This document shows positions 1 to 64,000 of a DNA stretch of 64,000 nucleotides, piece by piece. The notes beneath the pieces were generated by a model that saw only the letters and a program-made list of their open reading frames with translations, was not told the DNA's origin and ran no database searches. Both the position numbers and the translations under genes were made by a program. Numbering within the stretch: position 1 is the first letter of the stretch; the number at the start of each line of letters is the position of its first letter. This stretch comes from Aphanomyces cochlioides (Eukaryota; Oomycota; Saprolegniomycetes; Saprolegniales; Verrucalvaceae): NCBI GenBank assembly GCA_019828595.1, contig JAHQRK010000021.1:1470235-1534234 (forward strand). The letters are read 5' to 3'.

Positions 1-167
1 TCTTCAACAGCTCCACACATCGGCATGCCTGCCTTACAATCCGAGAGAGCCAAACGAGCGACACAAATCTCTTGTGGGAAGACGATGAGGATGATGATGA
101 TTTGCCCATGGAACTGAACCTTGCCATCGACGCCATCGTCGGCCAGCTCACGCACAAGTGGCGATAA
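1..167 (+). CDS. 3' end of an unknown protein gene (partial)
   Basis: An open frame runs from position 3 to a TAA at 165-167, giving the last 54 residues of a protein whose start lies outside the window. The tail has an acidic run (EDDEDDDD) followed by LPMELNLAIDAIVGQLTHKWR. The residues look protein-like and the frame is open from the window edge, but no family is recognised. It could also be the last exon of a longer gene. Confidence 0.5.
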   Translation, partial: FNSSTHRHACLTIRESQTSDTNLLWEDDEDDDDLPMELNLAIDAIVGQLTHKWR

Positions 168-666
168 TTGTAGATCGATCTATGTTAACTTAACTTGTTT
201 TATATCCATCATACCCAGAAGCCAACCAGCGTTCCACACGAGCACGTGGAGACGACAGCAGTGCTGCTTTCTGCTACGGATCCGCTGCGATCGTCCTTCG
301 CTCGCCGACGAGTGGCTGACGTGCCGCGTCCGAGCGAGCAAAGCGCGCATGATACAGGCTGAAGTTCTATGCAGTTCGCGGGGTCCACGTCCGAGACTTC
401 CGAGACTAGAGAGAGAAACATGAGCATGACGTGGTGGTTCAATCGCGTACTAATGCTCAATCGCAGGTTTGACCCTTGTCTCCGTACTTTCTGGTGAAGC
501 TTAAAGCATGGTTTGGAGCAGAAGAAGACATTGTTGGAGTGACGACTGTTCCCTGGTATACTCGCGCCGAACTTGCCGCACGACGCACAGAAGTGCGGCG
601 CCAGCAAAAGTGACGGCATCATGATATGGGCGTAATGTTGTTTTATGAGTAAAAACGTCTTGCCAT
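168..666. other. intergenic, no gene recognised
   Basis: About 500 bp between the partial gene and the WD40 gene. Short open frames exist on both strands but none resembles a known protein. It should hold the promoter of the WD40 gene; no clear element is visible. Confidence 0.4.
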
Positions 667-1929
667 GTGGAAACCGCCAATACGATGTGGTTTGGCATGA
701 GTCCTCTGCGATGGAATCGACCAACGCACGCGGTCATGCCGCGCCAGCCACGCATGAAACAAAGCAGACGAGTACATTTGCATCCTTCTGCCGCCAAGCA
801 AGACGCCATCTCGACCGCCGCGCCGGCGCCGCCAACGACAACATCCAACCAAGTCAACATAACGATTAAGCCGACAACTTTGTCGACCAAAGACAACAAC
901 GAGATGACGCAGCAAGATCCACCACGAACTCTACCAGGTCCAGCGTCGACGCAGACTCTCTTTGGCCATACCGCCGGCGTCTGCGCACTCCTGGCGTCGG
1001 ATGACCGATACATCATCTCTGGCTCAATTGACATGACGCTCCGTGTGTGGTCGCGTGGTTCTATGCATTGCTACCATGTCCTCCGCGGCCATCGAGACGT
1101 CGTCTGCGCCGTCGCACTGAATCGAACGTACCTGCTTTCAGCATCACATGACATGACGGTCGGCGTCTGGCTCGCACAACAAGAGTTTCGTCTCCAGCGG
1201 CGGCTGCAAGGACACACTGGCCACGTCACACACGTCGCCTTCCTTCCGTCTGACGAGCACATCGCTGCCACTTGCTCCGAAGACAAGACGCTGCGACTAT
1301 GGCGCGTCGACGTTGGCCTTTGCACCGCTGTCCTTGCTACTGGACATTCCAGTCGAGTCAGCTGCGTGCTGCCGCTCTCTAGTGCGATCTGGTCTGGCGG
1401 CGCTGATGCTACTGTGTGCGTCTGGACACTTCCTGATGGCCATCTCTCGACATCCTTCCGCGCGCATGCCAAGACCGTCCAGAGCATTGTGTCCTTCGCA
1501 AGCGACTCGATCGTTGCCACATCTTCGAATGACGGGCGCGTCCAGTTGTACGACGCCGGGGCGCTCTCGCTCTTGCGCCGATTTGAATTTGGCATGCCGC
1601 TTTATTGGATGGGCATCCTTCGACGGTCTCAAGACCGTGTCGTTATCTCGAGCGGCGATGGACGTCTGCTTTTGATCGATGCGACTCTCGGTACATCCAG
1701 CGAAATTTCAGTCCGTCGAGGTCGATGGCTCGCTCACGTTGCGTTGTGGGATCCGTGGGTCGCTTGTGCAGCCGCCGATGACTTTGTACTGATCGTGGAT
1801 GTAAGAAGCGGGGAGATCAAGGCTGAGATGCAGATTGAAGGTGTGCATGGAGTGGCGTGGCTCAACGGAACAACGCTCCTCCTCTGTGGCGCCGATGGAC
1901 TCATTCACGCCGCAAACTTTGCCATTTAA
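667..1929 (+). CDS. WD40-repeat protein
   Basis: Intronless frame of 420 codons. Repeat units are visible from about residue 95 to the end: LFGHTAGVCALLAS...LRVW, VLRGHRDVVCAVAL...VGVW, LQGHTGHVTHVAFL...LRLW, then ATGHSSRVSCVLPL...VCVW and weaker blades up to the C-terminus. This fits a single 7- or 8-bladed beta-propeller, a protein-binding scaffold; the partner cannot be told. The first ~80 residues are Pro/Ala/Thr-rich, and an in-frame ATG at 904 just before the first blade is an equally good or better start. The gene is convergent with the ApaG gene: its stop ends at 1929 and the facing stop begins at 1932. Confidence 0.85.
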   Translation: METANTMWFGMSPLRWNRPTHAVMPRQPRMKQSRRVHLHPSAAKQDAISTAAPAPPTTTSNQVNITIKPTTLSTKDNNEMTQQDPPRTLPGPASTQTLFGHTAGVCALLASDDRYIISGSIDMTLRVWSRGSMHCYHVLRGHRDVVCAVALNRTYLLSASHDMTVGVWLAQQEFRLQRRLQGHTGHVTHVAFLPSDEHIAATCSEDKTLRLWRVDVGLCTAVLATGHSSRVSCVLPLSSAIWSGGADATVCVWTLPDGHLSTSFRAHAKTVQSIVSFASDSIVATSSNDGRVQLYDAGALSLLRRFEFGMPLYWMGILRRSQDRVVISSGDGRLLLIDATLGTSSEISVRRGRWLAHVALWDPWVACAAADDFVLIVDVRSGEIKAEMQIEGVHGVAWLNGTTLLLCGADGLIHAANFAI

Positions 1930-1931
1930 CA

Positions 1932-2851
1932 TTACTGCAGCATCATCGCTTCCATGACAGTCGGTTGGAGCGAAAACGGAGCGACGATCGCATCAAATGG
2001 CACTTCTTGCCCGTCTGCGTCGAAACGAATCGCATGGAGACAACCTCGGACGGATCCCGTAACGCTTTCGAGGTCAACACCACTCGCGTACTCAAAGATC
2101 TCGCCTGAGAGACGTCAGCACAAGAGAGAAAGGAAGCCGAAGTACCTGGAAGAATCGTTGGTGTTTGCCCAACGACTTGCGGTGTGTGCCGAGGGAGAAT
2201 TTCGCGCTTCTTTCCGCCGTGATCAAAGATGTAATGGCGACCGGTGATCTTGATTGGCACGGACCCATCGTTCAAGACGCGAATGCGGTATGTGTAGCGG
2301 AATCGATGTGAGGATGGATCGGACGGATGCGGAATGTACTGCCCCGTTGCTTCGACGACAACATCGTCCGTCCTGGTCACTACAAGCCATCAAGGTCAAA
2401 ATACACCGAAGGACGTTGCAATACCGCTGGATGATTCGGCAAGCAGACGTTGATGCGAGATTTCTTCTATGGCCCACATCATTTCGTCCAGTCTACCGCT
2501 CAAAGCAGGAGCAAATGTGATCTTTGCCCCTTCCCGAAATTTCATGCGCACCAATTCGACAAGATCAACGTTGTCTCCATGCGGAGAAAGGGATTTCTGC
2601 AGTCGAAGCCACCGGACTCGCTCATCTGGCGGTGCAAATGACGACGGCTTCCTTTGATCGTGGCCTCGAGGGAGAAGTACCCATTGTCCCCATTGCTCTG
2701 TCGCCGGTGTTTCTCGCAAACGAAAGCCCGGTACGGCCACGAGCTTGCGCACGTCTCGAAGAATGATCTTGTACCTACGAGAAACGATTCATCACGTTCG
2801 TTGTCGCGCCAAGGGAGCGGCTTACAGAGCCTTGATCGCACTTGGTCTCAT
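1932..2851 (-). CDS. LYR-motif / ApaG (DUF525) fusion protein
   Basis: Four exons join in phase: 2851-2826, 2774-2425, 2379-2146 and 2104-1932, with GT-AG introns of 51, 45 and 41 nt, for 260 residues. The N-terminus (MRPSAIKALYKIILRDVRKL) carries a LYR-like tripeptide region, and VELVRMKFREGAKI at about residues 85-98 resembles the second LYR helix (FR motif). The C-terminal ~120 residues are an ApaG domain: YTYRIRVLNDG, GRHYIFDHGGKK, VVGQTPTILPGEIFEYASGVDL, then AIRFDADGQEVPFDAIVAPFSL. Only the spliced frame gives the full ApaG signature, which supports the exon model. LYR proteins usually act in mitochondria with the acyl carrier protein in Fe-S or complex assembly. ApaG domains occur in FBXO3 and POLDIP2. 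The fused role is unknown. Confidence 0.8.
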
Positions 2852-3241
2852 GTGAGTGGAAGCAGCTCGAGTTCAAAGTGATTTTTGAGTAATTGGTCAA
2901 AATTTTACAATTATATCCAATAAAACCTAGATATAGTAAAAATTCGACCAATCAATTTGCTTTCAGGAATGGCTATAAAATTTTAAATATCAAGAATCAA
3001 TTATTACTTGATTTGAGAATTACAGTTGACTATTCTTTTTTAAAATTATTGCATACTTCAAGTAGCGAATGAATTTGAAATATCTTTAAAAAACAAAAAA
3101 AATTGCAAATGCCTGTCAAATATATGTATCTCACTATGTGCAACGAGTTGTGGGACCCATTTTTAATTTTATTTTCAATTTATTTTTCTAATTTCTTTTC
3201 CCAGCAAGTGGAATTTCAACTGCGGACAACAAGCGTCGAGG
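2852..3241. other. AT-rich intergenic spacer
   Basis: Strongly AT-rich from about 2880 to 3200 with no open frame of note. It separates two divergently transcribed genes (the ApaG fusion and the zinc-knuckle protein) and must hold both promoters. Confidence 0.5.
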
Positions 3242-3856
3242 ATGGATCATCGGTACGACGACTATGAAACGACCCGAGACTCCCGCAAAGGGCTCAATCC
3301 GCTCCTCCCAGCCAACAATATTGTCCACAGCAGCGCAGTTCTTAAAATGACGGGCATTTGGACCAAGACAATTGGATATGACCCATACGCACAAGAAGCT
3401 GATCGCCAAGAGAAAGAGAAAGCTGCTGCTGCATCAAGAGAGAAAGCTAAGGATATCCTTGCGATGGTCACACAGTCGAATCGGGGAGTAAGTTATTTAT
3501 CACGGATTCGTCTGATGGCGACAGTAGAACGTGGCCCGTGGAGCATGCAAAAAGTGCGGCATGATGGGACATCTTACGTTCCAATGCCGCAATTTTGAAA
3601 TGCACAAGAAAGAGGTAAAACTTTCCTTGCCTATGCTTGTATAACGCCTTTGTTTACTAAATAGTCTTCAGACGACGATAGCGACAGTGGTAGCAGCGAC
3701 GACAGCGACGATGATGACGACGAAGCATCCAAGAAGCGAAAACGGTCTTCAGAGAAAAAGAAAAAGTCCAAAAAGGACAAGAAGGACAAGAAGGACAAGA
3801 AGGCAAAGAAGAAGAAGGAAAAGAAGGAGAAAAAGAAGAAGCAGAGAAGGGATTAG
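3242..3856 (+). CDS. SREK1IP1-like zinc-knuckle splicing-associated protein
   Basis: Three exons join in frame: 3242-3487, 3528-3614 and 3665-3856, with introns of 40 nt (GTAAGT donor) and 50 nt, for 174 residues. Exon 2 encodes a CCHC knuckle, ACKKCGMMGHLTFQCRN, closely matching the signature of animal SREK1-interacting protein 1 (CKKCGxxGHLTFxCRN). Exon 3 encodes a Ser/Asp-rich acidic run followed by a Lys-rich tail (KKDKKDKKDKKAKKKK), also as in that family. The N-terminal 82 residues (YDDYETTRDSRKGLNPLLP..., then a Lys/Glu/Ala helix) are extra compared with the animal protein. It is probably a nuclear, spliceosome-linked RNA-binding protein; function is inferred from homology. Confidence 0.85.
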
Positions 3857-3895
3857 CTCAAGTACCCATTCGTGCGGTACTGGAATGTGTCATAT

Positions 3896-6836
3896 CTAGC
3901 CAAGGCATGATGATGAGCAATCGATGAGTTTTACGTACAATTTAGTGCGGACACTGCCGGCGCTTCGAGCGACAAGTGTGATTGCATGCTGGCGAACCCA
4001 TCCTTCATCTGACGCGTCCACGCACAGTCTGTCCTTCATGCGACGGCACGCATCGTACCCAGTATCCCCTGCAAAGCATGGAAATGGTGACTCGAGCGCA
4101 GTCACTCGAACCAGCGCGAGGAGCTGTGTCAGTGTCAAGACTTGCAACGGCAAAGGAACTTACCCGCGTCGCGTGTCGATGGAGCGCAACAAGGCCGTCA
4201 GCCAGGAGGCCTTGGAATGCCGTCATACCGGTTGGGCCCATAACTTGAATCATTTCATCTGTGAGTTTGAACGGCGCACGTTCAATCGAGAAGGAACCGC
4301 CCGGCGCCGTGCCAAAGCAAAAGCCGAAGTCAATGTGCATGACATAGCCGTCGGCGTGGAGCATCAGGTTGCCATTATGTCGGTCTTTGATCTGCCAGAC
4401 CACCATACCTCAGGACGAGCAGACACGTAGTCTTACCTGGAGGACATAGCAGAAGAGACTGTACGCCGCCATGCTTCGGATGAAGTTTTTCCTCGCGACC
4501 TACAATCAATTCCTTTACAGGTGTCGCCTCACGACGCTGACAAGACCTGAAAGTGCGGTGTGTCGGGTGTGCCATAGCGCTTGGTAAAGATGTCCATCAG
4601 TGTGGCAGTTGGTCCGCCAGTAGAGCTTAGAAAGTGCTTCTTGGCGTCAGAAATAGACATGGAATCGATCAGGACCTCCATGAGACCGCAGTCTTCACCA
4701 CAGCACATGATGCTACAACCTCAGTCAAGCACAAGTCGAGAAGACGAAGGGAATACGAGTAAGGGCGGAGCCAGAGTTGATCGCCACTGCCCATGCCTTC
4801 TTGCTGAAAGATTCCGTCAAAGAGGTGCATGAGCTGCATCACAAATACTTCTTGGCGCATGTCGTCGAAGCTCTTGGCTATCACAGGGACGACGTCCCAT
4901 CCAGCAACCTACAAGTCTTTCAGGAAACAACTCGGGAGTCAGGCGATCGTACGAGCTCTTTGTTGCGAGACCGCGCGGCACGTATCCTGTCTTTCTTGTC
5001 GAGGAAGCTCTCCACATGATGCGGTGTTGAGACGTTTGCAATGTCGTCGAATGACGCATCCAAGAGCGAGAGATGCGTCTCGACCATCGTTGGTTCTCGC
5101 GAAGGGCCTGACGATGAAGACACTGCGACGTCCAGTACGTCCTGCAGCAGTTGATCCGCAAAGTAGACGACGGGATTGAGTGGTGCAGGGCGTAAAGTCA
5201 TCATTGGCGGCAGCGAGACGCCTTCAAACCAAACCATCGTCGGTGCTCGTGCTTTGGTCGAGAAGACAGTGCCTTCGTCCAGGAGAACATCTAGAACTCG
5301 CACTGGAGTGTCGAGGGGAAGCACGGCTTTGGCTGGCATGGTCTCCCGCAGCCGCGCCAGGACGACCGGGAGATGTTTTTTGCGATCTCGAGGATCGTCG
5401 ATTAGTCGTTTGAAGTTTTGGCTCGCGACTACCAAGGAATGGACGAGATGCATTGTGTCTTCGAAAACAACGAGTGGATCTTCTACCTCTGGAACGCTGT
5501 CGGCCATGGCAAATTCCCTCAAGAGGGCTTCCATCTCGTCGGCGTCGACTTCAGTGATCATTTGGCCACGGAGACTTGCCGCCGACGAAACAATCGACGA
5601 GGAGGAGGAAGGCGTGGACGTGGGCAATGGATCCAAGTAGAACGCGCCACTTGAATATTCGGCTCGCATGCGGCTCTGAACGCGATCGATCTCTGACGAC
5701 GTCGTCGCAGCGAGCCATTCGCCAAATAGACCTGACTGTGACGAACCAAGTAGCACTTGCGATGCATTGAAGAGAGATTGGAGCTGCTGGTGATGTGCAC
5801 GTGTGAGCTGAGGACCATAGCACGTCTCGGCCATCTTGGCTGTTGCGACAGCACTGAGACTGAGCTGACAAGCGTAGACTTCGATAAGCACGATGGCAGC
5901 AAAGCGGGAGTTATCTTTGGCTCTAGCGGCATCGACTCGTGCAGCTTCGCATTCCCAAGCAGTCTTAATGGCTAGTTGAGTGGAACGGCGGCAAACCCCA
6001 GAGAGGAAGTGAAGATAGAAGAGCTGCATGTTGACAGACTGACAGCCGCTCCAGTAGATGATGCCCCAGTGGAGGATTTGTGGCCAGTAAAGCTCTACAT
6101 CCACGATACGGACGTCAGCATGGACCGACAATTGAGCAAGAAGCGTCACAATCATCATGGGGTTCTTCACATAAACGTACAAACCAAGGACAAGAGAGAA
6201 AGTATCGACTTCAGTGGTCATCAGCATCTTCTTTTGCAGTTTGAGCACTGGTTGACGCTCTGCCGAACGAAAGAGCCGCCAATGGCGCGTTTCCTTCCAT
6301 ATGCCGTATGGAGTTTGACTCAATTGCTCGACCATGTTCGTCCATGCTTCCAATTGCACATGAGCAGCTTCATAGCATGTATGGAAATCGACCTCTTCAG
6401 CAAGATGAGACGCCAGTGAAGTATCGTCGTTGGCTGAGGCAAAAGCAGCTTGCAACGCGTGCATCCATGCATCTCGTTCGGTTTTCGACTTGGTGTAACA
6501 CGTCCATCGCTCTCCCTTGATCGTTTCGACGAAGAATCGCTCACCGAGGAAATCTGACTCGTCCAGCGATGCAGCCATGCATACAATCGTTGCAATCGTG
6601 CCATCCGAGGTGTGCCACGTGAGAGATCCATCGCTCTGCAGCCAACACAACGTTCGATACGATGTGTCGTTGATTGAGAGATGCAGAGTCAGGTACGCCT
6701 TGTAAATGTACGACTGGACGGGCCTGGTCAAAGACGAGTCGTTCTTCCTCACTGTGGCATTGGTTTCCTCGACAAGGGGCGCAATCGTCGCTCTTCGACG
6801 ACTCGCCGACTTGTCGCGATCGAGGCTCATCACCAT
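3896..6836 (-). CDS. phosphatidylinositol 4-kinase with N-terminal PH domain
   Basis: Six exons join in phase: 6836-4953, 4908-4757, 4712-4547, 4499-4437, 4391-4164 and 4123-3896, with introns of 40-47 nt, for about 906 residues. Residues ~40-135 form a PH domain (SYIYKAYLTLHLSIND...RFFVETIKGERWTCYTKSKTERDAWMHALQAAF). A helical lipid-kinase region follows (~200-340). The catalytic end has VAGWDVVPVIAKSFDDMRQE, LWLRPYSIMCCGEDCGLMEVL, the loop IKDRHNGNLML, HIDFGF (DFG) and APFKLTDEMIQVMG, as in type III PI4K. The tail ALESPFPCF...TKLYVKLID closes the kinase fold. It makes PtdIns4P at Golgi or plasma membrane; the PH domain suggests lipid targeting. It is far shorter than PI4K-alpha. Confidence 0.9.
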
Positions 6837-7415
6837 CTCTCACGGCGATTCCTCGATTACGTAACCGGTCGCAACAACAATTTTTAAATAATATTCACTG
6901 GAAAAAGTAATTGAAATTGATTTTTCTATTTTATTTCATGTCAAATTTTGGGAAATATTTTTCCACCAATCACATTGCGCAGGAATTCTGTCAATAAATA
7001 TCTCACCACATGGTTGGATGCGGGGTGGGGTTTGGGGGTGCAGGGGTTATACTGACACAGAACAAAAGAGATGGTTTCCCTTTGCCTCGTGTCATCGTCA
7101 GCCCAGCATATTAATACCAATATCTCACTCTACCGTAGCGCATTAGTCACGTATCATGGCTCAGCACGATCTCGCACCTTAAATGTGCCTCGCCAAGCTC
7201 GTTTTACCCCCAGCTGAGGCTCCATGGCCTTTGTTTTCATCGTCATTTTCGAGTGTCCAGCTTATTACAATTTGAAGAGTTTAGTGGGTTTACGCTGCAA
7301 TTTTCATCCTGGAAGGGGATGTAATCACGCCGCGAAATGTACGTCGTGTGATGAGAAATAGGCGAGATTGGGATGTGATATTCTCTAGCATTCTTTAGAA
7401 GCGGCGACTCAATCT
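6837..7415. other. intergenic with a telomere-like G tract
   Basis: No gene recognised. The first ~150 bp are AT-rich and presumably hold the PI4K promoter. At about 7019-7047 lies a G-rich run containing GGGGTTTGGGGGTGC, resembling the terminal repeat at the right end of the window. Confidence 0.5.
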
Positions 7416-7649
7416 GTGCTATCAAGTGTGCTTACAGGGCTCGATGACTTGACAAAGTCCGCTGAAGGATCGCCAAGTGAACTACTCGACACCTTTCAAG
7501 ATCTCCAAGACAAAGTTGATTGGTTGGATATTCACGAAAATACGACATTTGTCGTTCGATTGTGTCGAAGATTCGTGGGAGCCATCGGATTCAATATGGA
7601 TGGCTCGCAGCGAAGAGCGACATGGGACTCTGAAGAATTCATGATATAA
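7416..7649 (+). CDS. hypothetical protein or last exon of an unrecognised gene
   Basis: The open frame ends in a TAA at ~7647 and encodes LDDLTKSAEGSPSELLDTFQDLQDKVDWLDIHENTTFVVRLCRRFVGAIGF. The segment looks helical and protein-like. The stretch ELLDTFQDLQDKVDWLDI loosely recalls the HspBP1/Fes1 N-terminal repeat, but this is too weak to assign. No convincing start or upstream exon was found. It may be a gene remnant. Confidence 0.3.
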   Translation: MLSSVLTGLDDLTKSAEGSPSELLDTFQDLQDKVDWLDIHENTTFVVRLCRRFVGAIGFNMDGSQRRATWDSEEFMI

Positions 7650-7682
7650 ACATTTGCCACGCATGTAATATATTCACTCGCC

Positions 7683-9143
7683 CTAGTCGAACCCTGGCGT
7701 CTCCACGACAATCTCCTCCAAGCCGGCTTTTTGCTTGACGATGGCTTCGACGCGGGGGCACGCCTCGAGATCCTTCCCGCGGGTCTCGTAGCCGAATACC
7801 AAGAGGACAATGGCAATGAAGATAAGAGGGCCGCCACCAGCAACCCACATGATCGTCTTGATGCCCCATCCAGCACCCAACATGATAGGCACGATGTACG
7901 ATCCAGCAATAGCCCCCACGCGACTCACACCACCAGGGTAGGCACAGCCCATGGCACGGATGTTGGTCGGATAGTTTTCAGGCGTGTACGCGTACAACGA
8001 TCCCCAAGCGCCGAGCATAAACCAGGACATGAGAGAACCAGTGATCAAGAGGTTCGCTTCCGTGCCTTCGACGTAGCCAAAAGCCATTGCAGCACCAAAG
8101 GAACCCATCAAGTAGACAAATAGCGTCATCTTGCGGCCAAAGATTTCGACAGCAAATGCAGCACTGAGGTAGCCAGGAAGCTGCCAGAAGACAATCAAGA
8201 GCATTTGCCACGTCGAGCCATTGATGTCGTAGTCGCTAGCGCGCAAGATTGGGAGCCACGTGAAGATAGAGAAGTACGTGAAGGAAATGCCTGTCCACAC
8301 TGTCCAAAGCACAATCGTGCGCGAGAGAGACTCCCCTTGGAAGAGTAGAGCCACTCGCTCGCATTGGCTCAAGTTGGTCCACATACTCGCAAGCGGCGTT
8401 GTGTCCTTCTCACCCTCAATCGGATGACTAGCGACACCATGGGCCAACTCAATTGATTGAACAATCGCCTCGGCTTCGGGCATGCGACCCACAGACGCTA
8501 GCCACTTGGGCGACTCGGGGAGGCAAAGTCGGATGACGATTGCATAAAGCGCAGGAATGGCTGAAATGTAGAAAATAACTCGCCAGCTGACGTACTTGAT
8601 GAGCTCATTGCAGAGAATCACAGCTAGCATGCATCCAATGGCCCAGAAGGACTCAAGAACCACAATGATGCGGCCACGGACTGGTGTGGGGGCCATTTCT
8701 TGCACGAGAACGGACGCGACGGGAAGTTCGCCACCCAAGCCAAAGCCAGTCAAGAATCGGAAAATGAACAGAGCGCCAAAGCTCTTGGATGTGCCACAGA
8801 GAAGAGTGCCGACCATGAAGATGACCAACGTGGCCATGAACATGCTCTTGCGGCCGTACAGATCTGCCAGCTGACCAAAGAGGAACGAGCCAAAGAGGGA
8901 GCCAGCAAACGCCGCTGAGCCAAGCAGCCCAGATTCGTGGCTGCCGCTGGGAATGCCAAGGTCAGAAGCCCAGCCATCTTTGACAAGACCCAAGTAGATG
9001 AAGATAAACGTGTCCATCGAGTCCATCGCCCAGCCAAAGCCCGTCTTGAAGAGCATACCCCAGTAGTACGGCGAAATATTGAGACACCCGATCGTCGGAA
9101 GCGCGTCCAGGCGGCGTGTAATCGCTTGGACGTTAGCTGCCAT
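7683..9143 (-). CDS. MFS transporter, SV2/NiaP-like (copy 1)
   Basis: 486 residues from the ATG at 9143, chosen because the paralogues start with the same MAxNVQxITRRLDALPT block; the frame continues 42 codons upstream without support. About 12 hydrophobic segments are seen. Family motifs: GQLADLYGRKSMF after TM2, SWRVIFYISAIPAL, PESPKWLASVGRM before the central loop, and AYTPENYPTNIRAMGCAYPGG near TM11. This pattern fits organic-anion/nicotinate/SV2-type members of the sugar-porter side of the major facilitator superfamily; the substrate is unknown. It is intronless, as are its paralogues. It is most similar to the copy at 22755-24209, in protein and even in antisense frames. Confidence 0.88.
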   Translation of the reverse strand: MAANVQAITRRLDALPTIGCLNISPYYWGMLFKTGFGWAMDSMDTFIFIYLGLVKDGWASDLGIPSGSHESGLLGSAAFAGSLFGSFLFGQLADLYGRKSMFMATLVIFMVGTLLCGTSKSFGALFIFRFLTGFGLGGELPVASVLVQEMAPTPVRGRIIVVLESFWAIGCMLAVILCNELIKYVSWRVIFYISAIPALYAIVIRLCLPESPKWLASVGRMPEAEAIVQSIELAHGVASHPIEGEKDTTPLASMWTNLSQCERVALLFQGESLSRTIVLWTVWTGISFTYFSIFTWLPILRASDYDINGSTWQMLLIVFWQLPGYLSAAFAVEIFGRKMTLFVYLMGSFGAAMAFGYVEGTEANLLITGSLMSWFMLGAWGSLYAYTPENYPTNIRAMGCAYPGGVSRVGAIAGSYIVPIMLGAGWGIKTIMWVAGGGPLIFIAIVLLVFGYETRGKDLEACPRVEAIVKQKAGLEEIVVETPGFD

Positions 9144-9328
9144 CGTTTTCTCAATTCGAATAGTGCCTGCGAACAGCGCTGGCTCGCTCCATGATCTCTT
9201 CGTGGGCAAGTTCTTGGCATCTCCTTCCCATCTCGTCCATGTCCGACAGTCTGGCGGCTTTTTCACCAATCATCCACTGCCCAAGGCCATGAGTCATACG
9301 ATGAGTCACTGTTGAGTCATTAAAATAT

Positions 9329-10822
9329 CTACTTCTGCTTCTCGTAGACAACGTCGGCCTTGTCGACGGCGGGCGTGACGAGCTCGACGACGCCGGCCTT
9401 GTTCTTCAAGTAAGCTTCAATCTTGGGCACAGATTCCAAGTCTTGGCCACGGCTTTCAAATCCAAAGACCAAGAGCACGACAGTAATGAAGAGAAGAGGA
9501 GCACCACCGGCCACCCACATGATCTTCTTGCTTGACCAGCCAGCGTCAATCATGAGAGGCATCACGTATGGGCCAGCAATCGAACCAATGCGGGAGAAAC
9601 CGCTGGGGCAGGAGCAACCCGTGGCACGAATACCCGTGGGGTAGTTTTCAGGAGTGTACGCATACAAGGAACCCCATGCACCCAACATGAAGAAGGACAT
9701 GAAAGCGCCAGAGATGAGCAAGTTCCACTGGGAGTTGTCCACATAACCAAAAGCCAAAGCAGAGCCGAAGGCGCAGAAGAGGTAAATGACCAACGTGATC
9801 TTGCGACCGATGATTTCGACCAAGTAGGACGCCGAGATGTAGCCAGGAAGCTGCCAGAAGACGATGAAGAACATTTCCCAAGTCGAGCCGTTGATGTTGT
9901 GTCCGCCCTTTTCCTTGCTGCGGATGACAGGCAACCAAATGTAGATGGCGTAGTACGAGAAGGCAATGCCGATCCAGACGATCCACAAGACAATAGTACG
10001 GGGAAGGAATTCACCACGGAAGAGGATGGCAATGCGGTCCCAAGGCTTAAGAGCAGTCCAGCCAAGAGGGTCGGCACCTTCACCGTCGATCTCGTCCGAC
10101 TTCTTGTTGGTCACGCCGTGCTTGGCTTCAATTGTTTCAACGATGGCTTCGGCTTCACCGACACGGCCGACATGGGCGAGCCACTTGGGCGATTCGGGCA
10201 CCCAGAAGCGGATGACAGCAGCCCACAAGGCAGGGATGGCCGAGAGGTAGAAGACGGTGCGCCAGCTCACATGCTTGAGCAATTCGTACGACAAGAGGAC
10301 GGCAATCATGCAACCAATCGACCAGAACGATTCCAAAATGACAATCATGCGACCACGGACAGCGCTAGGCACCATTTCTTGGACGAGCGCCGACGCGACG
10401 GGCAATTCACCACCCAAACCAAAACCAGCCAAGAAACGGAAGGTCAACATCGTGCCAAAGTTGTTGGCCGCACCGCAGAGAAGCGTACCGATCATGAAGA
10501 TCAAGAGCGTGACCATGAACATGGTCTTGCGGCCGTACAAATCGGCAAGCTGACCAAAGAGGAACGAACCGACGAGCGAACCGGCAAAGGCCGCAGAAGC
10601 CAAAAGACCTTGTTCATGCGACGTTGGCTTGAGAGCTTTGATCCAACCGCCTTCACCAGCTTTCGATGAACCGAGGTACGTGAAGAGGAAAGTGTCCATG
10701 GAGTCCATGGCCCAGCCGACACCAGTCTTGAGCAAGAGTCCCCAGTAGTAGGAACTGATGCCGAGGAATCCCGTGGTCGGCAGCGCATCAAGGCGGCGAG
10801 TGATATCCTTGACACCTGTCAT
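9329..10822 (-). CDS. MFS transporter, SV2/NiaP-like (copy 2)
   Basis: 497 residues from the ATG at 10822. It opens MTGVKDITRRLDALPTTGFLGISSYYWGLLLKTGVGWAMDSMDTF, the shared family start. Key motifs: GQLADLYGRKTMF, PESPKWLAHVGRVGEAEAIV, a hydrophilic central loop with an Asp/Glu-rich insert (KSDEIDGEGAD), and AYTPENYPTGIRATGCSCPSGFSR. About 12 membrane segments. It lies 185 bp upstream (transcription sense) of copy 1 in the same orientation, so a tandem duplication is likely. It is more diverged from copy 1 than the 22.8-kb copy is. Its substrate is unknown; it probably sits in the plasma membrane or an organelle membrane. Confidence 0.88.
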   Translation of the reverse strand: MTGVKDITRRLDALPTTGFLGISSYYWGLLLKTGVGWAMDSMDTFLFTYLGSSKAGEGGWIKALKPTSHEQGLLASAAFAGSLVGSFLFGQLADLYGRKTMFMVTLLIFMIGTLLCGAANNFGTMLTFRFLAGFGLGGELPVASALVQEMVPSAVRGRMIVILESFWSIGCMIAVLLSYELLKHVSWRTVFYLSAIPALWAAVIRFWVPESPKWLAHVGRVGEAEAIVETIEAKHGVTNKKSDEIDGEGADPLGWTALKPWDRIAILFRGEFLPRTIVLWIVWIGIAFSYYAIYIWLPVIRSKEKGGHNINGSTWEMFFIVFWQLPGYISASYLVEIIGRKITLVIYLFCAFGSALAFGYVDNSQWNLLISGAFMSFFMLGAWGSLYAYTPENYPTGIRATGCSCPSGFSRIGSIAGPYVMPLMIDAGWSSKKIMWVAGGAPLLFITVVLLVFGFESRGQDLESVPKIEAYLKNKAGVVELVTPAVDKADVVYEKQK

Positions 10823-11561
10823 GACTCAGTCTGTGCACGAGAAGGCAAGTTGTGTACTGGTGGAAGTCCCGGCATAGACAAATGACGCATCCATCTCCCG
10901 ATTGGTCTTCTTCCCTTCCATTTTGTCAAATCGGACAAGAACATGCCGAATCATTGAACAGGAGCGGCAGATGGTAGCAACACCAAATGACTCATCGATG
11001 GCTTGTTGCTCACGTCGTCGATGAGTCTCTCCTGGATGAACCATCTCAGCGCCAGACTATCTATCCAAGCTATCGCCAAGGCTGGCGTGGAAACACTGCG
11101 CAGCGTTGCTACAGTGACATTTCACGACCTCGGACAGGTAGACAGAATCGAGTGCGACGATGCCGGCTGACATACTCGCAGTCCATTTCTTGAACTTCTC
11201 TCGCAGACAGCCCCGAACAGAACGTCACGTGTGGAATCCCGCTGATCACTTACGCCAGAGGCGAAACCTTCATACAGTGCACTCTTTATCTCGTTGGAAA
11301 CGCACACACTGTTCATGTCTACAGCCAGATCGACTGCAAGGCCTGTGCAGCACGTACGGCAACCAAGCTACAAATGCTCACGAATCTAGTCAGATTCACA
11401 CGAGCTGCAGCTTCCATCTCTTGGATCGTCGATCGGAGCAAGAGAGAAACAATCAAGCCAAAGATGTCCACGTCGACGCATTACAGCCACACAACACGGA
11501 ACAAACGTCGACTCGTTACATGAAAAACCTATTCAACTACTGTACGAACTCGTGTCTTTGT
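10823..11561. other. intergenic, no gene recognised
   Basis: About 740 bp between two MFS paralogues. Open frames on the plus strand here and across 11562-13028 lie antisense to the transporter and mirror its codons. No independent gene is supported. Confidence 0.45.
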
Positions 11562-13046
11562 TTACTCGAGCACGTCGGGGCTAAAGAGTTCGCCGTCGTC
11601 TTCCAACATGGCCGCGTCGTCCATGCCCAGGACGTCGTCGATGTCTTTCCCGCGGGTTTCGTACCCAAAGACGAAGAGGATGATCGAGCAAAACATGAGG
11701 ATCGCTCCGTTGAGCCACATGATCTCTTGCTGGCTCCAGCCTGCCTCGTGGAGAATTGGAAGCACGTACGTGCCGGCGATGGCGGCAATGCGGCTGAACC
11801 CGGATGGGTACGCCGCCCCCATGGCTCGGATGTTGGTCGGGTAGTTCTCAGGGGTGTAGGCGTAGAGGGCGCCGTACGCCCCGAGCATGAAGAACGACAT
11901 GCACGAGCCGGAGACCATGAGGTTGACTTGAGTCGGCGCGACGTAACCAAAGGCCAAAGCAGAGGCAAAAGCGCAGAGCAGGAAGAGCACCAACGTGAGC
12001 TTGCGGCCGATGCGCTCGACAACAAACGCGGCGGAAAAGTACCCAGGGATTTGGAAGAAGAGGATCACAAGGAGAGACGACGTGGAGCCGTTGATGTTGA
12101 ATGCATCCTTGCTCGCGACGATCTGAGGCAGCCAGACGTAGATCGCATAGTACGCAAAGGCAATGCCGAACCAAACGGTCCAGAGCACCAACGTGCGCTT
12201 AAAGTACTCGCCGCGGAAGAGCAGAGCAATGCGCTGGCCCAAGTGGAGGTGGCCGTACGAGAAGACGTTGGCCGTCGGGTCGTTCTCGTGCACGTCGGGC
12301 TTGGCCGTGTAGGAATAGACGCCGTGTGCAATCTCAATGCTCTGCACGACCGAGTTGGCTTTGCCAATCTGACCGACACTTGCCAGCCACTTGGGGGACT
12401 CGGGGATGTAGCAGCGGAGAGCAATCGCGCAGAGCACGGGAGCGATCGAGACAAAGAAGACTTGGCGCCACGTCAAGCTCTTGGTCAGTTCGTTGGCAAA
12501 GAGGACGGCAGCCATGCAACCAAGCGGCCAGAACCCATCCAAGATCACAATCATGCGGCCACGAATGGCCTTGGGCGAGAGTTCTTGCACCAACGTCGAC
12601 GCAACGGGGAGTTCACCACCGAGACCAATGCCCGTGACGAAGCGAAACGTGAGGAGCATGCCAAAGCTGTCGGAGACGGCGACAAGGATCATGCCAACGA
12701 GGAAGACAATCATGGTCCAAAGGAAAATGGTGCGACGACCGAAAGCATCCGCAAGGTAGCCAAACATGAATGCGCCGACAAAGGCGCCTGCAAAGACGGA
12801 CGAACCGAGCAATCCCGACTCGCTGGCTGTGATCGTTCGGTTGTAGTTGGCTTTGAAATCGGCTTTGATCTTGGGCATGCAGTATGTGAAGAGGAACGTG
12901 TCCATGGAGTCCATGGCCCAGCCAATACCAGCTGCATGGAGCAGTTTGAGGTAGTAAGCAGAGATGCCGCCGCATCCGCCCTTGGGCTGGAGATCATCCA
13001 GTCGCTGCGAGACGAGCGCAATTCCTGATGCAGTCGCGATCGTCAT
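11562..13046 (-). CDS. MFS transporter, SV2/NiaP-like (copy 3)
   Basis: 494 residues from the ATG at 13046 (MTIATASGIALVSQRLDDLQP); the frame extends six codons further but without an ATG. Motifs match the paralogues: GYLADAFGRRTIF, ESGLLGSSVFAGAFVGAF, SLTWRQVFFVSIAPVL, PESPKWLASVGQIGKANSVV and AYTPENYPTNIRAMGAAYPSGFSR. It is the most diverged of the four copies and ends in a longer acidic tail (DDVLGMDDAAMLEDDGELFSPDVLE). Same strand as copies 1 and 2, giving a three-gene tandem cluster. Confidence 0.88.
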   Translation of the reverse strand: MTIATASGIALVSQRLDDLQPKGGCGGISAYYLKLLHAAGIGWAMDSMDTFLFTYCMPKIKADFKANYNRTITASESGLLGSSVFAGAFVGAFMFGYLADAFGRRTIFLWTMIVFLVGMILVAVSDSFGMLLTFRFVTGIGLGGELPVASTLVQELSPKAIRGRMIVILDGFWPLGCMAAVLFANELTKSLTWRQVFFVSIAPVLCAIALRCYIPESPKWLASVGQIGKANSVVQSIEIAHGVYSYTAKPDVHENDPTANVFSYGHLHLGQRIALLFRGEYFKRTLVLWTVWFGIAFAYYAIYVWLPQIVASKDAFNINGSTSSLLVILFFQIPGYFSAAFVVERIGRKLTLVLFLLCAFASALAFGYVAPTQVNLMVSGSCMSFFMLGAYGALYAYTPENYPTNIRAMGAAYPSGFSRIAAIAGTYVLPILHEAGWSQQEIMWLNGAILMFCSIILFVFGYETRGKDIDDVLGMDDAAMLEDDGELFSPDVLE

Positions 13047-14033
13047 CGTGTGCAAATCCCACAATGACAGAGGCCACGCGCAAGAATATCATTGTCTTGA
13101 CCATGATCAGCGTGTGCAACCTCGGTCAGCTGCACCGGGGAACACTCTTGAAATGGGAAAGCCGACAGTCGTTCCACTGAGAGAGAGGAAAACCCAGGTC
13201 ATCAGACAGGCGTTGGGCGATTGTGACGGGACATCATGAACATTCGTCTAGAGCTTTGGACCAGATTGACAGCCGCGATGACGTGACGATGTCGCCATCG
13301 GACGAGGTTGGAAATTCCTCCAAAGATTGACATCGACCACGAAAGAATGGCCACGGCGCATACATGGTCGGCGCTAAAGAACAGTCCATTCCCACCCGCG
13401 CTGTCGACATTCGTCCCATACCAAGTGGATGGACTGCATGCCATCGCCTGCGACGTACACATGGATGCCCGATATGCACAGCGACCAGCTGGATCGTTGG
13501 TTCCGTGGGTGGTGAAACTCGGCGCTCCCATGCTCTCCTGCTCGCGTTTGTCAAGAAGAGACAAGGACGATTACAGCCTCGGCTGCCGCTGCTTCTCTAC
13601 GCTGTTGTGTCCACTCTGGCCATCGATTTGGTTAGATAGAATCCAGTCGCCACCAATTCGTCCATTGGAACCATCCAAACAACGCCAACCGATGCACCAG
13701 ACCTTGGTTTCACTCCCAGGCCAAGGGAATCGTTACGGCGGGTTTAGTTGTTCCTTCAACTGCCTCTGAGACGATCGTTTTGTCAAGAAGCTCTGGATCA
13801 AGCCGTGTGTCGAATCGACGTTCGTAATCAGGACCAGTGGTGTTACACGCCCGTCGGACGTAAATTCTGTTGCGAGTTTGTTGACACGAGGACAAATCGC
13901 GCCGTGGGGCAACATGTAGAACGACTGAATAGCCCATGCTGGACGAGCGTTTCACTGGAGCAACTCGAGTCGATTGCGGCTGATCATGTAACCGACCGTT
14001 ACGTCTGAAACCGACGTTGCTGTTGTAAGGGCG
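13047..14033 (+). other. unresolved region, possibly one spliced plus-strand gene
   Basis: Two stretches look partly coding on the plus strand: 13308-13735 (IPPKIDIDHERMATAHTWSALKNSPFPPALSTFVPYQVDGLH...) and about 13791-14008, ending QDQWCYTPVGRKFCCEFVDTRTNRAVGQHVERLNSPCWTSVSLEQLESIAADHV. A 56-nt GT-AG intron starting near 13732 would join them in frame. No family is recognised and minus-strand frames overlap, so this is tentative. Confidence 0.25.
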
Positions 14034-16501
14034 ATGGAGAACGGGGAAGCGCGTGACGACGAGGAGCGTATGATTGTGCTTCTCAATGAGACTGCAAAAG
14101 CCTATCAATTGCAAGTCGCTACACTGGAGGAGGAGCTATCCCGTGCGACGAGCTCGATTGCGCAAAAAGATATCAAACTTCAAGACCTTACTCAACATGT
14201 TGTCGACCTCGAGAACGAAAGTTTAGAGCAAGTATGGATCGAATCGTAGCTCTCTGATGATTGAACCGTGCAGAGGAAAACCAATCAAGGGCTCAACAGT
14301 CAGCTAGAAGTTCTCCAGAATACGCTAGCCGAAGTGGAGAGCCAGCTCAAGAGTGCCGACGCAGAATTCGAGGAAATGCGTGCAACGTACGAAGCTAAAG
14401 AAGCAGTACGACTGCCCTTTCTACCGTCTTTCTCATGACTTGTGCAGGAATGCGAGAAGAAATCAGCCGAGAGTCGGACTCTGGCCACTCAAATCGACGG
14501 GCTACGAACTGAAATTGACCGACTCAATGTCATCATCCATCGCCAGGAGAAGGCGTTGCAAACAAAAGCTGATAATGTGCCAAAGATGGCGGACGCATGC
14601 CTCTCTGCTCGAGACTTTTCGGAGAAGCAGCTCATTTCCTTGAGGGATGACGCCTTGCAAGCCAAGTCCAAGGAGCTGAGCTTGGTCACGACTGCCAACG
14701 ACACATTGCGAGCACAACTAGACGCCCTCGAGGCGGAGGTAGTCTTTCCGTCTCGATCAAATCCACATAGCAAGTGGTGTAGATGGAAAACTTGCAAAGA
14801 ACGCTGACGTCCAAGGATATGGAATTGTACCGCAGTGCCAAGAGAATAGACAAGCTCGAGAGGCATGTTGAAAAGCTAGAAGCAGCTGTCAAGCGAGCTG
14901 ACGGACAAGAGCTTGCGATGGAGCTCAGCACCAAGCAAAACACACAGCTATTGCAGTGCCTACAAGCAGAAGAAGCGAAAGTGAGAATGCCCCCACTAGA
15001 GCACCCTCACGTTGTGGCTAGAATGAAGCCCTGCGAGCTAAAGTGGATTCACTCACGCAGGACTTGGTCCATGTGAATGAACAAACGTCACAAATCCGCT
15101 CGGACGCTGCTGTCATCGAAATCGACGTGGAGTTAAAGACAAAATCACTCGAGAGACAATCGCAAACTCTCGCGACTTCGCTGGAGAAGCTCCAGAAAGA
15201 ACGCGAGAGGATGCGAGACGAGCTGGCCAGTGTACGCGCCAAGGCAAGGTTGGAAGTCGAAGCGATCCAAGATGAGCTCGTCCAAAGAAGAAGCAAGCAA
15301 TATGAGCTCACACTTAAGCTGCACGTACGTCCAGTGGGCATAGCACTCATGCTGATGACGGACTAGGAAACCGAGTCTCTGCTGCATTCTAGTCAGAGTA
15401 GGAAAGAAATCCTCGAGGAGGAACTGCAAGCGACGCAGGAGCGCATGAAGGACCTTGACAGACTCTACATGGAGGCTAAGCGATGGAAAGAAGACATGAG
15501 CTCTGCCTTTGAAGGGCTGAAAATCGAGCACAGCCAGCTCCAGCGAACGCACAAGACTGAGGCAAAAAAGTTTGACGTGGAACGATCTTCTCTTCAGGAA
15601 CAGCTCAAGGAAATGGAGAGGTTCGTGAAAGCTCAGAAGATGGAGATGGAACAGCGCGAAGATAAGAAAAAGCTAGCGAAAGAGGAAGTCGAGAAGCTCG
15701 AGGAGAAGATTCAAGAGCTGGAGACACGAATTCATGGATTGGTGGCTGAAGCAAACAACGAGACGAAGCGTCGCGTTGGAGTCGAGATGGAGCTGACGGT
15801 ACTCACTGCGGTTAGTGAAGTAACTCGGTTGATTAGATTGCGCATGGCCAACTTTCACAATTCCAAGCGCAATCCAACGAAATGCTGGCAGGGCTCTACG
15901 CAAAGCACAAAAAGCTCAAAGAGGCCAAAGAAGCTGTGCAGCAGCAGCTCCAGCAGCTTGAATACGAGTACAAAAGAGAGCAGCAAGGCAACTCGACGTC
16001 AATGCTGTGGTTTGATACGTTCACGTAGGAAAGTCTCAGCTTCTGCGGCACTGCTATCAAGACAGTCAACCGAAGGGAACATTGACGTCATGTTGGCTGT
16101 CTGACGCTGACCTCCCGATTCTCGTGCGCTTTGTCCAAGGGTTGGATAGAGCACTCGACAAGCTCGACTTTGGATCGAATCGCATCACGGACCAAGGAGT
16201 GAAATATTTATTGCAGATGTTGAAGCCAATGATGGTGTCTATGGTGAACCTCCAGGAGAACTACATATCTCCCCAAGGAGTGCGTCAGCTTGCTGCTGGT
16301 CTGGAAGAATTCGGCTGTATTGTCAATGTGCACGAAGGACGTGTCGAGGCAACGGATGAAGCAGGCAAATCCATCGTCACGGTGGATATCTCGGACAACA
16401 AAGACGCATCGAGCTTGGTCTATAAGCCACAAATGCCAAAGCCAGCCAAGATTAAAAAGCCCAAGAGTGTAACCAAGCCAGGTCTCGCTCGTCAGTCCTG
16501 A
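14034..16501 (+). CDS. long coiled-coil protein with C-terminal leucine-rich repeats
   Basis: Multi-exon gene. Exons 14034-14231, 14274-14405, 14448-14738, 14783-14980, 15022-15324, 15367-15798 and 15837-~16010 are separated by GT-AG introns of 38-44 nt that join in frame. They encode almost continuous heptad-rich helix (for example LEEELSRATSSIAQKDIKLQDL and KKKLAKEEVEKLEEKIQELETRI). The last ~140 residues (to the stop at 16501) hold ribonuclease-inhibitor-type LRR units (LDKLDFGSNRITDQGVKYLLQML, MVNLQENYISPQGVRQLAAGL) and a basic tail. The join at ~16010-16085 could not be reconciled with a simple GT-AG phase, so one exon border there is wrong or a frameshift exists. It is probably structural (cytoskeleton, basal body or flagellum); the role is inferred only. 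Confidence 0.75.
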
Positions 16502-16682
16502 ATGAATTTATGCTTCTCTTAGATCCCCTGAAGGATATTTACGGCGTCAACCTCGTTCAAGTTCTCATGGAGAAGTCGAAAGAGCCTGTGCCAAACCAAG
16601 GTGGAAAATATCAAGGTCTATCGACTCTCTCTCCTCGAACGCAGTCTCTACCGAAGCTATGAATCGTATCAACCAGTATTTA

Positions 16683-18548
16683 TTACTTTTCAGCTAACAA
16701 ACGAATTAATTCTAAAGCGACGAGGTAGCCCAGGAAGGCAAAGTAAGCTAGACCTGTCACCACCGCCACAACTTGGCCCAAGGATGAAAGATCCCCAAGG
16801 TTGACCTTCTCGATGACAAGGTAAATGTTGACAAAGCAAACAAGCGTCGTCACGATCCAGCCAACACATCGCATTTTGAAGCCATTGGCAAAAGGGCCCA
16901 TCAGCACAGGATTGCTCGTGAAATGGAGAATGGGAATGAGAGCAAAAGGGAGTTGGACTGACTGCAGGACATTGAGAAACTCATTCATGGAGTCGCTGTC
17001 ACTAAACAAGAGTGAAATGATGCCAGCAGACTGGAGGAATACCTCGAGTCCGCGTCTGACCAAATCGCAACGGATAGAGCTGGAAGAAGGGCAACAGCTC
17101 GGGTGAGAGCCACTCGTTTCCAAGGCGGCAAACGAATGTTGAGAAATCCTTCCATGACAAATTGACCAGCGTATGTGCCTGCCATGGTCGAGCTCTGGCC
17201 AGCTGCAAGAAGGCCGATAGCCCAAATAGTTTCAGAGTATTGATTCAAGACTCCACTCAGCGCAATGCCAGCACCCGACAGCCCAATTTCTTGGCATGAT
17301 CCCTAGACCATAAAATTCTGAAGTTGGTCGAAGGATCGATGCGTACGAGCGCCGGACTGTTTGCGAGTTTGCATGTGCCATACGCCTTTCCTCCTGTGGA
17401 ACCAGAAGGGAGACAGGCCGTGTTGACGCCATCTTGAAAGAAAGATGGCAAACAGTCAAGCGAAAAGAAGCTCTTGGCAAAGACGCAGACAACCTAAATA
17501 TCGTAAGTAAGGGAGCTCAAGTTAGTTGACCGTACAGCCATGTTGATAAGGAAGGAGACAGCTAAGGCGATCGCACCTTCAATGGCGAAATATTTATTGG
17601 CCTGGGCCACTTTTCGATCGTCGTGGCGATCAAATGCTCGCGATTGCACCAATCCTGAGTGCAAAAATAAATTGTACGGCATGATCACGGCTCCCAAAAT
17701 TCCAACAGCCTGCGTTGTGGCATAGCTGGAAGGTACAGAGGGTACGAAGCCGCGCAACTAGGACAATATTAGGCGCGACGGAGATCTCTATCACGTACCA
17801 CTTCATTAGAGTCGGTGCCTCCTTGAATCGCATTTGTGCAAAAACAAATAAGCATGATGGCGACGAGAGTCATGAATAGCGCCTCTAGCTTGCGAATGCC
17901 AAATTGATGAAGCAAGAGAAACGTGAATCTACGAAAAGAAAGAGTAAAACTTTGGAAATATGCTGCTACAAACGTGTCAACTGCTGTGATAAGGCAGCCT
18001 ACCCATAGGGGGAGTTTGAAGAGAATCTGGAGGGCAATGGCTGATCCCAACACTTCTTGAACGTCGCTACCAACGATGGCGACTTCAGCCATGAACCAAA
18101 GAACGTAGGACGTCCATCGAGGATACATAAGATGACACATTTCAGCCAAGTTCTTTCCGGTCACGACACCTAGGCGAGCCGAGAGAACTTGGAGGAAGAA
18201 CCCCATGATCGTCGCAAAGAGTAAAACCCATATAAGCTGGTAGCCACCATACGCACCAGCTTGTAAATCGGATTCAAGGTTGCCTGGATCAACAAATGCG
18301 ATACTCATGAGCCAGCCAGGACCTGCATACGCCCAAAGCGTTCGCCAGCTAAACTTGAACTTGTATCCACAGACACTGTGCTCTGTGTCTTCGTCGGGCA
18401 CATCCACTTCGCCACGAGCGATGGCCAAGTTTTCAAGCTCCACCCACTCTTTCACACCAACATGCTCGACGAACTCAAACTCCGCGGCGTTCGACGGCCG
18501 GCGGGGAACTTCTTGTCCAAGAATCGGCTCCGTTTCCAGCTCCACCAT
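16683..18548 (-). CDS. NRAMP divalent metal transporter
   Basis: At least five exons on the minus strand, starting at the ATG at 18548 and ending at 16683. TM1 carries the metal-binding signature ([23 protein letters not shown], with DPGN). TM6 has [17 protein letters not shown], the family's MPxN motif with Tyr in place of the usual His. Later exons give [27 protein letters not shown] and the last helices, up to [16 protein letters not shown] sequence. GT-AG introns of about 40 nt are seen near 17980-17940 and 17800-17760 (acceptor before [17 protein letters not shown]). It is a proton-coupled importer of Mn2+/Fe2+ in plasma or vacuolar membrane. Exact exon borders in the 17230-17500 region were not all fixed. 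Confidence 0.85.
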
Positions 18549-18747
18549 CTCCTCAAGGCGAAATTGACTTTTGACAGAGTTGTTATGATTGGCCAGCCCG
18601 TCGCACGACTCATTAGAGAGTTTTCGCAGCTCGTTTTATGAAGTCTAATTATACTATAAAGCATAATATAATACAAATCTGTAATCCGCTGAAAAACCGA
18701 TTTCGCACTTAAAACAAGCCTTTGGATGTTATTATAGTATAATATCA

Positions 18748-19821
18748 ATGGTTCAGAGGTTTTGTTTCAAATTTCATTTTGAGTTGATAGCCATGGATTC
18801 TCGCTTGCTGGTTCTCGCTCTAGAGGATGGAGACGATGAAGCAATGCTATTGCTCCTTGATCGGTCCCTCAGAGAACGTCTCATGATACCGGATGAAAGA
18901 TTCTGTATGGACTCGATTTGCGATCAGACGTGCCTTGCTTTGTTTAGATTTTCTAAGCAAGGAATTACGCGCATGCTTTTGTCAATGAGGTTGCCTGATG
19001 TACTAGTTACCAGCGACAGAGACAAAATATGCACTTATGAGGCGCTTTTGATTGTTCTACGACGTTTGAGCTATCCTAATCGATGGATTGATATGGCGAT
19101 GATGTTTGGTCGTAGTATTCCTTCACTTTGCAAAGTGTTTAATCATGCCGTCAACATCTTCTATGATAAATATCGTTCTAAGATTGAATTCGATAGTGCT
19201 TGTCTCTCTATGCTTGCTCATGAATCTAAACTTGCCATCTCTCGCAAGACCAAAATCGAGACCGATTGTGTCGCCTTCGTCGACGGCACAGTTCGCCCAA
19301 TAGCCCGTCCTGTGTACTTCCAACAACAAGCCTACAATGGTCATAAACGTGTGCACTCCACCAAGTTCCAAAGCCTCACGATTGCTCACGGCCTTATCAT
19401 CAGTATGTTTGGGCCTATCGAAGGGCGTCGACATGACGTTGCCCTTCTCCGCGAAAGTAACCTGGGCTCACACTGGCGTGCTGCTGTTCCCGAAGGCCAC
19501 TACATCTACGGTGATCCTGCCTAGCGGCCATGGCTCCTCAGTCCCTATAAGGCAGCAAAGTTAACTGCCAAGCAAGCTCTCTACAACTCCAGAATGAGCT
19601 CTGTACGAGTCTCAGTAGAATGGTGCTTTGGCGACGTTCTCCGCTTTTGGGCCTTCCTTGACTACAGAAAGAATCTCAAAGTCTTTCTCTCTCCAGTGGC
19701 CAAGCTATACTTGACTGGAGTGCTTCTGACGAACTGCTTGACATGCGAGCGGGGCGGCAATCCAACAAGCCTCTTCTTTGGAGTCGATCCTCCTGAGCTT
19801 GAAGAGTATTTGGCGCTTTGA
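18748..19821 (+). pseudogene. PIF/Harbinger-type transposase with one in-frame stop (element A)
   Basis: One frame of ~357 codons interrupted only by a TAG at 19522-19524. The N-terminal half holds a helix-rich DNA-binding region; the catalytic half has FVDGTVRPIARPVYFQQQAYNGHKRVHSTKFQSLTIAHGLI (first Asp), FGPIEGRRHDVALLRES, then YGDPA just before the stop (second Asp), and SSVRVSVEWCFGDVLRFWAFLDYRKNLK (Glu). This is the DDE_Tnp_4 pattern. The stop falls where relatives have a Tyr in the GDxxY motif, so a single base change explains it. A convergent Myb-like gene follows. Confidence 0.8.
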
Positions 19822-19989
19822 TGCAAAACTTGTTTAAAAATACATTTCGTTTTTCGTCATCTAAATCTGTCATCGTTGTGTATAAAATATCTCGTTTAAT
19901 AATCCTATACATTTCAATTTATTGAAGAACTATTTTTGGTAATTTATTTTGTTCTTGTTTAAACTAAACTATTTTGAAAAATATTTTTA

Positions 19990-20700
19990 TTATTGCTTTG
20001 ATAACTGCGCCAACAGCGCTGACATCAGCGCCATGCTTTGCTGCTGGATTTCGAGCTGCTTCTCTTGTATGCTGATTTGTCTCTCCTCGATATCGAGTTT
20101 GCGTCTCTTGGTTGCCTCGTCTTCCATGGTTTGACGCTCACGAATTCTTTGATTTGCTTCGAGGTACGTGTGGATGCAAAAAATTTTGTCATCCGTCTTC
20201 TTTTGAATCGGCTTGATTGATTCAAGAGCTGCATCTCGGATCGCTTTGCCGCCTTCTCTGTCCGCTTCCTCTTTTTTTGTCTTGTTCGCCTTCTCCTCTT
20301 TGAGCGCGGCTGCCTCCTCGACCAAACTATGGTACCCCGTGAGGAGCTGGACCTTCTCGTTGTTTTCTTCATCAACACCTAGAAATATTAGCATGACGTA
20401 ACAAATAAGAGTACCTGAAGCCTTTTTCGACTGTCGCTCGTCATCGATGAACTTCTGGTAGATGAGTCGAAGCCTTACTTGACAGCTGTGAGTCGTTACC
20501 GCCATGCCATTGAGCTGCAAACTCAGCGCAATGTTCTTCCAACAGTCGCGCATGGGGCTTTCTCTGTTCGAGAACAAGCCGTCATCGCCCAGTACTTCGC
20601 GCAAGAGGAGAAGGTCGTGCTCATCCTTGAAATTGAACCTTGTCTTCCTTGATTTGGAGTCTTCGGCTGCGTCATTCGGTCCTCGCCTGCCATGACAGAT
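19990..20700 (-). CDS. Myb/SANT-like partner protein of Harbinger element A
   Basis: The minus-strand frame reads ...EDSKSRKTRFNFKDEHDLLLLREVLGDDGLFSNRESPMRDCWKNIALSLQLNG...VRLRLIYQKFIDDERQSKKASG, a Myb/SANT-like trihelix DNA-binding region. It is followed by a Lys/Glu-rich coiled coil ending QLEIQQQSMALMSALLAQLSKQ. A 36-nt stretch at ~20378-20413 starts GT and ends AG and is likely an intron that happens to keep the frame. The true start is unclear: an ATG near 20692 is out of frame with the main body. Such proteins assist PIF/Harbinger transposases in nuclear import and DNA binding. Confidence 0.65.
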   Translation of the reverse strand: MCHGRRGPNDAAEDSKSRKTRFNFKDEHDLLLLREVLGDDGLFSNRESPMRDCWKNIALSLQLNGMAVTTHSCQVRLRLIYQKFIDDERQSKKASGTLICYVMLIFLGVDEENNEKVQLLTGYHSLVEEAAALKEEKANKTKKEEADREGGKAIRDAALESIKPIQKKTDDKIFCIHTYLEANQRIRERQTMEDEATKRRKLDIEERQISIQEKQLEIQQQSMALMSALLAQLSKQ

Positions 20701-20905
20701 TGCAATATGAAAGTTGGTTGGTGCTCATTTAACACCCTTTAAAGCCATTCTGTAGAATTTGTTTAATTTTAAAGGATATAATATTATGCAGGTCAACTTG
20801 CTTTATTATAGACGCCGTCCTATAATGCTTTTATTATGATTTTTAATTATCAAAGGATAGGATTTGGAAGGATCCTTCAAAACACTATATTTATAATATA
20901 ATCTA

Positions 20906-21375
20906 TAATATAATACAGTTTGCGAAAACTCCGTATTGACGAAGTTTTGTTATCCCAAAATCGAGTCAAAATATAGAACAAGAAAAAAGAAGCAAACGAC
21001 TTCAAGATGTCATAATCAAGATTTTGTAAATCATATTGTCTTCTTCACCCAAATTTGTATTTTTTTACCAAAATTGAGTTCATTTCCAAATCGATTCCAT
21101 CATACTGAAGTCAAGTATAAATGAAAAGTACGGTAAATTGGCCAAATAAAATTCACGTGTGTATAGGTGTGATTTGCGTGAACTTGGTAAATACTCGATT
21201 CTGATTGGCTGATCGATTTGCAGATCGATTTGAAAACTCGATACATTTGAGACCCCTCTCACAATTTAGAATGAAATCAACACTATAGAGGAAATTATAC
21301 TCTCGAGTAAATCAAATGATTTACAATTTCGATAAGTTAATCTTTTATTTCACATTATTATTCAAAACAGTATGA
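20906..21375. other. AT-rich spacer
   Basis: No gene or structured repeat recognised. Only short frames are open. Confidence 0.4.
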
Positions 21376-21645
21376 ATATTGTGTCTCTAGAAAAAAACTG
21401 GAATCTTGCAAAGAAAATATCGACGCAGCCATTCTGACGCAAAAATGACGCAATACAAACTTCAAATGAAATGAAATTGAATGCTTCGAACATGTTTTTC
21501 AAACATTTAAAACGTTTGAAATTACACTATTTAACGGTCATGATCGACAAAATGCTTGCGTAAACCTTAAATAGTGTATGCGTCAATTAATTGAAACATT
21601 TTCGAAACATCTCAAAACTCCAGTTTTGGACCCAAACGACAATAT
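21376..21645 (+). repeat. 270-bp MITE, copy 1
   Basis: A 270-bp block repeated at 30762-31031 in the same orientation with only a handful of differences. Ends are imperfect inverted repeats: ATATTGT..., then AAAACTGGA about 17-20 nt inside on both sides. It has no coding capacity and looks like a non-autonomous Tc1/mariner-type element. A diverged inverted relative lies at about 28820-29010. Confidence 0.75.
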
Positions 21646-21870
21646 TTGTATGAAATTTAATAAATTTTCTTCGGAGAGAGCCGCAGAGAAAACGCAAATC
21701 CATAGATTTACTGGAAGGAGAGCCAATCAAACATCAAAGAATTCACAAAAATCTCCCATCGATGTGCAAGGAGGAAGTAAGCAAAGATCGAAGCAAGAGC
21801 CTAAGCTCAAAGGCTATGCATCGAATATTGAACAGTAAAAGTGGGTAGTCTTGACCAGCATGGCAACCTC

Positions 21871-21960
21871 CTTCGGCTGAGCTCTGAGGCTAAAGATGGG
21901 ACAACATTAAACTCATCAACTGGTGAATGTTGTGCCATCTTTAACTTCAGAGCTGAAAGA
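21871..21960. repeat. large imperfect hairpin
   Basis: The left arm (21871-21908) ends CTAAAGATGGGACAACATT; the right arm (21926-21960) is its near reverse complement, starting AATGTTGTGCCATCTTTA. Arms are ~35 bp with a few mismatches, loop ~17 nt. It could be a small MITE or a hairpin RNA source. Confidence 0.65.
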
Positions 21961-22112
21961 CATATTTTTAGTTTGTGCTGCTTCTGTTTTTTAATTACAT
22001 TAGATACGCCACACATCTCCAAACAGGAGTTGAGTCGCCAGTGTGCGCTTCCATTCTACTCGCAATCAATACATTGTTCCTTTAGCGGAATCAAAAGCCG
22101 CTTACCTTACAT

Positions 22113-22159
22113 GCGTGCTTCTCTGGATCGTTCCATCAAACAGATCCAGAGAAGCACTG
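22113..22159. repeat. perfect 15-bp hairpin
   Basis: GTGCTTCTCTGGATC (22115-22129) pairs exactly with GATCCAGAGAAGCAC (22143-22157), loop 13 nt; further GCG/CGC pairing occurs at the base. Confidence 0.65.
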
Positions 22160-22754
22160 CGCAGCAAGCTGCGTGCAGAAAGTTTGGCTAGACTTCATGT
22201 AGTGATCGGGCTGGTGCCTTTCCAAATGAACTATTTCTGCCCAATCTCAGCACATCTTCCAACTCATTGCATGATAATCTTGTGTAAATCCAGCGATTTA
22301 CGTTTTCTGACATCAAGTCAACTTGCTCCTCATTCACTTCACAATGTACTGTAGTTGTGAATTCACATCGCTCACCTCTCCAGCACCCATTTCCGACACT
22401 GCTTTGAAATCTGTCCAACCATGCTTGACGTGCACCTAGAAGCAATGTGATTGCCGTTATGTCTCATTGGGAATTTTTGTCATTGACATTGTTGCGTTTC
22501 ACACAAACTGGTTCGGTTCCATCAAAGAGAAAGGCAAGATCTTTTGAGATCTTTTGTCAATGATGGGATATGAGTAATAGGATATCTATTGTGGGCTGGT
22601 GACCACGAAATAAATGTTTGTGAGGAAGCGAGGTGAAATTCAGGGGGTTGCGGGAAAACCCAGACTTTGGCACAAATACGCCTGAGCCATTGCGCCGTGG
22701 TAGATTATACAAACAACTTACAAAGAAACTAAATTCAACTCAATAAATGGATAT

Positions 22755-24209
22755 TTACTCGCGAACGGGAGTCTCGAACGGAGCAACTTCGAACTTTTGC
22801 TTGAGGATGGATTCAATACGAGGGCACGCTTCGAGGTCTTGTCCGCGGGTCTCGTAGCCGAATACCAAGAGGACAATCGCGATAAAAATGAGAGGAGCAC
22901 CACCAGCAACCCACATGATCGTCTTGATGCCCCATCCAGCACCCAACATGATGGGCACAATATACGATCCAGCAATAGCCCCCACGCGACTTACACCACC
23001 AGGGTAAGCACAGCCCATGGCGCGGATGCTGGTCGGATAGTTTTCAGGCGTGTATGCGTACAACGATCCCCAAGCGCCGAGCATAAACCAGGACATGAGA
23101 GAACCAGTGATCAAGAGGTTCGCCTCCGTGCCTTCAACGTAACCAAAAGCGAGAGCAGAGGCAAAGGAGCCCATCAAGTAGACAAAGAGCGTCATCTTAC
23201 GGCCAAAGATTTCGACAGCAAATGCAGCACTGAGGTAGCCAGGAAGCTGCCAGAAGACAATGAAGAGCATTTGCCACGTCGAGCCATTGATGTCGTAGTC
23301 GGTTGCGCGCAAGATTGGGAGCCAAATGAAGATGGAGAAATAAGTGAAGGAAATGCCCGTCCATACTGTCCAAAGAACCAACGTGCGCGACAAAAACTCT
23401 CCTTGGAACAGCAAAGACACTCGCTCCCACTGAGACAAGTTGGTCCATAAGCTTGATTGTGGTTGAACCTCCTTGTCGGCATCGATAGGGTTGCTAGCTA
23501 CACCATGAGCCTTCTCGATAGATTGCACAATGAGCTCAGCTTCTTCCATACGTCCCACAGATGCTAGCCACTTGGGCGACTCTGGAAGGCAAATTCGGAT
23601 TACAATTGCGTAAAGTGCAGGAATAGCCGAAATGTAAAAGATAACTCGCCAGCTGACGACTTTGATGAGTTCGTAGCAAAGAGCCACCGCCAACATGCAA
23701 CCGATAGCCCAGAATGATTCGAGAACCACAATGATGCGACCTCGCACTGCCGTGGGCACCATTTCTTGGACAAGAGCAGATGCAACGGGCAGTTCGCCGC
23801 CCAAACCAAAGCCAGCAAGGAAGCGGAAGACCAGCAATGTTCCAAAGCTGTTGGACATACCACACAGAAGTGTGCCAACCATGAACACGACCAAGGTTAC
23901 CATGAACATGCTCTTGCGGCCGTACAAGTCGGCCAACTGACCAAAGAGAAATGAGCCGAAGAACGACCCAGCAAATGCAGCCGAACCGAGTAAGCCAGAC
24001 TCATGACTGCCGCTGGCAATACCAAGATCCGAAGCCCAGCAATCTTTGACAAGACCCAAGTAGATGAAGATAAAAGTGTCCATCGAGTCCATGGCCCAGC
24101 CAAAGCCAGTCTTGAGGAGCAGTCCCCAGTAGTGCGGCGAGATGCTGAGGCAACCGTTGGTGGGTAGCGCGTCAAGGCGGCGTGTGATAACTTGGACGTT
24201 CTCTGCCAT
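22755..24209 (-). CDS. MFS transporter, SV2/NiaP-like (copy 4, isolated among transposons)
   Basis: 484 residues from the ATG at 24209 (MAENVQVITRRLDALPTNG). It is intact and intronless, with all family motifs: GQLADLYGRKSMF, PESPKWLASVGRMEEAELIVQSIEKAHGVAS, AYTPENYPTSIRAMGCAYPGGVSRVGAIAGSYIVPIMLGAGWGIKTIMW. Over long runs it matches copy 1 residue for residue, and the DNA is clearly alike, so it is the closest paralogue although 13 kb of other genes and transposons lie between them. Differences concentrate in the central loop and C-terminus, consistent with purifying selection after a segmental copy event. Confidence 0.88.
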   Translation of the reverse strand: MAENVQVITRRLDALPTNGCLSISPHYWGLLLKTGFGWAMDSMDTFIFIYLGLVKDCWASDLGIASGSHESGLLGSAAFAGSFFGSFLFGQLADLYGRKSMFMVTLVVFMVGTLLCGMSNSFGTLLVFRFLAGFGLGGELPVASALVQEMVPTAVRGRIIVVLESFWAIGCMLAVALCYELIKVVSWRVIFYISAIPALYAIVIRICLPESPKWLASVGRMEEAELIVQSIEKAHGVASNPIDADKEVQPQSSLWTNLSQWERVSLLFQGEFLSRTLVLWTVWTGISFTYFSIFIWLPILRATDYDINGSTWQMLFIVFWQLPGYLSAAFAVEIFGRKMTLFVYLMGSFASALAFGYVEGTEANLLITGSLMSWFMLGAWGSLYAYTPENYPTSIRAMGCAYPGGVSRVGAIAGSYIVPIMLGAGWGIKTIMWVAGGAPLIFIAIVLLVFGYETRGQDLEACPRIESILKQKFEVAPFETPVRE

Positions 24210-24986
24210 GTCTGTAGGAAATTCGGAAATGGGGACTAGCCATCACTTCCAGACAATTTTGTTGTTGGGAATGACTCACTGTGGCCACCATTACGTGCAG
24301 GCCGTTCCACCATGTGTAATTTTGAAGTGAGTTCAAATTCCAGAAAATAACCTAAAAATTGTATTGGATTGTTCCGCGCTTCCTAAACTGCGAACATGTG
24401 CATTGGACGACTCCAAAAACCCATTCTTTCATTTTTGCAATGGCTTGCAAATTCTTTTCTCTCAAATAAAATTTTTGATCAAAGTGGGCTGCCGGGAGAC
24501 TTTTTCATAGGAAAACGGCGCTCTCGAGCACGTCAGACTGGTATCCTTTGATGCGAGATTCTTTCAACATCGCGCTAGACATGGAACTTCACGACCCTCT
24601 GTTGGTCTCATGAGGCGTGAGGTGTCATTTGACATTCATGGACTCCTGATCGGTCTTGAAGAGCCTGTGGCCCTTTGTTAGCTTAACGCAATTGATTTCA
24701 GTCGACTGTAACTCGAAACGATATCGATTAACCTCCATCTATGACATGAAAAAACTCCAGATCTAGGAGAGCGATGCACTTGCTGATGACCATGAAGTCG
24801 CCTTATCCGATACACTCCCTACTTGCCGTGCTACTGACCATGTAAACAGTAGCATCAGACAGATGCAATTTCACGTTATGCACATTCAACTTCACATATT
24901 TCTTGTATGCATGAGCTAAATGCGCATGAAGGATTTTGCAGTTGAAAATCACGAGATCACCCTAGCTTGAGATGGAAAACAGATAC
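24210..24986. other. intergenic, no gene recognised
   Basis: About 780 bp between the MFS copy 4 and the foldback element. No coding or repeat signal was identified by eye. Confidence 0.4.
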
Positions 24987-25642
24987 TACTACACCATTTG
25001 CCGGTTTAGTTCGTTTAACTTGCGATATATTTCGTATCACGTGCAATATATTTCGTATGACTTGCAATTAATTTCGTGGCCCGCGACGAAAATCGATTTA
25101 TATTTCGCATGACTTGCATTATATTTCATACCTCTTGCATTTAATTTCATATTTTTTAGCTTATATTTCGTATCACGTGCATTTAAATTCGTAGTAATAC
25201 AAAATATATTCAATCTCCTATTGAGATATGAAGTTTCACATGTGTTGCAGTGTTGGCTTGAACTATGAATTTGCGACGGGCAGCCGCATATGAACACTGC
25301 TGAGCTTGCTTGATACTCGCATTGACTTATATGGCGATTGAAGTGTCCCATCAATTTCTTATGAGTTCGATAACAATTTTTTGTTAGTTTTTCTATGGCC
25401 TTTTTCTCTTCTCTGCGAAATTAAATGCACGTGATACGAAATATAAGCTAAAAATACGAAATTAAATGCAAGAGGTATGAAATATAATGCAAGTCATGCG
25501 AAATATAAATCGATTTTCGTCGCGGGCCACGAAATTAAATGCAAGTCATACGAAATATATTGCAAGTCATACGAAATATATTGCACGTGATACGAAATAT
25601 ATCGCAAGTTAAACGAACTAAACCGGCAAATGGTGTAGTAGT
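24987..25642. mobile_element. foldback element with ~200-bp inverted repeats made of ~21-bp units
   Basis: Left end ACTACTACACCATTTGCCGG (24987-25006) is matched in inverse at the right end (25623-25642), and complementarity continues for ~200 bp on both sides around a ~220-bp centre. Each arm is a run of related ~21-bp units of the form ACTTGCAxTATATTTCGTAT. The right arm carries one more unit than the left. No protein is encoded. This fits a foldback or long-TIR MITE; the target-site duplication is not clear. Confidence 0.85.
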
Positions 25643-25837
25643 GAAGTGTCATTAAGATGACACTCTGTTTTGATACTTATTTTACTCCAAAAGTATCACT
25701 TAAATATTTTCTTGAGCTGTCCGTTCGAAGTTAAAATTTACGGTTGCCGGAAGCGTTCGGATACGTTTACGGATAATGGTTGCGTAAAACAAATATATCC
25801 GGTCCTATTTTTATACTCATACAATCCTAATAATATA
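25643..25837. other. AT-rich spacer
   Basis: Short AT-rich gap between the foldback element and the mariner element; nothing recognised. Confidence 0.4.
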
Positions 25838-27880
25838 CTTCCTCCGATCCACAAATATTGCGCGAGTTTCAGGAGGGTGTACATGTCTCGTCATAATATT
25901 ATGAAGATAATTTCAAAATCGGATTTCTCCCTCCCCAGAAGTAAATATTGAATTTTCATTGGATGGCTGGATAGAGCGGGAAAAGGTGATCAATTTGATG
26001 TCTTTCTCGCATCAAACTCAAAAACACCAGCCACCAGTTCTTGACAATGATTTACATACAAATTATTATATAAAACATACACTCATAATATTTACATACA
26101 CTCCATTAGTGCAAATCCGTCGTCGTCATTCCAAAATAGCGGCAGGCAAGAGAGATTTAACAAATGAAGAGCGCGAGTGCATCCTGAGGGAGGTGCTCTT
26201 GCACAGCAAACAAGCCTTCATGATGCGGCTACCAAAAGGGCTGGGAGCCCATCTTGCAGCCAAATACAACTGCCACGTCTCGTCCATCCGTCGCGTCTTA
26301 TCTCGGACGAAAAGTCAAGGGATACAAGACGGCAACATGAGAGTCTGTGTCAAGAACAGGAAAAAAGGACGGGTCGGACGCAAGATGGCTCACAGTCCAG
26401 CTCAAGTCAAACAGAAACTGTTGGACTTGCCACTCGAGCTCAGGGGAAATCTACGAACGATTGCAACGAATACAGGTAGTCTACGCTTTACTCTATATTG
26501 ACTGTGCTAGGCATAATCTATGGCTCTCTACATAGATATCTTAAGCTTGGAATGTTCCGCTCACACACTAACTCCATTCGTCCCCAGCTGACCTCAGCAA
26601 ACAAGTACAGTCGCTTGAAGTTTGCCCTCGGCTTTGTCCGTCCAAGCATGGAGATGAGCAAAATGCTTGAATACGTCCACCTGGACGAAAAGTGTTTCTA
26701 CCTCACACAGGAGAACAGAAAATTCTATCTTGTCCTTGGCGAAAAAGAGCCCGAGAGGAGCTGCAAAAGCAAACGTTTCATTACAAAAGTAATGTTCTTG
26801 ACAGCGGTCGCCCGTCCACGCTTTGTCGAAGACACGGGCTTGTGGTTCAACGGGAAAATCGGCACTTGGTCCTTTGTAGAGCTCGCTGAGGCAAAACGGT
26901 CAAGTGTCAACAGACCAGCTGGAACTCTGGAGACAAACGTTGTGAATGTGACGAAGGACGTGTATCGCTCTTACCTCATCAATCAAGTACTACCGTCAAT
27001 CGTGAAGGTGTGGCCTGAGTCATCGAAGCGAATTGTTTTGCAACATGACAACGCCAGACCACACGTCACCTCCGCTGACACCGAATTGCAACGTTGCTTC
27101 GACAAGTACAAGGCTGACGGTTGTCATTTTGAGTTAGCACCGCAACCGCCCAATTCTCCTGATATGAACATCCTTGACTTGGGCTTTTTCGCTGCCATTC
27201 AGTCAGTGCAGCAGCGACAATCGTCCCGTTCAATTGACGAACTCATAAGCAATGTACTGAAAGCCTTTGAAGATTATCCGTGCCAACGACTCAATCACAC
27301 ATTCCTCACATTGCAATCTTGCTTTGTCGAAACCACGAAGAATTCGGGAGGCAACACGTACAAAATCCCACACATGGCCAAACAGAAAAAAGAGCGTCAT
27401 GGACAATTGCCTCGAAATGTCCTCTGCCCACCCGATGTCTATGCAGAGGCATTGGCCTCGTTGGATTTGCATGATGGTGACGAAATGGACCGGAAGTGCG
27501 ACAAAGAGAGCGAGGCACAGCGAGAAATCGACGAACTTGCCTAATATTTGGAGACTATCGCATTGAGTGATTCGAGCCAAGACGACATTTCTTTGGCACT
27601 AAGCGAGTTGGGTATAGAGCCAATAGACATCACGAGAACGTAGTAATAGTATGAAATAGATATTTGTTGAGCGCGGCAGGAGGGTTCTCGAGGTAAACCC
27701 CCTCCTGAATCGATTGCCGCTATCGGTTTCCATGAATTCGTGAATTCAACAAAAAATTAGACATTTATTGTAACGTTACACCTGTAAAATGTTATATATG
27801 ATGTTTTGGAGGTATACCTTTTATTCCGGGAGGGACAGATCGGAAATGTCATTCGCGCAACAATTGTGGATCGGAGGAAG
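25838..27880 (+). mobile_element. mariner-like element with TIRs and TA duplication
   Basis: CTTCCTCCGATCCACAA begins the element at 25838 and recurs inverted at 27864-27880; similarity extends to ~28 bp through TTGCGCGA. Both ends are bordered by TA (25836-25837, 27881-27882), the mariner target duplication. The TIR start resembles the CTCCCTCC ends of plant-type mariner/Stowaway elements. One long transposase gene fills the plus strand. Confidence 0.9.
25998..27544 (+). CDS. mariner-like transposase
   Basis: Two exons: ~25998-26475 and 26511-27544, with a 35-nt GT-AG intron; the join gives IATNTGIIYGSLHRYLK in frame. The start is uncertain: the homologous region begins only at about 26110 (RRRHSKIAAGKRDLTNEERECIL), so an upstream intron is possible. 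The N-terminal region has an HTH (LAAKYNCHVSSIRRVLSR). Catalytic blocks: YVHLDEKCFYLT (first Asp), VLQHDNARPHV (second) and QPPNSPDMNILDLGFFAAIQS (third). About 42 residues separate the second and third Asp, near the DD39D plant-type class. No internal stop is seen, so the protein may be active. Confidence 0.82.
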
Positions 27881-28025
27881 TATCAATTTACATATTGTTG
27901 GTTTACGCAACACTTTTGTTTCGTGAATTTCCTCATATCCGAAATTTATGTTTCGTAAAAGACAACTATTTCTTTGTATGCCCCTATGTAAATAAATATG
28001 CAAATTATTTTATTATTTTATGAAT

Positions 28026-28232
28026 TTATACGCTTTGTTTTTTACGTTTTCCTACGACAGCATCGTGAACATCGTCAAATGACCACAGCTTGGCATTCGC
28101 ATGCAAAAAGATTTGAGCTTCGACATTCGTTGGCAGCATCGACTGCCGGCGATCGTTAAAGGCAAATTTGCACTTAGAAAAGAGCCCTTCGCAAACGTTG
28201 ACAGATTGACCAACCGTAAAAAATAATGGCAA
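28026..28232 (-). pseudogene. hAT transposase C-terminal fragment
   Basis: The frame ends LFSKCKFAFNDRRQSMLPTNVEAQIFLHANAKLWSFDDVHDAVVGKRKK*, the typical hAT dimerisation tail (fS...R..L.P.nvEa.iFL..N...W). Nothing upstream on this strand continues the gene, so it is a decayed relic. Confidence 0.65.
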
Positions 28233-28819
28233 ATTTATCCGGAATCAATCAGGATAATTTGACTTCGACTTTTTGAGTTATTCAATGAATAGCTGAAACC
28301 AATGTTTTTCGTGAAATTGAGTCGAGAGTTGAGTATTCGGATAATGTTTTATTTTCACAAAAGCCGAAGGGAAAGAGGCATTGTCGTGGACTTCTCGAGG
28401 AATGAGTGCATCGATGATTGTAGTGCCTTTCTTTTTAGCAGCCTCCATGGAACACTTGGAGTTCCTTCGAACAATAGATCTAAATGTCTTGTCGATGAGA
28501 AATTATCCCAAATTTCTGAATAAATAATTCCCCGACAACGAAACAGTAAAATAAATTATTTCTCACAAAAATATTGATATTATTCTATTTCAATATTTTT
28601 TGCCCAGGTCTGTCCGCGGCACCTCCCTTCTTGATAACTCTAAATCACCACTGTATGCAGTATCATGCAGTGAAGCTTGGTGTCCCTACTCGTACCGTAC
28701 GGCGATGGTCTCTCGATGCAAAACATACCCGGCTGCGATCGTTCTTTTGATCCGCGTCGCCTTGCATTTCCAGTGGACATTCGACTGCCAAGGTCAATTA
28801 ATCGACGCTCACACGACTT

Positions 28820-29010
28820 AAGGTTTACGCAAGCATTTTCTTGAATTGCCCTCGATCATGAACATTAAATAGTGTAATTTCAAACGTTTTAAATGTTTGA
28901 ATACATGTTCGAAACATTCAATTTCTTTTCACTTGAAATTTGTATGCATCAATTGTTGCGTCAATTTGCTTGCGTCAAAATTTATTACGCACAACTCCAG
29001 TTTTGTATTA
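28820..29010 (-). repeat. diverged inverted copy of the 270-bp MITE
   Basis: Segments such as GTTTACGCAAGCATTTTC, AAATAGTGTAATTTCAAACG and ACTCCAGTTTTG are reverse complements of the MITE copies at 21.4 and 30.8 kb. It is older and incomplete. Confidence 0.6.
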
Positions 29011-29842
29011 CTAGTACATGTAAAACCACAATAATGGGCTTTAAAGATTTTGAACTCTGGAATCATATTTTCGCAAAAACAACTTTCTTCACATTTTGGA
29101 TTGTATTGAAGTTATTGAGAAAGCATAGGTTTAGAACATGTTTAAATCATGTTTAAACGTCGTATTTTTTCTGTTTTGATGATTTAAACCGGTGCAATCG
29201 ATATATCTCCAAAAGACGAATCCAAAAATATAGAAATCTCAAAAATGAATTTTTCAAAGTCCGCCGATGGTCGACTTCGGGAGGTCGGTACATAGCGACT
29301 ATTTCACTTCTTGGGCCCCAAGTAGGCTTAATATGTAGCCACAGACGCGCTCTATAGCGCTGTATACGTAACACCAAACTGTCTGATTGGCAATAAGTCT
29401 GATTTTGTATTCCGTGCCTTCAGATGACAAAATTGGGGTTGGTGATTTGGGGGAAGGTTGACTTTTTTAGGTAGCCCGACTTGATGTAGGGGGGGTCCCA
29501 GATGTTAGTTTTGGCTCTCTTGCGACGTACTAGTACTTAAATAGCCTAAATATTTCGCAATTACTCGAGTCTAAAAGACTTCGTGCTTGTTTGAAGAGTT
29601 CTCCAAACAGTGAACACGAAGTTCCTCTCCTATCGTTCAACCTCAATATTTAATATATTTTCAAACATTATTATCCAAGTAATACATTTAAATAGGGCCT
29701 GGTCGAAGCTTTTCTCGTCGACTTTTTTCTGACCACTTTTTCTCTCGAAAACAATCAGCTGTGAATTTGCCGTGGTCGACGTTGTCTACTTTTCTATTTT
29801 TCCGAATAATATATCCGTGCAAACTGAACATTTGTGAATTCA

Positions 29843-30686
29843 ATGGTCCAAGACAGCGCCACCGACCCAAAAGGAGACAGCAAACAGGCATCACGGCCTG
29901 GTGCTGACTGGACAATGGAAAGTATTCAAAGCCTGTTAATGAATGATACGGTACAGTTGAGTAGCAAAGTCCAAATTCAATGCTTGCCAGACAAATAAGC
30001 AGAAGGCAGCGTGGTGGGCTTGGCTCTCGGCTCGCTTAAACGTCCATATCAATGCCCAGTTTACCGCCAAACAAGTCAAAAACAAGTTCACGGCCCTGAA
30101 AGCCGAGTATCGATCGCTTGTAGCTGCAGAGATGGAGACTGGGAACTTGGAAGACAAAATCAAGTACCCCCAATATTGGGAATGTCTGTTGGATTGCATG
30201 CAGGTACGGAAAAGAAACAAACAATACAAAATCTCTCATACAACTCAAGTCCCAACCAGGCTTCCATCTCCTCCCCCTCGCTGACTCGTTGCACGTGGAT
30301 ATCGCCGATTCTGGACTTGAACAAGAGCAAAGTTGCGAGTCGGACAACGACGCCAGTTGTGGTGAGCGCGAGACTTCCGAAAGCAAAATGGAAGTCTTGA
30401 AAACAACAAAGCCCGAAGGCACTGCTGGTGGCTCGCACCAAATAAAGCAAGAGAAAAACAAAACCCTTGGCAAGTGTCTGGTTCAAGGAATGGGCAGCAT
30501 GGCGGAGGCTACGATTCAGGTCGCCAAAATGCAGAGTAATGGTGGATCTAGCAACCAAAGCCTTTGCCCATATTGACGAAAATTGACCAACGTCTCGAAG
30601 AGCAAAGTGAGTCCAACAAAGCCCAGACAGCGATCAACCAAGCCATTCTCCTCGCGCTTCAAGGATTGAAAGGATCTGACAAATAG
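29843..30686 (+). CDS. Myb/SANT-like partner protein of Harbinger element B
   Basis: The ATG at 29843 opens MVQDSATDPKGDSKQASRPGADWTMESIQSLLMNDT. An intron (GTACAG...GCCAG, ~43 nt) then joins to TNKQKAAWWAWLSARLNVHINAQFTAKQVKNKFTALKAEYRSLVAAEMETGNLEDKIKYPQYWECLLDCMQ, a Myb/SANT-like DNA-binding fold. A second intron of ~47 nt precedes an acidic and coiled-coil region. Near 30560 the frame must change once to reach the plausible end KIDQRLEEQSESNKAQTAINQAILLALQGLKGSDK (stop 30684-30686), so there is either a missed splice or a frameshift. Confidence 0.65.
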
Positions 30687-30761
30687 AATTTAATAATATA
30701 TTCTTTAAAATTCAAAATTAGAGCCTACTATATTTTAATTCATATAAACAAGCATGGTTAT

Positions 30762-31031
30762 ATATTGTGTGTCTAGAAAAAAACTGGAATCTTGCAAAGA
30801 AAATATCGACGCAGCCATTTCGACGCAAAAATGACGCAATACAAACTTCAAATGTAATGAAATTGAATGCTTCGAACATGATTTTCAAACATTTAAAACG
30901 TTTGAAATTACACTATTTAACGGTCATGATCGACAAAATGCTTGCGTAAACCTTAAATAGTGTATGCGTCAGTTAATTGAAACATTTTCGAAACATCTCA
31001 AAACTCCAGTTTTGGACCCAAACGACAATAT
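30762..31031 (+). repeat. 270-bp MITE, copy 2, inside Harbinger B
   Basis: Same length and orientation as 21376-21645 and nearly identical. It sits at the 3' end of the Harbinger B transposase gene, whose reading frame runs into it and stops at 30969, so the last ~20 residues (SKTGVLRCFENVSIN) come from MITE sequence. Confidence 0.75.
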
Positions 31032-32178
31032 ATTTGAGATAATTTTTATTCCGTCTCGTTTGTCAAATCGATCGGAGTACATGACGCTACAGTCAATCGA
31101 TTGGGGAACGTTCAGGTGCAAGTAGGGATCAACGCAGCCATTCAGTTGAATGTCATCAGTCAAGTCAAGTGTGAGATTGTGAAGAACTATACAAGCCACA
31201 ATGGTCCTTGCACAGCTGGCCGGTGTTTTCATGTTCATGGTCTTCTTGAGAATTCTCCATCGACCCTTGAGCCGGCCAAAAGCACATTCCACAGGGTTTC
31301 TCGTTCTGGACTGATAGAAATTGAAGCGGCGCTCACTGCGAGGCATACCTGTGTAGATAAGATAAGGAGTAATGAGCTTCATCGACAGAGTATAGCCCGC
31401 GTCACCAAGTAGATGCATTGTTTGGGGAATTAGATCAGCCACAGGGCCTCCAAGACATGACATTGACCATAGATTTTTGTCGCTACACGAGCCGGCTCGC
31501 AAAGAATACTCCAAAAACCTGCCTTCACGGTCAACAGTCGCCTGCATATTGATCGCGGCCCATCCTTTTCGGCAGATCCTGCCATCGTACTCAATGGGCC
31601 TTTCAATGCGAAAGAGAGAACCATCAATAGCACCAGCAACATCAGGGAAACCACAAATCGCCTCGAACTCGTCGGAGACAACACGCCATGCTTCTAACGT
31701 GCGAGGGAAATGAACCGTTTCGAGAGACAAGTCCTGTAGCATGTCCAGAACTTCGTTTACGCTCGCCACAACAGTAGATTTAGCCACACCAAACAGAGCA
31801 GCGGTGCATCCGAAGCTCCCCTCATTCAAAAGGTACGAAAGAGCCATGGCAACGCGGCATACATGATTGACGTGTGCTGTGTGGGGAGGTACATGATAGT
31901 GCTTTGTATAAGCCAAAACAAGCAAGCGGTCACAAATGGAGTGAAATGTTCGCCGCGACACACGCAAATTCGCACGATACCAGCCATCATCTTGACATAA
32001 CTGTGCGCCTACCCAGACATAGTGAACGGAGGCTGAATACATGCATACCTTCCCATGTGTTGTTCCGGATAGAATGAATATGCTCTGGTGCGCTTGGATG
32101 GCGTCGTTTATCGCTTCCGATAACCGCCACTGCCCCCATGACACACGCCAACACGGCTAGAAGCATGTTGTTGTCCAT
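30969..32178 (-). CDS. PIF/Harbinger transposase of element B
   Basis: Exon 1 runs from the ATG at 32178 to 32049 (MDNNMLLAVLACVMGAVAVIGSDKRRHPSAPEHIHSIRNNTWEG). A 40-nt intron (32048-32009) joins in phase to AQLCQDDGWYRANLRVSRRTFHSICDRLL. Catalytic blocks are intact: GFPDVAGAIDGSLFRIERP (Asp), HLLGDAGYTLSMKLITPY (Asp), SRTRNPVECAFGRLKGRWRILKK (Glu). No internal stop is seen. The C-terminal tail is replaced by MITE-encoded residues. It is probably recent and may be functional. Confidence 0.82.
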
Positions 32179-32532
32179 AGCAGCCACTGAAATGGCATCG
32201 ACTTTTCCGAAAAAAGTCATCTACTTTTTGTCGAATTATATAACCCCAAATCCACGATGTTTTGTCAACTTTATAAAAAAGTAGGTTGAGGACCTACTTT
32301 GTGAAAAAGTCGATGGACCCATCGATTTCTGATAAAGTCAACGACGAAAAAGTCGACTTTTTGCAATTTCGACCAGGCCCATAGAAGTGTTCGTGTTGCA
32401 GAGCAATCAATTCAAAAATCAAATTTTCTTGGACCACGTCCACGTAATCCGCGACAAGAATACATCATATATAATCACCAAAAAGTTAATACGCGAACAA
32501 CAAATGAACAGTTTGCACAGCAAGCGACCAAG

Positions 32533-33550
32533 TTATGCATTTCCATCAAGTTGCATCTCAAAGAGATATTGTTTGGACGCTTTAGAGTTGATCAAGCATG
32601 TAGCATGCGTGCTCCAAGTCCCGTCATAACGGTAATTACTAGCTTTGTTAGGGCCAGTTTCAAGTAAAAGTGAAATTTGACGCCAAATCAGTTCCAAGTA
32701 GATTTTCTCTGATATGAGGTCCAATACAGAACTGTTATCTAATTGGTCAATAGCTTTTCGCATGGTTATTGGCTGCATATTATTCATTTTCAAACATTGT
32801 GGTGGAGATGGATGGCCGTCGATGAGGAGGAGCCAAAGCTCCGACCAAGAAGGAACTCCAGCAGCAAGTCCTGATTATGCAAGCCAAGCTTGACATACCA
32901 AAAGCTTGTTCGACGACCATTCTAGTCCGACTGTGGATCAAGTTGAAATGAGATTCACAGTCTGGCATATCCAAATTAATCGGGTATGGAGTAATAATAT
33001 GAGAATACAGTTTATACCCTGCATCACCCAAGAAGCAACCACCACGAGGGACTATGCGATGGCATTTCTTGCCAAACCACGAGTTGTTGAACACTGATTT
33101 ATCGTTTTGGGAGCCAGAACGCAACGAATGAGAACGAAATCTCAACTTGGCGTCGACAACACCTTGCATGTTGAATGCAGGGAATCCCTTTTGACAATAC
33201 CAACCATCAAACTCTGCAAAGCGCTTAATTTCAATGAGACTCCCATCGATCGCACCACAGACATTGGGAAAACCAGCCAGGCTCTCAAAATCCTCGCAAA
33301 CTTGAGTCCATTCACATTCATCTGTTGGCAATCGGACAACGTGTTCGAGATAGCAAGTATTATGACTTGGTTGACATATACATAAGCTTGAGTCTTGCTT
33401 GTTCCAAATAATGCAGCACTTTGATCATATCCATCGGCATGAGTCAGGTAATGTATGGTTATAGCAACACGATCGACAATATCAAACACAGTGTTGTGGT
33501 GCAAGCGTTCGTGTACAACATTCCACTTAGCCATGACAAGATCCACAATA
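32533..33550 (-). pseudogene. Harbinger C transposase, distal part, frameshifted
   Basis: It continues the gene begun at 34897-35150 beyond an inserted element. It reads IVDLVMAKWNVVHERLHHNTVFDIVDRVAITIHYLTHADGYDQSAALFGTSKTQAYVYVNQV, then after a frameshift at about 33300-33330 CEDFESLAGFPNVCGAIDGSLIEIKRF, GGCFLGDAGYKLYSHIITPY and SRTRMVVEQAF. The catalytic GAIDGS and GDAGY blocks remain, but the frame breaks again after EQAF (GTATGT there may be a splice donor). Confidence 0.75.
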
Positions 33551-34894
33551 GACCTCTAAATCAAAAACGATCAAAATAATCAAAACAAATAGGTTATAGG
33601 ATATATCATGAGTTATATTGTGAAAACGTTCGTCACATCAAAAAAACATTTGTCCAATGAGATAACCATGTTTCGTATTAAAGACACAGATCTCTCTCTG
33701 ATAGGCTGTTTTATCGAAACATTAAGCTTTCAAGCAAAAACACAAAAATTCCTCATGTGCAGATAAACACCTGATCACCTCAGACATTCAGTTACTTTCG
33801 TCGTTTCTGCTATTTGTCAAAAAGAAATTTGAGACTCCTGTCACAACCATAGATGATTGGCAGAATATTCGATGGTTGTCGCTTTCTGACGGATTTGGTG
33901 GCCACGAAAAGAGTAGCTAGCCCTCTTAATCACTTTTCATCTTTGTTTATGTCCCAAACAACAGCTCCATCCGCTCGCACCGTCATCGAGAGGTTGATCT
34001 CTGCCTCCAACCAAGAAACAAACAATTTGCGTCGATCCAACGCCATATATCGCAATCATGCTAATGAGATAGAGGACTCCGACATACCATCCATCTACGA
34101 CACACCTGTCATCGATTCGTTCGTGTCTGAGGGCCAGTCTCAGGCCATGATGACCATGACAAACTTCACCATATCAGAGTTCAATGCACTGTGGGCTCGC
34201 TGTGAGGCCGATATTAACAATGAGTGGTATGATGGTCGAGGAAGGCGAAGTAACACAAGTGCTAAGGACGCATTTTTTATGCTCCTCACCGTCATGAAGC
34301 ATTACAGTACGTGGGAAAAGCATGCCCTCGACTTCCACATGAAGACACCGACGTTTGAGAAGCTCGTTATGCGCATACTTGGCCTAGCCGAACCCATCCT
34401 TTCTCGTCTTCTTCTGCAGCCTGCCTCCATGACCAAGCAACGGCAAGAAAACCATCTTTTTGGCGCCCATCCAGAAGCTCTGTACTGTACCGATGTGAAA
34501 TTCCAGCCGGCAAACCGCCCAACCGGCAGCTTCGTTGACGCCAAGCGATATTTCTCAGGCAAGCACAAATTGTATGGACTGAAGATTGAGGCGTCGGTGG
34601 CACCACCTGGCCGATATGTGAACATGTCGTCTCATCGTCCTGGCTCCGTGTCGGATTTGTCAATATTTTTGGATCGACTCAGTTTGCACAAGATGCAGTT
34701 GTCGAAAACCGCTGACGAAAAGCGACTTGTTGATCACGGTGTGGGTTCCACTATGTACCCAGATCACTGGGCCGTTCTCATGGATAAAGGCTATGAGGGT
34801 GTGGATGAAGTGATATACCCGACAACAATCATTTCTTGCGATATTGCCATTAGTTTGGGTCATAAGAGGTTCATCCGTTTTTGATTTAGAGGTC
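33551..34894 (+). mobile_element. DDE element D inserted in Harbinger C
   Basis: Ends are GACCTCTAAATCAAAAACG (33551) and its exact inverse (ending 34894), flanked by TA (33549-33550 and 34895-34896). Removing the element and one TA restores an unbroken Harbinger C frame (FETI-IVDLVMAKW), so the borders are firm. Length 1344 bp. Confidence 0.9.
33853..34884 (+). CDS. DDE_Tnp_4-type transposase of element D, C-terminally short
   Basis: Frame of 343 codons; the ATG at 33949 (MSQTTAPSARTVIERLIS) may be a better start. Recognisable blocks: TISEFNALWARCEADINNEWYDGRGRRSNTSAKDAFFMLLTVMKHY, EALYCTDVKFQPANRPTGSFVDAKRYFSGKHKLYGLKIE (first Asp), SHRPGSVSDLSIF, and AVLMDKGYEGVDEVIYPT (second Asp). The block with the catalytic Glu is absent: the frame ends in the right TIR, and its TGA is part of the TIR. 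The element is probably internally deleted and non-autonomous. Confidence 0.72.
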   Translation: MIGRIFDGCRFLTDLVATKRVASPLNHFSSLFMSQTTAPSARTVIERLISASNQETNNLRRSNAIYRNHANEIEDSDIPSIYDTPVIDSFVSEGQSQAMMTMTNFTISEFNALWARCEADINNEWYDGRGRRSNTSAKDAFFMLLTVMKHYSTWEKHALDFHMKTPTFEKLVMRILGLAEPILSRLLLQPASMTKQRQENHLFGAHPEALYCTDVKFQPANRPTGSFVDAKRYFSGKHKLYGLKIEASVAPPGRYVNMSSHRPGSVSDLSIFLDRLSLHKMQLSKTADEKRLVDHGVGSTMYPDHWAVLMDKGYEGVDEVIYPTTIISCDIAISLGHKRFIRF

Positions 34895-34896
34895 TA

Positions 34897-35180
34897 ATAG
34901 TTTCAAATACATGCCTCGAGCAGCGCAAATTTCGCTTGAACCAACCATTCGCTGAATCATCGCCCTTTATTCTTTCCCACGTATCATTCGAAACGAGTAT
35001 GTGTGCGCAGGAGGTGAACGGAAGCTCCGTCCATCCAAGGTCGAAGCAGTAGCTGCAGCAATCGCAGCTGCTGTAAGCGCAATTGACGTGTTCATTGCCG
35101 CTTGCGGAAGGCCAACGGGAAAGATTGGTTGAAAGAAGAGACCTTTTCAACCAATTATGTGTGCAGAATGTCGCACGTCG
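34897..35180 (-). pseudogene. Harbinger C transposase, N-terminal part
   Basis: Reads AHILVSNDTWERIKGDDSANGWFKRNLRCSRHVFETI, the N-terminal region seen in Harbinger B (NNTWEG...DDGWYRANLRVSRRTFHSI). It is interrupted by element D at 34896. An upstream ATG (MNTSIALTAAAIAAATASTLDGRSF) is one frame off, so the 5' end is also damaged or spliced. Confidence 0.65.
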
Positions 35181-36429
35181 CGTTATCAGACGATTATGAG
35201 GTCCCTGACCTGATAAAACTGGAAATTCTATCAGACGGGAGCGATTTTCATTGGCTGCGTCTGATTTTTTGTTTACTTGGAACTGGCCCTTATATCCACC
35301 GCAACTTGAACGCTATAGTTGATGGACTGGCCAAAGGCTGGGCAAAAGACTTCGCCATGCCAATTGACTACTTGCTCCTCGCATGGAGCCACTTTCTCCC
35401 CTCTAACAACTCTCTGTGGACACCGCAGAGGGTTTCGGCAGAAAAATTTATGTGAAAAGATCATTCTTACGACCCTAGGTGAGTATGTCACAAAGCTCTC
35501 ACTGACTACAGCGCTGACATGTCAAATCGCCAGTGAAAGCTTGTCACTGAACATAGAAGTACATAGTCAACACATGCACATCTTGGTCAACCCATTTACA
35601 CTTGTTATCACAGCTTTTCGGAAAACACACAAACGCGACACATATTTTACAGCTATACATCGTGTCTACTGCGTTGTAAATCTTCACAAGTACACCAGGC
35701 CCAAGCTCACACACCGCACACTTAAAATCTGCGAACGTCTCAAATCCCTGCTCAGTTCATACTTATCACAGATCGTGCACCTTAAAGTCTTGCGTAGTTG
35801 GATTAACTTATAGTGCTTGAGAAAGCTCTAGTCGACTTGTTTCAACCCATTGACAGCTTGGACTGGAGCATAGAAGTGGTGACTTGCAGGCTGCAAAATG
35901 CCTCGGCGACATCCGAGGCGGTGACAAGTCATCGATTCGCGGATGAACTCGATCTCCATGTAAAGGGAAAGGAGTCGCAAATGATCATCGTGCGATTGTA
36001 CTGGTACTTGCCGAAGGGATCATGCTGCTCTAAGTATTCCAGTTTGTAATGCATTGGCACCAATATAATGGGCTCGGTTTGAGCTCAAATGGAGCTGTAT
36101 TAAAGAAGTTCTGAGCAAAAACGACATATCTTTCATATTGCAAACACAGAGCAATGTGCCTTTGAAGTGTAATACCCTTCACATTTTATATCATATCTTC
36201 TACTGGCAATTACATGCGATAGTGGAGTGCATTGTGGGATATTTGGCATAGGATGCCTATTGAGGACGGGGGGATGAAAGAATATGCGTCGGAAGTATTT
36301 GGGACACCTTTGACGACCTTGAATGTGCAGTCGCATCACTTGGACGGCGTTGTAATCGAGGACAAACGAACAAGACGCCAGCTACAGGATCTGGTAGGTC
36401 CCAATGGCTGTGTCATTGCAAGTGGTTGA
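35181..36429. other. degenerate sequence, no gene recognised
   Basis: Several short plus-strand frames (35102-35455, 35319-35813, 35813-36049, 36232-36429) without recognisable domains. The last lies just before the MULE relic and may be its damaged 5' end. Confidence 0.35.
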
Positions 36430-37954
36430 TTGTATTGCAGTTTTGATGGATGCAAGGTCGAAGTGCGATTTGGCTACGACTATAAACGATGCGTCTACTA
36501 TGTTCGCGACAAGAACTTTTGTATTGATCACTCAGTTGAATGTCGTCGTGGTGCAGTGACACTTGATGGAACGACGTTGGTTACAAAAGAAAAGGATTTA
36601 CGACCCGATGAATACTCCACAATGTTAACGTTTGGTGCTTTGCTGGAAGTGCCTACTTTAAGAAATATCATGAAATGTCATGAAATGCAAGCACCCTGAT
36701 TGAAACTACTCTGGAGATCACTTGCAACGAATGCGATTGAAATCTCGTAAAGCCCGATTCGGATCTGACAGAGATGCAATTCAATTGTTCATGGATCTAG
36801 GTAAAACTGAAGAACAGAATGGTGGTGTTTTTTCTTGCTCGTTTGATGAATCCATGCGTATTGAAGAAGTCATATTGATGCCAGCTTTGATGACCAAGTA
36901 TGCTCACGTGTATGACGACTTGACAATGCTTGATGGAACTTTTAAAGTCAATATGTACGATATGGTCCTCATACTTGCCTCGAATGTCGATTGTTTGGGG
37001 AAAACTACTATGACCTCTATGTTCCTTGCGATGACAGAAAACAGTCGAATTTCTATAAGGGTCTCCAGAAACGTGGTTTGGCCCATGCTAGATCGACCTT
37101 AATGACTGATGCTGCCGCAGGTTTCGTCATCACAGCGCAAACACTAGAAATGAGCCATGTTCTCTGTGTCCAACACTATGCTATATCATTGATTGCTTCT
37201 CAGGCAGGCATGTATATGATTCAAAGGAACACTTACTTCACTGAATGTTTCAAGCTGTTGCACCATGAATTCCTGTCAACCGATGAATGCGACAGCTTTT
37301 TGATTGATTGCTTGAGTCGGTACTGTGGATTTCCAAGAGCCGTGTCCTGGCTTACACAACTCAACAAGAATAAACACAAAGTATGTGTGACTTCCACGTG
37401 TAGGCTTTTTACGGCGGTCATAGCACGACGCAAAGAAGTGAAAGTAACAATGCACATATTAACGTATGCAAACTGAATCGCAAAAGTTGAAGGTCAGCCA
37501 CTTCAATTTGTATCAATTGGCATCACATGTCATTTCAATTATAACAAAGCAAGAGCACGAAAGTTTTAATGAGATTGTCCAGTACGTTCAACAAGGGCAA
37601 CAAGTGCGTCTTTGGTCTCTCTATGTTGAGTCTGCATGGAAAACAAGTCACGATTCAATCACTACTGTTTATTGTGTTATTCAAACTTCAACAATGACTC
37701 AAACCGATTACAATGTTTATCTATACTCAACAAATGCACTTGATCATCCTGTAAGTATCAACAATGACGGTGGCCATCCTACTTGTACATGCTCATTTTA
37801 TACGTCTTCACATTTACCTTGCATTGGTATTTGTGCTGTGTTTGCATGTAGGACCGATCCTTTGATGGTGGAAGCTGTTGAGAAACATGTCGCTAGTGTG
37901 CGCCAAATATTTGATCCCCCAATCAAATGTTTGGTGCACACACACGTCACTTAA
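36430..37954 (+). pseudogene. MULE (Mutator-like) transposase relic A
   Basis: Broken into several frames: ...CIDHSVECRRGAVTLDGTTLVTK; MQRMRLKSRKARFGSDRDAIQLFMDLGKTEEQNGGVFSCSFDES...ALMTKYAHVYDDLTMLDGTFKVNMYDM (MULE-type DGTF/Y block); HARSTLMTDAAAGFVITAQTLEMSHVLCVQHY (the D...C..H block); and a C-terminal SWIM finger, CTCSFYTSSHLPCIGICAVF. Frameshifts at about 36715, 37000 and 37470 kill the gene. Confidence 0.72.
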
Positions 37955-38366
37955 TCAAGCGTTCTCCATCGTCTCATTGGCGACGGCCACGCGCATTACC
38001 GGCATCAGACTACACTGTCTACTTCAAGAACAAGCTTTCATTTTCACTTAGTTATGCATATACTTTAGTGTAGTCTTACATTTCAGTCTAACTTGATAAT
38101 CTCACTTTCCATTTCACCTCAACAGGTTATGAGTCCAATAACTCAGGACTAGCCGCCTCGCCGCCTTTGCACCGCCTCTCCAAGCCGCCTCAACCGCCTC
38201 AATCGCCTCGCCGCCGACCGCCTGACCGTTTCAAGAAACCAATCAAGAGCTACATTGCAGTTTCGCCTGTTTCTCCTTTTGCGAGATATCGGGTCAGTAC
38301 CATTGCGGGAAGAACTGTAAGTTTCTGATTGGCTGGCACTAAACTCCTAGTAGAGTTTGCCAATTT
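37955..38366. other. leader region of the copia relic, CCGCCT-rich
   Basis: It holds a short CCGCCT-rich run (38151-38227). The motif GGTTATGAGTCC after CAACA at ~38123 could be a primer-binding site following an LTR end, but no matching 3' LTR was found, so this is weak. Confidence 0.35.
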
Positions 38367-38792
38367 ATGAAGACATCCCTCGGAAAACTTGTTCCGAAGG
38401 CCGTTTCGAACAAGCTCCGCAAGCAGCACCAAGTCAAGGCCAAGAAGAACGCACCTCTTCAGACGTCCTTCCGTCGCATCTACCCCGACTCAACGACCTA
38501 TAAAGTCCTCCGCGACCTCATCGATTCAATTCAGTCTTCCCAACAAATTGCCAACTGCCTCGGAGGTCGAATTGCAAACGAATTTTCTGATCCCGAATAT
38601 CAACACGTTGTTGAAGAAACTGAAGAACCTCTAAGAACGGTTAAGAACACTCTCAAATTTGTAGAGGACTCTGCCGAAAAGAAATTCGAAAAGAAATTCC
38701 ACAAATTGTCGCAGCGCAAAGGTTTGCCTACTGTATCAAGTCTCACGGTTACAACTAATTTTAATTTATTAGTTTTCGTCCAATCACATTAA
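38367..38792 (+). CDS. hypothetical basic protein upstream of copia gag
   Basis: 141 codons: MKTSLGKLVPKAVSNKLRKQHQVKAKKNAPLQTSFRRIYPDSTTYKVLRDLIDSIQSSQQ... No family recognised. It ends 13 bp before the gag start, so it may be an extra leader ORF of the retroelement or a host fragment. Confidence 0.35.
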   Translation: MKTSLGKLVPKAVSNKLRKQHQVKAKKNAPLQTSFRRIYPDSTTYKVLRDLIDSIQSSQQIANCLGGRIANEFSDPEYQHVVEETEEPLRTVKNTLKFVEDSAEKKFEKKFHKLSQRKGLPTVSSLTVTTNFNLLVFVQSH

Positions 38793-38805
38793 TTGAACTT
38801 GAACC

Positions 38806-40990
38806 ATGGAATTTAAACATTTTGTCCACGTGTTCAAAGGAAATTCGTTCAATGAGTGGTACACTCGACTTCAGTCCTACCTCGAATACAAAGAAGTCGG
38901 CTCTGTCGTTGAAGGCAGTATGCCTACTACTGATCCCAAATATGCAAACAAGAACCGCCTTGCGAAGGCTTTAATTCTCGCCGCACTCGATGACCACCAC
39001 GTGCGCATGGTTGAGAAGTGTGAAAATGCTTCGTCCATGATAAACATACTCCGCGACAGATATGGCAACAAGTCATTTCTGGGACAAGGCCACCTATTTG
39101 AGTTACTATTGAAGACTCGAATGGAGCCCTCTGAATCTGCCCGCGTGTACTGCGACCACTTCAAGATGACACTTGAAGATGCTCTTGATGCCAATGTCAA
39201 GATTGATCATGGCTTTGCACGAATTTTTGCGAAGTTTGGACCACCACTTTGACAGCTTTGTCCACTTCTAGTTCCATCGACTCCAGAACGGGGATGACGT
39301 TGATGAAACGACTCTCCCTAAGATATTCACTGCACTTCTCCAGCAAGACCATCATTTACCGTATGATACGTCAACTCCTGCTGAACCGTCCAATGCTGCC
39401 TTTGTCATGACTCCACGTCGGCCCCGCCGCAATCAAGCCCAACCCCGCAATCCTGTCGTCTGCTCATACTGCAACATCCGGAATCACATTGAGGATTTCT
39501 GCCGACGCAAGATAGCTGATCAGTGCCAACAGCAACAACAACAATCGGGTCAAAGCACCGGCTACTTGACGGGACCTTCTGAAGCACCAAGCTCCATCGA
39601 TGACTGACCGTACTTCTGGACAACAACGACAGAATACGCCTCGTCGAAACAACTCGCGACCTTCCAACACCAACCATGCTAGTATGATGGTGTACACGTC
39701 GAGCCTCACATTGCAGACTTCCACTCCATCTGTTTCTATCTCGTCAGACTGGATTCTGGACTCTGGTACTTGCGATCACTACTGCAACAACGCTGTTTGG
39801 TTCACGAACCTAAGACCCCACGAAGGGGCTGTTCGAGCTGCTAACGGAGAAGACATGCCAATTGAAGGATGCGGAACTGTTGTTCTCGAAATGGACACAA
39901 CCGCTGGCATCGTCGCAGTCACCTTTGTTGACGTTTGATACATCCCTACCATCCGGTTCAACTTGTTCTCCCTGCCAAGAGTCAAGGAACGAGGATTCAG
40001 CATCAAGCTCATCCGAAATGCCTGCTTTATCACGCGTAACGATCACATCTACGCGCAAGGCTTCAAGCAAACCTGCTTTATTCGCTGGATATCGCCAATC
40101 CTCTTCCAATTGTCTCCCGGGATTTTTCAAACCTCTCTTTGGCTCCGACTCCATCTGCTGATGTCTGGCATGCTCGACTTGGTCATATTAGTGTCAAGCA
40201 TATGAATAAGACTCGTCAATACACTGAAGAGATTGAAATTTATGATTGCAAACATCAATTTTGTGAAAGTTGCCTTGCTGGAAAACAATCGCGACTGCCC
40301 TTTCATTAAGCTTGTCTTCCGTGATGTTTTATCTTGTTCACTCAGACATTTGTGGACCGATGCGTCATCCCTCCATCAGAATCGAGCGCGATACTTTATC
40401 ACGTTCACCGATGACTATTCGCGATATGGCTTCGTGTATTTTCTGAAGCACAAGTGGGAAGCTCTACAACGTTTTCAAGCCTTTGCAGCTTTCTGTCGCA
40501 CGCAATTTGATCGACAAGTGCGTTGCCTTCGTTCTGACAATGGCGGAGAATACATTTCACATGCCTTCTCTACTTTTCTCATTGAGAACGGCATTCGCCA
40601 TGAGAAAACTGTTCCCCACACTCCGCAACAAAATGGAGTCAGCGAACGAATGAATCGTACACTCGTCGAATGTGCACGTGATATGATGCATTTTCGCATG
40701 TACCCTTGCAATTTTGGGCTGAAGCTGTAGCTAATGCTATGTACCTTCGAAACCGCTCGTACTCTTCATCCACACCCTTTGAACGCCTCTGGAAATCCAA
40801 ACCAGACCTATCCCAACAGCTCATTTTTGGATGTGAAGTCTATGCTCTTTTTGATGAAAATGCTCGCTCCAAGTTTGCATCCAGAACTATTCGCAAGTAC
40901 ATTTTGGATTTACTCGCTACAGACGGGTTTACACTGCAATCCAATCGAGAAAAATGTTTAAGCGCGCTAAAATTCTGGAGTTACAGTCTA
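38806..40990 (+). pseudogene. Ty1/copia retrotransposon relic (gag, protease, integrase)
   Basis: Gag begins MEFKHFVHVFKGNSFNEWYTRLQSYLEYKEVGSVVEG. A stop at 39250 and a frame change precede the zinc knuckle CSYCNIRNHIEDFC (CCHC). The protease motif is WILDSGTCDHYCNN. The integrase has a Zn-binding end (KHQFCESCLAGKQSRLPFH) and core blocks ITFTDDYSRYGFVYFLKHK, RSDNGGEYISHAFSTFL and TPQQNGVSERMNRTL, broken by stops near 39936 and 40728. Reverse transcriptase and RNase H are missing after ~40990. Gene order (integrase before RT) marks copia. Confidence 0.8.
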
Positions 40991-41504
40991 AATTTAGGGA
41001 ATCACAGGAAGATTTGTAGGAAATGTAACTTGTTACACAAACATATGCCGAGACAGTGCGATTCACACAACTCGGTGCATTTTTCTGTGTGGGGAACCCC
41101 TATCATTTGGGCAATTTCACCATGGAAATGTCCAACACATGAAATCGCTCAGATGTCTTAGGAAAAGCTGAATTGAGTAAATATGTACAACTTTCATCGC
41201 AACACCCGTAGCCAGCCGAGTCGTCGCGGCACATGTGCTCATTCCGCTGTTGATGTGGGCTTCAAAGCGAATGGCTCCCACTATTTACCTCGAATGAATG
41301 ACATAGGAATGATAACCAAAACAATTTTCTGTTTATTGTTGATATATTGTCATTAAAATGAGGGAATTAAAACTTGAGATTGTATTAAAGGGAGGTTTTT
41401 GTTTTTACATCACAAGTTGCCGATTTCCATTCATTTTTCATTCAATACAGAAGAGATCGAAGTCCCGTACCGGATATGGCATAGTTCCAACGTGCATGTT
41501 TTAT

Positions 41505-41560
41505 GTGCGTCCACCCGGGCGATCGACGTCTTTCTTGGTTGACCGCCCGGGTGGACACAC
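41505..41560. repeat. GC-rich hairpin
   Basis: GTGCGTCCACCCGGGCG (41505-41521) pairs with CGCCCGGGTGGACACAC (41544-41560), one mismatch, loop 22 nt. It stands out from the AT-rich surroundings. Confidence 0.65.
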
Positions 41561-43204
41561 GTCTAGTTATAAAAGGGATCCGCCACTGCAAAGTGCCACA
41601 ACATGAAGATTATCTTCATCTTTTGCCACCTAGCATTCACATCCTATTGTCCTCCAGAGGTCATCCGCGAAACACGTCACTGACTTATAAAATGTTAATA
41701 TAAATCATTTTTATCTTACTTATTGTATGATTGTTTGGTGTGCTCAACGCGACAAAAAAATTGGCATTCTTGAGGAGAGAGCGAAAATTAATTTTTGAAA
41801 CATATTTATTGAAAATTGACGAATATCGTTTTTGGTAGATACACGATGCACTTATAAGCCATAACTTACGAAGGAAAAAATACGTTGATAAAGGTATCTA
41901 ACTTTGGAACGCAAGCTAATGAGCATTAACTGATGTAAAAACTCTAAAATATAATCATATCTAAAGTATTAATGAACACAAGAGAAAAATAAATAAAGGT
42001 TAACTTAAACTGACGCTGCGCATTCCTCCATCGACTCCAATGTCGTGAAAAGCAGCACCAAATATAAAATCCCGAGGGGTGATGATCGTCTCGACCTGGA
42101 CGACATACTTGTGATTGATATTAAGCGCCTTATCCAAATATTGGAGATCGACTTGCGTCGATTAATATTGACTAGTTGGGTTCCTCTGAAAGCCAGAGAC
42201 GGTAGTCAGGCCCCATGTTCTACTGGGGCTTGGACACAGCCTGGGTTTATAGCAGTCACGTTCGTCTAGACTTGGGCTAGGATATTGAAATTCATTCGGA
42301 CGGGGACAGTCCCAACTGAGACTGAAACGACGAAAATCTTTCACACGGTATTCGGTCACACACTCTTCACAGCATTCACGTGATTTCGTGATGTTCGGGT
42401 TCTTGACGATTGTGCTGCCAATGTATTATACATCTATTATAAATTGCGACCTTAGTGACATTTTGGTCATACCTGCACACGCGCCAGGTTTGAATTGCCT
42501 AACAGATCTTAGTATTGTCCGACATGACAGAGGCGAGACCGTTGGTTCGCAAGTCCGTATCGTTCAGAATTCGAGTTTTAGCTGTTGCTTCTTTCACATT
42601 GTAACTTGTGTGACACTTTACACTGCTCTGCAAATGTGTGTTGACAAAATTTATGAGTGCATTGAGCTCTAGGTGAACAATCCAGTTTCTATACTCCATG
42701 TCCTCGAACCTGAGAGCTTTCACTTTGTTTCGTTAGCAGAACAATGCCTCGTGCGAAACAATTGGCTGAGTGAACGAAGCCATGGACTCCGTGGCAGCCT
42801 GTTCAAGCTCACTGGACTTGAGGGTTGAGTCCTTGGCTTTGTCGAAGCACAACGATCGCACGAGTCCCCTTTTCCGATCTGCTCTGAGACCTTTTACAGA
42901 AGATATTAAAGTTAATTTCGTCGTAATAAACAATGTAAGCGTTTTGTGCTTGATGCTCGAGGAAACTAACAGCAGACACATGACTCTTCGAGTTGTTCAA
43001 GTCGCTGTTGGACGTTGACGGGTCAATGCGAGCCTGCTTCATCGCATTAAGCGTTCCAATTCAACGCCGATTCTGTCAACATTCATCTAGGCAGTGGCCA
43101 CAAACTGCCTGCTGTCTTCTCAAACGCATTGACCCGGGCTTGATCATAGTCTTTCTCATTCATAGACATCCATCCCATGAATCTACCTTCAGTATTATCC
43201 TAAA

Positions 43205-43285
43205 GCTATAAATTCGTCATCATTGAGGCAATTGCATGTTATCATAGAGCTATAAATTCGCCACCACTGAGGCAATTGCTTAGTG
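43205..43285 (+). repeat. two-copy tandem repeat, ~41-bp period
   Basis: AGCTATAAATTCGTCATCAT... and AGCTATAAATTCGCCACCAC..., both continuing TGAGGCAATTGC. Confidence 0.6.
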
Positions 43286-43340
43286 TCGACACATGTCCTG
43301 GAAGCATCGTGAGAGCCCAGCGGTACTTGCTTCCTCACAA

Positions 43341-43403
43341 GCAAGACGCACTTAAAAATTCCTCGATTGCTGTAGCGACTCGGAATTTTTCAGTGCGTCT
43401 TGC
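43341..43403. repeat. 22-bp-arm hairpin
   Basis: Left arm GCAAGACGCACTTAAAAATT(CC) at 43341-43362 pairs with 43382-43403 with one mismatch, loop 19 nt. The size resembles a small-RNA precursor or a tiny MITE. Confidence 0.65.
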
Positions 43404-43922
43404 ATGAGAGCGAAGAAGTGCTGGTTGTTCAGCCATAACGCTTGCCTGCTTTAGTCTATAAGGCTGGCTTGTCAACAAGATTTCAAAGACAACCAAATGG
43501 AATTTGATAGACAGTTGCATTAAGTATAGATGACAAATCATTTTCCTGGAGAGAGACCATACTGAAGTCACTGTGGTTTAAGAACATAGAGAAATAATAA
43601 AATTACCAGTATATAAACGATCCAGCGAAGAAAATTAAAACGCAATTCCTCATTCCTTCCAAAACGTATGGATAATATATTACTATTTTTGGAAGGGTAT
43701 GGCTTTATATGGGTTTCACAGTTTGAGTTGATGTACGAACCACAGGTCCGATACATTACGCATAATTACATGACTCAGATCGCTTGTTTTGTGAAAGATA
43801 TGGGTATGTTGCGATCAACAGCTCCCATACAATACACACAATTACAAGAGATATACCAGTAGTTTCAAGATATATATAGAACTCTGTTTACTCTCTGCTG
43901 TACCTAAGAAAAATTTCGGGTT

Positions 43923-46478
43923 GTGCGCTCAATGACTGCCACACCTCAAGACGTACGGTGCGCCCTCAAGCAGCTGTCAAGGACTATGAACACAATGAAC
44001 GACACTGCTTTTTACAAACGCGTATCGTGTATCCAAGACGCAATGCAGAAGCACTTGCCACACATTACAACAGCCCGCGACTTGCTCATGGACATGAAAA
44101 ACCTAAGTCACATGACCCGATTGATTGCGAAGTTCCAGCGAAAGTGTAGCTAATACATAATAACTATGTAATGCACCGCTTTTCTATCAATCGTGAACAC
44201 TTTGTTTGCACTGTGATGTCGGAACATAAGGAGTTGTCAAAGCTAGATCTAAACTTGCTGGAACCCCCCCGCCAAATCTAACTAAGTCGACTGATTGTTG
44301 CTGGTGTAACGGTTACTCGCGACAATACGTTACATCACTGCTCCGAGTCGGTACTCAGTGCGATCATGGGTTTTCAGGAACTTGTACAACTGCCTACGGA
44401 AGAACTCGACTCTTTTCTGTCAAATCTACCTAGTTTTCGCATACCAAGCAGCAAGGCAAAGCCTTGCACAACCCGGCATCCAGATGTTTACAATGCTGCG
44501 TGCTTCGAACCTCATACAATGCAAGTAAAATACACATTGTGCGTGTCAAGTCGATGTCATTCCGATTTTAATGGGTACAACGAAAATCAGGTTGAACGAT
44601 GCCAAATGAAGTATCGCATTACAACGTGTCCAACATCTGGGTTGTCGTGCGTTGTTGCTCAGGGGGTGCACAGATCACTCAATATCCCCAAATCTGGCGA
44701 ACTTTCACCCGTGCGCACATGTGTGAGTGCCTGTGGCGTGTTCGAGTGCGCTCATCTGCTATTCTAGGTTACAAAACATATGAAAGACACCATCATGACT
44801 TGGCTTCTCGATAACCCTAGCCAAAAGCCTTGTTCAACAAGCTTGAGGCTGCCCATGCACGAAATGAATTCGGGCAGTGTCCTATGCCAGCGCTGAAACA
44901 AGTTCAGGAGGCCATCAAATACATGCGTGCTAAAGATATGCGACACAAGAGCACAGTAGACGCTGCGGAGCTTGAGCTGCGCCGTAGAGTCGCATCACTG
45001 GACCTCGGAAACGAGGACAAACCATTTGTTTTTGGCGTTCCTGTTGTCGACGGTCAGCCAAAAGTAGGAAATGGTGGGATTGAGGCATTCAGAGCAGGTT
45101 CACTAACTATTCCAACCTACGCTAACAGACGGACAGGTTTCACGACAATCGCAATACTCAAGAAATACGTGGCCATATGCGAAGCAAATCCAAATTTCTG
45201 ATACACGTCGACACGACGTTCAAGACAAACAAGTCGGGTTATCCCATATTTGTATTGGGTTATTCTGACAAAAGTGGCCGCTTTCATACGCTTGCTGTAT
45301 GCATTACGTCCCAGCGAAGAAGCGAGGATTTTCACTGGGTTTGACTTCATGTCATGGCCGAGAAGTTGTACTACAGATGGAAACCACGCCTCTTCATGGG
45401 AGATGCTGACAGGGCGCAATTCCGTGCCTTATGGACGTTGTCGCACCCAACACACCAGATGTCCAATATCTCATGTGTTTCTTTCATGTCATCAAGAAAT
45501 GCTTTGAGGAGAAGGGCGGTCTCACATGGTCTGAATGGAGCACCGTGTCCTTTGACATCTACTTGCTGCATATGTCTCTGTCGTATGAAGACCTACTGGT
45601 GAAAATGTCGCGTGTGTACGCAGATTGGAATTCAAGCCGCGCTCTCAAAAAAATTCCGAGCGTATTTTTCGACACATGGCTTCCTCGTCAAGAAAGAATC
45701 TCTCGACGAAATGATTTGCGCTTTTGGAAGTGGCAGTTTACCACAGCGACAGTGGCAGTGCGTTGACCAATATATCCAACGAACATTTCAACGCTGAGCT
45801 TAAAAGAGTACGTTGTTGACATTGATGAAATTCTCTGTGATCTGTAGTTTGTGAATAATCAAAAACTTCATGTACCACATTTGATACAAGAAGTATGTTA
45901 TTTGTTGGCGAAAGAGTCCAGAGGTCGAAAGCCCTGGGCGATCGAAGCGATTGTTAGTGGTCGACTCAAGCGACACTTTCAAAAATTGCAAGCACAACAT
46001 TTATTGCAAGTCTCTACTATGGTGTCGGATCGTCCGATGACTTGGAAAGTTCGACAACTCGCCCCGGAACACATTCAACCAGAAAACGAAAGATTGTTTT
46101 TTACATATGACCGCAATCCTGAAATTTGTTCAAGAAATCCTATCAGCAGAAACTTGCGACGTCTTGAAGGTTACATGCAACCAACGACAGGTTGGAATGT
46201 TGTCCATGAAGATGGCCTTGTACAGTGTGGCTGTCTCGTATGGGTGCGGAATTGCATATGTGTGCATTCAATTGCCGTATGCTGTCGAATCGGCCAGATA
46301 CCACCTGGTTTGGAGGGCGCCCCGAGAAAATTGCGCAACAGAACGCATCGACCGAGGCAACGTGATGTTGCCGATGACAACATGTTGCTATCGGATGACC
46401 TTGCTTGGAATTACAAGAATGATTAATGACCGGGCGCAGCAAGAACAAATCTACATGCTACGCAAGCGACTGTGTTGA
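43923..46478 (+). pseudogene. MULE-like transposase relic B
   Basis: A string of broken frames with transposase character: RVASLDLGNEDKPFVFGVP..., then HVDTTFKTNKSGYPIFVLGYSDKSGRFHTLAVCITSQRSEEDFHWV (45206-45340, the DTTFKTN catalytic block), NTPDVQYLMCFFHVIKKCFEEKGG (the C/H block), and a SWIM-like end GWNVVHEDGLVQCGCLVWVRNCICVHSIAV near 46190-46285. At least five frameshifts or stops. Distinct from MULE relic A in sequence. Confidence 0.68.
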
Positions 46479-47010
46479 TCGCACCATTCTACCATCCTCC
46501 CGGCTAAAGACGCATCAAGGTCGTCGATCGATTCCACGAAGCAAATCAGCTTTGAACAGATTGAAACACCCTAAACTGATGTAAGCATGCTTTCGATTCA
46601 TGATGGTTCTCTTAATGCATTAGCTGTTGTTGCTTGAGCGACGCCCCTGACATCGACGCTGATAGATTGGAAAATGGCTACGACCAATAGTCTCACAATC
46701 GGCCTTATCAGGAAGAATATATCTATCTTTCATTTCTACTTCAAGTAGCTGGACCTGGAAACATTTCCCCTTGGGGAATATGGGGTTTGGGGGTTTGGGG
46801 TTTGATGACATTGTGCATTTGCCTCCTACTGTATTTCGGGGTGATTAGAGACTTTGCGCAAATCGAGATTATACTGAAGATTATACTATAGCGATCAGAT
46901 TTCACAGGTACCTTTGAGAACATATATCTATAATCACTATAATTTGAGTTTGAAGGCAATTTATTATCCAGCAATAAACATCTAAATACACATAGTTTTG
47001 AAACATGATA
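46479..47010. other. spacer with interstitial telomere-like tract
   Basis: No gene. At ~46780-46804 it contains GGGGTTTGGGGGTTTGGGGT, matching the terminal repeat unit of the window's right end. Confidence 0.55.
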
Positions 47011-47994
47011 TCATACTAAGTATGTAAGTGCTAATCCACAGAGGCTCCACAACCACAAGCTGCACTGAAGAATTTCACAATCACACAAGCTGCATGGATC
47101 TCGTTGACGATACTGACGCTTAAGATAACATAAGGTAGTCGTCACCCCCAGCAGCAAGGAGAGCCAACAGAGCGACAGAGGATTCATTCTCTCCTCAAAG
47201 GACGAATTTGCAACTGCAATGGCTACGTTGTGAATTGCCCAACCTCTTGAGAAATTATCATGTTTTATAGTCTCTTCTATAATCAATAATGATATCGCAA
47301 TCCGACTTTTCAGTGAATACAAACACTCGCTGTCGTCACTCCTGCTAAGGTCAAGACTATCATGCTGCATGATGAGAGCCATCTCGACTGCTAAAGCGGC
47401 CATTACAAAGTGTACATGTCTTGTCATGCCTGATATAAGCTTGAAAACATGATTTTCGGTGTCGTATTCTGAAAGAAAAATGAAAAACGGAATATTTTAT
47501 CCTGGTCATAAAACGACCAAAAATGAACTATGACCGCAGTCATGACCGAGAAAACTCCATATAGTTCCGAAAAATATATCTGCAAAATATATATACATAC
47601 AAGCTCAACTTTCAAAGAGTGGGACAAAGCAAGAATAATAATACTAGGTATAAATAACGAAATACGGTAAATAGAATTAGATTTCACTATTTTATATGTA
47701 AAATCTACCGACTTCCAACTGGATACACGCCACCCTGATCATGTTCGGAAGAACTCTAGATGATGGGATAATCAAAAATATGTGTTTGAAATTTGATTGC
47801 AGCTTTTTACTCTTATCAAGGTTAGGGTTAGGTATGAAAAACATTTGTAGCACAAAAAGCATCAAGTTTCCTACTTGCTGATAGTGAATGGGACACTCAC
47901 TTCGCAGTATAAACAGAGATATCGTCGTTTCAAATAGTACTGTGCAATTGACTATGCACATAGTGAAACCAAGTGTAAATTTTGAAAATTTCAA
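47011..47994 (-). CDS. hypothetical multi-pass membrane protein, possibly spliced
   Basis: Three successive minus-strand frames are rich in hydrophobic segments: 47994-47692 (FSKFTLGFTMCIVNCTVLFETTISLFIL, GNLMLFVLQMFFI), 47687-47424 (ISLFIPSIIILALS, VFSVMTAVIVHFWSFY) and 47427-47011 (FVMAALAVEMALIM, PLSLCWLSLLLGVTTTLCY, LQCSLWLWSLCGLALTYLV). A pyrimidine-rich AG acceptor lies near 47467. No family is recognised; AT-rich DNA can give such frames by chance. Confidence 0.3.
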
Positions 47995-48865
47995 ATCGGA
48001 CTCTTCATGGCATGCTAAGTATGAAAGGTTTTCTCTTGATTTTTTTATTTAGAACTTATACTTGAGATTAAAATACTATACTACTCTATTCCTGATTAAC
48101 TAACTGTCCATGGGTTTTGAAAAATTATAAAAATATAATGATCTATATTTATATTATCACATCAACTTGATTGAGAGAATTCAGCTTGAGCAAAGCATTC
48201 TTGCAGACGGAGTCATCACATTCCAGATTGAACGACGCAAAGTTGAGGATAGTCGAATCCTTCTTCAAGTATTCTTTCTTGAAGTTATTGCTACCGAAAT
48301 TCTCAAGTGAACTTCTTAGAGTTGTTTGTAAAGTGATAAATGTCTTGGACAGATTACCACTCGGCATTTCATAAAACGAGTTTTCAACAGCAACAATAAG
48401 CTCCTCAATTGAACTAGTTTGCATTTGATACTGAAGACTGTGAATTAGGGTATGCACAGACACTTTACGTATAGTATTTACAAAACAAAGGAAAGGTATT
48501 GTATTTGTACAGTACATCACTATACAAATAGTCAGTTTCACGATAATGGCAATTCTATTTATAGATCTAGTTCGATGCACTCTTTCCGTCAACAGTCGAG
48601 AAGAAACCATTGGACGAACATGTCATCAAGCTTGGTAAAGGAAAAGGAAGAGTGGTCAAATGCAAGTATTGTCAACACATACTACCTAATTCAACTTCCC
48701 GATGGGTGTTGCATCTCAACCGCTGTGGTGCATCTCCCAACGATATTACCCTACAGCAAAAGAAGAAACAAAAGGTTACCGTGGCCTTTCTCAATCCTTC
48801 AGCAGGATCATTGCAAGCAAATCGCGGTGTACTTTCACCAACATCATACCATGCAGGCATGGCTA

Positions 48866-50870
48866 CAGGGAACGACGCTGAATAGTGGACAAATCTTATT
48901 ATCATATTATAAGCCAATTAAATTTCTTGAAATTTTTTGGTTGCAAATCCGTTGGCCAAAATATTTGAAAATCAGATTAATTAAATTTTTGCCGCCGATA
49001 ACTCTCTAACCTGATCTCGTGGCATGTCTGATGTGCATCCCAATGTTTCCAAGCCACGTCCAAGACCAAACATCGCGCAAAAGCTCCAGGTCGTAGAGCT
49101 TGCCAAACAGCATGGCTTGAGCTCTGCTGTAGCCATCTGTGGTTACTCTCGAAGTGCGGTGCATTCGTGGCTATCGCAAGAGTCGAAGCTCATGGACTTC
49201 CTTGGGTCGAAGACGCGACGACGAAACACGGGCAATGCTGGTGCCAAACCAATCATCCCCGATCCTCATGAGCTTGCCATCTTTGTACGCGACCTTCGTC
49301 GCGAGGAGTTGCCTGTCACGAGTGGCCACATGATCAAATTCCTACGAATGAACCATAAGGAATGGCTTGAAGAGTACATGTCATCACGGAAGTCAGGATA
49401 CCAATCACTCTTGCGCTTGCTCCAGCGATTTGCCGACCGCTACGACTTTTCTCGTCAGCGTGTGTGTAAGCAGAAACATACCCAAGCCGACTTGACTGAG
49501 ACTCGCGTTGTATTTGGACGAAAATTCCATGATCAATACGGCCACATGGATCTCGACTGCATCTACAATGCCGATGAGACCGGCATATACTACGACATGT
49601 GCCCTACCACAATATGGGCTGTACGAGGTGGAGGCAGTTATGTTGCCAAAGGCGAGCGCCACCCGTACCGAATGACGGCAGTCCTGACCATCCGAGCGGA
49701 TGGTCTCAAACTTCCAATCTTGTTTATCATCCGTGGTGCGAACGGTGGGGTCATCGAAACCTCGGAGTTTGAGACATATCCTTGTGACCACGTCTACGCC
49801 ATGCAAGGGAGTGCGTGGATGGATGCGAGCGTCTGGCGGCGATATCTCCGCGAAGTGCTATACTACAAGATCGAGAATCCGTCAGTGTTGCTTGTCGACA
49901 ATTTTGACTCTCATGTCAGTGTTGAGAGCGAGAAGATAATTGGTGACGAGTTGGGCTCTGAGCTGTGTGCGTTGCCACCAAACAGTACCTCTTACTGCCA
50001 GCCACTGGACGTGTCCATCATGGGGCCTTTCAAACAGCATATGCGCGATTTGTGGGTTCTATCAGATGACAATGCGACAACTGCAAAAGAAAAACGAATG
50101 GTAATGATCCAGCGCGCTATTCAAGCTTGGGAAATGATATCCGAGGACGAAGTTCGTGCTAGCTTTGTGAAAGCACTGCCAAAGTAGTTTTGATATTCAT
50201 TTTTCATAATTCTTTCAATACATTTATACTTGAAATTTGTATGTAAATTTTGCGCATTCATGGACTTGAAGTGGTGACCTGTTGAAAATGACTGGTAGGC
50301 TATTTTGGCACTTGAATTTGATCTACGGGCAGTCGGAATACCGTCAGGGGGCAACCCCTAGTAGTAGGGTGAGCATTCGTGCGGCCCCGGGCCATATGTT
50401 CTTAGGATTGGGGGGGGGGTCCAGTAGGAGAGCCTATAGTGCGCGCCCTCACACTTCAGCCGCACCATATTCCAACCGTAACTTTTTTAATTTCAATGGA
50501 AATGTAATATTAAATACATATAATTTTATTTTTATACAACATTTCAATGGAAATGTAATATTAAATACATAAAATTTTATTTATATACAAATGTATGGTA
50601 ACGATCATTACCACCTCAGGTCGTATTTAAATATGCTTCCATCTATTCTTTCAAATGCAATACCCTGTTAAATTTGTTTCTTAATCCATGATGTCAAAGA
50701 AGAAAAATACTGTTCAAACAAATAACCTGTAGGAAATCAAATTTTACCCAATATCACCCTAATGCATTATTTTTCAACAATCAGCGGCACATGTTTCAAT
50801 TGGACAAACCGGAGGTATGGAATGGCCAATCAATCCAAAAGAATTGTCCACTATTCAGCGTCGTTCCCTG
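48866..50870 (+). mobile_element. pogo-like element nested in the hAT element
   Basis: A 27-bp perfect inverted repeat starts CAGGGAACGACGCTGAATAG at 48866 and ends at 50870, flanked by TA on both sides (48864-48865, 50871-50872). Removing it with one TA restores the hAT frame. Near its 3' end it carries a nine-G run (~50411) and a ~50-bp tandem duplication (50493-50590). Confidence 0.93.
49024..50187 (+). CDS. pogo/CENP-B-like transposase, apparently intact
   Basis: 387 codons without a stop. The N-terminus has a psq-type HTH (AQKLQVVELAKQHGLSSAVAICGYSRSAVHSWLSQ) and a CENP-B-type second DNA-binding region (TSGHMIKFLRMNHKEWLEEYMSS). The DDE_1 catalytic core has DCIYNADETGIYYDMCP (Asp), PSVLLVDNFDSHVSVESEK (Asp) and LPPNSTSYCQPLDVSIMGPFKQHMR (Asp). 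Intact frame, perfect TIRs and a clean TA duplication suggest recent activity. It is the youngest layer of the three-element nest. Confidence 0.88.
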   Translation: MSDVHPNVSKPRPRPNIAQKLQVVELAKQHGLSSAVAICGYSRSAVHSWLSQESKLMDFLGSKTRRRNTGNAGAKPIIPDPHELAIFVRDLRREELPVTSGHMIKFLRMNHKEWLEEYMSSRKSGYQSLLRLLQRFADRYDFSRQRVCKQKHTQADLTETRVVFGRKFHDQYGHMDLDCIYNADETGIYYDMCPTTIWAVRGGGSYVAKGERHPYRMTAVLTIRADGLKLPILFIIRGANGGVIETSEFETYPCDHVYAMQGSAWMDASVWRRYLREVLYYKIENPSVLLVDNFDSHVSVESEKIIGDELGSELCALPPNSTSYCQPLDVSIMGPFKQHMRDLWVLSDDNATTAKEKRMVMIQRAIQAWEMISEDEVRASFVKALPK

Positions 50871-53700
50871 TAATTGGATCGACCGGGTGTCTGAAGTCGA
50901 CAAAACAACTCTTGACAAGGCTTTCGCCAACATATTCTTTTGTACGGGGGTGCCCTTTCGACTTGCAGACAGTCCAGCATTCACAAAATTTATTCATTTG
51001 GCTCGACCTGCTTACACGCCTCCTTCTTCTAAAATGATTTCTGGTCCATTGCTGCATAGCGCACATTTTCAAATGACAACCCAAATCAAGCATCTTATCC
51101 AAGACCAGGCATATGTGAGTATAGTGTCTGATGGTTGGACATCCATGCTCAATGATCATTTTGTGAACTTTGTCGCTGTATTTCCTACAAAGTCAATCAA
51201 ACCAGTATTTTTGAAAGCAATCAGTACAAACGAGACAGCCCAAAATGGTATCAACATTGCAATTGAGTTGGAAAAAGTGATCTTGTCGATTGGTGTGGAG
51301 AAGGTAAGCTCTGTTGTTACTGACAACGCAGCCAACATGAAACATGCTTGGAAAATTCTTAAGTCAAAATACCCTGGTCTGATATGCAATGATTGTTCAG
51401 CCCATGCAATTAATTTACTCGTGAAGGATGTATGCAAATTGGATGAATTTGCCTCTACAATTGATCGTGCTCGTAAAATTACGTCCTTTGTAAAAGATCG
51501 AAGTGCATTGACCAAGCGCTTTGAGCGCATACAAAGAAATTTGTTTCATGATGGGGATCTTCGAACACAGCGTGGACTTTGTCCGATTGTTGTAACCCGT
51601 TGGTACACGCACTACAATTGTATCGTGCGAGTCCTGGAAATAGAATGGTTTTGACGCAACTTATCGGTACAAGTGTGTTTGCTGAAATAAAAGGGACATC
51701 GAATACTCGAGCTAAGAAAAAAGCTTTTGAGCAAGTGATACTAGATCCCACCTTTTGGACATCCCCCTCAACTATCGAAAGTATTTTGCGTCCAACGTGT
51801 GATGTAATTGCCTAATTGGAAGGCGATAAATGCTCCTTGTCAGATGTCTACAGACTGTTGCTGAATTTGCGGTCACTTTGGCAAGACAACTCAAATCTGA
51901 CAAGACGTTTGATGGAGCGATGGGATTTCCTTCACACGGAATCAATGGGTTTCGCATTTTACTTGGATCCTCAAACAAAAGCCGGAGAGGGTATGGTTGA
52001 AGATGACCTATACGACATCACATACCAGCTCCAAGAGTACATTTTGAACAAGAAATGCATCACAACTAATCAGTCTATCGTGCAACTGGAAATTGCTGAA
52101 TTCGTTGATGCCATGAAAAATCCTACAGAGAAAGCTCGGACGTACATCCAAAATTGTGCTTCACCAATGCATTATTGGAACCAAGTAGGTTCGACAAAGT
52201 TTCCCAATCTATTTGAGGTCGCTAGAATTGTATTTAGCATACCGACATCCCAAGCTGCATCTGAACGTGTATGGAGTATATACGACTTTATTCTGTCCAA
52301 GAGGCGCAATCGTTTAGGTCCCGAAAAAGTGTCCCAGCTGGTTCAATTGTACTGCAACGCAGATATCTCGACCGAATGCAACTTTGTGAATGTACTCATG
52401 GGGTTAGAAAGTGATGTCGGTGAAAGCGAAAGTGAAGAAGAAACAAAAGAATGAATGAGTTTGTAGTGAAATTTATAACTAATCCGATGTATTTTCATAT
52501 TGTCTAGAGCAAAAATCTTAAAGCCTAGTCTACCAAGGCAAAGAATAATCTTTGTAATCCCCCAACAAGAACACCGTTGACCTGTTGCCCTTTTCCCTGG
52601 ATAGGACTGTGCCACAGAAGAACTACATAAGTAGCGGTAGGGGTGTAGGATGGTGTAGTTGACGGCCTTGATAGCCCCCCGCAAAGCGAGTTTAAGACGA
52701 AGACATGATGCTTGTAGAGCAAAATTGAAAATGAGGTATTGGATTGTGTAGCAGAGTTTAATGACAAGCCTGATTTCTGTGAGAAGCATGGAGCATTGAC
52801 AGTGTTTTTACTGCAAAGCGGCTACTCTAAATTCAGGACAGTACACCATTCTGTTCGAATCATGAGCCTATGACACGTTTTTGACTGCAAAAGTCTATGT
52901 TATACGTATTTTGAGAGGTAACATTCACTGTACACTTGACAGTACAGTGAATTGTATACTTTGTATTGCAAACATATTGTAAAAATTTACAGTACATATT
53001 GTGGCGAACCCTACTGTGAATAGAATTTAAATAGCCTATATCCAAGACATTAAAGTCTGGACAATTTGGAGCTTGATTTACCACATAAATATTCATAAAA
53101 CCCTCTGAGCAAAGCAGCTCAGCGGTAATACAGCGATGGGGGCTTGCGTTATCCTGTTGGATAAACACTTTCTTGTCCCTGTAAGGGCGAGGAAACTTCG
53201 CAAGAATGGCTGGGGCAACTTTTTCCAAAATCAACGCCTTGTAGACAAGAGCAACGACGCTCTCAACAATTGGCCAAATTCCAATCTTAACGTCAAATTC
53301 ACGCCACAAATGATGATCGTAGCGGCTTTGCAACAGCAGCCAGGAACATAATCTTGGTGATGTGGCTCTTGTGCTTCACGGAACGAAGAGAAATTTCTTC
53401 TTCATCATAAACTTAGAACTTTCTCTTAACCTTGGTCATGAAGAACCACTTCTCGTCAAGATGCACATAGTCGTGCATATTGCTGAAGATGTGTTTTCCA
53501 TATGACCCAGGTTGGAGAAAGCTCAGCGCAAACATCATGCATTCTTCCTTGTTTGTCTCCGAATGGGCTGGTTTGATGTAACTTGATCGGGTCTTCAATC
53601 TCTTTTCTTCCTTCATTTGGTTAACAATTGTTGTCTTGGGGATGCCACTTGCAGCGGCAAGGGAGCGCAAAAGTTTGGCGGTTGACATGATTTACTTGCT

Positions 53701-54518
53701 TAATAGCTTCCTCAATTCAAGCGGCGAGTGCTTCCGTTTTGCACCACATTTCCCTAAACGTTGTCCTGTTAAAACTTATTATAAATTTGTGAGTACAGTG
53801 AGCTCTCCATACAAAGAGCATGCGTACTGACTTTAGTCCACGACGACAGTCAATGGATAATGATATATTTAAGTCCGTCTATCTATTTCTACAATGCCAA
53901 GTAGCCCGTTGGGTGCAGATACACATGTCAACGGGGTGATTACGATAATGACTAAGGAATTTACATTTGTCGTCAGCTTGTTTCAAACATAATCAAAACA
54001 TTGTGATGAATTTCAATGCTGCCTACCTCGGCTGTTGATGAAGATGCAAACGAGTCGAGGTCCAGTGTCTTCTTGAACAGTTTGTTTTGCCAGTGTATGC
54101 TTGCATCCCATTTGCTGTACCATGCTTCTTGTACAGTGATCCGGGAAATATAAGACCACTGAAAATTCTTCGTTGATTGGTCAGTTTCAAGTTCAAGTTG
54201 GACTCAAATATCTACAATAACTTATATACTGTATAAATTTATGTTTTCATTTTAAAAGCAAGTTTGTTGTATTTCAGGTGATCTTTAAACCGCATATACT
54301 TTGAAAACTAGTAAATGACGTCATAATCGCAAATGTCAAAGCATTTTTGAGAAAACAGGGAACCTCTATAATTTAATATTTTCCGCATCCATTTCAATGA
54401 TGTGTTTTCGACAAGCTCATGGTGGTCGAAGTGAACGAGGCAGATCTCTATTGATTTAATTGACTTTCGGCAATGCTTTCCTGAAACTAGATCGTATTGT
54501 TTCAGGGGTGATTACCTC
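53701..54518. other. spacer, no gene recognised
   Basis: AT-rich, with no recognisable frames or repeats; it may include the 5' end of the split mariner element. Confidence 0.4.
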
Positions 54519-54803
54519 CTAAGAAGGAATGGTGCGTTTGATAGTCGCCATTCTTTTTTCCTTGGTTGTTCGCTGGGTAGTTGTCTCTGCCAGCCACATT
54601 CGACGTAATATGCTCTTGAACGGACCCATAACGCCAACGTCCAAAGGATGCAAGATGAACGTGCAATTCTTTGGCAGAGGGCAGAGGAAGGAGCTCAATT
54701 CCTCCTCCACAATCGAGAAACTTTCCTCGCTGACATGCGCGGCAAAATTGTCCACAACAAATAGTGTTGGACCACGCAATTCAGACCTAAATATTGTGAA
54801 CAT
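54519..54803 (-). pseudogene. pogo-like transposase fragment
   Basis: Reads GPTLFVVDNFAAHVSEESFSIVEEELSSFLCPLPKNCTFILHPLDVGVMGPFKSILRRMWLAE, matching the second and third catalytic blocks of the intact pogo transposase at 49.0 kb (VDNFDSHVS..., QPLDVSIMGPFK). N-terminal and first-Asp regions are absent. A decayed, different pogo lineage. Confidence 0.72.
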
Positions 54804-56640
54804 AAATAGTGTGATGCTTTTGCAAATAATACCTAGAGCAAATGTTTACCATTTCATTGCATTTAATCATAATGTCGGCGACCTAGAAAGTTAACTGCAT
54901 TAACTTTGAACATAGGAGAAATTGTTTACCATTTCATTGTAGTTAATAAATTGCACAGTGTCGACGGCATAGGAGAACTAGACAGTAAATAAAATTAGCA
55001 TTGAAAATTGAAGACGAAATATTACCATTGAGATGCATTGTAATGTGTTAATGTACCATGCGGAACCATCGCAGGATTTTCTCCACTTTTTACAGTGTGG
55101 GAGGATTTTTGATGTCAAATTCTGTACTAATTAGCCCCCACTAAAGAAGTCGCTTTTGAACTCGGGCAATGGTGGTTAATCACACTACGCGCAACACAAC
55201 AACGAAAAGACAAAAATAAGAAAAAAATATTTTTGGATCTTAGCCTCCCAGCGACTCAAGCCGATGCCTCCCCACGGTTGTCGTTCGCGGAGCCGTCACT
55301 GATGTCGCTGTCGCTGCCATGGCGGTCGCTGCCACTGCTGTTGCTGTCGCTGCCACTCGCTGCCACTGCCGTCACCACCGTTCTTGCCTGCTTGCAGCGC
55401 TGTTGCCGCCATCACCGCTCTTCCCGTGCTGACGCCGCTGTTCTCATAAACTCAACCCGTCGTCGAGAAGCGGCCATTCTTCATTTTTCAATTTGCCTCG
55501 CAGAGCACACATGGATTTAGTTCGAGCGCACAACTTTACTTCGAATTTCTCGTTCTCGGCCCACAGGCCGTAAAAAGCAATTCTAAATAGCTCACAAAAG
55601 CCATCCTTGTTGATGGTATCGAAGCAAATACTGCCATTTCCCATCCGGAGTACTTCTGTCAAAATATAATTAATTTTATCATACCATCAATATTTCAAGC
55701 AAGTTGTTTTCTTTTTATTGAAGTCAGTATTATTATTAGATTCTTTAGCTATGCGTAGTGTAAGTTAACTCTCTTAATGCTATCTCTAAAGCGAGTTTTT
55801 AAACCAATTGATAGCTCGCTGACACAGCAAAGCCAATTGTAATTCATCCTAGCACATGCGGCGGCTCGTGCCCATGGAGACACCAATCACACCTTGAGCT
55901 CTTACTTACGATACCTAGGTTATTATCATAATATGATAGCTCACTGGCGTGCCAGCTTTTAGTTTTAACCTTGAGGCTGGCTGCTAACGATAAGATATCA
56001 CCATATTAGCGATATAATCATTCGCATGAATGTTAGAACAGCTCAACAGAGACTTAACCACAGACTGGATCAATGGGAATCACTTTCATTTCATCAAATG
56101 ACCACATGACTTTAAAGACGGCAGTTACTTCCTCATCAGAATAGCGGGCATGAACATAAACCTATAAAAGCTACCAAAAGCAAAAATATTCCAAATTTGA
56201 GCTAATGCGTTAAAATGCATAATTTTGAATTTCGCTAGTAGGTGAGAATTCATATAATTGAAGGCACGGGTGACAAAAGTCCAATTTGTCTGAAGCATCG
56301 GTGCTCTACGAATCTGAAAAGCTCACCCCACTCATGGCAACCAGATGTCCTCTACCATCGTTTCCTGAATATTAGAAGTACTTTGTGTGTAGGTGTGTGT
56401 GTATTTCCACACACATAACTTATTGTGTCCAGTTACCATACTGGGCATGCAAAAGCTCACGTCTGTTGATTCAGTCAGAAACTGGTAAGGAAAAGCAAAA
56501 AGAGCTCAGTTAAGGGCTCAATTAGAAGTGAGTTATGGACGAGTTTATATCCTTCTGAAACACCGTTAAATCGATGCCGTTGAGCCGTTGAAACGAATCA
56601 TGGCGCTCCTCCAAACCAACCCCACTGGAGTGTACAATAC
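54804..56640. other. spacer with a GCTGCCACTG-rich tract
   Basis: No gene recognised. 55295-55400 is a GC-rich low-complexity run of GCTGCCACTG/GTCGCTGTCGCTG units; the open frame across it (55233-55520) is Leu/Ala-rich and probably an artefact of the repeat. Confidence 0.45.
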
Positions 56641-56805
56641 AATTGTAGTTATCCGGTTAATTATCCGGATAACAATAGAGAAAAGTTCCCACGGATATCC
56701 GGATAGTAATAAGGAAGTTTCCATGGATTTCCGGATATTCACAGGGAAGTTTCCATGGATTTCCGGATATTCACAGGGATGTTTCCATGGATATCCACAG
56801 ACCAA
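56641..56805 (+). repeat. ~34-bp tandem repeats with palindromic cores
   Basis: Three successive units of GGAAGTTTCCATGGATTTCC(GGATATTCACA) type, with palindromic CCATGG and TATCCGGATA cores; TTATCCGGTTAATTATCCGG precedes them. The TATCCGGATA motif recurs at 60511-60521 next to the distal retroelement junction. Confidence 0.7.
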
Positions 56806-56946
56806 ACTGAAATTGAATGCAACGAAAACTGTCATGTATTAGATGTAGGTTTTACGAATAGCTAACACTAAACCTTTAAAATACATACTACCTGTTGCGT
56901 TTTCAGGGAAGTACCAGCTGCGCCACATGAACTGATCCAGGTAGGA

Positions 56947-57427
56947 TTGCAAGTCGTCAGTTTGAACTCCTCTCATTCCTTCAAGTACTGCTTCACGCGT
57001 ACTTCCCACACCCCTTCAATTGACTATGTGTGGGGGTTTGGGGGTGCGGGGTGGCGGTGCCGTGCCGAAGCCGAAGACGAGACAAAAACTTCCCGAAGGG
57101 GTGAATTGAACATTAATCTCACTAGTCCTTTCGATAGTTTCTTCATCAGCGGGATCGTTTCTATCCAGCAGAGGGTTGTGGGTAGCCTATCCTTTACTAT
57201 ATACTACTGGTTTGTATTGGGTTGGATGTTGACGATGTGTTTGGCTGTTGTAAACTTGAAGTTTACGGTTTGTTGAAATGTCGTAAACATATTCAATTGG
57301 TGTCGTGACGCGTCGTTGTCATTGAATCCAGTGGGTGCACTGTGACACATGATTGCGTAATCTGATTGCGTAATCGTGTTGAGGGTACTGCCCAGTACTC
57401 AGAGTGTATGAGTAAGGCTTGAGGGGT
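56947..57427 (-). other. 5' relic of a retroelement plus telomere-like tracts
   Basis: On the minus strand, CTGATGAAGAAACTATCGAA (near 57150) followed by AATTCACCCCTT (57112-57101) matches the leader of the downstream Penelope-like element at 60440-60248, so this is the 5' piece of a third copy. Telomere-like runs flank it (GGGGGTTTGGGGG near 57031, GGGGTTTAGGGG at 57423-57434). Confidence 0.55.
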
Positions 57428-59394
57428 TTAGGGGTTTCCTCCCCCACGCCTGTTCTCAAGGAGAACTTGAGCGGGCGTGGGGGATATGTCCACACTTAAT
57501 GAGGTGGGACATAGTTTCTGCTTTAGGTTTCGTGGTTTGAGCATGCAGAGAGTTATCTTCTCAATCTGGAGCTCTTTCAACACGGGTTCAAACAGGTGAG
57601 CCTGAATGATACGTTTTAAATCGTTATTTTTAAATCCGTTGGGATCGTATGGGATTTTAAAAATGATTTGTGAACGGCGTATTCGTGGGGTGGTGAGCGT
57701 CGGGGCTTGAAGACCTTTGTGAAAGAGTTCTAAAAGCGTCCGGCGTCGGTAGCCCCGTTGTTGTAGTCGGAGAAAGAGAAGGTTGATGAAATTTTGAAAG
57801 TCTTTGTTATCAGGATTTTGCTTTCGATATTTCTTAAGTAACCCGTACACAAGACCTTTAAGGACTCCAGGCGGGTGAGCACTGGAAGCCGGGATGTACA
57901 AGTGTAGATTCAGACGTTTTTGATGTGTCTTATGGGTATATTTATCGTCCTTTCTTAGGATCCAAAGGTCTAAGTACGCAATCTCATGTGGGTCAGTGAG
58001 GAAGGTAAAGTGAAGTTTGGATTCTCGACGGAAAGTTGCTAAGAACTGTTGTATTATATAGGGATGTTGGTTTTTATTTTTAATAATAATAAAACCGTCA
58101 TCGATATAACGTTTATAATACTTAAATGCATCTCGAAATTGTGGTAGTAAGACTTGGTCTTCAAGAAGGCCCAAGTAAAGGGATGCAAAAGTAGGAGCAA
58201 CTGGAGTTCCCATGGCGGTACCTGAAGTTTGGTGCCAAAATGTGTCACCAAATTTAAAGATATTTGATCCAAGAAGGAGTTTGAGTCCATGTAGGATGCC
58301 ATTCTTCCACGTGTTGCCTTGAAGCAAGGCCTCGATGGAGACCAGGGCGCGGTTTATGTCTAGAGACGTATATAGTGCGCTTACATCAAATGTTACCATT
58401 AAGTCATTAGGTTCAGATGTTATCTTCGCAAGTTCTTCGATAAGTGTATCGGAGTCGTGGAGGTGGGAGGAAGTGTGTTTCAGATATGGTTGAAGGTGGA
58501 AGTCCAGCCATTTCGAAAGTCCTTCAAATACTGAATTACTGTTAGAGACGATAGGTCTAAGCTCCAACGTTGGTTTGTGTATTTTCGCGAGAGCATAGAA
58601 TCTATTCAAGATCTTCTTATCGAGTTCAAAACCGATAATTCGTGTGTGTTTCCAATTGGGGTGTGTTCCATATTGGTGTGAAAGATCAAATAGGAATTGT
58701 CTTAATCGAGTCTTAAGTTGTTTCAGTATGGCATCGTCTGAGGTCATGGTTATCCGTGTATAGGTTGTTGTACATAGATGTGAGAGACAGAATTGTATGT
58801 ACTGTCGTCTGTCCATGATCGCAGGTCCTAAGTTCTTATCGGTTGAAAGAACATGTAGGTCAGTTCTGTCTTTCATAAGCTTATATAGGAGACGTGGTTC
58901 CTCACTCATGTTAGATTTCCTGCCTATAGGAGGTGATGCAATGGCGATGGAGGAACGCATGGCTAGAAGTGGTGTCTCGACGAGGGTCTGATCCGCAATT
59001 TTCGGTTGAAAAGAGGGATTTGGGCAAAATTTTTTTTTGGGGGCTCCGACCCTGAAGGCGCGTTTCTTAAAGGCATGCGATTTCCAGCATTTTCCATATT
59101 TCCGGATATCTGGTTGTATCCGGATCTTCCACGGTCGAACTGCCATCGTAGGCGTAAGGCGCGTTCAAAATACGGATAATGTTGAAGTATTTTATCCGTA
59201 GTGACACGTGGGGGGGTAGGGCAGAAGGATAGGCCCAAACGGAGGAGTCGCTTGAGGTTGGGCGGAATCACAGTTGTTGGGGGAGCAAGGTTGTGGAAGG
59301 CGAGATTGTTGGGTTCGTCGTCGACAACAGAAATATAGCGGGAAACGAATATATTGGCAGCATTAGAGAGAACTGAGGCCCTCGGGTCGATCAT
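57428..59394 (-). pseudogene. Penelope-like reverse transcriptase (element 1), one frameshift
   Basis: Starts MIDPRASVLSNAANIFVSRY at 59394 and switches frame near a run of nine T (59030-59038). The rest (to 57428) carries LHVLSTDKNLGPAIM, FYALAKIHKPTLELRPIVS, LMVTFDVSALYTSLD (motif A Asp), GTAMGTPVAPTFASLYLGLLED (motif B), YYKRYIDDGFIII (catalytic YIDD-type motif C), KLHFTFLTDPHEIAYLDLWI and HPPGVLKGLVYGLLKKYRKQNP. These are Penelope-like signatures. It ends ~60 residues later with no GIY-YIG domain. The frameshift could be real or a homopolymer sequencing error. ORF1 ends 11 nt upstream. Confidence 0.85.
57441..57483 (-). other. 3'-end hairpin of element 1
   Basis: CCCCCACGCC (57441-57450) pairs with GGCGTGGGGG (57474-57483), 10 bp; inside, GTTCTC/GAGAAC or CTCAAG/CTTGAG can pair alternatively. 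It covers the end of the RT frame. Confidence 0.75.
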
Positions 59395-59405
59395 TGTTTG
59401 ACGAT

Positions 59406-60224
59406 CTATTGCTGCTTCGCTTGGTTTTTCTTCTTGGTTTCTTGGTTGGCGTTCTTGTTTGGTTGCTTGGCGTTGGCGTTCTTGCTTGCTTGCTTGGCGG
59501 GTGGCTTCCTTGGTGGCTTGGAGTCGTTGGCGGGCGGTCGTGCGCGGGCTTTTCCTCCATCGCCACTTTTCTTGGTGGTAGGGGACTCCGATTTCGATTT
59601 GTTGCCAGATCCCGCCCCTTGGTTGGATCTGGCACCGCCTTTTAAAGCCACGCGGAGAGAGGCAACCTCCTTTCGCAGCGCAGCTGTAGTCTTTCCTATC
59701 TCCCGGGCGACAAGTTCAGCGACCAGTTGGTCGTTCGGCGCGTTGACTTCCATTTCGGCGGCGGCGGCGCGAGCGGCAGCAAGTTTGGCGGCTTTGTCTT
59801 CCTTGTACATGCGTGCATGGAGGCGATCGGCGTGGATGGCGTGGGCCTGGGAGAGAAGGAAAGAAACAGACATATCAAAATTGTTGTTTAAAATTAAATT
59901 GATATCCAGCCCTCCGGCGGCCAGACCCCCAGGCCTCCCCGGGTTGGCGTTCGCGGTTGCAGTTGCAGTCGAGGGGGTTTGGGGGATCGGCGGGATCGCT
60001 GAGCTTGCTGTAGAACATAGAGTGAAATACCTTTGGAGCTCAGCGATCGCATCTGGCAGGCATGCATCGCGTTGGCGCTCAAGCGCCAGGAGTTCGGCGG
60101 CTGCCGTGTCGCGGACGATGGCGTGTTGTGCGGCGTCGCGGGCTGCAAGCTCGGCAGTGAATCGTGCTTGGAGGTCGGCGGGTTTGGGGGTTTGGGGGTT
60201 AGCAGGGAGAGGCGACGGGACCAC
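59406..60224 (-). CDS. ORF1 of Penelope-like element 1
   Basis: Open frame of ~272 codons; no ATG near the start (the frame opens on GTG at 60224 and is open upstream), so the true start is unknown. N-terminal residues NPQTPKP are encoded by telomere-like CCCCCAAA units. Then an Ala/Arg-rich helix, the conserved block NANPGRPGGLAAGGLDINLI, a coiled coil (ADRLHARMYKEDKAAKLAAARAAAAEMEVNAPNDQLVAELVAREIGKTTAALRKEVASLR) and a Lys/Pro-rich basic tail. Resembles ORF1 of element 2 in layout. Probably a nucleic-acid-binding, self-associating protein; role inferred. Confidence 0.72.
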   Translation of the reverse strand: MVPSPLPANPQTPKPADLQARFTAELAARDAAQHAIVRDTAAAELLALERQRDACLPDAIAELQRYFTLCSTASSAIPPIPQTPSTATATANANPGRPGGLAAGGLDINLILNNNFDMSVSFLLSQAHAIHADRLHARMYKEDKAAKLAAARAAAAEMEVNAPNDQLVAELVAREIGKTTAALRKEVASLRVALKGGARSNQGAGSGNKSKSESPTTKKSGDGGKARARPPANDSKPPRKPPAKQASKNANAKQPNKNANQETKKKNQAKQQ

Positions 60225-60261
60225 GCGAGCGAAGCGAGCTTTGTCACAAAGGGGTGAATTA

Positions 60262-60360
60262 AAAATTAACGCTACAACTACGGAGCGAAGCGACCACGCG
60301 CTTTAGCGCGTCACGCCCGAAGGGCGTCCGGAGGGTCTGGGAGGCGGAGCCTCCCAGGGC
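60262..60360 (-). other. cluster of three GC hairpins in the element 1 leader
   Basis: ACGCGCTTTAGCGCGT (60295-60310), CGCCCGAAGGGCG (60314-60326) and CTGGGAGGCGGAGCCTCCCAG (60336-60356, 9-bp stem) follow one another within 65 bp. Confidence 0.65.
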
Positions 60361-60450
60361 TCGTTTTAATTGGTTGTAGGCACTCGTAATCTAATTTCAT
60401 TGGTCCTTTCGTTTGCCTTCTTCAGTGTGAGTTATGTCGCTGATTGTGCA

Positions 60451-60658
60451 AGCATGAAGTGACTGAGGGGATCAGTTAGTCAGTTCAGAAGCTTGCCAGC
60501 TTTATCCGGATATCCGGATAAGGGGGATTTGGGGGCCCCGGGGGGATTTCGGGGGCCCCTGGGGGGATTTCCATGGGGGAAGTTCCTTGGGGAGGAAGTT
60601 CCATGGAAGTTTGGGGTTTAGGGGTTTCGGGGTTGGGGGTTTCGGGTGTTGGTGGTTT
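60451..60658. other. G-rich junction between the two retroelements
   Basis: Contains TATCCGGATATCCGGATAAG, GGGGATTT-type runs and, next to element 2, GGGGTTTAGGGGTTTCGGGG and GGGGGTTTCGGG: degenerate TTTNGGGG telomere-like units. Confidence 0.7.
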
Positions 60659-60708
60659 CACCCCGACACCTGTACTAGTTGTCGAGTAGACTAGCAGGTG
60701 TCGGGGTG
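60659..60708 (-). other. 3'-end hairpin of element 2
   Basis: CACCCCGACACCTG (60659-60672) pairs with CAGGTGTCGGGGTG (60695-60708), 14 bp, with inner CTAGT/ACTAG. Two positions differ from element 1 with both partners changed. Confidence 0.78.
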
Positions 60709-62651
60709 GTGTCTAGTTTGAGTCGAGATGGACTAAGTTTAGACTTTAAGGTTGGTGGTTTGAGATAGCATATTGCTATGCGATCTACCCCGATTTGTCG
60801 TAGACCTTCTTTATATGAATCAAAGTATAATAGTCTCTTCAATTCGTGAGAAGAAGGCCCGTTTGGATCATACGGAACTTTATAGTATATGACTTTCTCA
60901 TGTGCTTTTGGTTTCGTGACTGCGTCAAGTGCCTGACGAAACAGTCGTAAGAGAAGTTCCTTTCGGTAGCCTCTATACATAAGGCGAGTCAAAAGCTTGT
61001 TAATAAAGTCTTTAAAGTCACTATCGCGAGGGTTTTGTTTGCGATATTTCTTTACAAGTCCGTATAGGAGTCCTTTGAGTACACCAGGAGGATGTGCACT
61101 TGTTGCAGGGATGTATAAATACAGGTTAAGAGCCTTTTGATGGGTTCTATGTGTGTACTTTGATCCGTCTTTGATCACCCATAAATCCAGGAAGGGGATA
61201 GTGTTTGAATCCAGTGTATGGGTGAAACTTAGCTTCGATTCTCGTCGGAATAGTGCAAAGAGGTGATTTGCAAGAAACCGATTGGTTGAGAAATTACGAA
61301 CGATGAAGAATCCATCGTCAATGTATCGAGTGTAGTACTTCAGTTGGGAAGTAAACATGGGAAGTAGTACTGTTTCCTCAAAATAAGCTAGATACAGCGA
61401 AGCGTACGTGGGTGCAACAGGTGTTCCCATGGCTGTACCGTTTATCTGAAGCCAGATTGTGTCGCCGAATGTGAAATAGTTGGACGTGAGAAGTAACTGC
61501 AGTCCATTTACAATGGCGTCACACCATGGATCGTCTCTTACAATGTACTGTATGATATGTATTGCTCGATCTGTAGGGATGTTTGTATACAGAGAGGTTA
61601 CATCGTACGTGACAAGCATATCATCATCATCCGCATCCAACGTCGAAATGACATCGATAAAGGAGTCGGAATCTCTGAGATATGATTGTGTTTGCAAGAG
61701 GTATGGTTTCAGTTTGAAGTCCAACCACTTAGACAAGCCTTCAAATATAGTGTATGAGTTGGACACTATAGGCCTTAGTTGAAGGGTAGGCTTGTGGACT
61801 TTAGCCAAAGCATAGAATTTATTGATATCCTTAAATTCCAGTTCATGTTGGATGATTTTTGTGTCTTTCCAATCATGTCGATGACTGTAGTCGTCGCGAA
61901 TCGTTTGGTAGAAGCGTCTGACGCGCGTGCGTAACAAACGAACGACTGCATTGAGTGGTGATAGGGATCTACTGTATGTTGTAGTGTCTCGTAAGTGTGT
62001 GAGACACCACTGGATGTATTGTTCTCTGGTCATAATAGCTGGACCAAGATTTTTATCCGTGGATAATACATGTAGATTGGACGTTCGAATTAGTCTAAGG
62101 AGAGCTTTGTGTTCACGGTTCAAGTTGGACTTGTTTCGTGAAGGTAGCACGATAGATCTAAGAGCTAATCGAGTTGTGTCTAAAGCCTCTTCCAGTATGC
62201 GGGACGCTGGAGGTGGCTGAAAAGAAGCGTTCCGAACGTAGACCGGAGATGGTTTCCATTCGCGTTTCCTCTTATTAGACGAATTGGCAAGAGTTTCTGT
62301 CGCATGCATATTTTTTGGACCGGTGTCGGTCACTCGCGGGACAAGATGCATATTTTTTCTAGAGTTAGCATCTGACCTTTCGAAAAGATATTTTAGTCGA
62401 ATGGTTCGTTCAAAGTAATCCATATGTTCCCCCACATCAATGGGTGTGATGTGACGTGGGGTGGGACAGAATTTCAGGCCAAGGCCAAGTAAACGTTGTA
62501 AAGCAGCAGGGACCATCGTTTCCGATGGTGTCAGGTCATGGTAGGCAAGGTTGTAGGGTTCCAAGTCGACAGCACCGACATAGCGACACGCAAATATATT
62601 AACTGCATTACGTATCGTCGACGCTGAAGGGTCAATCGCATTGTTGACCAA
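60675..62651 (-). CDS. Penelope-like reverse transcriptase (element 2), intact frame
   Basis: 658 codons with no stop. Motifs: LHVLSTDKNLGPAIMTREQYIQWCLTHL, FYALAKVHKPTLQLRPIVSNSYTIFEGLSKWLDF, MLVTYDVTSLYTNIPTDRAI (A), GTAMGTPVAPTYASLYLAYFEE (B), YYTRYIDDGFFIV (C), KLSFTHTLDSNTIPFLDLWVI and HPPGVLKGLLYGLVKKYRKQNP. It stops ~110 residues after the last block with no GIY-YIG endonuclease. The frame has no near ATG (opens on TTG at 62651; element 1 has ATG nearby) and lies in the -1 frame relative to ORF1, whose stop is 2 nt upstream. It may be made by frameshifting or reinitiation. Confidence 0.88.
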   Translation of the reverse strand: MVNNAIDPSASTIRNAVNIFACRYVGAVDLEPYNLAYHDLTPSETMVPAALQRLLGLGLKFCPTPRHITPIDVGEHMDYFERTIRLKYLFERSDANSRKNMHLVPRVTDTGPKNMHATETLANSSNKRKREWKPSPVYVRNASFQPPPASRILEEALDTTRLALRSIVLPSRNKSNLNREHKALLRLIRTSNLHVLSTDKNLGPAIMTREQYIQWCLTHLRDTTTYSRSLSPLNAVVRLLRTRVRRFYQTIRDDYSHRHDWKDTKIIQHELEFKDINKFYALAKVHKPTLQLRPIVSNSYTIFEGLSKWLDFKLKPYLLQTQSYLRDSDSFIDVISTLDADDDDMLVTYDVTSLYTNIPTDRAIHIIQYIVRDDPWCDAIVNGLQLLLTSNYFTFGDTIWLQINGTAMGTPVAPTYASLYLAYFEETVLLPMFTSQLKYYTRYIDDGFFIVRNFSTNRFLANHLFALFRRESKLSFTHTLDSNTIPFLDLWVIKDGSKYTHRTHQKALNLYLYIPATSAHPPGVLKGLLYGLVKKYRKQNPRDSDFKDFINKLLTRLMYRGYRKELLLRLFRQALDAVTKPKAHEKVIYYKVPYDPNGPSSHELKRLLYFDSYKEGLRQIGVDRIAICYLKPPTLKSKLSPSRLKLDTTPTPASLLDN

Positions 62652-62653
62652 GA

Positions 62654-63571
62654 CTAATTGTCTTTCTTGGCGTGTTTCTTCTGGCTCGGTTGAGCCGGCT
62701 GTTTTTTCTTGGGTGCGCCGCCTGCTGCGCCTTTCGGCGTTTCGTTGCGTTTCTTTGGCTTGCCGTTGCTTCCGCCTTGCGGCGGACCTCGGGCTTTTCC
62801 TCCACCTTCGTTTCGGGGAGTTGGCGTCTTTCCATTCTTCCCAATCGGTTTGCCAGGCCGATTGGGCGGGTCGTTTAAAGAGCGTCGATCAACTTTGTCC
62901 TTTAACGCAGAACGTAACAAGTTTACTTCTTTACGTAAAGCGCTAACATTCTTGGAAATTTCGCGTTTGACTAGTTGTCCCACGAGGATGTCGTTGGGAG
63001 TGTCAACTTCCATGGCTTCGGCGGCGGCTCGGGCGGCGGCAACTTCGGCTTTCTTCATTTCGCGAGCTTGGCTTTCGAGGACGTGCTTGTAGCAAGCGTT
63101 GTTGAGCGCATCATTTAAAAAGGACACAGAAAGGGAAAGATCTTGTTGAAAATTTTGTTTTATTAAATTGATATCTAGCCCTCCAGCGGCCAGAACCCCA
63201 GGCCTCCCCGGGTTGGCGTTCGCGGCAGCGCTGTCGAGGGATGAGCTACAAGATTCAAAATACCTTTTGAGTTGGTCCACATAGGACGCACGCATTTGTG
63301 GCAGGGTGGCTTCAAGGGCGGCGAGCTCGGCTCGAGCGGATGCCTTGATTGTTGCGTGGAGGGCGGCTTCGTTGGCGGCGAGTTGGCTCGCAAACTGAGT
63401 CTTGAGTGCGGTGGCCTGGGCTGGGTTCACGGCTTCCAGCATGGCAGATGTTTTCAGGTCCATCTTGGTGGCGATGGATCTTGGCGCACGGGCGTCGAGG
63501 CGGGCGATGGCGTTTCGCTTGGCTTCGATTCGACGCAGGAGGGCAGAGAACTCTCGGACGCAGTTGGTCAC
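62654..63571 (-). CDS. ORF1 of Penelope-like element 2
   Basis: About 305 codons; the frame opens on GTG and stays open upstream into the terminal repeat, so the start is undefined (first ATG at residue 37). Features: helical Ala/Arg-rich N-terminus, the block NANPGRPGVLAAGGLDINLI, a coiled coil (KHVLESQAREMKKAEVAAARAAAEAMEVDTPNDILVGQLVKREISKNVSALRKEVNLLRSALKD) and a basic Pro/Gly/Lys tail ending KKKQPAQPSQKKHAKKDN. The same architecture as element 1 with low identity outside the central block. Confidence 0.72.
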   Translation of the reverse strand: MTNCVREFSALLRRIEAKRNAIARLDARAPRSIATKMDLKTSAMLEAVNPAQATALKTQFASQLAANEAALHATIKASARAELAALEATLPQMRASYVDQLKRYFESCSSSLDSAAANANPGRPGVLAAGGLDINLIKQNFQQDLSLSVSFLNDALNNACYKHVLESQAREMKKAEVAAARAAAEAMEVDTPNDILVGQLVKREISKNVSALRKEVNLLRSALKDKVDRRSLNDPPNRPGKPIGKNGKTPTPRNEGGGKARGPPQGGSNGKPKKRNETPKGAAGGAPKKKQPAQPSQKKHAKKDN

Positions 63572-63610
63572 GAGGTTGACGGCTTGGGGCGGCGGGCTGC
63601 GAGCCTGGGC

Positions 63611-64000
63611 GGTTTGGGGGTTTGGGGGTTTGGGGGTTTGGGGGTTTGGGGGTTTGGGGGTTTGGGGGTTTGGGGGTTTGGGGGTTTGGGGGGGGGTTTG
63701 GGGGTTTGGGGGTTTGGGGGTTTGGGGGTTTGGGGGTTTGGGGGTTTGGGGGTTTGGGGGTTTGGGGGTTTGGGGGTTGGGGGGGTTTGGGGGTTTGGGG
63801 GTTTGGGGGTTTGGGGGTTTGGGGGTTTGGGGTTTTTGGGGGTTTGGGGGTTTGGGGGTTTGGGGGTTTGGGGTTTGGGGGTTTGGGGGTTTGGGGGTTT
63901 GGGGGTTTGGGGGTTTGGGGGTTTGGGGGTTTGGGGGTTTGGGGGTTTGGGGGTTTGGGGGTTTGGGGGTTTGGGGGTTTGGGGGTTTGGGGGTTTGGGG
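63611..64000 (+). repeat. terminal TTTGGGGG array (telomere-like)
   Basis: About 48 head-to-tail copies of the 8-mer TTTGGGGG with a few length variants (extra G runs near 63690 and 63780, one TTTTTGGGGG near 63833), running to the window edge. The G-rich strand reads 5'->3' toward the right end, the polarity of a right-hand chromosome terminus. The usual oomycete unit is TTTAGGG, so this would be an unusual telomere or a telomere-derived satellite. Confidence 0.85.

What the first reader, a model, noticed from the sequence alone, without database searches (positions are those of the whole stretch)
56947..64000. Tandem telomere-attached Penelope-like elements lacking an endonuclease
Two reverse-transcriptase elements lie head to tail, both on the minus strand. 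Their 3' ends face the centromere and touch TTTNGGGG-type DNA; the outermost 5' end touches the terminal array. An RT that primes on a chromosome's 3' G-strand overhang would produce exactly this polarity. Penelope-like RT motifs are clear and GIY-YIG is absent. Endonuclease-deficient Penelope-like elements at telomeres are known (for example Athena in rotifers, Coprina in fungi, with reports from stramenopiles). What may be new is the paired ORF1/ORF2 architecture described here.
Basis: partly seen in the sequence, partly recalled or inferred. Interest (0 to 1): 0.9.

Follow-up and report, generated by a model that had tools for sequence, protein, structure and literature searches.

The report
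Tip-adding jumping genes relayed with telomerase
At 29 of the 32 telomere-bearing contig ends of this water-mould genome (likely the pea-root parasite Aphanomyces euteiches), a jumping gene that encodes a reverse transcriptase predicted to fold like telomerase, and no detectable DNA-cutting domain, sits just inside the telomere; it likely attaches to broken chromosome ends that telomerase has only begun to mend and would later cap.

Summary
Two endonuclease-less Penelope-like elements (PLEs; outer family A, inner family B, about 51% RT identity) lie head to tail at a real contig end, 3' ends inward, under a TTTGGGGG array. Of 188 contig ends, 32 carry the array, and 29 arrays sit directly on a family A copy. 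All 40 RT matches lie within 14 kb of such ends, 39 in the expected orientation. No GIY-YIG domain was found. Two-ORF EN-less PLEs are already in print.

New here is the junction anatomy. 38 of 38 external 3' termini follow at most 21 nt of exact telomere repeat, on broken chromosomal DNA or truncated PLE copies. Two further copies, both lacking their 3' unit, do sit on long arrays (360-372 nt). Internal copies of the repeat that family B interrupts continue past the breakpoint. Truncated 5' ends are capped at telomere microhomologies. Three junctions carry CCCTACTGG before TTTGGGGG; the only other genomic match is one internal locus with a 13-nt template, a candidate telomerase RNA. Two of the three lie between a break and a PLE. 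So telomerase likely starts the repair, the PLE takes over, and telomerase caps it.

The parts
56602..57034 (.). Chromosomal dispersed repeat interrupted by the inner element (broken end); internal copies continue past 57034
   Evidence: four of four fetched internal copies (C18, C12, C5, C28) run on after TGTGTGGG
57032..57044 (+). 3' junction tract of family B: 13 nt in telomere register (GGGGGTTTGGGGG), of which the first GGG also belongs to the target
   Evidence: coordinates; empty sites
57045..57439 (-). Family B 3' non-coding region; one match in the genome (itself)
57440..57484 (-). Hairpin beside the end of family B RT ORF
   Evidence: 57425-57495 folds at -33.4 kcal/mol, z -4.5
57428..59146 (-). 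Family B RT ORF, main part (572 aa)
   Evidence: RVT_1 E 1.2e-7
58963..59394 (-). Family B N-terminal RT part in another frame (ORF2 is split)
   Evidence: one search shows the match in two pieces
59406..60179 (-). Family B ORF1, 5'-truncated (open frame runs on into telomere repeat)
60180..60198 (+). 19-nt telomeric tract between truncated family B and the family A 3' end
60199..60659 (-). Family A 3' unit (pseudo-LTR, about 460 bp); found at 30 of 32 array-bearing ends and beside one interstitial array
60609..60659 (+). Degenerate telomere-like G-rich tract at the 5' border of the pseudo-LTR; 12 of 29 outermost copies end in it or at its edge
60659..60712 (-). Hairpin spanning the RT stop codon and bordering the pseudo-LTR
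   Evidence: 60650-60725 folds at -33.1 kcal/mol, z -6.2
60675..62651 (-). Family A RT ORF (658 aa, no endonuclease domain found); first start listed is TTG
62654..63571 (-). Family A ORF1 (305 aa, predicted helical with a disordered C-terminal tail; listed start GTG)
63572..63614 (-). Truncated 5' leader of family A, joined to the array with 4 nt of microhomology
63611..64000 (+). Terminal (TTTGGGGG)n array, G strand running to the contig end

Best explanation
These are endonuclease-less Penelope-like elements that sit at array-bearing contig ends, almost always in one orientation, and they likely add themselves to broken or uncapped chromosome ends that telomerase has just begun to heal. Inferred sequence of events: (1) a chromosome end loses its telomere or breaks; the interrupted repeat beside the inner element shows such a site directly. 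(2) Telomerase likely anneals the broken 3' end to its RNA and lays down one or two TTTGGGGG repeats; two PLE junctions carry nine bases that match the DNA beside the template of a candidate telomerase RNA. (3) The element's RT, predicted to fold like telomerase reverse transcriptase, would use this short 3' end as primer and copy the element RNA from its 3' end, so no endonuclease is needed. (4) The cDNA end, whether complete, stopped early or later eroded, is capped with roughly 300-400 nt of repeats, likely by telomerase at short telomere-like matches. A telomere-like G-rich tract next to a hairpin in the element is a frequent capping site and probably acts as a ready-made telomere seed. 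Shown: positions, polarity, tract lengths, interrupted target, microhomology, and the shared nine bases. Inferred: which enzyme did each step, the RNA intermediate, and the order in time.
Against: Two outward copies that lack their 3' unit sit on long arrays: C3L (372 nt, joined in mid-body) and C24R (360 nt, joined inside the G-rich tract); they fit overhang priming or recombination, not the relay. Allowing two mismatches, tracts reach 32 nt (20R) and 26 nt (4L), and unbroken G/T runs before the 3' end reach 45, 44 and 30 nt at 28R, 4L and 67L, where the target is degenerate G-rich sequence. Only 2 of 38 PLE 3' junctions carry the strong telomerase-RNA signature; a third has 4 nt, which 38 tries could give by chance. 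The null samples only about 1,370 flank positions. In full-length copies the 5' pseudo-LTR/body joint itself reads TTACCCCCAAACCC in the RNA sense, so element RNA could supply one repeat. The candidate telomerase RNA rests on a 17-mer and a plausible template; fold z -1.6, no Rfam match, and a 69-aa frame overlaps it. One of the two TERT domain matches has a stop inside (introns not considered). Foldseek's first hit is a bacterial G2L4 RT, with TERT second, and a profile search of PDB sequences at E up to 1 found bacterial RTs but no TERT. One RT fragment is inverted (C56:6040-7410). Three truncation points recur (45, 912, 2654), which could reflect recombination. No RNA, protein or activity data.
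Confidence: 0.55

Rival explanations
1. Terminon-like direct attachment: the element RNA itself carries a short CCCCCAAA tail or internal C-rich stretch that pairs with the broken or exposed end, so its own RT makes the one or two repeats and telomerase acts only at the 5' end.
For: The pseudo-LTR/body joint of full-length copies encodes one repeat (7 internal joints); many short tracts are 8-11 nt, matching that joint's 11; C24R is joined to a long array inside its G-rich tract; Terminons are described as carrying reverse-complement telomeric repeats at their 3' end (PMC6431247, passages).
Against: Tracts of 13-21 nt exceed the 11 nt available in that joint; bases absent from the reference element copy stand between break and repeats at two junctions.
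Confidence: 0.28
2. Attachment to ordinary telomeres, mostly ones eroded to a few repeats: the element joins old telomeres without any break or healing step.
For: All exact tracts are short and in one phase; two copies without a 3' unit sit on arrays of 360-372 nt; the published model includes deprotected telomeres (PMC3846280, passages).
Against: Targets include an interrupted dispersed repeat and truncated PLE bodies; erosion should leave some longer exact tracts before intact 3' termini, and none of 38 exceeds 21 nt.
Confidence: 0.13
3. Spread by recombination: one or few insertions were copied to other ends by break-induced replication, so positions and polarity reflect recombination and not repeated retrotransposition.
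For: Bodies are at least 99% identical to the C45R copy in 18 of 22 long matches; three truncation points recur at different ends.
Against: The 3' flanks differ at nearly all ends read; recurrent truncations sit at telomere microhomologies of 3-6 nt.
Confidence: 0.12
4. Assembly artefact: element and array joined by misassembly of contig tips.
For: One small contig (C86) duplicates end C36L with other DNA at the tip of its array, which may be chimeric.
Against: The same architecture recurs at 29 ends with different flanks and graded truncations.
Confidence: 0.02

Closest known systems
Athena and other EN-deficient PLEs of rotifers, fungi and protists (incl. Coprina)
   Same: No GIY-YIG domain, telomere location, telomeric repeats added to truncated 5' ends, published priming at deprotected telomeres or double-strand breaks (PMC3846280, passages); two ORFs in EN-less PLEs, head-to-tail copies in rotifers (PMC6431247, passages)
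   Different: Here the host is an oomycete with TTTGGGGG repeats; the compact element has a pseudo-LTR with a G-rich seed and hairpin, and short tracts, two with a telomerase-RNA flank, at the 3' junction; RT phylogeny against named members not done
Terminons (giant Athena-bearing retroelements)
   Same: Telomeric, EN-deficient, telomere-like sequence at the element end (PMC6431247, passages)
   Different: The longest copy used here is about 3.9 kb, not up to 40 kb; no hammerhead ribozyme reached E 1 in Rfam
Penelope/Poseidon elements with pseudo-LTRs
   Same: Pseudo-LTRs, tandem arrangement, RT starting internal to the template RNA's 3' end in vitro for the anole element (PMC11167929, abstract and part 1 of the main text)
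   Different: Those carry GIY-YIG; internal insertion is recalled
HeT-A, TART, TAHRE of Drosophila (recalled, apart from abstracts in search listings)
   Same: Retroelements added to chromosome ends, 3' end inward
   Different: Non-LTR elements in a species without telomerase; here TERT domain matches exist and arrays cap the elements
Telomerase chromosome healing and telomerase-RNA copying at breaks
   Same: Short microhomology at addition sites (recalled); telomerase-RNA retrotranscription at breaks is the topic of PMC2246262 (title and start of abstract in search listings)
   Different: Here the healing is followed by a retroelement

Membership tests
Penelope-like elements (PLE) | PLE-type RT motifs (e.g. 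TDKNLGP, YIDDGF) and kinship to TERT | tested here: met
Penelope-like elements (PLE) | Pseudo-LTRs and tandem or partial-tandem copies | tested here: met
   5' pseudo-LTR copies in C28R, C45R, C4R, C24R (and truncated in C1L, C3L); head-to-tail series
EN-deficient telomere-associated PLE (Athena/Coprina type) | No GIY-YIG endonuclease in element or relatives | tested here: met
   0 of 5 window ORFs (E up to 1) and 0 of 75 aligned RTs (E up to 0.01); no PF01541 in the Pfam lists of the 120 listed hits of 639 (accession recalled)
EN-deficient telomere-associated PLE (Athena/Coprina type) | Copies at chromosome ends, 3' end inward, telomeric repeats at the 5' end | tested here: met
EN-deficient telomere-associated PLE (Athena/Coprina type) | RT falls in the Athena or Coprina clade | not testable with these tools
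   No named Athena or Coprina protein could be obtained; tree of relatives only
Terminon | Hammerhead ribozyme followed by reverse-complement telomeric repeats at the 3' end | tested here: not met
   No hammerhead at E up to 1 in 56500-64000; a degenerate one is not excluded
Terminon | Giant size and accessory enzyme ORFs | tested here: not met
   Longest copy used 3927 nt with two ORFs
HeT-A/TART-like non-LTR telomere retrotransposon | Replaces telomerase arrays | tested here: not met
   Arrays at 32 ends and TERT RNA-binding domain matches at C34

The most novel reading that the evidence does not exclude
A two-enzyme relay at chromosome breaks: telomerase starts de novo healing from its own RNA, and after one or two repeats the growing strand is handed to the PLE, either by the PLE RT using the nascent telomere as primer or by the TERT-like PLE RT copying telomerase RNA and then switching template to its own RNA. 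The retroelement would thus parasitise the telomerase healing reaction itself, and its G-rich tract would return the end to telomerase.
Probability: 0.42. Interest if true: 0.88.

Novelty: new variant of a known kind. Interest (0 to 1): 0.7.

Why it matters
PLEs and telomerase share an ancestor (PMC3846280, abstract passage), and EN-less PLEs at telomeres hint at how one could become the other. Here a single assembly holds many near-identical copies with readable junctions at both ends, so the attachment mechanism can be tested. If the relay is right, telomerase and a retroelement co-operate on the same broken end, and chromosome tips of this plant parasite are a record of breakage and repair. 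It also gives a TTTGGGGG telomere (other oomycetes in print: TTTAGGG, PMC11540230 and PMC9997571, passages) and a candidate telomerase RNA gene.

Tried and rejected
Rejected: hammerhead ribozyme at the element end (none at E up to 1). Rejected: a shared exact 5' boundary of solo pseudo-LTRs at position 460; one search shows the ends scatter through a 50-nt G-rich tract. Rejected: a third element family at C24R; it is 96% identical in DNA with many stops. Rejected: C86 as an internal insertion; its 3' flank is identical to C36L and it has its own array. Papers by Gladyshev and Arkhipova 2007, Arkhipova 2017 and Craig 2021 are not held; what is said of them comes from other papers or recall. The Pfam copy did not name PF26215/PF28514 seen. 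Ten paper searches (listings capped, e.g. 15 of 680) listed no title or abstract start on PLEs at oomycete telomeres, TTTGGGGG telomeres or Aphanomyces telomeres; two Aphanomyces genome papers hold neither 'telomer' nor 'Penelope' in the main text. This holds for the open library only. Dropped rows: in the microhomology test, end 26R (variant repeats) and the 12 ends in the G-rich tract; in the 3' junction count, 7 internal pseudo-LTR/body joints and the two copies without a 3' unit; three further junctions (C56 16 kb in, C8L, C86) fit but are not in the 38. One of the 13 microhomologies (39L, 13 nt) is inflated by telomere-like element sequence.
Full report
What was checked. The window is the last 64 kb of contig C14 in a 76,215,617-base, 94-contig genome; the contig lengths collected sum to exactly that number. 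The named relatives are Aphanomyces proteins: ORF1 is 100% identical over 88% of its length to an A. euteiches protein and has a distant A. invadans relative, and an A. astaci RT fragment groups with the inner element. The host is therefore likely A. euteiches, but no record name was shown.

Window anatomy. The outer element (family A) occupies 60199-63614 on the minus strand: ORF1 (305 aa), RT ORF (658 aa), hairpin, pseudo-LTR. The inner element (family B) occupies 57045-60179. Its ORF1 is truncated and its RT ORF is split between frames. The two RTs share 50.7% identity and the two ORF1 proteins 45%. The terminal TTTGGGGG array begins at 63611 and shares four bases with the element.

Genome survey. 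All 188 contig ends were read for at least 150 bases; 32 end in the array and the other 156 show at most 6% coverage by the motif. The family A 3' unit gives 55 matches, all in one polarity relative to the nearest contig end, at 30 of the 32 array-bearing ends and on one 31-kb contig; 6 of the 55 are only short G-rich tract matches, and 40 of 46 candidates were scored. The RT gives 40 matches (pieces, two of them family B), all 38 candidates scored, starting within 13,658 bases of 19 such ends, 39 in the expected polarity. The exception is an inverted fragment at C56:6040-7410. At 29 of 32 ends the array sits directly on a family A copy (at 26R by way of variant repeats); at C6R, C34L and C8L it sits on other DNA, C8L having an older copy 4.9 kb inside. 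The C86 locus is a second copy of end C36L, with foreign DNA at the tip of its array.

3' junctions. Of 45 located 3' termini, 7 are the constant joint between 5' pseudo-LTR and body. The other 38 have 2-21 nt of exact telomere-phase sequence, none more; with two mismatches allowed the longest are 32 nt (20R) and 26 nt (4L), and G/T-only runs of 45, 44 and 30 nt precede the 3' end at 28R, 4L and 67L, where the target is degenerate G-rich sequence. Pure G/T terminal runs are 287-681 nt at 31 of 32 ends; the 32nd, 24R, is interrupted by variants. 25 of the 38 join DNA with no detectable PLE match and 13 join PLE or G-rich sequence. For the window's inner element the target is a dispersed repeat, and four of four fetched internal copies continue past its breakpoint: the element was added where the chromosome had broken.

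Exceptions. Two long arrays lie between copies: 372 nt at C3L and 360 nt at C24R. Each is followed outward by a family A copy that lacks its 3' unit; the C3L copy starts in mid-body at reference position 1284, the C24R copy inside the G-rich tract. These two fit priming on a long overhang through an internal telomere-like stretch, or recombination, and do not fit the relay.

5' junctions. 12 of 29 outermost copies end in the 50-nt G-rich tract or at its edge (11R runs five bases past it; the 24R tract is diverged). Of the other 17, one (26R) passes into variant repeats; the remaining 16 represent 13 distinct sites, every one with at least 2 nt of telomere microhomology, mean 4.7 against 0.84 expected, 0 of 20,000 resamples as high (one value, 39L, is inflated). 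This is the pattern expected of telomere addition by telomerase (recalled), and two matches to the TERT RNA-binding domain lie at C34:1444186-1444694, one with a stop inside.

Telomerase RNA signature. Three junctions (11R array base; 39L and 45L between the broken end and a PLE) contain CCCTACTGG before TTTGGGGG. The complementary 17-mer occurs four times in the genome: those three and one internal locus, C26:478673-478689; the reversed-pattern control has none. There the sequence reads AAACCCCCAAACCAGTAGGG, a 13-nt template of 1.6 repeats, in a stretch between frames of 100 aa or more, though a 69-aa frame overlaps it. By arithmetic a chance 17-mer match in both strands of 76 Mb is expected about 0.01 times. 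In 2 of 38 PLE junctions 7 bases specific to this flank are present; no draw from about 1,370 flank positions gave 5 or more; one more junction has 4. The economical reading is that telomerase laid the first repeats and the PLE joined afterwards. The locus is a candidate only: fold z -1.6, no Rfam match.

Known and new. Published work already describes EN-deficient PLEs that prime at deprotected telomeres or breaks and are capped at truncated 5' ends (PMC3846280, passages), two-ORF EN-less PLEs, and Terminons with reverse-complement telomeric repeats beside a hammerhead (PMC6431247, passages). The element here is a compact oomycete variant without a detected hammerhead, occupying nearly every assembled telomere, with junctions that tie attachment to the start of telomerase healing. 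The relay itself is inferred.

Noticed in passing
L262:1498-1517 (G000:C26:478673-478689): Candidate telomerase RNA gene: AAACCCCCAAACCAGTAGGG, a 1.6-repeat template for TTTGGGGG, whose 3' flank is copied at three chromosome-end junctions.
   Followed up: partly
C3 left end, 2455-2827 from the tip; C24 right end, 3709-4069 from the tip: Two long interstitial arrays (372 and 360 nt) between head-to-tail copies; the outward copy lacks its 3' unit in both.
   Followed up: partly
32 contig ends of G000: Telomere repeat is TTTGGGGG, whereas two other oomycete genome papers use or report TTTAGGG.
   Followed up: partly
C18 right end (L173) and C26 right end (L177): Homogeneous runs of variant telomere repeats (TTTGGTGG and TGTTTGGG) next to the element; origin unexplained, perhaps slippage or copying of a variant template.
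   Followed up: no
C56:6040-7410 (L018): The only inverted RT fragment, at the 3' end of a normally oriented copy; a fold-back rearrangement or assembly artefact.
   Followed up: no
C86:1500-2200 (L250, L255): Interstitial array plus pseudo-LTR identical at its 3' flank to end C36L, with unrelated DNA at the array tip: fusion or chimeric contig.
   Followed up: partly
C1L/C3L, C7R/C45L, C4L/C17L: The same 5' truncation points (45, 912, 2654) recur, with different 3' flanks for C7R/C45L and C4L/C17L; hotspots of telomere addition or recombination between ends.
   Followed up: partly
family A 3' termini: The four bases between the repeat tract and CAGGGAG vary (TAAG 32, TAAT 4, TTAG 3, TAGT 3, others 3), always starting with T.
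   Followed up: partly
window 49024-50187 and 50791-51654: Transposase-like ORFs (DDE_1; DUF659) in the subtelomere.
   Followed up: no
window 56683-56796: Tandem 32-bp repeat with TATCCGGATA-type palindromes in the flanking chromosomal DNA; similar CCGGATA words occur in the family A pseudo-LTR near 60505.
   Followed up: no
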